Shown piece by piece: positions 1-27,016 of a stretch of 27,016 nt of DNA; positions within the stretch are counted from its first letter, which is position 1; each line of letters starts with the position of its first letter. The DNA comes from a virus. The notes under the pieces were generated by a model. The model did no database searches and was not told where the DNA came from. It was given only the letters and a program-made list of their open reading frames with translations. Position numbers and translations under genes: made by a program. The DNA lies in the IMG/VR virus record IMGVR_UViG_3300006802_000445, positions 1 to 27,016 of that record. The stretch is one strand, 5' to 3'.

Positions 1-374
1 GTTTGATGATGATGACTACACATTGATGTCAAAGGAATACCTCCTTCAAAAACTATTCCGTCATATCCGTCACTTGGAAATGAAGTGATATCTGACATTG
101 GTTCATATCGACCTCGCCATAAATCATTTACATATGCTTTTGCTACACGACGCGGAGTATCGGCAGAATTAGGATCTTCGCGGAAGTCTACGCCTAATGC
201 TATTAAAAACTTTGCATAATGAAATGCTGCGTCATCAATAATTTCTTGTTTTTCTTCGTCAGTTAACCGAGCATTTGGCCCGTGCATTGCCTGTTTGTTT
301 GCTAAATGTCTCGAGATGCCGTTCGCAAAACCAGCCTGTACTAATTCTAGATTTTTTCTTTGAGTATCTGTCAT
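1..374 (-). CDS. folE: GTP cyclohydrolase I, FolE (C-terminus cut by window edge)
   Basis: This gene would convert GTP to 7,8-dihydroneopterin triphosphate, the first step of both folate and 7-deazaguanine (queuosine/preQ0) synthesis. Translating the minus strand from the ATG at 374 gives 124 residues that run off the left edge. Visible family features are the DTPRRVAKAY helix (about residues 72-81), and the zinc/active-site segment LTSMCSHHH (115-123), where C119 and H122 match the E. coli zinc ligands C110 and H113. The third zinc Cys would lie outside the window. Family length is about 180-220 aa, so roughly a third is missing. In phages folE is found either with folate/thymidylate genes or with queuosine-type genes that make 7-deazaguanine DNA modifications; the missing left flank would decide. 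The family call is secure; the pathway is inference. Confidence 0.9.
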   Translation of the reverse strand, partial: MTDTQRKNLELVQAGFANGISRHLANKQAMHGPNARLTDEEKQEIIDDAAFHYAKFLIALGVDFREDPNSADTPRRVAKAYVNDLWRGRYEPMSDITSFPSDGYDGIVFEGGIPLTSMCSHHHQ

Positions 375-432
375 ATAACTTGTTCTATTTATTATCTTTA
401 TAATAAGATAAATTATTTTGAATTCAAAGTTT

Positions 433-849
433 TTATATAAACTTAATCCACGAAAATATATGTCCTGGTAAATTTTCTCGTAAATATGTTTTTGTAAACT
501 CGAGTGCTGTAATATCTACTATGATATTTTCGATATTCATTATATCTCCAGACTTTGAAACCCATTCTTGTTCATGTTCAAATGTTTCGCCTGGTGCTCC
601 TTGGTATATATAAGGTGATAATGGAGGTAAATCATCACTACCAAATTCTAATCTAACTCCAATTTCATCGCCAGATTCAAATTCTTGAAAAGCCCATAAA
701 TTTTCATCGTCTGTAAAAGACACGTATTTACCCATTGCGGATTTTAATTTATTGGAATTTATGATGCCTACTAGGCCCGGAGCTGTTGTGAAATGATATA
801 CTAAGCTTGGATAATAATTATTTTCGAGTAATGATTTTAATCGTATCAT
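433..849 (-). CDS. ADP-ribosyltransferase-like small protein with possible capsid-targeting N-terminus
   Basis: A 138-aa protein. The order of short motifs is that of small ADP-ribosyltransferase-fold phage proteins: LVYHFTTAPGLVGII (H19), then KYVSFTDDENLW (S44-F45-T46), then a Glu-rich EHEQEW segment (E91, E93, E95) followed by an IIVDI strand. This parallels the H-[YS]-E arrangement of such folds, but it is pattern matching by eye, not a database hit. The protein starts MIRLKSLLEN, nearly the same as the GNAT protein just upstream (MIRLQDILFD). A short peptide ending in Leu-x-Glu resembles the capsid-targeting sequence cut by the T4 prohead protease. The gene is the last before folE; its start lies inside a 38-bp repeat shared with the GNAT gene. 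Fold call moderate, activity unproven. Confidence 0.5.
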   Translation of the reverse strand: MIRLKSLLENNYYPSLVYHFTTAPGLVGIINSNKLKSAMGKYVSFTDDENLWAFQEFESGDEIGVRLEFGSDDLPPLSPYIYQGAPGETFEHEQEWVSKSGDIMNIENIIVDITALEFTKTYLRENLPGHIFSWIKFI

Positions 850-875
850 ATTAATAAATATCTTTCAACGTAGTA
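838..875. repeat. 38-bp direct repeat, copy 1 (start region of ART-like gene)
   Basis: Identical over 38 bp to 1243-1280. On the minus strand this copy covers the whole gap after the GNAT stop codon plus the ATG and the first codons (Met-Ile-Arg-Leu) of the ART-like gene. Confidence 0.95.
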
Positions 876-876
876 A

Positions 877-1254
877 TTACATTGTAGGATCACCTGGCGT
901 ATCTATACCAGTAAAATCATATTTTGTTGTAATTCCAAATTTTCGATTAGGATTATTCCAAAGTAGTTTGCCGTCAGCAGTTAAAGCATCATCACTTTTT
1001 ATAAATTTTAAACCTAATTCTTTTTCTGCAAACTCATACATTGCTGATGCAATACCTTTTCGTTGATAATTAGGATCTACAGAAACAGATGTTCCTTTTA
1101 GTACTGGCTTAAATTTGCTTTTAATAAAATGCAATTCTCCTACGATATTGTTGTTAACTTTTGCATATATTACATAGTCTACATTGTTTGTTGTTTTTAT
1201 AGCAAACGAAATATTAGAATTGTCGTCGAATAATATATCTTGTAATCGTATCAT
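877..1254 (-). CDS. GNAT-family N-acetyltransferase
   Basis: A 125-aa protein with the acetyl-CoA binding signature of the GCN5-related N-acetyltransferase fold: strand VSVDPNYQRKGIASAMYEFA (about 56-75), in which QRKGIA (64-69) is the pyrophosphate-binding Q/R-x-x-G-x-G/A loop. The C-terminal ALTADGKLLWNN segment is typical of phage members. It would acetylate an amine, possibly a protein, but the substrate cannot be told. The first ten residues (MIRLQDILFD) match those of the next gene. The gene sits between the Cys-rich protein (stop at 1256, 1 nt before this ATG) and the ART-like gene, so the three look like one transcription unit. The product is shorter than average GNATs (about 140-170 aa) but has the core. 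Confidence 0.82.
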   Translation of the reverse strand: MIRLQDILFDDNSNISFAIKTTNNVDYVIYAKVNNNIVGELHFIKSKFKPVLKGTSVSVDPNYQRKGIASAMYEFAEKELGLKFIKSDDALTADGKLLWNNPNRKFGITTKYDFTGIDTPGDPTM

Positions 1255-1280
1255 ATTAATAAATATCTTTCAACGTAGTA
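1243..1280. repeat. 38-bp direct repeat, copy 2 (start region of GNAT gene)
   Basis: Second copy of the repeat at 838-875. Here it encodes the last residues of the 73-aa Cys-rich protein (TTLKDIY and stop) as well as the ATG and first codons of the GNAT gene, so the same DNA is coding in one place and intergenic in the other. Confidence 0.95.
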
Positions 1281-1477
1281 TTTCCCTTTTCATGTGCAGG
1301 TTCATACGGACAATGTTTACAACCATTACCGCAACATGTTCCTCTACGTATATGATATGTTTCAGTCATCACTCTGCGACCTAGTTCATCATAATAAAAA
1401 TCAGTAGGAAGGAGCTTGTTTCCAAACTCCCTCACGTACTGTTGATAAATCCAATCTGTTCCCAAATTTCTTATCAT
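1256..1477 (-). CDS. Small Cys-rich protein, DUF5522-like
   Basis: A 73-aa protein whose C-terminal half reads FYYDELGRRVMTETYHIRRG then TCCGNGCKHCPYEP. The four cysteines (C48, C49, C53, C56) in a C-C-x3-C-x2-C-P-Y arrangement are those of a small domain of unknown function widespread in Bacteroidota (DUF5522 as I recall it); a metal site is likely but not shown. Its ATG directly follows the stop codon of the 55-aa gene at 1478, so the two are probably translated together. Its last codons lie in the 38-bp repeat. Function unknown. It supports a Bacteroidota host. Confidence 0.7.
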   Translation of the reverse strand: MIRNLGTDWIYQQYVREFGNKLLPTDFYYDELGRRVMTETYHIRRGTCCGNGCKHCPYEPAHEKGNTTLKDIY

Positions 1478-1645
1478 TTACTTGCTTTCTTCTACAGATG
1501 CTTTTCTATATTCTGTAACTAGCTTTTTAAGTTCACCAATAGCTTTACGGGCTGATTGTTGTGACTTTTTCGTTGTGCCATGATGTTGGGCTGTAAACTC
1601 ATTCCAATACTCTGACATCGATTCAAATAACTCTTGTTTGTTCAT
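1478..1645 (-). CDS. Histone-H1-like small basic protein (55 aa)
   Basis: A short reading frame, ATG at 1645 to TAA at 1478-1480, encoding 55 residues. The sequence begins MNKQELFESMSEYWNEF and continues through TTKKSQQSARKAIGELKKL to EYRKASVEESK, a charged helical protein. The K/A/R-rich middle resembles the small H1/Hc1-like proteins of Bacteroidota and their phages, which bind DNA non-specifically; this likeness is from memory and moderate. It lies in the only gap between the RNR gene and the Cys-rich gene, fits the minus-strand packing exactly (stop directly abutting the next ATG), and so is very likely a real gene. Confidence 0.7.
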   Translation of the reverse strand: MNKQELFESMSEYWNEFTAQHHGTTKKSQQSARKAIGELKKLVTEYRKASVEESK

Positions 1646-1670
1646 GGTTACTTCTGTTTTTGGTTAATAA

Positions 1671-3527
1671 TTATTTTATTTCACACGCACCACCAGCACA
1701 AGCTAACTCGCCTGATAGATCCGTATTATCATCTAATTCAACGACTTTCGTTAAATCAATATCCGTTAATGATTTCATCATTTCATTGTAAGTTTCTTCC
1801 GTACAATCCTCAAATGGAGCTTGAGTGTAACTACCTCCATCATAAGGTAGAACTGACAACCCATTGTAATGCTCTCTGTTTTCCCACATCCATTCTCCTG
1901 CCAATTCCCATTCATCTTCTTTTAAAGATACAGTCGCAGAAACATTGTGTGTGTTATTTCCGGTTCGGTGTCCTGGCTTCACCCACTCCAAATGCACTTT
2001 CTTGATTCGGTCTAGAAGTTGGAATGGAGATTCGGTTCTCATGATTGCTCCAGCTGGTGCTTTTTGTGGAATTGATATTACTGCAGTATCGTGTGGTCTG
2101 AAATACTCATCTTCTACCAGTGCAGGATGATTTTCTGCCAAGTATGTGTATATTGCTTCATTCTTACCAACACGAACTCGTCTGATATAATAATCATTGT
2201 GCCAAGCATGAATTCCAGAACTTGTTCCTAATGCTAATGACGTTGTTCCCGCAGGTTTTACTGTGGTTGTTCTTGCTGACTCATTGATTCCTAACAATTT
2301 TGCAACTCGCTCATTTTCAGTTTTTACAACAGCAGCTGCAGCTTTCATGTCATATCCTAAAACTGTACCAGAGCCAATTCCTGTCATGGATACACCAATT
2401 AAAGCATCCTTTTCAGTGGTTCTTTGCCATACTGGTCTCAGATAATGAAATTCTGTATATCCTGCTTGTAAGGTACCTATAAATGCAGCTGCGCGCACTC
2501 TAGATTCAAAATCATCTTGCGATTCAATATCCGATGCATTTACTTCACATAAGTTACAGAATTGGAATGGTCTTAGTGCAATTTCACAGCAAGGGTTAGT
2601 TCCCCAATCTTTATCATTTGTTAGATAGATACCAGGCTCACCAGCTCCAGACAATTCAACACGTTTCCACAAATCCAAGAAAAAGTCTTTTGTTAATTTG
2701 TGACGCATCAATGCTGCAGAGTTATTAGCTCGACCTCGTTGTGGGTTTGTTTCCCACCATGCACCTGATTTGCATGCAATCATTTCTTCATCGTCTGCTG
2801 AGAATAGCGAGATTAAAGCTGCTCGACGAATACCGCCGGCTAAAACTGCGTCTGCAATATGACATACAATGTCATGCACTTCAATTGGTTGTAATTTTTC
2901 ACCATCTTCTTTTGAATCTAAAATTCCTTGAACTTTGATCAAACATTCCTTTAAAGGTTGAGGTCCTGGTGCTTTACCTCCGGAAGTAATTAATCTTGCT
3001 CCTTTTGGACGAATGTCTGAGAAATCGAATTTAAGTTTAGATCCACCAGTAAAATAGCTTTTTGTTAATGCTTTTACCGCATCAGCCCATCCTTCAATTG
3101 AATCTGCAATTAAAAATCTGCGTGTTCTTTTTTGATTCGGCTTTCTGATTTCTGGCAATTTTTCTACATGATGTCTTTGAACTGAGTATCCTACACCTGT
3201 TCCACCCAATAATAAAAACATGGTTTCGCCAAACGCCCGGTAATCATCAATAGGAAGATACGCACAATTGTAAATTCGATTAGGTGAAATTTCAATAGGC
3301 TTACCTCCAAACTGTAAACTTCGCATTGATGGGAGCACTTTTTTATCATACACAAATTTATACGCTGACTCAATTTCGTCTGTTAACTGCGGATACTTTT
3401 TGATGTGCATGTTTTTGTTACGAGTAACTAGTTCGTCCCATGTTTCCCTGCGACTTAATTCAGGCAAATACTTTGCATATTTCATATACACTGTAATGTC
3501 TGAAAGAATTTTGTTTGAAATTTCCAT
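1671..3527 (-). CDS. nrdJ: Adenosylcobalamin-dependent (class II) ribonucleoside-triphosphate reductase
   Basis: Makes deoxynucleotides from ribonucleotides using a cobalamin-generated thiyl radical. The 618-aa protein resembles the monomeric Lactobacillus-type RTPR. NPCCE (311-315) supplies the radical cysteine C313 and glutamate E315. C324 sits 11 residues further on, matching the reducible partner C419 of L. leichmannii RTPR, and C88 in IYNCAY matches C119. The C-terminal CAGGAC (C610, C615) is the C-x4-C pair that re-reduces the active site. GGTGVGYSV (108-116) and KPAGTTS (424-430) are further family motifs. It is shorter than the 739-aa Lactobacillus enzyme. No radical-activating or small subunit is needed, so one gene suffices, but the host must make or import B12. 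It lies downstream of the replication module, behind a terminator. Confidence 0.93.
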   Translation of the reverse strand: MEISNKILSDITVYMKYAKYLPELSRRETWDELVTRNKNMHIKKYPQLTDEIESAYKFVYDKKVLPSMRSLQFGGKPIEISPNRIYNCAYLPIDDYRAFGETMFLLLGGTGVGYSVQRHHVEKLPEIRKPNQKRTRRFLIADSIEGWADAVKALTKSYFTGGSKLKFDFSDIRPKGARLITSGGKAPGPQPLKECLIKVQGILDSKEDGEKLQPIEVHDIVCHIADAVLAGGIRRAALISLFSADDEEMIACKSGAWWETNPQRGRANNSAALMRHKLTKDFFLDLWKRVELSGAGEPGIYLTNDKDWGTNPCCEIALRPFQFCNLCEVNASDIESQDDFESRVRAAAFIGTLQAGYTEFHYLRPVWQRTTEKDALIGVSMTGIGSGTVLGYDMKAAAAVVKTENERVAKLLGINESARTTTVKPAGTTSLALGTSSGIHAWHNDYYIRRVRVGKNEAIYTYLAENHPALVEDEYFRPHDTAVISIPQKAPAGAIMRTESPFQLLDRIKKVHLEWVKPGHRTGNNTHNVSATVSLKEDEWELAGEWMWENREHYNGLSVLPYDGGSYTQAPFEDCTEETYNEMMKSLTDIDLTKVVELDDNTDLSGELACAGGACEIK

Positions 3528-3560
3528 GTTTTCCTTTATTAATTTTAAAATGTTTATAGA

Positions 3561-3592
3561 TAAAAAAAGGATCGAGCTAAACCCGTTCCTTT
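3561..3592 (-). terminator. Intrinsic terminator after the helicase gene
   Basis: On the minus strand AAAGGA pairs with TCCTTT, with an inner CGGG/CTCG stem interrupted by one mismatch, followed directly by a T7 run. It lies between the helicase stop (3613) and the RNR start (3527). Confidence 0.75.
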
Positions 3593-3609
3593 AATTTATT
3601 ATAAATATA
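3591..3609 (-). promoter_or_regulatory. Recurrent ATATTTATAnTAAA element
   Basis: Minus strand reads TATATTTATAATAAATTAA, a member of the recurrent intergenic element. Unlike the copies near the tube gene, this one precedes the terminator hairpin rather than following it, which weighs against a simple promoter role here. Confidence 0.4.
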
Positions 3610-3612
3610 CAG

Positions 3613-4968
3613 TTACCCCAATGATCCTCCCAGATCTTTAAACTTTTGTGCCAGATTTTTTTTCACAAGTGTCTCCCCGGTTTTCATTTGCTGTGTAGTT
3701 TGTTTTCCTTGTGTAGTTTGTGGTTCAAAAAATTGGAATTGACCATTGTTAGTGTTGATCTTGCTAGGCAATGTGATACCATCAGGTCCAAATCTGTTTT
3801 TAATAACATGTCCTCTACCAGTGCCAGAAAGTTTGTCTTCTACTTTTCTGGATAATGACATCAAGAAATCTGCAACCATCACCTTACCATATGAAGATGC
3901 AATTTTGTCAGCTTCAATGATATCCTCTTCAAGTGCAGAACGACCTGCTTGCGATGCAGTCCATACTGGTATTTGATATTCGCCAGCCATACCTCGTAAA
4001 TCTTCATATAAATCTTCTAGTGCTTCATGCTTATCCTTTTTGCTATTAACTTTTAATAAGTCAGCATAATCAACTACAACTAGATCTGGTTTAGCTCCAA
4101 GCATAATGCTTTTTTCTATATGTGCTTTTAGTCCCATTACTCCGGTTGATTTAGTCGGATAGTATTTGATAACCAATTCTCCTTGCAATGATTCCATTTT
4201 GCTTTCAATCTCACCGATATGATGTTTTAGATTCTGTGCACCAATTCCAGTAATCACTGAATCATAACGTTGACCTACATAGTCTTGGTTGAGCTCTAAT
4301 GTGTAATGAATAACATTTTTACCTTGCCGAACTGCGTTTGCTCCTATATTAATAAGAAGCCATGATTTACCAATACCTGCAGGAGCCATTACAACACCTA
4401 ATTCTCCTGGAGCTAATCCTCCGTCCATTAAATCATCAATTACATCCCACCCGGTTGTAACGGTGTGTCTTGCTGCTTCGTCATATCTGCTAGCAACTGA
4501 TTTTTTATATTCATGTCCGATATCAGTATCTGCTCCAGCTTTCATTGCCGAATCAATCTTTGTCTTTATTGCGTCATAGTTTCCGTTCTGAAGCAGTTGA
4601 ACTGATTCTTGAATTGCATGTTTAATTTCTTGATTCTTGCAAAATTTAAGTATTTCATTTTTAACGAAGTCCAAATCGCTCGACTCCATGTAACGAAATA
4701 TGTCTTTGAGTTGCTCTAATATAGCAGTCTTCAATACATCATCAGATATATCAGTTATCTTAACTTTTAATACATCTTTTGTTGGAGGTGATTTATATTC
4801 TGCAAAGTGTTTTAACACTATTTCTAGTATCCATATATTAGATTCAGATTCAAAATATTCTGGTCTAATTATATCAGCAATCTGCTGCAAGAATGATCTA
4901 TCCACAAACATTGCAGCGATTGCTTTTATTTGAAATGTCTTTCCGTATTCATTTAATTTATCGGTCAT
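3613..4968 (-). CDS. Replicative DNA helicase, DnaB/T4 gp41-like
   Basis: A RecA-fold hexameric helicase that would unwind DNA at the replication fork. The 451-aa protein has an N-terminal helical domain (about 1-150), then the ATPase domain with Walker A APAGIGKS (195-202), Walker B LVVVDYADLL (296-305), the sensor-like TASQAGR (337-343) and the Arg-finger region near KNRFGPDG. Order and length fit the DnaB/gp41 superfamily (T4 gp41 is 475 aa). No separate primase is seen in the window. It is followed by a hairpin terminator and preceded by the phosphoribosyltransferase gene. Confidence 0.9.
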   Translation of the reverse strand: MTDKLNEYGKTFQIKAIAAMFVDRSFLQQIADIIRPEYFESESNIWILEIVLKHFAEYKSPPTKDVLKVKITDISDDVLKTAILEQLKDIFRYMESSDLDFVKNEILKFCKNQEIKHAIQESVQLLQNGNYDAIKTKIDSAMKAGADTDIGHEYKKSVASRYDEAARHTVTTGWDVIDDLMDGGLAPGELGVVMAPAGIGKSWLLINIGANAVRQGKNVIHYTLELNQDYVGQRYDSVITGIGAQNLKHHIGEIESKMESLQGELVIKYYPTKSTGVMGLKAHIEKSIMLGAKPDLVVVDYADLLKVNSKKDKHEALEDLYEDLRGMAGEYQIPVWTASQAGRSALEEDIIEADKIASSYGKVMVADFLMSLSRKVEDKLSGTGRGHVIKNRFGPDGITLPSKINTNNGQFQFFEPQTTQGKQTTQQMKTGETLVKKNLAQKFKDLGGSLG

Positions 4969-5004
4969 ATTAATATGATATTAAAATTTATATTTATAAC
5001 CAAA

Positions 5005-5505
5005 TTAAATTGCATAAATATTCGGATTATTTCTCATGTATCCTTTGCTGTTGTCCATTCCGTAACCAACCAACCATTCTTCGCCGATGGTTTTGCCATG
5101 GTAACTAGAAACTGTTGGTATCGGAGAAGATTCTCGTGTGATCAATGTTACAATGTTAATTGAATTAGGATGTTTAACATTCAAGTATTCAATGACAGCC
5201 GTTACCGTGTTGCCGCTGTCGTAAATATCATCCACAATGTATACATCTTTGCCTTTGATAGGAGTTTCTAAATCTTTGGTAATTTGTATATCTCCTTGCT
5301 TTTTATTGTGATATGATTTAACACGCATAAAATCACATTCAATGTTGTCAGGTAACAGCTTAACAAGATCTGAAAAAAACATGTATCCGCCGTTGAGTAA
5401 ACATATAAACACTTTATCAGTGTTAGCATCCCATTCTTGCTGTATCTGTTTTGCAACAGACCGAACAAGTTGATCTATTTCTTTTTGATTTATAAGTATT
5501 TTCAT
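5005..5505 (-). CDS. Hypoxanthine/purine phosphoribosyltransferase-like
   Basis: A type I phosphoribosyltransferase of 166 aa. The PRPP-binding motif VYIVDDIYDSGNT (88-100) has the two acidic residues and the D-S-G-N-T loop. LLNGG (36-40) is the pyrophosphate loop, and the C-terminal WLVGYGMDNSKGYMRNNPNIYAI region resembles the VGYGLD...RNLPYI end of hypoxanthine phosphoribosyltransferases. It would attach a purine base to PRPP for nucleotide salvage, fitting the nearby ribonucleotide reductase and GTP cyclohydrolase. Whether the base is hypoxanthine, guanine, xanthine or a modified base cannot be told from sequence. Confidence 0.82.
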   Translation of the reverse strand: MKILINQKEIDQLVRSVAKQIQQEWDANTDKVFICLLNGGYMFFSDLVKLLPDNIECDFMRVKSYHNKKQGDIQITKDLETPIKGKDVYIVDDIYDSGNTVTAVIEYLNVKHPNSINIVTLITRESSPIPTVSSYHGKTIGEEWLVGYGMDNSKGYMRNNPNIYAI

Positions 5506-5514
5506 ATTTTTTAT

Positions 5515-6195
5515 TTATCTCCAACGCTGTTCATTTTCATGCTCAGCATATAATGATTTTCGTTCTATAACTTCTTCTGAAAAGAACAAATTGAATTGAA
5601 TATTGTTTTGTTGTAGCCAATCTGTTAATCCGTATGGACCATATGGTTCAGATTCATGTATACGCTTAACACCAGTTTTATAAAAAAGTTCAATATCTAT
5701 CTTATAATCGTTACGCGTATGACAAAATTCTAAACATTCTAACATAATTCCTGGAGCACATATAAAAAACGGATCGTCTGCAAGTATAACATCTTGTTTG
5801 ATATAACACGGAAAATATAAATTAGCATCAGAGTTATAATCAACATTCTCCGGCCATTTACTCCCAGAATACCGATGTGGTAAATTCATTAAAAAATCAA
5901 ATGATGTTTTCCATTTAATATCAAAATCAGTGTATATTCCACCTTGATCGTGCATGATCAGATATTTAATAAAATTATATCTTTTTATTCCTGATAATGT
6001 TTCATATGTTTCTCGTTGTGTATATTTGTCAATTAAACTATCGCAATCAGATTCTTTCCATATATGTATTTGGTAACTAGGATTCAGTCTGGAACATTCA
6101 TTGACATTATCTAAGTATTTTCTATCAATTGCAGAAGGTCCTTGCCATATGTAGTTAATCTTATTTGGAATCATGTGTTTGTTGAGCGAAGGCAT
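5515..6195 (-). CDS. Glycosyltransferase with DXD motif (GT32-like)
   Basis: A 226-aa protein with the features of the sugar-binding DXD glycosyltransferase family: N-terminal IPNKINYIWQGP (9-20), then KRYNFIKYLIMHDQGGIYTD followed by FD (71-92), where D90-x-D92 is the metal and nucleotide-sugar site. No signal peptide or membrane segment is seen, so it would act in the cytoplasm. The acceptor is unknown: phage DNA bases, a host surface glycan precursor or a protein. The frame overlaps the exonuclease gene upstream by 35 nt. A second in-frame ATG at 6174 (giving MIPNKINYIW, the usual family beginning) may be the true start; neither has a convincing ribosome binding site. Confidence 0.8.
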   Translation of the reverse strand: MPSLNKHMIPNKINYIWQGPSAIDRKYLDNVNECSRLNPSYQIHIWKESDCDSLIDKYTQRETYETLSGIKRYNFIKYLIMHDQGGIYTDFDIKWKTSFDFLMNLPHRYSGSKWPENVDYNSDANLYFPCYIKQDVILADDPFFICAPGIMLECLEFCHTRNDYKIDIELFYKTGVKRIHESEPYGPYGLTDWLQQNNIQFNLFFSEEVIERKSLYAEHENEQRWR

Positions 6196-7225
6196 ATAAA
6201 GATAGCCAGGTATTGTTCAACCAATCAGGAAGATTCTTCATGGTAGTCCACATTTTATCTTCCATAAACAATCTGCGAAATTCTGGTTTGTTTAATCCTG
6301 GAATTGGAGAATCCACAATGTTTCTGATGGATGAAGCGTGTGTTGCAGATATGTCTAACAATTTCAGATTCATTAAACGTATATTCTTGTCTAGAATGTC
6401 ATGACTGTCCAGAATCTTTTGATATTTTTTATTTTCTGTTAACAACGTCTCAGATTTTTCAACCAAATCATCCAGGGTGAATTCTGTGGCATCGGATAAC
6501 TCCGGTATTAGTTTTTGCAATGTCTTTGGACCTATACCAGATACGCCAGGAATATTGTCGCTCTTATCTCCTGTAAACGAACGATATAGAACATAGTTAT
6601 TCGGGTGAACCCCAAATTCGTCAAGAACCGTTTCGGTGGTGTATAAGCGCTTTTTGATAGGACTCCACACCTGTATTTGTTCTGATACGAGCTGATAGAA
6701 ATCTCTATCCGTGCTCACGATAGTCATTCGTTTAGCAATATCTTTATAATAATCTGCAATATACGTTATTGTGTCATCTGCTTCGATACCATCGATAGCT
6801 AGAAATGTAACCGGCAAACAATCTAAATATGAAACCAACCGACTAAACTGATGTCGCATTGCTTCTTGTTCGTCTTCTATGCTAGCAAACGTTTGATGAT
6901 CGTGTCTACGCAGTCTTGTCTTGTTAGCTCTGTTAGCTTTGTAATCTTTATAAATAGTTTTTCTGCGTTTAGATCCGCCTCTGCCATCAAACACAATAAT
7001 GCATCTGCTAGGTTTTAGATCTCTTACTACTTTGCCTATAGAAAACAAGAATCCTGTGATTCCTCCGATATGTTCACCATCTTCATTAGTTGCAGGTGTA
7101 GCTCCGAAAGCTCTGATAAAAGTATTTAGGCCGTCGAAGATCAATATGTTATCATTAACCTCCGACGGACCTAATTCCTTTTCTTTCTGTAACTCATTGA
7201 ATAGGCGCTGAAATTTATTCTGCAT
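6161..7225 (-). CDS. 5'-3' exonuclease / flap endonuclease (T4 RNase H-like)
   Basis: A 354-aa enzyme of the FEN/PIN superfamily that removes RNA primers or 5' flaps during replication. The metal-binding acidic residues are in place: IFDGLN (D31), VFDGRGGSKRR (D80), GIEADD (E148, D150, D151), STDRDF (D173, D175). These are followed by the helix-3-turn-helix DNA-binding segment GDKSDNIPGVSGIGPKT (219-235). It starts at the stop codon of the UvsX gene (1-nt overlap, TAATG), so the two are translationally coupled, and its 3' end overlaps the glycosyltransferase gene. As the polymerase here lacks an exonuclease domain, this enzyme likely supplies the 5' nuclease separately. Confidence 0.9.
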   Translation of the reverse strand: MQNKFQRLFNELQKEKELGPSEVNDNILIFDGLNTFIRAFGATPATNEDGEHIGGITGFLFSIGKVVRDLKPSRCIIVFDGRGGSKRRKTIYKDYKANRANKTRLRRHDHQTFASIEDEQEAMRHQFSRLVSYLDCLPVTFLAIDGIEADDTITYIADYYKDIAKRMTIVSTDRDFYQLVSEQIQVWSPIKKRLYTTETVLDEFGVHPNNYVLYRSFTGDKSDNIPGVSGIGPKTLQKLIPELSDATEFTLDDLVEKSETLLTENKKYQKILDSHDILDKNIRLMNLKLLDISATHASSIRNIVDSPIPGLNKPEFRRLFMEDKMWTTMKNLPDWLNNTWLSLYAFAQQTHDSK

Positions 7226-8379
7226 TAGCCTTCTTCGTTAACCATTTCATCGTCTATAACTACATCATCAATACCTCCATCAACACCTGCTTGATACTTG
7301 AATATGTATGCTTCACAAATTCTGTCGTATAAGCGTTGTTGCATTTCTGGGTTTGATAACACTTTGTCCATGAAATCTTTTGATTGAAATTTAACTTCAT
7401 CTAGCACTTCACCAGTATCTGTGTCGATATCCTCATAAGTATACCAAGCACCTGCCTGAGTGACCATTTTGAAGTCTTTCATAATTGTTAGCCATCCTCC
7501 ATAGTTGTCAATTCCAGATTCGAAATATATGTCATAATCAATTGATCTTAAGGGTGGCCCCATTCTGTTTTTAACTACCGTTACTCGAGTCTTGATACCA
7601 ACAACAGAATCTTTCACTTTGATCTGCCCGATTGATTTTAATCTCAGTCTAACTGATGCATGAAATGGTATTGCTTTACCTCCTGATGTTGTCCATGGAT
7701 CTCCGAATGATACTCCGAGTTTAGTTCTGAGCTGATTGGTAAATATCAAACATATTCTTTCTCGTGCTATCCAATTGGTAACCTTTCGCATTGCTTTTGA
7801 AAGAATAATAGATTTACTTGTTGCATAACCGTCTTTGTCATATTCAGCAGACATTTCAATTTTCGTTGATGCACCCATTACTGAGTCTACCACAATTGTA
7901 ACCAATCTGTCTTTGTCTGATTTACGAACATTTTCAACTATAGTTTCAATTGTTTCAAATATTTCTTCTATAGTTTCTAATGGAACATAAAGCATCTTTT
8001 TGATGTCAACACCAATAGCCGTTAAGAACTCAGAACTAGTTGCTGACTCAGTATCAATATAAACTGCTAGTCCACCTTTTTTCTGTGTTTCTGCTAATGT
8101 GTGTGCTGCCAATAAAGATTTACCAGAAGCTTCTAATCCAGTTATTTCCGTTATACGACCTACCGGGAAACCTCCTTTAGGTCTGTTTGATATAGCCAAA
8201 TCCAACATAGAACACCCGGAACTAATCCATTCGTGCACATTGGTTGGAGCATCGTCATCGCCAGCTAAAAAGAATGCAGTCTTGTAGTTCTGCCCTTTAA
8301 ACTGCTTGTTGATGCTGTCAGCCAATGTTACTGCTAAGTCATCGGTCAGTTCATCCTTTGTTTTTGTTTTCTTTGCCAT
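7225..8379 (-). CDS. uvsX: UvsX/RecA-like recombinase
   Basis: Strand-exchange ATPase for recombination and recombination-dependent replication. The 384-aa protein has Walker A GLEASGKS (81-88), the catalytic Glu in DTES (E111, matching RecA E96), Walker B LVTIVVDSV (159-167) and the sensor NQLR (215-218). The acidic C-terminus (DDVVIDDEMVNEEG) is usual for RecA/UvsX and modulates DNA access. It lies 13 nt downstream of the SSB gene and overlaps the exonuclease start by one base. The order SSB, recombinase, 5' nuclease suggests a coordinated replication-repair operon. Confidence 0.93.
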   Translation of the reverse strand: MAKKTKTKDELTDDLAVTLADSINKQFKGQNYKTAFFLAGDDDAPTNVHEWISSGCSMLDLAISNRPKGGFPVGRITEITGLEASGKSLLAAHTLAETQKKGGLAVYIDTESATSSEFLTAIGVDIKKMLYVPLETIEEIFETIETIVENVRKSDKDRLVTIVVDSVMGASTKIEMSAEYDKDGYATSKSIILSKAMRKVTNWIARERICLIFTNQLRTKLGVSFGDPWTTSGGKAIPFHASVRLRLKSIGQIKVKDSVVGIKTRVTVVKNRMGPPLRSIDYDIYFESGIDNYGGWLTIMKDFKMVTQAGAWYTYEDIDTDTGEVLDEVKFQSKDFMDKVLSNPEMQQRLYDRICEAYIFKYQAGVDGGIDDVVIDDEMVNEEG

Positions 8380-8392
8380 GTTATGATTTCAA

Positions 8393-9166
8393 TTAATTAT
8401 TGAATAAATCATTGAATGCATCGGCTACATCTGTTTTCTTTTCAGTGGTAGTGTTAGATGCAGTTTCAACTTGTTTAGAATCAGTTGCCGGAGCAGATTC
8501 TACGTCTGCGTCTGCATTGTCTGGATTCATCCACTCTTTAAGAGCTGATTCTAATTCTTCATAAGTAGGCTCCGGAAAGATGTCTGTGATCTTTGGTTGA
8601 GACATGATTTTTTGAGCTACGTCTTTATCCTCAGTAGCCGGAGTTGTGTTAGGCTTAACACGAATAGCTGTTTTTGGATATTGACCTGGACCTTCTGCTG
8701 GCGTGAATTCTACATCAATATCACGACCTGACATCAAATCTGTAATGTCACCATAATCTGGATCTGAGATGATTGCTAACAATTCAGTGTAAATTGTTTT
8801 ACCGAACCCCCAAAACTTAACTCCTTCAGATTCTTTACCGCGAACTACTACAGGAACATAAGTTCTCATTTTAGGTTCAATCTTACGACCTGCTAACCAA
8901 TCTTCTTTGTCACCAGTGCTTTTTAGTTTGTCTGCAAATTCTACAATAGGATCTGCGTTACCAAATGATACCGGAGACAACATGGATCTTTTACCAATGT
9001 CGTAATGGAAATACATTTCTAAGAAAGGATTTTCTTTGCGGTGCACGTATGGCACAATTCTAACTCGGGTCTTACCTGCTTCAGGCTTCCACAGGTTTTG
9101 TTTTTTGTTATCAGTGTTGTTCAACTGATTAAGCTTTGCCTTGATGGCATCTAAATTTAAACTCAT
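8393..9166 (-). CDS. Single-stranded DNA-binding protein, T4 gp32-like
   Basis: Coats single-stranded DNA and loads replication and recombination proteins. The 257-aa protein has a short basic N-terminus (residues 1-25, used by gp32 for cooperativity) and an OB-fold core beginning LWKPEAGKTRVRIVPYVHRKENPF. A low-complexity acidic linker (about 210-245) follows, and the tail ends DVADAFNDLFNN, matching the acidic partner-binding tail of gp32-type SSBs. T4 gp32 holds a zinc ion with Cys and His in its core. This protein contains no cysteine, so a gp32-type zinc site is absent. The order with uvsX downstream supports the call. Confidence 0.88.
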   Translation of the reverse strand: MSLNLDAIKAKLNQLNNTDNKKQNLWKPEAGKTRVRIVPYVHRKENPFLEMYFHYDIGKRSMLSPVSFGNADPIVEFADKLKSTGDKEDWLAGRKIEPKMRTYVPVVVRGKESEGVKFWGFGKTIYTELLAIISDPDYGDITDLMSGRDIDVEFTPAEGPGQYPKTAIRVKPNTTPATEDKDVAQKIMSQPKITDIFPEPTYEELESALKEWMNPDNADADVESAPATDSKQVETASNTTTEKKTDVADAFNDLFNN

Positions 9167-9262
9167 TTTAATTGTTAAATTTTTAATTGTTAATACTAGG
9201 GTTTATTGCTTATTAATTATATAATATATAGTTAATTCTTTAATTCCAAATAATTTGTTAAG

Positions 9263-9281
9263 TTTATTTAATATAAATATC
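9263..9281 (-). promoter_or_regulatory. Recurrent ATATTTATAnTAAA element upstream of SSB
   Basis: Minus strand GATATTTATATTAAATAAA, beginning inside the TAG stop of the upstream gene and lying about 100 nt before the SSB start. The remaining gap (9167-9262) is very AT-rich, with no gene or hairpin terminator seen. A long leader for an abundant protein like SSB would be a place for translational autoregulation, as in T4 gene 32; that is inference. Confidence 0.45.
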
Positions 9282-9667
9282 TACCAAGTTACTTTTTTAT
9301 ACATGTTTAACTCGATGATACGGTATCCAGAACTATCATCTGTTAGCAGCAATGAATTTCTGTAATTATGCCATTCTAGTTGATATGTTTTGTCTAACAC
9401 TCCGTTGTTTATTCGTTGTATTATTTCATTGAGTGCATTAACCGTATACAAGGTATTGGTTTCTTTTTTGCGATGCACACTTATGGTGTTGATGGCTTTG
9501 ATTCTGGTAGGTTGTATGTTGTATGTGCAATACAATTTGTTAACGTCATCTGCATTTTCAAATATGAATATTCGGCGTTCTGGTATCTCGAAACTTGTTT
9601 TAATGTATTCTGATATTATGTTGACGTCTGACCGGTGTGCGAATGTGCAAAGTAATTGTGTTTTCAA
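9281..9667 (-). CDS. Conserved phage protein of unknown function (TTG start)
   Basis: A 128-aa protein of unknown function, if started at the TTG at 9665-9667. That start gives MKTQLLCTFAHRSDV, lies one base after the upstream TAA stop and has AAGGA 8 nt before it. The ATG at 9703 would instead overlap the nuclease gene by 35 nt and add twelve hydrophobic residues that look like out-of-frame nuclease sequence. Internal phrases such as NTISVHRKKETNTLYTVNALNEI recall a small protein family seen in other marine phage genomes next to replication genes, but I know no function. No catalytic motif is evident. Confidence 0.72.
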   Translation of the reverse strand: MKTQLLCTFAHRSDVNIISEYIKTSFEIPERRIFIFENADDVNKLYCTYNIQPTRIKAINTISVHRKKETNTLYTVNALNEIIQRINNGVLDKTYQLEWHNYRNSLLLTDDSSGYRIIELNMYKKVTW

Positions 9668-9668
9668 T

Positions 9669-10547
9669 TTAATAATCCTTATCAAATAATCCAGTAGGCT
9701 CAATGAATACTAAAAACCGTATTTTTATATTCTTACCTATATAAAATGATTTTGTTACTCCTTCAGGAGCTTCGCCGGTAACAATCGCAGATGTAATTTG
9801 TGATGCAAAATCAACAGACTGTAATCCTGATTCTATTTGTTGCATTAATTTATCAGATTCTTTCGCAGAATTCAATTGATTAAATATATCTTCGCCTAAT
9901 GATAATCTATACAAAATTTGTGATGATACTATTAATAATTTTAATGATTTCGAGCCTTGTGATATTGCAAAAATGTAAAATTTCCCGGGATCATTTTTAA
10001 AAAATGATGTTTGAAGCATTGTATTAATTTTACTATTTGATGATTTGACTTCAATTGGTTTTCCATCAAGATAAATATCTATACCTTTTCCAGTACTACC
10101 AGGTATATGTCTTCCTGGAACACCATTTTCTTCGGCCCAATTAACAATTGCAACTTCTTTATCTTCGCCTTGTTTATATTCTCCTGGAGTTACATAATCA
10201 GTATAGTTATCAATTATGTTAATTCCGTTTGGAAATAATTTATAAATATTACCTAACTCTGCCTGATAATGATCAGCTGTATATTTTGCTAATATTTCAA
10301 ATTGTCCTGTTTTTGGTAATCCTCCAATTGAACTAAATAAATCAGCTAAATCGTCGACAGCTGATTCTTCGGTTACTATATTAGCAGACAATCCTTGTGC
10401 TTGTCGAACAACATTTTCTTTTTGTGCTGCAGGTAAATCTGTCATTTCATCCAGTATCTCCCGAAGCACATCATAATCTTTTACTTCAACGGGATATCCT
10501 TTTGGCAGACGGTAAGTCCACTCAGTAAGTATTTTTTGTATCGTCAT
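9669..10547 (-). CDS. PD-(D/E)XK nuclease with possible capsid-targeting N-terminus
   Basis: A 292-aa protein whose centre carries a restriction-endonuclease-type catalytic core: GKGIDIYLDGKPIEVKSS, with D157 and E166-x-K168 forming the D...(E)xK site. A strand FYIFAIS and helices follow. The N-terminal 130 residues are helical and unassigned. The first residues, MTIQKILTEW, resemble the starts of the ART-like (MIRLKSLLEN) and GNAT (MIRLQDILFD) proteins and end in Leu-x-Glu, the type of site cut by T4 prohead protease. The start overlaps the polymerase stop by 4 nt. It could be a replication/recombination nuclease or, if packaged, an injected nuclease against host or rival DNA. The catalytic call rests on one motif read by eye. 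Confidence 0.7.
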   Translation of the reverse strand: MTIQKILTEWTYRLPKGYPVEVKDYDVLREILDEMTDLPAAQKENVVRQAQGLSANIVTEESAVDDLADLFSSIGGLPKTGQFEILAKYTADHYQAELGNIYKLFPNGINIIDNYTDYVTPGEYKQGEDKEVAIVNWAEENGVPGRHIPGSTGKGIDIYLDGKPIEVKSSNSKINTMLQTSFFKNDPGKFYIFAISQGSKSLKLLIVSSQILYRLSLGEDIFNQLNSAKESDKLMQQIESGLQSVDFASQITSAIVTGEAPEGVTKSFYIGKNIKIRFLVFIEPTGLFDKDY

Positions 10548-11866
10548 AACGAGAATTCAGTTAATTTACTATAAATATCTCCCACCTTACATTTCACCGG
10601 GAAATTACCTTGTTGCAACACTTCTCGTAATTCTGGTATCAATTGTTTGGCTTCTGACATATCTACATCAAATAAAACTGAATCATATGTGTATAACGTT
10701 AAACGGGTTTGTTTGTCTTGTAAACGGTTTAGTATCTGTGCTAGTTTTCTAACCGAAAATTCTGTCTCTAATGACTGCAAATAGTAATTAAACAGTTTGA
10801 AACGATTCATATCCGGGAATTGTTCTTGTGATATTACTCGTTTGTCTATTGCTGTTCGTATGTATTTTTTAGTTTTCCATTGCTGCCATATGTCATTGAC
10901 AAATGCGTTTACTTGCCGGAAAAATGGAATAGTTAAAAATTCTGCATCAATACCTCCATACAACAATCTGAATGTTATGCTTTTGCTTTGTTCTCGTTGT
11001 TCTGCAGTTAGATTGTCAGTATCAAAATAAAATCGTCCTAGATAATCATGAACTGATGTGGTTGGGAGATTGTAACCTATCAGTTTAGCAATCAGTCTAA
11101 CGTGATAACTGTCAAAGTCCATCTCCACTAATGCTCCTTTTGCATGGCGACTACAAAATGCAGCACGGGTACCATCTTCTTTGTTCATTGCAGCAAAATT
11201 GAAACCGCCTCTGGCATTGGAAGGTCGGCCTGTTGATGTATGATAATTGTATTGTGAATAAACACGACCATCATAAACCAGATTAGGTGTTGCGAACAGT
11301 TCGTTTACTTGCAACCCAGCGGATTCAATTTGTGCAAATGTTTTTGGATATAATGAATTGAATGTTAAATATGATTCTGTGAGTTTGGCATTCTGTATCA
11401 TCGGCCAAGCATACTGCCGGATTTTCTGACACATGGCTAAATGCTGCATAATAGGAACTATGCTGTTAACATGTTGCAGATTGATATGCCTGCGCCAATA
11501 GTAGTTATGTGCAGTAGTATAATAATGTGTTTCGTCATACGGTTCATGGTAAGTATGCCACCACAACGTTTTTACATCATAAGTTTGATTATTACCACCC
11601 AATTGCAGCCAGATCTTTTTATCGTGGATAAAGATGTCATCTAATTGCAGAAAGCGTGGTATCTGTTCGGCAAAGCCCCTTAGTTGTTCAGTATGATAGA
11701 ATGGAACGAGTCTTTCTACATCATCTTCTGTATACACGTAAATACATGCAATTTTATTTTGCGATGCTGGTGCATTATGATCTGATAATATAGGAACTAG
11801 CAAACAGCGACGATTCTGCATGTACTCGAATAACGAGTCTAGTTCTTCTATACTATCAATTATCAT
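10544..11866 (-). CDS. Family A DNA polymerase, short and divergent, no exonuclease domain
   Basis: A 440-aa polymerase that carries the PolA palm and fingers but no recognisable 3'-5' exonuclease. STGRPSN (211-217) matches the T-G-R template/primer contact. Motif A is MDFDSYHVR (D250; H255 replaces the usual Glu steric gate of DYSQIELR). Motif B is REQSKSITFRLLYG with R291, K295, F299 and Y303 all conserved. Motif C is LYTYDSVLFDV, where D395 is kept but His-Asp-Glu is Tyr-Asp-Ser. The first 200 residues are unassigned. Its position among SSB, helicase and recombinase genes suggests the replicative enzyme; it may be a specialised or accessory polymerase if another exists outside the window. 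The exonuclease may be supplied in trans. Confidence 0.85.
   Translation of the reverse strand: MIIDSIEELDSLFEYMQNRRCLLVPILSDHNAPASQNKIACIYVYTEDDVERLVPFYHTEQLRGFAEQIPRFLQLDDIFIHDKKIWLQLGGNNQTYDVKTLWWHTYHEPYDETHYYTTAHNYYWRRHINLQHVNSIVPIMQHLAMCQKIRQYAWPMIQNAKLTESYLTFNSLYPKTFAQIESAGLQVNELFATPNLVYDGRVYSQYNYHTSTGRPSNARGGFNFAAMNKEDGTRAAFCSRHAKGALVEMDFDSYHVRLIAKLIGYNLPTTSVHDYLGRFYFDTDNLTAEQREQSKSITFRLLYGGIDAEFLTIPFFRQVNAFVNDIWQQWKTKKYIRTAIDKRVISQEQFPDMNRFKLFNYYLQSLETEFSVRKLAQILNRLQDKQTRLTLYTYDSVLFDVDMSEAKQLIPELREVLQQGNFPVKCKVGDIYSKLTEFSL
10561..10579 (-). promoter_or_regulatory. Recurrent ATATTTATAnTAAA element upstream of the nuclease
   Basis: Minus strand GATATTTATAGTAAATTAA, lying 14 nt before the nuclease ATG and inside the last codons of the polymerase gene (encoding DIYSKLT). 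It matches the intergenic copies although here it is also coding. Confidence 0.35.
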
Positions 11867-11904
11867 ACATTTATATAATAATGATAATATTTGGAATATC
11901 CAAC

Positions 11905-12513
11905 CTAGTTAATGGCAGGTGGAACTATTATAGTTGTGTCAACGTATAATTCTAACGGATTTGTTAATTTTGTTTCAATTCCTGACAATTTCTTTTTAGC
12001 TAACCGAATTTGTTCCGAATTAAATTCAATAACACCTATTTGTTTTACTGAATTAACTGTTATGGTATTTGCATTACCGGTAATTTTCCATTTAATTGCA
12101 ACACCATTATAAATTGCTTGGTCAATTTTATTTTCAGTCCAGAAATCAAATTGACGCTTATCTATTTCTATAACTTGTGGTTGATTGGTTTTTTGTAAGA
12201 AATATCGGGTGACAAATTTATTTTGTATGTCTGCAGTTGTTATGCTAATAAAATAAGGTACTGGAGAAATGAATTTCGTTTTTAACCTAGGTTTATTGTT
12301 TCGATATAAAATATTATTTGTTATCTGCGGTTCAAATTTTAAAAGTTTTTTTGATTGGTTCGGTTTCCATTTTTCTTCGGTATATACTTCACCTGTAGAA
12401 TAGGAATGATATAAACCTATATATTCAACCGAATCTTCAGTCATCCATTGTTGTCCCGGAGTATATAAATTTTCCGTGATTTCTGAATTGCTATAATATA
12501 TCTTTTTTCTCAT
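11905..12513 (-). CDS. Putative tail/baseplate-associated protein
   Basis: A 202-aa protein of unknown function. Its N-terminal part (ENLYTPGQQWMTEDSVEYIG, then LYHSYSTGEVYTEEKW) resembles a protein family that in other marine myoviruses also follows the baseplate hub gene; this is recollection, not a search result. No signal peptide, membrane segment or catalytic motif is seen. It begins on the stop codon of the hub gene (1-nt overlap), so translation is coupled, which supports a role in the tail tip or baseplate. It is the last gene of the tail module before the polymerase. Confidence 0.6.
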   Translation of the reverse strand: MRKKIYYSNSEITENLYTPGQQWMTEDSVEYIGLYHSYSTGEVYTEEKWKPNQSKKLLKFEPQITNNILYRNNKPRLKTKFISPVPYFISITTADIQNKFVTRYFLQKTNQPQVIEIDKRQFDFWTENKIDQAIYNGVAIKWKITGNANTITVNSVKQIGVIEFNSEQIRLAKKKLSGIETKLTNPLELYVDTTIIVPPAIN

Positions 12514-14594
12514 TACAATCTTACCCGTGCTAATAAACTAATCGTAGTTGACCATTTTCCTGTTTCGTCTACCGTATGTGATACGCCGGTAATCATGAAT
12601 ACAAAACTTTGACTGTACTTGGTAGGAATTCCTTGAATATTCAAAACATCCCCATATTTAAATCCGTTAACTCCATCAATAGTAAATGATATTTCTAATG
12701 GATATACAGGTTTTGTATTGTTTAGAGAATCTACCAAATCTGGACTATAATATGTAATATACTTGCTAAGCGCACTACGCAATGTTTCATATGTAGTTTC
12801 AGAATCTGTCTGTTTTGCTACATTTTGTTTTGCGGTGTTTAATGAAGTTATAGCATCTTCATGATTTTTTTTATGTTCTTCTCGTAGTTTTGTTTGTACT
12901 TCTGGTGGAGCATATATATATGCACTAGATAATGCAAGTTTCTGTGTCGTAGTTTTTCCAGCTTGTAATCCGTATATAAGTTGTTTGATAGAATCAGGTA
13001 CTTTAGTGGTTATCTGAATATCAGATACAATTGTAGATCCTCCGTTCTTTGCGAATACTGGCACGAAAAATTCTTGTATTGCTGTGCTCGGATCATAGAA
13101 ATTTGTATCATAATACAATAATATATCAGATCGTTCTGGGTGCTGTGTTAATTTTAATCGAAATGCATACCCGGTATTTTTTTCTATTTCATCAGATAAC
13201 ATGTTAAGTAGAGATTGAATAGTAACATCTTTCTTCTCTTTAGATTGTTTATCTAGATATTCTTGAATTAATTCGATATTGATGTATATTCTAGCCGGGC
13301 GCATAATTTTACCCTTACTAATTTCAGTGTTGCCATCAGGCGAAGGTGTTTTTAATTCATCTACAATTCCTGCAGTTACCGGAGTTACTGTGTCATATAC
13401 TATTTTTTGCTGATTTCCTTCACCATACACATTAAAGTTTCCACTATTAGTTTGGCCAGGCCATAATAAAACACGCAGTGGAGCAGCGGATACTAGTTCG
13501 GAATAATAGATACTTTTACAAAATTCATCACTGCATATAATTTGAGGAATGTTAGCTGTAGAATCCGTGTCTGAATTAATCGAACGAATTTTTGGAAGAA
13601 TAAATCGATTAACATAATCAATAAACAACCCAACTGATATAAATGTATCATATGTTTGTGTAGCATTGTTATTGCCAGAATTATACATTGGACCGTATAA
13701 AATATTTAAATCTTGTCGATCTGGATCATATTGAATCTCAATTGGCTTTCTAGGTAAAACTGTTGATTCTGGATTATCAACGGGTTCTTCATTTAATTCA
13801 GATAAAATTCTCTGATTAACATCTCTTAATATTGTATAATAAAAGTTGCTAACCGTGTTCGTTTCTTTTGACTCTCTATCTTTTTCTTCATCATTCTCTT
13901 TTTCAGATATATTTTCTGAAATATACGTAGAAACATTGATATATGTACCTGTCGTACCCAGAACGTCGAATGATACTTCAACACTTCCATCAGTATTATA
14001 TGAATATGAGAATGTACTAATCTTTCCATTAAATGTAACTTGATTTAATTTTCTAAGTTGATCTTCATTCGTATTTGGATATAACTCTAATAATGTTGAA
14101 TAATCTACTAGATCGGATTCGTTTAATTTATTAGTAGTTAATACTGCAGATTCAGGCTGAATTAGTTGTATTAAAACTGTGCGGCCGGGTTTACAATATG
14201 TATCTTCGATTAAATCCAAGTCTCTTGTCGGATCCGGAATATATAATTTTACAGTTCCTTTGTTTATATATCCTCGTGTCTGATCTTTTATATCAATTGA
14301 CACATTGGTAATAAATGGTTTCGTTCTTAAAACATTTTGTGTGTTTTCGGAATCAGATAAAAATCCAGCTGGCAAATAATCTTTTCCTCGAACTATATCT
14401 CCTCCTAATTTAGCATCTAGTATTTCAGTTCCTGGGAATGGATCATCTCCTGTATATGCCGTCAGTGTTACATTAGCAATAGGTTCTAGTGTGGCACTTA
14501 AATCTTTAGTATTTCGTCTAACGCCAGCTAAACCTCTTGCTTGTAGTTCTTCCTGTAACTGTTTATTTACTTGTGAATAAAATAAATCACTCAT
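12513..14594 (-). CDS. Baseplate hub protein (gp27/gpD-type)
   Basis: A 693-aa structural protein. Near the N-terminus FITNVSIDIKDQTRGYINKG and GTVKLYIPDP resemble tube-like hub domains. The C-terminus, PLEISFTIDGVNGFKYGDVL followed by ITGVSHTVDETGKWSTTISL, is the usual closing segment of gp27/late-control-D type hubs, which join the tail tube to the spike. An acidic, low-complexity stretch (about 228-250, SENISEKENDEEKDRESKET) interrupts it. The gene overlaps the LysM-like gene upstream by 4 nt and the 202-aa gene downstream by 1 nt. Position after tape measure and LysM protein fits the hub. The size is larger than T4 gp27 (391 aa), so spike-attachment domains may be fused. Confidence 0.72.
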   Translation of the reverse strand: MSDLFYSQVNKQLQEELQARGLAGVRRNTKDLSATLEPIANVTLTAYTGDDPFPGTEILDAKLGGDIVRGKDYLPAGFLSDSENTQNVLRTKPFITNVSIDIKDQTRGYINKGTVKLYIPDPTRDLDLIEDTYCKPGRTVLIQLIQPESAVLTTNKLNESDLVDYSTLLELYPNTNEDQLRKLNQVTFNGKISTFSYSYNTDGSVEVSFDVLGTTGTYINVSTYISENISEKENDEEKDRESKETNTVSNFYYTILRDVNQRILSELNEEPVDNPESTVLPRKPIEIQYDPDRQDLNILYGPMYNSGNNNATQTYDTFISVGLFIDYVNRFILPKIRSINSDTDSTANIPQIICSDEFCKSIYYSELVSAAPLRVLLWPGQTNSGNFNVYGEGNQQKIVYDTVTPVTAGIVDELKTPSPDGNTEISKGKIMRPARIYINIELIQEYLDKQSKEKKDVTIQSLLNMLSDEIEKNTGYAFRLKLTQHPERSDILLYYDTNFYDPSTAIQEFFVPVFAKNGGSTIVSDIQITTKVPDSIKQLIYGLQAGKTTTQKLALSSAYIYAPPEVQTKLREEHKKNHEDAITSLNTAKQNVAKQTDSETTYETLRSALSKYITYYSPDLVDSLNNTKPVYPLEISFTIDGVNGFKYGDVLNIQGIPTKYSQSFVFMITGVSHTVDETGKWSTTISLLARVRL

Positions 14595-14890
14595 CGATTA
14601 ATATTTTTATTTGATATTATGTCCGTAAATGTTTGTTGAGCTGGAATTCTTAATACCGTGCCGGGCTTTACTAGCATCGTTCCTTTTCCTAATCCGTTAG
14701 CAACTGCAATAATTGGCCAAGCTGTTACATCGTCATAAAACTTCTGCGCCAATAGATCTAATCGTTCAGTAGTTGTAATTTGTATGTATACATCTTCAGG
14801 CGATATTTCAATTTGTGGAATTATCGTTGTAGACAGATATCTCTGTTTGTCTTGATCGCGGATGATATTTGATGATATATATCTGTTCAT
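14591..14890 (-). CDS. LysM-like baseplate wedge protein (gp53-type)
   Basis: A 99-aa protein with one LysM-like module: ITTERLDLLAQKFYDDVTAW, then IIAVANGLGKGTMLVKPGTVLRIP. The pattern (order to the residue L-D-x-L-A, a W-x-x-I-x-x-x-N turn and a final P-G-x-x-L-x-I-P) is that of LysM domains found in T4 gp53 and phage Mu/P2 gpX-like tail proteins. It would bridge baseplate wedge or hub subunits rather than bind peptidoglycan. The short length and its place immediately before the hub gene (4-nt overlap) support this. Confidence 0.75.
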   Translation of the reverse strand: MNRYISSNIIRDQDKQRYLSTTIIPQIEISPEDVYIQITTTERLDLLAQKFYDDVTAWPIIAVANGLGKGTMLVKPGTVLRIPAQQTFTDIISNKNINR

Positions 14891-14902
14891 TTGTTTTGTT
14901 TT

Positions 14903-16516
14903 TTAATTGCTGGTTGTAGTAGATGAGTTTAAGTCCGAAATACGTGATTTTTCAGCAGCGTCGATTGCTTTTACGTTGTCTTTAAATCCACTTAACCAGT
15001 TATCAGATCCTTCAATAGCTTGGTTTTCATACTTAGAACCAACTCCCTCGAATCGTTTTGCTAATGAATACATACGACCATTTTTCTGCGGTAATGTGTC
15101 AGTGATTATATGTGCAGATATAGTTACACTTACAGACTTTGGCGCTTGCATCATTGTTGGATCGTTTTCTATATTAATTTCCCAAGTAGTATCAGCCGCT
15201 TGCAAAGTGTATTGTACCGATGTTAAAATTATAGGTTGTTGCACAAAGACATCTCCCATCGTGAATCTCATCCATGGACCTTTTAATGCAGCATTATCTA
15301 CATATTCTGGCGCGGTATATGATGCAAGAGCATTTAGTTTTCTCCATATGGGTTTCATTTCATCTCTGCTTGTTACATTTACATCAAAAGAAAATGTTAT
15401 GCTTCTATCATACCCAGTATAGATATAAGAAGGATCGGCTCTTCCTATCATTCGTTTTGATTCCCATCCTCCTGTGAATGAATCGGAGAAACTGCTAATT
15501 GTAGCACGGAATACGATGATGTCGTCTGTTTCATCACTATTGGCGCCTAGTTTTGGTCCAGTAAAATAAAATTTTATGAAATCTTGTGTTTGATCGAATT
15601 CATTTAATAAATCAGATTCAATATCTAAATCAATTAATGGATCTGGCTTCCATTTGTACGCATTAGCTAATGTTCGTTTACTATAATCTACAACATTAAT
15701 TTTATCTCCGCGGAACACAAACGGAATTCCGGCCGGATCTTGTTTCCATTTTCCAGGATTGCCATCTAGTCCTTTTTCCCATCGAGTAGATACTTGTGTA
15801 CGTGCAGTGAAATCGTTTCTTAGAGCAGTTGGTGATCCATGATCTCCCCACCCATACAATGTTTCACGATTAAAAATGCTATATGCACCGCCTGGAATTA
15901 AGTTTGATGCTGCGTATGCTATTGTTCTAGGGTTCGGTGATATGCCTTGATTCAATGTAGCAGATGTACCATCTAGTCTCGGTCTACCTTTTCCGAAACC
16001 GTTTAACCATCGGAAATCTCGATATTTTGAAAATTGAGCTCCCGAGTTTGGATAATCTTTTAAAAGTTTATATGACGTTAATGAATATATTGCAGTTGGT
16101 TTGGTGTTTGAGACTGCATTAATTACACCTGAAGTTACTGAATTAGCTAATGGATTTCCTAGTAACCCTACCGCTCCTATTGCCAATTGTGTACTGGCTT
16201 GTTGAGCGAAACTTTGAGCTGCATCCGTTGTGTTAGAATCTGCAGATAATACAGTTTCTCGCGAAAGTGAAATATTAGCTCCGCCTCCTAGTATCTGAGA
16301 TGTTTGTGTTGGAGTTCCAAATACATCGATGGTATTGCTAAAACTGCTATCGGTTACCTGATTAGCCGTAGGTTTAGAAGGACGATCTATTCCAGCTCCC
16401 TCTCCAATCATTCCTATACCAGTACTGTAATTACCGTCTCCAACTTGTCCTGCAGATGGTTTTATAGGTTGACTGTGCCTAGGTAATCGTTTTAATATGC
16501 GTGATATATTATCCAT
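14903..16516 (-). CDS. Baseplate/tail-tube junction protein
   Basis: A 537-aa putative structural protein. The first 130 residues are Gly/Ser/Ala-rich. The C-terminal part has the phrases MIGRADPSYIYTGYDRSITF, MKPIWRKLNALASYTAPEYV and SVQYTLQAADTTWEINIEND. This layout is typical of tube-like proteins that start the tail tube on the baseplate (the gp48/gp54 role in T4), so that is the best guess. It overlaps the tape-measure stop by 8 nt. The N-terminus contains LKRLPRH (8-14), the same seven residues as the tape measure at 13-19. Precise role unproven. Confidence 0.6.
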   Translation of the reverse strand: MDNISRILKRLPRHSQPIKPSAGQVGDGNYSTGIGMIGEGAGIDRPSKPTANQVTDSSFSNTIDVFGTPTQTSQILGGGANISLSRETVLSADSNTTDAAQSFAQQASTQLAIGAVGLLGNPLANSVTSGVINAVSNTKPTAIYSLTSYKLLKDYPNSGAQFSKYRDFRWLNGFGKGRPRLDGTSATLNQGISPNPRTIAYAASNLIPGGAYSIFNRETLYGWGDHGSPTALRNDFTARTQVSTRWEKGLDGNPGKWKQDPAGIPFVFRGDKINVVDYSKRTLANAYKWKPDPLIDLDIESDLLNEFDQTQDFIKFYFTGPKLGANSDETDDIIVFRATISSFSDSFTGGWESKRMIGRADPSYIYTGYDRSITFSFDVNVTSRDEMKPIWRKLNALASYTAPEYVDNAALKGPWMRFTMGDVFVQQPIILTSVQYTLQAADTTWEINIENDPTMMQAPKSVSVTISAHIITDTLPQKNGRMYSLAKRFEGVGSKYENQAIEGSDNWLSGFKDNVKAIDAAEKSRISDLNSSTTTSN

Positions 16517-18173
16517 TAATTCGTTCTCCTTTTCGAATATCTATACGAGATATCAATTCATCTAATCCTGCTCCTTGTATAACCACATTAATGTTTGGAG
16601 CGGATCCTCCACCAGACATCATGTTGCTGATACCGGGGGCAACTGCAATTTCATCATTAGCTGAAGTTTTGAATATAGCATTTTCTTTAGGACTCCATAT
16701 CACATTGCCTCCTCCGGATGGGAAGAATGCATCGCCGGTGTCTTTAGTATTGGCTCCTGTGACTGTAACGTACGTTCCCTCAATTGCTGCTTGGTCGATG
16801 TTAAGTTTGCCGTCTTTGATAGATTTAACTAAATCATTTAATGAATTAGCTGCTATCCCACCACCTAACAAAGCTAATACTCCATCATTTCCAGTTAACT
16901 GTTTAACTGAATCAGTGAAGTCTCCGGTGAATTCAAGTGAGGTCTTCTGAGCCTTAATAAGCTCGCCTGATAAGTCGCTGATTGATTTAGCTTGATCGTT
17001 AAATAACCTTAAGACATCTGCAGTATACGCTAAATCTGCATCTCTTTGTTGTTTTTCTTTGGTTCCTAATATACTACCTGATTGTGCTGCTTGTTCCGCA
17101 GTAGTAGCAGTGCCAGGTTCTAGTTTATCTAATTGAGATGCTAGATCTTCAGCTGTTTGACCAGTTACGCGTTCATTTGCTTGCAGAGTCTGATAGATTC
17201 CCATCAGTTTATCTTCTTCAATACCTAGTGTGGCTGCTAATGCTTCGCGTTGAAATCTATTTTTAATAACTTCCTCGCCTTGCTGTTCAATTATTTCAGT
17301 AAGAGCTTCTGCCATCGATTCTAGGTCTTGATTGACAGCTGCTTCTCGAAACTTTTCAGAATTGATCTTTTTACCACCTAATAATTGCAATTCTAATTCA
17401 TTGCTTATGCTACTTTCGATATCTAAAAATTTATTACTGATTGAAACTAAATCTTTAAATGTAACGCCTAATCGATTAGCTTTTGTCGCAGCTCTTGCTA
17501 ATTCCTCAGCCGCTCCTGCATATGCTGTTTGAATAGTAGGACCAGCTTCTGCAATCTGTGTTAATATATCAGCATATACTCCAGTTTGGTTTGTAGTTGC
17601 TTCAATTTGGCTTGCTACGGCTGCTAATGCATCATTATACTTTTCCGTTTCTTCTGCAGTTGCACCTTGAACTGCTAGAAACTTAGTGTATGCATTTGCT
17701 TGTTCTTCTGTTAATCCTAATAATAATCGATTACGATCGTATTGCTTCAGAATTACTTCATTGAATTTTTTGCCTTCAGCTCCTGCATCTTTTAATCCTG
17801 TTAAGTAGTTTGCATTTCCTTTAACTACCGAATTTAAACTGCCTACGTAGTCTCGTAATAATTTACTACTGATTCCATATGATCCAGATAACTTGTCAAT
17901 CTGTTCACCTAGTTTTGCAGCATTTTCAATGTTTAATCGAAGTGAAGTTTGTAGACCGCGATTTCGTTGTTCTAATATAGTTATTTGATCCGTTACATCT
18001 TGAACTAGATCTGCTAATGTTTGGAAAGCCCGTTCTTGAACAACGGCTTTTGCGCCTTCTCCTAAGTTTTTTAAACCATCGATGAAATCTTGAAAATTGG
18101 GAGGCGATTGTCGTCCATGCCGGGGCAATCGTTTTAATTTATATTGCAACAAGTTAGTTTCAGGTGAGTGCAT
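16509..18173 (-). CDS. Tape measure protein
   Basis: A 554-aa, mostly helical protein with long stretches rich in Ala, Gln, Glu and Leu, ending with Gly-rich loops and a short β-domain (PNINVVIQGAGLDELISRID). These traits, plus its place directly after the tube and the tail-chaperone genes, identify it as the tail-length ruler around which the tube polymerises. T4 gp29, with a similar job, is 590 aa, so the tail would be of similar length if the ruler scale holds. The N-terminus includes LKRLPRHGRQSPP (13-25), a segment shared in part with the next gene. No lysozyme domain is seen. Confidence 0.75.
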   Translation of the reverse strand: MHSPETNLLQYKLKRLPRHGRQSPPNFQDFIDGLKNLGEGAKAVVQERAFQTLADLVQDVTDQITILEQRNRGLQTSLRLNIENAAKLGEQIDKLSGSYGISSKLLRDYVGSLNSVVKGNANYLTGLKDAGAEGKKFNEVILKQYDRNRLLLGLTEEQANAYTKFLAVQGATAEETEKYNDALAAVASQIEATTNQTGVYADILTQIAEAGPTIQTAYAGAAEELARAATKANRLGVTFKDLVSISNKFLDIESSISNELELQLLGGKKINSEKFREAAVNQDLESMAEALTEIIEQQGEEVIKNRFQREALAATLGIEEDKLMGIYQTLQANERVTGQTAEDLASQLDKLEPGTATTAEQAAQSGSILGTKEKQQRDADLAYTADVLRLFNDQAKSISDLSGELIKAQKTSLEFTGDFTDSVKQLTGNDGVLALLGGGIAANSLNDLVKSIKDGKLNIDQAAIEGTYVTVTGANTKDTGDAFFPSGGGNVIWSPKENAIFKTSANDEIAVAPGISNMMSGGGSAPNINVVIQGAGLDELISRIDIRKGERING

Positions 18174-18185
18174 GAAATACCAATC

Positions 18186-18200
18186 TTTATTATAAATATC
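18186..18200 (-). promoter_or_regulatory. Recurrent ATATTTATAnTAAA element upstream of the tape measure
   Basis: Minus strand GATATTTATAATAAA, starting in the TAG stop of the 83-aa frame and ending 12 nt before the tape-measure ATG. Confidence 0.4.
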
Positions 18201-18451
18201 TAGAACGGAGGTTTATCGATCTTAGGTTTACTAGATTTCGTTGGGGTATTTTTTGGCGCATTCTTAATTTCTAAGATTTCATTCATTTTACGAAACCAAA
18301 AAGTTCTCAATGGAATATGCAAATTGTACAACGTATCCCAATCCCATCGGCCTTCTCCCCACCATAACAAGTTCCATAAATTTTCATGAAGAACTCCGCG
18401 GTGTTCAGGTTTAAAACCAAAAAAGGTCTGCCCCAAGTTGAAACCCGGCAC
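18200..18451 (-). CDS. Second tail-assembly chaperone frame (gp51/GT-like)
   Basis: An 83-aa frame overlapping the 3' end of the gp26-like gene by 41 nt in the +1 frame. Its sequence (LHENLWNLLWWGEGRWDWDT, then LYNLHIPLRTFWFRKMNEI) matches the look of small proteins placed between tail chaperone and tape measure in many myoviruses. Two ways of expression are visible. One is a GTG start at 18451 preceded by AGGAG with 7 nt spacing, the best ribosome binding site seen near here. The other is a +1 ribosomal frameshift at the end of the upstream gene, where the P-site codon TTT before the TAA stop can re-pair on TTT one base on. I cannot tell which is used. The C-terminus is Lys/Pro-rich. Confidence 0.72.
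   Translation of the reverse strand: MPGFNLGQTFFGFKPEHRGVLHENLWNLLWWGEGRWDWDTLYNLHIPLRTFWFRKMNEILEIKNAPKNTPTKSSKPKIDKPPF
18411..18426 (-). other. Candidate +1 frameshift site in the chaperone overlap
   Basis: Minus strand CCTTTTTTGGTTTTAA. In the upstream gene's frame this reads ..C CTT TTT TGG TTT TAA. The final TTT followed by TAA allows perfect tRNA-Phe re-pairing one base downstream, with a slow stop codon in the A site and a GGGG run about 15 nt upstream. A shift would give a fusion of about 324 aa. Confidence 0.35.
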
Positions 18452-19175
18452 GGAAGGTCTCCTGCTTACCCTCCTTGGTTGTGTATTCGATATCAGCTGA
18501 TAGATCTAATCTCGCACTTTTAGTTGTTACATATGTTTGAAACTTTTTTGAATCGGCAGCTCGAAAGTCGTAACGTATAAATTCAGATATATCATTTGCA
18601 TTTCTGCTATCATTAACTTGTGTGATTAATGCGTTTAATAAATCTGATGTCTTATCTAGTTTATCTGTTTTCCTAGGGAAACGAAATTTAATTTTCGTTG
18701 AATCGTTTACAGTGTAATCAAATTCTCCATTTTCGTCTGGTATTAATTCTAATGGAATCGTAGTTAATTGCGACAGATCGATTTCCGTTTCTATTTTAGT
18801 TTGTTCCGGTGTTATCACACTAACTGGATACATTTTCCCGTAACTTAAAATACGAGCGGCTATAATTAAACCGTTCTGATCGGCTAATGATATATCATCT
18901 AAATCTACGTCGGTTATTATTAAAGATTCTAATAGTTTATCTAATGCAATGCCTTTTGTTATATACGAGGGCGTTGTCAGGATATCTTCATCATATGCAG
19001 TCATGTATCTCATTTCGATTACACCTGACCGTAATGGATGTGATTCTGGATATACCTTGCCTTCAGTAACCAGGTCTATAATTTCAGTTGGTATACGAGA
19101 ACTCTTCTTTTTCTCGTATTGTTGTATTGCTAAATCTTTAAGATGTTGGTCTGATAATTTATTTGTAACTTTCAT
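18411..19175 (-). CDS. Tail assembly/baseplate protein, T4 gp26-like
   Basis: A 254-aa protein. The phrase MRYMTAYDEDILTTPSYI followed by GIALDKLLESLI is characteristic of the T4-type baseplate protein family that includes gp26. The middle part is β-rich (QTKIETEIDLSQLTTIPLEL) and the C-terminus helical. In this and related phages it sits where siphovirus and P2-like genomes have the tail chaperone G, between tube and tape measure, and overlaps a second frame as G/GT pairs do. It therefore probably helps the tape measure and tube assemble and may not be in the mature virion. A terminator separates it from the tube gene, with a recurrent AT element 30 nt before its ATG. Confidence 0.75.
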   Translation of the reverse strand: MKVTNKLSDQHLKDLAIQQYEKKKSSRIPTEIIDLVTEGKVYPESHPLRSGVIEMRYMTAYDEDILTTPSYITKGIALDKLLESLIITDVDLDDISLADQNGLIIAARILSYGKMYPVSVITPEQTKIETEIDLSQLTTIPLELIPDENGEFDYTVNDSTKIKFRFPRKTDKLDKTSDLLNALITQVNDSRNANDISEFIRYDFRAADSKKFQTYVTTKSARLDLSADIEYTTKEGKQETFRAGFQLGADLFWF

Positions 19176-19202
19176 TTTATTCCAATTAACTGATTAATAA
19201 CT

Positions 19203-19220
19203 TATTTAATATAAATATTC
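19203..19220 (-). promoter_or_regulatory. Recurrent ATATTTATAnTAAA element upstream of the gp26-like gene
   Basis: Minus strand GAATATTTATATTAAATA, directly after the terminator that follows the tube gene and about 28 nt before the next ATG. Position and sequence suit a promoter. Confidence 0.5.
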
Positions 19221-19226
19221 AAAACA

Positions 19227-19256
19227 GTAAAAATGGGAGCAATTATTACTCCCATT
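19227..19256 (-). terminator. Intrinsic terminator after the tail tube gene
   Basis: On the minus strand AATGGGAG and CTCCCATT form a perfect 8-bp stem with a 9-nt loop, followed by a T run. It lies 16 nt past the tube stop codon. Confidence 0.88.
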
Positions 19257-19271
19257 CAAAATTATCATTTA

Positions 19272-19802
19272 TTATGCACCAGGGGCATCAGAACTAAAAT
19301 CTAATACCGCGTAATCATATTTAATTGTCAGTCCAATTTCAACTGCTTGCTCAGTTCCCCAATCCATCTCTCCGAAATTACTATCGGCAATGAAAGCTCC
19401 TACTAATTTCCAATATTCAATCTTTTCTCCGGTTGGTGATAAACTATAAAAATCAATATCTTTTTTGTAATCAGTGGAATATCCATCACGACCAGTTAAT
19501 GATTCATGATGTAAACGTACCCATGTCATAACAGCTTCTGCGCCAGACGGCACAATTGGATCATATAATTTAATAGTTATATCTTGCCATCTTGTTTTTC
19601 CTTTTAACTTACGATCGACATTGATATGTTCTGTTTTTATCTCTCCGTTGGTTAAACTAGGACGTGATGTAGCTTTAACCAAGTATGATGGAACATCTTC
19701 AATATACATGATAAACCGATTTGAATACTTCGGTTCCCAACGGAACGCATTTCCATATAAATCCAATTGGCTGATTCCTGGTAAAATTTGTTGTAATGCC
19801 AT
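19272..19802 (-). CDS. Tail tube protein, gp19-like
   Basis: A 176-aa protein of the T4 gp19 tail tube family; hexameric rings of it form the inner tube through which DNA passes. Typical features are RFIMYIEDVPSYLVKATSRP near the N-terminus, the DITIKLYDPIVPSGAEAVM strand-loop and the WGTEQAVEIGLTIKYDYAVL closing strands. Length is close to T4 gp19 (163 aa). It directly follows the sheath gene, the canonical order. It is bracketed by terminators on both sides and has its own AT element 18 nt upstream of the ATG, so it can be transcribed as a single-gene message, suiting a highly abundant protein. Confidence 0.9.
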   Translation of the reverse strand: MALQQILPGISQLDLYGNAFRWEPKYSNRFIMYIEDVPSYLVKATSRPSLTNGEIKTEHINVDRKLKGKTRWQDITIKLYDPIVPSGAEAVMTWVRLHHESLTGRDGYSTDYKKDIDFYSLSPTGEKIEYWKLVGAFIADSNFGEMDWGTEQAVEIGLTIKYDYAVLDFSSDAPGA

Positions 19803-19819
19803 AAATATATTTCTTCTTT

Positions 19820-19833
19820 TTATATAAATATAC
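19820..19833 (-). promoter_or_regulatory. Recurrent ATATTTATA element upstream of the tube gene
   Basis: Minus strand GTATATTTATATAA, sitting between the terminator that follows the sheath gene and the tube ATG. A promoter here would allow separate tube expression. Confidence 0.5.
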
Positions 19834-19840
19834 AGTACAG

Positions 19841-19869
19841 TAAAAAAGGCAGAGCCAAAACCCTGCCTT
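19841..19869 (-). terminator. Intrinsic terminator after the sheath gene
   Basis: AAGGCAG pairs with CTGCCTT (7 bp), with a T6 run after the stem on the minus strand. The plus strand also has a T5 run after the stem, so it could act in both directions. It lies 21 nt past the sheath stop codon. Confidence 0.85.
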
Positions 19870-19890
19870 GTTTTTATTTATTTTATTATT

Positions 19891-22365
19891 CTATTCAGGG
19901 AAAGAAGCTCCTGTTGGTTGAATATTGAAATCTAGAATAATAAATTCTGCGGTTCGAGTTGGTTGTAAAAATATTTGTCCGTATAAAATATTTTGATCTA
20001 TTAAATCCGGAGTATTATTTTCAGCATCCATTTTCACTCGGAATGCAAATAATCCTTGTTCATTTTTAACTTGTTCTAAATATGGATTAACAATGTTCAA
20101 GAATTTGTTTCTGGTTGCATCTGTGTTTTGTTCGAATACTAAGAATTGCGTTGATGAAGCAATAAACTTCTTAACTGCAATAAGCAAACGTCTCACATTT
20201 ACACGATCCAATGCACTTGGTCGGGCTTGAAGTGTTTTTTGACCCCATACTGCAATTCCTAGGTTTGGGAAGTTCGCTATTGGGTTGATACGTGCTTCAT
20301 ACAAATCTCCTTTTTGAGTTGGGCTCAAATTCTTATATGTTTTTTGAACCGTGGTTAAACCACCTCTATTCAAGCCTGCAGGGGCATACCATGGAGCTGC
20401 ATTAGCGTCATTGAATGCTATTACACCAGGCATCACTACAGATGCAGGTACCCATGTTGGACGACCGTTTCTAGGATCTTGAATTTTACACCATGGATAA
20501 TATGCAGCAGTATAACTAGAATCGATATTGTTTGCTTCAGATATTACCGTAGAAATACTATCTTCTAATGCAACTAAATCTAAAACATAAAATGTATCTT
20601 CTCTTTGTTCAGCCAATTGTCTTGCAGCATTACTAACGTTGCTATGCAAATTATGAATGATACCAGGTGTTAACAACATGTTCATATCATAATAATCAGT
20701 GTTGCTAAGAAGAGCAAATGCTTTTTTATATGATAATGTACCTGTGGTAGATGCTCCGCGGCAGTCAAATCCAAATGTATTATTATCTTTGATATTTCCT
20801 CCAGAAAACTTAGGCAAGTTAGGACGAGCTCCATCAAAACCACCTTGCATTGGCATAATAAAGTTACGTGTTGCTAATGCTACATTGCTAGTAAATGTTC
20901 CACCTGTTAAAGCTGCTTGCAATGAACCACTATATGCATTAGTTGTATTCGGGAATCCGGCGTTGGCACTTTGTGATACGTCACCTAAATAGAAATCAGT
21001 GTTACTTCCTGTTGTAGCTCCAGTTGCTGGAGTAGGTGCTAAATATACTAAATTAGGCTCCGCCGTAAAATCAAATCCATGTGTGTTACTTGAATTGAAT
21101 GAACCACCAACAGTTTGTGATGTTCTATAAGTAGCTGCAGCTAAATTGTTTCCTGCAGATGTGTTAGGTATTGGCGATAGCAATGCTCGGAATCCAAACG
21201 GTACCAATGTTTTATCGGCACTTTTATTTTCAACTGATTCTGCAACCTGTACTCTAACATATTTAGATGCATTTTCATAATCTCCGTTAATAACGATGTT
21301 TCCGTCTGCATCCAATGTTTGATATTGATCGCCAATTACTCGAGCTACATATCTTGGAGAATCTGGATCTAAGTTTACATTTTGATATGTTTCAACAATT
21401 TCCGGATTCAAATCTGTATCATTACTATTATATACTGATTGATATTGTGGCGGAATATTAGATGAATTTACACGACGCACTTCAACTGTAAATGTTCCAT
21501 ATCCATTAGGATCTGCTACTTCTGAAGCTAATCGAATGTTACGGATACCAATTTTTGTTTCATAATTAACTGCAGTACCGTGTGATATGGTATGAAATTT
21601 TAACAAGTTAATAACTGAGCTACCAATTTTCTGTGATGTAATCCATGGTGTTGCAGCAGTAGAATAATCTTGAGCAAAATCATATCCTGCTAATACTTCT
21701 GCAGTAACAGCTACATCTCCGAGGTTGTCAAATATTCCTACGGCGTTATTATTTTCATATTGCACATATACTGGATATTCACTTGATTTAGGAGTCTTTC
21801 CAAATACTTTGCTTAAATAATCATTATCGCCTGCTACAACTGATGCGGATACCGGAGTATTTGGTGTAGGGTATAATGTAAAGTTAGTAAATCCAGGTAC
21901 GTCTGTATTTAAATTGTCTGAATATGAACCTGTTATTGATATTGCAAAAGATCCTGACACGTCATCTGCTAATGAAGAGTCTATTAATAAATCTGCAGCA
22001 ACGTTTACTGGTTGCGTCGGATGTAATAGATGTGTTACAACTGCGGTAGATGCTGATGTTGATGTGATTGCAATTACGCCATTTTCTAAATCATATCCAT
22101 CTTCATATAATAAACGGGTTACTGTGATATTCGGAGCTCCTCCACGTAAATAATCTTGTACTACATATGGTACATATGATTCATCTGTGAATGATCCAAA
22201 TATTCTTTCAAATTCTGCATACGAAGAAACCGTAGTAGGAATAAGAGCCGGACCTTTTACAGTAGACCCGACAATTGCTGCTCCAATTTCTTGAATTGCT
22301 AGAGGTAAAAACGACTGGTCTATTTCTCTTGTATAGACGCCAGGCGTTACTATTCTTTCTGCCAT
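19891..22365 (-). CDS. Tail sheath protein, gp18-like
   Basis: The contractile sheath subunit, 824 aa (T4 gp18 is 659). The N-terminus has TPGVYTREIDQSFLPLAIQE followed by IGAAIVGSTVKGPALIPTTV, the usual sheath beginning that forms the intersubunit mesh. The C-terminal domain carries SVVMPGVIAFNDANAAPWYA then PAGLNRGGL, and GLFAFRVKMDAENNTPDLID, hallmarks of phage sheath proteins. The final strand FIILDFNIQPTGASFPE is the C-terminal arm. The middle (about 100-480) is a large insertion relative to minimal sheaths and probably forms surface-exposed domains. The gene is preceded by AAGGAAAG and an AT element, followed by a terminator and the tube gene. Confidence 0.94.
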   Translation of the reverse strand: MAERIVTPGVYTREIDQSFLPLAIQEIGAAIVGSTVKGPALIPTTVSSYAEFERIFGSFTDESYVPYVVQDYLRGGAPNITVTRLLYEDGYDLENGVIAITSTSASTAVVTHLLHPTQPVNVAADLLIDSSLADDVSGSFAISITGSYSDNLNTDVPGFTNFTLYPTPNTPVSASVVAGDNDYLSKVFGKTPKSSEYPVYVQYENNNAVGIFDNLGDVAVTAEVLAGYDFAQDYSTAATPWITSQKIGSSVINLLKFHTISHGTAVNYETKIGIRNIRLASEVADPNGYGTFTVEVRRVNSSNIPPQYQSVYNSNDTDLNPEIVETYQNVNLDPDSPRYVARVIGDQYQTLDADGNIVINGDYENASKYVRVQVAESVENKSADKTLVPFGFRALLSPIPNTSAGNNLAAATYRTSQTVGGSFNSSNTHGFDFTAEPNLVYLAPTPATGATTGSNTDFYLGDVSQSANAGFPNTTNAYSGSLQAALTGGTFTSNVALATRNFIMPMQGGFDGARPNLPKFSGGNIKDNNTFGFDCRGASTTGTLSYKKAFALLSNTDYYDMNMLLTPGIIHNLHSNVSNAARQLAEQREDTFYVLDLVALEDSISTVISEANNIDSSYTAAYYPWCKIQDPRNGRPTWVPASVVMPGVIAFNDANAAPWYAPAGLNRGGLTTVQKTYKNLSPTQKGDLYEARINPIANFPNLGIAVWGQKTLQARPSALDRVNVRRLLIAVKKFIASSTQFLVFEQNTDATRNKFLNIVNPYLEQVKNEQGLFAFRVKMDAENNTPDLIDQNILYGQIFLQPTRTAEFIILDFNIQPTGASFPE

Positions 22366-22396
22366 TTAACTTCTTTCCTTAATTTTATTGTGATTA

Positions 22397-22411
22397 TATT
22401 ATATAAATATG
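22397..22411 (-). promoter_or_regulatory. Recurrent ATATTTATA element upstream of the sheath gene
   Basis: Minus strand CATATTTATATAATA, about 32 nt before the sheath ATG. A second ATATTTATA lies at 22442-22450 within the last codons of the upstream gene. Confidence 0.45.
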
Positions 22412-22430
22412 TTATTAAAAGCTCTAACAG

Positions 22431-22703
22431 TTAGTCTTGAGATATAAATATGCCTTCAGCTAAATTTATTTCGCCATCTCCGTATTTTTCTTTGAGGGAG
22501 GAAATTAAATTGGATTCTTGTTGTTGGAGATCTTTGAACTGCTGCAGTTGAAATCGTTTTTCTTTTTGAACCGTTTCAATTTGCTCGGATAATAACTCTT
22601 CATCTATAGTGCAATTAGCTATTTGAGCTGTTACACGTTGATATGAATCTTGTAATTCAGTGAGTTGTTCTAAATCAGTTTTGTCTAGTTTTCTAGTTGC
22701 CAT
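22431..22703 (-). CDS. Coiled-coil phage protein of unknown function (90 aa)
   Basis: A small, charged, almost wholly helical protein with a heptad-like pattern over residues 5-75 (DLEQLTELQDSYQRVTAQI, then QLQQFKDLQQQESNLISSL) ending EKYGDGEINLAEGIFISQD. Proteins of this shape and ending are frequent in marine myovirus genomes near structural genes; I recall no assigned function. It stands directly upstream of the sheath gene and could be a chaperone or minor structural component, which is inference. Confidence 0.65.
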   Translation of the reverse strand: MATRKLDKTDLEQLTELQDSYQRVTAQIANCTIDEELLSEQIETVQKEKRFQLQQFKDLQQQESNLISSLKEKYGDGEINLAEGIFISQD

Positions 22704-22726
22704 TGTTTTATTATTATAATAAGAAC

Positions 22727-22918
22727 TTATTCTGCTATATCCAAATCTTGTATCGCATTTTCATATTCTTCACGAAGCATTGCAACTCGAACGCCGTCAA
22801 TGGTTACGAATACTTCTCGGGGAAATATCACAGCATCTTTAAAATTTGCAGGATCAACTAGTATAACTGTGGAATGATATGATTCATTCGCAAACCGAAC
22901 TAAAACTTCTTTTTTCAT
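22727..22918 (-). CDS. Hypothetical protein (63 aa)
   Basis: A 63-aa mixed α/β protein (MKKEVLVRFANESYHSTVIL then VDPANFKDAVIFPREVFVTI), with no family that I recognise. It starts 3 nt after the stop codon of the T9SS-type protein and is followed 23 nt on by the coiled-coil gene, so the tight packing supports a real gene. No signal peptide or membrane helix. Confidence 0.6.
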   Translation of the reverse strand: MKKEVLVRFANESYHSTVILVDPANFKDAVIFPREVFVTIDGVRVAMLREEYENAIQDLDIAE

Positions 22919-22921
22919 ATA

Positions 22922-24046
22922 TTATTTTTTTGTAATGGAAATATTTTGAATTATATCAGTATCAACAACATTTATTATATACATTCCTTTGTTATATTCT
23001 GATAAATCATATGGAAACGAATTAATACCTCGATCTAAAGTAATAGTTTGTGTTTTTAATGATTGGCCAGTAAGAGTGATTAGGCTCAATTGTACTTGTG
23101 ATTCCTTTAAAGAATTTATAGTGATTAACACTTTATCTTCGGTTGGATTTGGATATGCCATGATTTCATATTTCTCATCTGTTTTACATTGTACAGTAAT
23201 AGGATCAAATATTTCAAACATTCCATCATAATCAATTTGTGTAAGTTGATAATATCCTTCAAAATAACGACCTGCTTTTAGATCATAAAATGTATATCGT
23301 GATTCATTTGTCGAATTTCCTTTAGCTTTCATTTCTGCTATTTCTAGCCAATGGATACCATCTCGACTTCTTTCTAATATAAAATAATCTGAATTAGTTT
23401 CTGAAGCAGTTTCCCAAGTTACTGTATTATATCCTCCATTTTCACAATTTATTGACATTCCTAAAAATTCTACGGGTAGTGTGTTAGGATAAATCAAAAT
23501 ATCATTTTCGGTTACCGTGCCGGCTCCTGTAAAAGCGGGGCCATTATAAGACCCATCTATATTAAAAGATCCATTTACATTAACTGAAGAAGTTGCTTCA
23601 TCTATTATCACATTGCCACCAACACTTAAGGTACCATCAAAATCTATTTCAATATTCGTACCATTTTCTGCCGTTAGATCTCCTAGAATAGATACTTCAC
23701 CATTTCCTAATATAGTTAGGATTCCATTATTGTTAATATCTATAGACCCTATAGTTATCTTACCTGATACATTTAATTGGATATTATTATTACCTGATAA
23801 AGTCCCGACAATATGGAGTATACCACCGTCGTCAATCGTTATACCTATTCCATTACTAGAACTTACATTTCCCGAACAATAAATGGAATCGGGATTAACT
23901 ACATGTAAGAGTGAATTATTATTTAATGTGATATCAGAATAACTTGCATTTCCGGAAGTTATATAAGTTTGATTGTTATTAACAGTTAATGTTTGTGAAA
24001 AACAAATAACAGGTATAAAAATTAATAGGATAAATAAATTCTTCAT
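22922..24046 (-). CDS. Secreted protein with type IX secretion C-terminal sorting domain
   Basis: A 374-aa protein built like a Bacteroidota surface protein. Residues 1-18 are a Sec signal peptide (MKNLFILLIFIPVICFSQ). Residues 20-185 form a repetitive Asn/Gly/Ile-rich β-solenoid-like region (for example IQLNVSGKITIGSIDINNN). LPVEFLG (190-196) opens a domain with TVTWETASETNSDYFILERS, typical of T9SS cargo. The last 80 residues are a type A sorting domain: YPNPTEDKVLITI (298-310), LTGQSL, then LSEYNKGMYIINVV and final ISITKK. That tag sends proteins through the T9SS to be anchored on or released from the host surface. Such a gene in a phage tail region is unusual. A candidate structured RNA lies just upstream. 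Domain call secure; role (surface exclusion, adhesion, virion part) unknown. Confidence 0.88.
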   Translation of the reverse strand: MKNLFILLIFIPVICFSQTLTVNNNQTYITSGNASYSDITLNNNSLLHVVNPDSIYCSGNVSSSNGIGITIDDGGILHIVGTLSGNNNIQLNVSGKITIGSIDINNNGILTILGNGEVSILGDLTAENGTNIEIDFDGTLSVGGNVIIDEATSSVNVNGSFNIDGSYNGPAFTGAGTVTENDILIYPNTLPVEFLGMSINCENGGYNTVTWETASETNSDYFILERSRDGIHWLEIAEMKAKGNSTNESRYTFYDLKAGRYFEGYYQLTQIDYDGMFEIFDPITVQCKTDEKYEIMAYPNPTEDKVLITINSLKESQVQLSLITLTGQSLKTQTITLDRGINSFPYDLSEYNKGMYIINVVDTDIIQNISITKK

Positions 24047-24063
24047 AATAATTGTATGTTATT

Positions 24064-24118
24064 AACTCAATTGAAGAATCTTCACGAAACCCCCATCTTG
24101 CCATGGGCCGGCTGAGTT
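24064..24118 (-). ncRNA. Candidate three-way-junction RNA in the leader of the T9SS gene
   Basis: On the minus strand AACTCA at one end pairs with TGAGTT at the other, enclosing two hairpins: CCCAT/ATGGG with a GGCAAG loop, and TGAAG/CTTCA with an ATT loop. The stretch is clearly richer in G and C than the surrounding gaps and ends 17 nt before the ATG. No T run follows, so it is not a standard terminator. No known riboswitch consensus is recognised. Confidence 0.4.
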
Positions 24119-24121
24119 TAA

Positions 24122-25183
24122 TTATTTATATTTTTTTACAATAGAACCATCATCATAAATCTCAAATACAAGACCTTTAGTATTTTCTGATACCAATTGT
24201 CCAATTTGGTTTACAATTTTTACAGGTTTATTTCTATCAATATTATTATTAATACTTATGATATTGAATGTTTCTGATTCTCCATTAAAATCAAATTGTG
24301 TTAAACGATAATAATTGATTACAGGTAAATAAGTTCTATCTACAATTTCATATTCTGTTATGTCATTAGTTGTACCCATTCCGCTGGTTGTAGAAACCAT
24401 ATCCCAATTTTTACCATCTATACTTCTTTCTACTACATAGTAATCACAATTTATTTCAGATTCTGTTATCCATGTTAAATAATTGTCTCTGCCAACATTC
24501 TCGCCAGTAAAAGAAGTTAATTCAACTGGCAGAGTGCCATAATCTATTTCAGAAAGACCCATATCATCTATCCACCATTCTTCACCAGATGCATTTACTC
24601 GAGCATAGATATCAATAGCAACTTGTGTTACACCCATTGGGATGTATAATTCTACTACAGAATATCCGTCGCCTGTATTAGTTCTGTTACCTCCCGCCAA
24701 TGGTTGGAATTCTGTAAGAGTTCCATCCGCCATTTTAGAAGCCACTGCGTTTGTGTTGTAATCCCAATAAGCATTACCATATCCTCTAATTCTTATTTCC
24801 GATGTATACGACAATTCACCATCGGTACTTAAATAAACTTGAACGAAATCTGGAGAATCTACGCCAGCTGTGTTTCCTCCTGTGAATCTATATGACCCTA
24901 ATCTAAATCTGAACACGTGTTCTTTAAATGGGTCTAACCCAGTTACATTTGGTAGATAATATATATCATCTTCTATCCCAGAATTACCATTGGACCAACC
25001 TAATAATGCGGCACTGGTGTTTCCTGATACTGAGGCATTAGTAAAATATCCAGCATCAAAGCCTGACCACCAAAATCCACCCCATTCATAATCTTCTACA
25101 TTATCATATGTGACTAATGTTTCTGTTTGTGCGTAAATATTTAATGAAACCAATAACCATAAACTTAAAAATAATTGTTTCAT
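24122..25183 (-). CDS. Secreted Bacteroidota-type protein with variant C-terminal tag
   Basis: A 353-aa protein with a Sec signal peptide (MKQLFLSLWLLVSLNIYAQ, cleavage after Ala18). Residues about 20-212 are Trp/Tyr/Gly-rich β-sandwich-like sequence, possibly carbohydrate-binding: EWGGFWWSGFDAGYF near the start and DIYARVNASGEEWWIDDMGL near the end. LPVELTSFTG (218-227) starts the same domain as in the neighbouring T9SS protein, with LTWITESEINCDYYVVERSI and YYRLTQFDFNG. The last 36 residues (VKIVNQIGQLVSE then GLVFEIYDDGSIVKKYK) look like the short variant sorting ends of marine flavobacterial proteins. This comparison is from memory. It precedes the other T9SS gene, so both are probably co-transcribed. 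Confidence 0.78.
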   Translation of the reverse strand: MKQLFLSLWLLVSLNIYAQTETLVTYDNVEDYEWGGFWWSGFDAGYFTNASVSGNTSAALLGWSNGNSGIEDDIYYLPNVTGLDPFKEHVFRFRLGSYRFTGGNTAGVDSPDFVQVYLSTDGELSYTSEIRIRGYGNAYWDYNTNAVASKMADGTLTEFQPLAGGNRTNTGDGYSVVELYIPMGVTQVAIDIYARVNASGEEWWIDDMGLSEIDYGTLPVELTSFTGENVGRDNYLTWITESEINCDYYVVERSIDGKNWDMVSTTSGMGTTNDITEYEIVDRTYLPVINYYRLTQFDFNGESETFNIISINNNIDRNKPVKIVNQIGQLVSENTKGLVFEIYDDGSIVKKYK

Positions 25184-25191
25184 AATATTCC

Positions 25192-25206
25192 TTTATATAT
25201 AAATAT
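25192..25206 (-). promoter_or_regulatory. Recurrent AT element with ribosome binding site
   Basis: Minus strand ATATTTATATATAAA, running into AAAGGA 7 nt before the ATG of the secreted protein. The copy is less exact than those at 9263 and 19203. Confidence 0.35.
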
Positions 25207-25225
25207 AAGGAAATATGATTGATTA

Positions 25226-25630
25226 TCAAATTATTTTTATATCTTGCCGGCCATGTTTCCAATATGGCTCACCTCCATAATTTATACATAGCTCTTCTTC
25301 GGCATTAATATCACGTATAGCAACAAACTGAAATGCTTTTTCTGTAGGGTGATCTATCCAATCTGTATTAGGAGAATGTGAGTGGTTGTAGAGTGAGCCA
25401 TATCCCCAAGCTACTACAAAATCTTGATTACCGTTATGTGCTCCCTCTCTTGGATATCCAAATCGATAATTGAAAAATGGATCTAGAGTTTTATTGCCTG
25501 GGTTTTTACCTAAGGATATTAAAGGACATATTTCTATGGTTTCTCCTTCTGCAATTACTTCTCGTGCAAATACTCCTAAACCTTTACCCTCTACGGGTTT
25601 CACATATATTTTAGTTGGAGGGTAATACAT
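25226..25630 (-). CDS. SET-domain protein (putative lysine methyltransferase)
   Basis: A 134-aa protein that is essentially a bare SET domain, near the size of chlorovirus vSET (119 aa). GKGLGVFA (15-22) is the AdoMet-binding GxG motif. GYGSLYNHSHSPN (76-88) has the N-H-S of motif III (N82, H83). EEELCINYG (111-119) is motif IV with the catalytic tyrosine Y118. There is no pre-SET or Cys-rich post-SET zinc region. It would transfer methyl groups to lysine side chains; the target may be a virion or host protein. The start shares its first base with the stop of the 222-aa structural gene (TAATG), so it is made with virion proteins. Family call strong, substrate unknown. Confidence 0.87.
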   Translation of the reverse strand: MYYPPTKIYVKPVEGKGLGVFAREVIAEGETIEICPLISLGKNPGNKTLDPFFNYRFGYPREGAHNGNQDFVVAWGYGSLYNHSHSPNTDWIDHPTEKAFQFVAIRDINAEEELCINYGGEPYWKHGRQDIKII

Positions 25631-26298
25631 TATTTTAATTCAAAACCATATGCAATGATGTTAAATGCTGCATTTGCACCTAATCCAGTTGTTAGGTTGT
25701 CATTAATCTCTAGTACTAATCTGTTGTTAGTTCCTTTTGCAATTTTTAATCCGTATTGGAATCCAAATATTTTCTGAAAATCTAGTACAGGAAGAATACC
25801 ATTTGCGGGGGAGACACCTTTACCAGACGCTCCTTGAATAGCAGGCGCGATAAATGGGCCGGCTGTTGGATCTGCAAATGCAGGATTACCTTGACATAAT
25901 CGTATAAAATCAAAGTTGGTTGTTAAAGAGGTACCTATATTTACTTCACCATTATTATCTTCATAATACAAACGCATTCCATTTGTTAAAGCAGCTCCAC
26001 TACCTGCAAAATCATCTCCTAATACAATACCATCTCCTGCTATAATAAAAGATAGTGAAGTAATGTAAATATCTGCTCTTGCAATACCATCAATTGAAAA
26101 TATTTGAGGAGTAGTAGAACCATCCACTAACATATCAGTAGTTGTTCCGTCTCCATTTAAAGTAAGAAATTGACGAAATATTAACTGCTTATCTCTATCA
26201 TCTTGAGGTGGAAAAGGTGCTGGTTGTACACGGATATATCCGCCATCCTCAATTAGAGCCTGCTTATTATCATCTACTATTCTAGTTTTACTTGACAT
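25630..26298 (-). CDS. Putative virion structural protein (222 aa)
   Basis: A 222-aa β-rich protein with little charge clustering. Phrases such as FLTLNGDGTTTDMLVDGSTT and LTNGMRLYYEDNNGEVNIG, and the closing NLTTGLGANAAFNIIAYGFE, resemble capsid- or neck-decoration proteins of marine myoviruses, from memory only. It starts at the stop codon of the 193-aa gene and ends at the start of the SET gene (1-nt overlaps on both sides), so all three are co-translated. No signal peptide. A head or tail surface role is likely from context; the exact role is unknown. Confidence 0.55.
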   Translation of the reverse strand: MSSKTRIVDDNKQALIEDGGYIRVQPAPFPPQDDRDKQLIFRQFLTLNGDGTTTDMLVDGSTTPQIFSIDGIARADIYITSLSFIIAGDGIVLGDDFAGSGAALTNGMRLYYEDNNGEVNIGTSLTTNFDFIRLCQGNPAFADPTAGPFIAPAIQGASGKGVSPANGILPVLDFQKIFGFQYGLKIAKGTNNRLVLEINDNLTTGLGANAAFNIIAYGFELK

Positions 26299-26879
26299 TA
26301 ATATAATTCTCTATATATTATTGATCTTGCTCCAAATTGTACTGGCATTGAAGTGTTTCCTGCTGGTGGAGTAATAGATACACCGACAGATGAACCTTTT
26401 TCTAATACTAGGTTTGCAGGAATTTCATTAAATTGTCCTACAGGTACATATAATGTAGCTGCAAGTGTTCCACCTGTAAATGCAGATCCTGAGGCTCCAT
26501 ATTGTAAAGTTGCATCTAATGTGTTGGAAGATCCAAAATTCTGATTAAGTGCTACAGATGCTGTTGCAACAGACATCGCTGTTGGGTTTTTATAGAAATT
26601 TATCCCATACATATTTGGGCTACCTCCAGATGCCGTAGTAGCGGTAGTAAAAAAGTTTTCTAGAATTATTGTATCATCTTCATTATTTTCTAAAAAGAAT
26701 ACTGCATTTTCTCCAGCAGTTGTTAGAGTTACTAAAGGTGTGCCTAAAAAGTAAGCATCTCCTTCTTCAGCACTATACTGAAAAATGGTTTCACTAATTG
26801 AAGAAGCTAATAATCTATTATCAGAGCTTACCCCAACTGTATATCCTTTTCCTGTTCCGTCTTCTATATTGAATCCCAT
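26298..26879 (-). CDS. Putative virion surface protein (193 aa), tandem paralogue
   Basis: A 193-aa β-rich protein starting MGFNIEDGTGKGYTVGVSSD. Repeated patterns of small hydrophobic, Thr, Ser and Gly residues fit a trimeric or jelly-roll virion protein. The C-terminus (QFNEIPANLVLEKGSSVGVS then ITPPAGNTSMPVQFG) aligns with the partial gene immediately upstream at the right edge (FNQVNTALIFPKGSSLLLTV then TPPTNNTVMPVNFN), so the two are paralogues. AAGGAAAT lies just before the ATG. Similar protein pairs occur in other marine phages in my recollection, without assigned function. Confidence 0.58.
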   Translation of the reverse strand: MGFNIEDGTGKGYTVGVSSDNRLLASSISETIFQYSAEEGDAYFLGTPLVTLTTAGENAVFFLENNEDDTIILENFFTTATTASGGSPNMYGINFYKNPTAMSVATASVALNQNFGSSNTLDATLQYGASGSAFTGGTLAATLYVPVGQFNEIPANLVLEKGSSVGVSITPPAGNTSMPVQFGARSIIYRELY

Positions 26880-26886
26880 AATTTCC

Positions 26887-27016
26887 TTATAATTTTAATT
26901 TTGATACTGTGATATTAAAGTTTACTGGCATTACTGTGTTGTTAGTTGGGGGTGTTACTGTCAATAATAATGATGATCCTTTTGGGAAAATTAATGCAGT
27001 GTTAACTTGATTAAAA
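26887..27016 (-). CDS. Partial paralogue of the 193-aa virion protein (C-terminal 42 residues)
   Basis: Only the last 42 codons are in the window; the frame runs off the right edge and ends at TAA (26887-26889). The residues FNQVNTALIFPKGSSLLLTV then TPPTNNTVMPVNFNITVSKL match the C-terminus of the next gene at the same positions (KGSS, TPP, N-T, MPV shared). It shows a tandem duplication of surface proteins. The stop is 10 nt before the next ATG. Confidence 0.72.
   Translation of the reverse strand, partial: FNQVNTALIFPKGSSLLLTVTPPTNNTVMPVNFNITVSKLKL

Follow-up and report, generated by a model that had tools for sequence, protein, structure and literature searches.

Genes of the locus

The window, that is, the whole stretch of DNA analysed here (27,016 bp, IMG/VR record IMGVR_UViG_3300006802_000445), has all its main genes on the minus strand. 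Replication genes (for a ribonucleotide reductase, a DnaB-like helicase, a UvsX-like recombinase, a single-strand binding protein and a polymerase) are followed by tail genes, among which we found, besides the tail sheath gene, a baseplate gene of T4 type (match to PF12322 and phrog_150) and a tube gene (PF06841, 18.6 bits, below its cut-off of 28.2). These T4-type genes for sheath, tube and baseplate show that the phage of the window is T4-like and contractile-tailed. It is a myophage of a Bacteroidota host, presumably one possessing the type IX secretion system (T9SS), which in many Bacteroidota is a main route for building the outer surface. The genes which concern us are the following:

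19891..22365, minus strand, tail sheath (phrog_23, E 1.9e-67, also PF04984)
22431..22703, minus strand, orf90, a conserved gene which adjoins the tail sheath gene and marks the insertion site
22727..22918, minus strand, orf63, a small cytosolic-looking protein of 63 aa, 3 bp after the T9A stop
22922..24046, minus strand, T9A, a predicted secreted protein of 374 aa with a type A T9SS sorting domain (the ORF fits exactly)
24122..25183, minus strand, T9B, a second predicted secreted protein of the cassette, 353 aa, upstream neighbour of T9A
25226..25630, minus strand, SET-domain protein, bordering the insertion on its opposite side (PF00856, E 3e-15)

The first-pass annotation of this DNA had singled out 22922-24046 without giving the strand, which for this ORF is the minus strand. 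It had overlooked both that the neighbour 24122-25183 encodes another secreted protein of this type and that a linked 63-aa gene is present.

Some observations can be made on the surroundings. The SET-domain gene (25226-25630), which is protein methyltransferase-like, lies in the late operon and has a counterpart (73%) in the related locus L014. A series of paralogous proteins of 190-220 aa is encoded at 25630-26879 of the window and at 280-2071 of another contig, L002, the latter having at least three copies of the family of 26298-26879; these proteins are possibly virion fibre or decoration proteins, and the copies which we scanned gave no family match. Of the full-length sheaths in the phage collection, the nearest one (PP395634.1, 31986-34406, 49% identity) matches with better coverage than those of Flavobacterium phages; its recorded host is Microcystis, a cyanobacterium, and this record may deserve a check.

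The T9A protein

The product of 22922-24046 is composed of four parts:

23996..24046, minus strand, predicted Sec signal peptide, aa 1-17, cleaved between CFS and Q (Q-rule), from the sequence
23507..23995, minus strand, body, aa 18-180, beta-solenoid-like (model, pLDDT about 65-85; weak TamB-like match)
23183..23479, minus strand, Ig/Fn3-like domain, aa 190-288, LPVE..W.TASE.N..YF..ERS.DG..YY.L.Q.D.DG (alignments and model)
22952..23155, minus strand, T9SS type A C-terminal sorting domain, aa 298-365 (TIGR04183 and PF18962)

The type A T9SS domain which had been proposed for its C-terminus was recovered by both profile searches: TIGR04183 matches aa 298-365 with 35.2 bits (cut-off 23, E 8.9e-9) and PF18962 matches aa 298-364 with 35.2 bits (cut-off 27, E 1.5e-8). 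The domain lies within the C-terminal 77 residues and stands well above chance; when the whole record is searched with PF18962, T9A is the single match (39.4 bits). With a sorting domain over both curated cut-offs, T9A is a predicted T9SS type A cargo protein. In Bacteroidota, signal peptides follow the Q-rule, by which a Gln occupies position +1 of the cleavage site. The signal peptide that had also been noticed earlier can be read directly from the sequence as MKNLFILLIFIPVICFS followed, after the predicted cleavage site, by QTL, and its n, h and c regions are visible.

The AlphaFold2 model of T9A has a mean pLDDT of 73 (moderate confidence). It begins with a hydrophobic helix, continues with a ladder of short strands at aa 19-180, which is consistent with the solenoid-like body described in the first-pass annotation, and with an Ig-like domain at about aa 190-288, and ends in a seven-stranded sandwich (aa 293-373, pLDDT about 70-88). 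A seven-stranded C-terminal sandwich has been reported for solved T9SS CTDs (PMC11285876). The 50 best fold matches of the complete T9A chain include no solved CTD.

The T9B protein

The neighbouring protein has a similar plan:

25130..25183, minus strand, predicted Sec signal peptide, aa 1-18, cleaved between IYA and Q (Q-rule), from the sequence
24545..25126, minus strand, N-terminal beta-sandwich domain, aa 20-213 (low-confidence model)
24251..24532, minus strand, Ig/Fn3-like LPVEL domain, aa 218-311 (alignments)
24125..24250, minus strand, short C-terminal tail ("mini-CTD"), aa 312-353, vkIVNqiGQlV...kGlvfEIYDDGSivKKyk

Its N-terminal domain is conserved in other phage cargo (GNAYWDYNTNA...AGGNRT.TGDGYS...GEEWW.D) and has MAM and glycosidase-associated beta domains among its weak fold matches, and its Ig-like domain is as in T9A (LPVEL...W.TESE.N..YY.VERS.DG...YYRL.Q.D..G). 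The tail is 42 residues long and is matched by neither TIGR04183 nor PF18962. An alignment (hhalign) of the tail family with full CTDs gives a weak match (probability 27%, P 7e-4, 20 columns), which suggests that the short tail may be homologous with the full CTD. Since the profiles do not match and this alignment is weak, we did not file T9B as a T9SS type A member; judging from its sequence, it probably works like type A cargo. For the export of HBP35 its last 22 residues are enough (PMC4804311); a lysine of the final CTD strand is also counted as part of the address (PMC11285876). The address thus defined in the literature, namely a predicted final hairpin and the last-strand lysine, is retained in the short phage tail.

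Apart from the sorting domain of T9A, neither protein contains a curated domain family. Fold searches returned only generic beta-solenoid, Fn3/Ig and glycosidase-accessory matches (TM < 0.3 on the query), a sequence search of the PDB gave nothing useful, and with a profile built from T9B and its homologue in L085 no bacterial homologue of T9B was found.

Related proteins in other phages

Secreted proteins of this kind recur in phages: scanning IMG/VR with a profile of the Ig-like domain, we found 45 viral loci which encode them. Among 34 non-redundant related phage proteins with an N-terminal hydrophobic core, 31 have Gln at the expected +1 site, as against 15% of control windows (the nominal binomial p of 5e-23 is overstated, as the proteins are related). 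Their bodies vary and comprise solenoid, CUB, Ig_7, Fn3, G8, glycine-rich and galactose-binding-like domains, to which F5/8-type C, PPC and T9SS-associated galactose-binding domains must be added. As the Q-rule signal peptides have been kept in so many proteins despite these differing bodies, we concluded that they are under selection. TIGR04183 matches five of the 34.

A terminase or a sheath is present on 14 of the 48 cargo records searched, and in several others the cargo gene has a capsid or portal gene as its neighbour; hence those records at least are clearly phage. In L085 and L106-L108 the T9B homologue is located downstream of the major capsid gene, in L117 and L118 it is close to that gene, and in L103 a cargo gene directly precedes a ribonucleotide reductase gene 79% identical to that of the window. 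Only four of 50,697 annotated phage records match the cargo family, all of them uncultured phages of 462-642 kb, one of which (L089) encodes a 369-aa protein with the architecture of T9A. This means that work based on isolates would have missed the family.

Two irregularities were noted in these records. In a 635-kb phage (L088, LR745206.1, 4688-6366) a frameshift seems to separate a secreted cargo gene from the part encoding its Ig domain and short tail. In the contigs of L093 and L094 the terminase frames (G310:C1:45246-47021 and G311:C1:9187-10962) contain 7-8 in-frame TGA and 3-4 TAG codons, which hint at an intron or a recoded genetic code.

The short tail in phages and in bacteria

In 36 of 41 phage proteins the tail which follows the YYRLKQ.D..G motif has 45-58 residues, with the pattern vvkivNllGqeVde...Gi.i.iY.DGs..Kk.i. 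Our first estimate for bacterial tails, about 95 residues, was biased because the matches had been ranked against a full-length tail, and the comparison was redone with bias-free queries. In a search of 60 genomes with queries unbiased for the tail, none of the 18 bacterial homologues scored has a tail of 65 residues or less, the range being 86-105 aa. Bias-free queries against 12 bacterial genomes gave 176 matches; among the matches listed, nearly all stop before the tail. The short tail taken by itself occurs in 21 of 247 Bacteroidia genomes, mostly as one copy. This rules out that it is exclusive to phages; it is phage-enriched. How small a T9SS address tag can be is a question for which the short phage tail offers a natural test case.

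An insertion in the late operon

Among 80 loci retrieved with the sheath, the relative L014 has the gene order paralogue, SET, orf90, sheath, with 43 bp between its SET gene (1147-1554) and its orf90 (from 1598), and thus presents the empty site. TIGR04183 matched none of the 49 other sheath-relative records searched, many of which are fragments. From these two facts we concluded that T9B, T9A and orf63 form an insertion in the late operon, a cassette of moron type: the genes are additional ones, placed between genes which are adjacent in a relative. There is no minus-strand terminator-like site within 22400-25300, and promoter-like sites at the cassette show no excess over shuffled sequences, so that a promoter or terminator of its own, another mark of morons, was not found. 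The earlier description of T9A as lying among structural genes without a terminator of its own therefore stands; the idea that it does not belong to a moron is not supported, given the empty site. The 75-bp gap between T9B and T9A (24047-24121) contains an inverted repeat (aactca...ttgagtt). A cis-acting RNA or a separate transcription unit in this gap was considered and rejected (fold z -0.59, no promoter excess).

The same cluster is found in a separately assembled contig of 40 kb (IMGVR 3300025889_015384), with 99.94% DNA identity over 17,123 bp. In a divergent contig (L136), the neck and sheath genes of which resemble those of Flavobacterium phage immuto, a T9B homologue directly precedes an orf90 homologue (31%, E 9e-13), which is followed by the sheath gene, as in the window. 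Immuto-like phages, which grow on Flavobacterium and are the closest relatives in culture with a Bacteroidota host, lack the cassette at this position. The second contig and this synteny rule out contamination by host DNA.

orf63 and companion genes

Besides the near-identical contig, six records contain a homologue of orf63:

L244, 6001-6213
L245 and L246, 6001-6213
L247, 6001-6213
L248, 4027-4239
L243, 6001-6192

As L245 and L246 share an identical stretch of 12,168 bp, these records amount to five other phages. All five have, on the same contig, a cargo gene whose product has the Ig domain and the short tail; this gene lies directly upstream of the orf63 homologue in four of them and 4.4 kb away in L243/L105. 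Every sheath-relative locus without cargo also lacks orf63. The protein lacks a signal peptide, belongs to no known PHROG family and is matched by nothing in the phage collection. Our guess from this linkage is that orf63 probably serves the cargo, for example in its expression or targeting, which makes it a candidate phage helper of the T9SS route.

In L244 (1458-3896) and L245 (1086-3524) the cargo gene is preceded by a gene whose secreted product of 812 aa has a T9SS domain of type B (TIGR04131 over its cut-off). SprB repeats are the repeat type of a gliding adhesin, and they are present in the protein of L244, which is a phage relative of gliding adhesins. Such type B cargo in phage cassettes lends support to a genuine export function of the phage cargo.

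Export and possible use

We consider it quite probable that T9A and T9B are phage-encoded surface cargo exported by the T9SS and carried as an insert; their sequences make surface export by the infected cell likely. T9B, T9A and orf63 would be expressed late, together with the virion genes. The host Sec system would carry both proteins across the inner membrane, the removal of the signal peptide leaving an N-terminal pyroglutamate, and they would then pass the outer membrane through the host SprA/PorV translocon, which would recognise them by the two final strands of their tails. Finally they would stay on the cell surface or be released, as putative binding proteins made of a solenoid or a beta-sandwich together with an Ig domain. 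If phages do feed their own proteins into the T9SS late in infection, the secretion machine of the host becomes a phage tool for changing the surface.

As to the use of this export, the reading which we put first, while giving it slightly less than an even chance, is a remodelling of the surface which would block further adsorption to the infected cell and to its debris, that is, superinfection exclusion and a smaller loss of progeny. We favour it because phage-exposed resistant F. columnare carry mutations in sprA, gldM, gldK and gldN (PMC9233685), which shows that the surface built by the T9SS matters for infection. The exclusion role is weakened by the fact that genes of a late operon come late, classic superinfection exclusion being usually early.

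It is rather unlikely that the secreted proteins are instead adhesins or a virion coat which bind glycans or particles and so tether debris or progeny to surfaces or to new hosts, an ecological moron and not an exclusion system. The CUB, F5/8-type C, G8, PPC and T9SS-associated galactose-binding domains of related phage proteins, and the SprB repeats of one phage cassette, would fit such a role, whereas the domains of T9A and T9B themselves belong to no curated family beyond the sorting domain.

Less likely still is a jamming of the T9SS, in which a late and abundant short-tailed cargo would occupy the PorV shuttle, the SprA channel or the sortase and leave host adhesins, phage receptors included, undisplayed. 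The short tail is indeed commonest in phages (36/41) and absent from the 18 bacterial homologues sampled regardless of tail, and phage infection of F. columnare depends on T9SS genes (PMC9233685). However, the bodies are conserved and also differ from one another (solenoid, CUB, galactose-binding-like, Ig_7), for which a mere plug would have no need; the CTD of T9A is complete; and short tails are also found in the 21 of 247 bacterial genomes.

That the proteins are an ordinary virion component, a fibre or decoration which resembles secreted proteins at both termini only because of its origin, we regard as improbable. Their genes do lie between head and tail genes in the window and in L136, and those of L085 and L106-L108 adjoin the capsid gene. 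Against this, the Q-rule signal peptide, kept in 31/34 proteins, would take the protein out of the cytoplasm, where virions assemble, and the cassette genes are missing in most relatives.

A misassembly joining host DNA to phage DNA, suggested by domains which are typical of Bacteroidota chromosomes, can practically be discarded, since only 11 mismatches in 17 kb distinguish the two separate contigs, phage genes flank both sides and the T9B family lies beside phage structural genes in other contigs.

Going beyond the exported cargo of the window, one may tentatively imagine, though we think it doubtful, that Bacteroidota phages share a "surface display" module which is dedicated to this task and can be transferred. 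It would consist of secreted Q-rule proteins whose binding domains can be exchanged, a T9SS tag of half length specialised for phages, and a small cytosolic helper, orf63; it would be expressed with the virion genes and would remodel or jam the host surface displayed by the T9SS.

Comparison with known systems

Morons of the lambda lom/bor type encode, in the late operon of the phage, an outer-surface protein which is outside the set of proteins building the particle. The present cassette resembles them in its late-operon position and in the (here predicted) outer-surface location of its products; it differs in the export route, shows no homology with them, and no promoter or terminator of its own was found here. 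With host T9SS type A cargo (TIGR04183/PF18962) the proteins share the signal peptide, LPVEL Ig-like domain and CTD of a common Bacteroidota cargo architecture, but they are borne by a phage, and T9B and most of the phage relatives have a tail of half the usual length.

A close precedent is Cryophage (Bellas et al. 2020, PMC7468147), whose T9SS cargo was regarded there as unique. There too the phage encodes proteins with type A sorting domains, use of the host T9SS was proposed and superinfection exclusion was suggested. The Cryophage cargo, called variable genes, consists of a predicted endoglucanase, a GH39 enzyme and a PA14 protein (PMC7468147), whereas the pair of the window is beta-rich, has no recognised enzyme domain and carries the LPVEL Ig domain; it lies in a T4-like structural operon, one of its members is short-tailed, and it is followed by orf63. 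Sorting domains have also been seen in crAss-like contigs, where BACON/T9SS proteins are, as here, encoded near head genes of Bacteroidota phages (PMC6949934); these differ by their BACON-domain architecture and crAss-like genomes, and neither a short tail nor a linked small gene is described in the part of that source considered here. The phages of P. gingivalis likewise encode proteins with Q-rule signal peptides which are thought to alter the host surface; they were found in P. gingivalis genomes, and the T9SS is not mentioned (PMC10367356).

In UniProt the name "Secretion system C-terminal sorting domain" is already attached to a protein of a phage. With this entry, Cryophage (PMC7468147) and the crAss-like contigs (PMC6949934), the concept of phage-borne T9SS cargo is already known. 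As far as our searches reach, what is new is the T4-like late-operon cassette, the enrichment of the short tail, the type B/SprB phage protein and the link with orf63.
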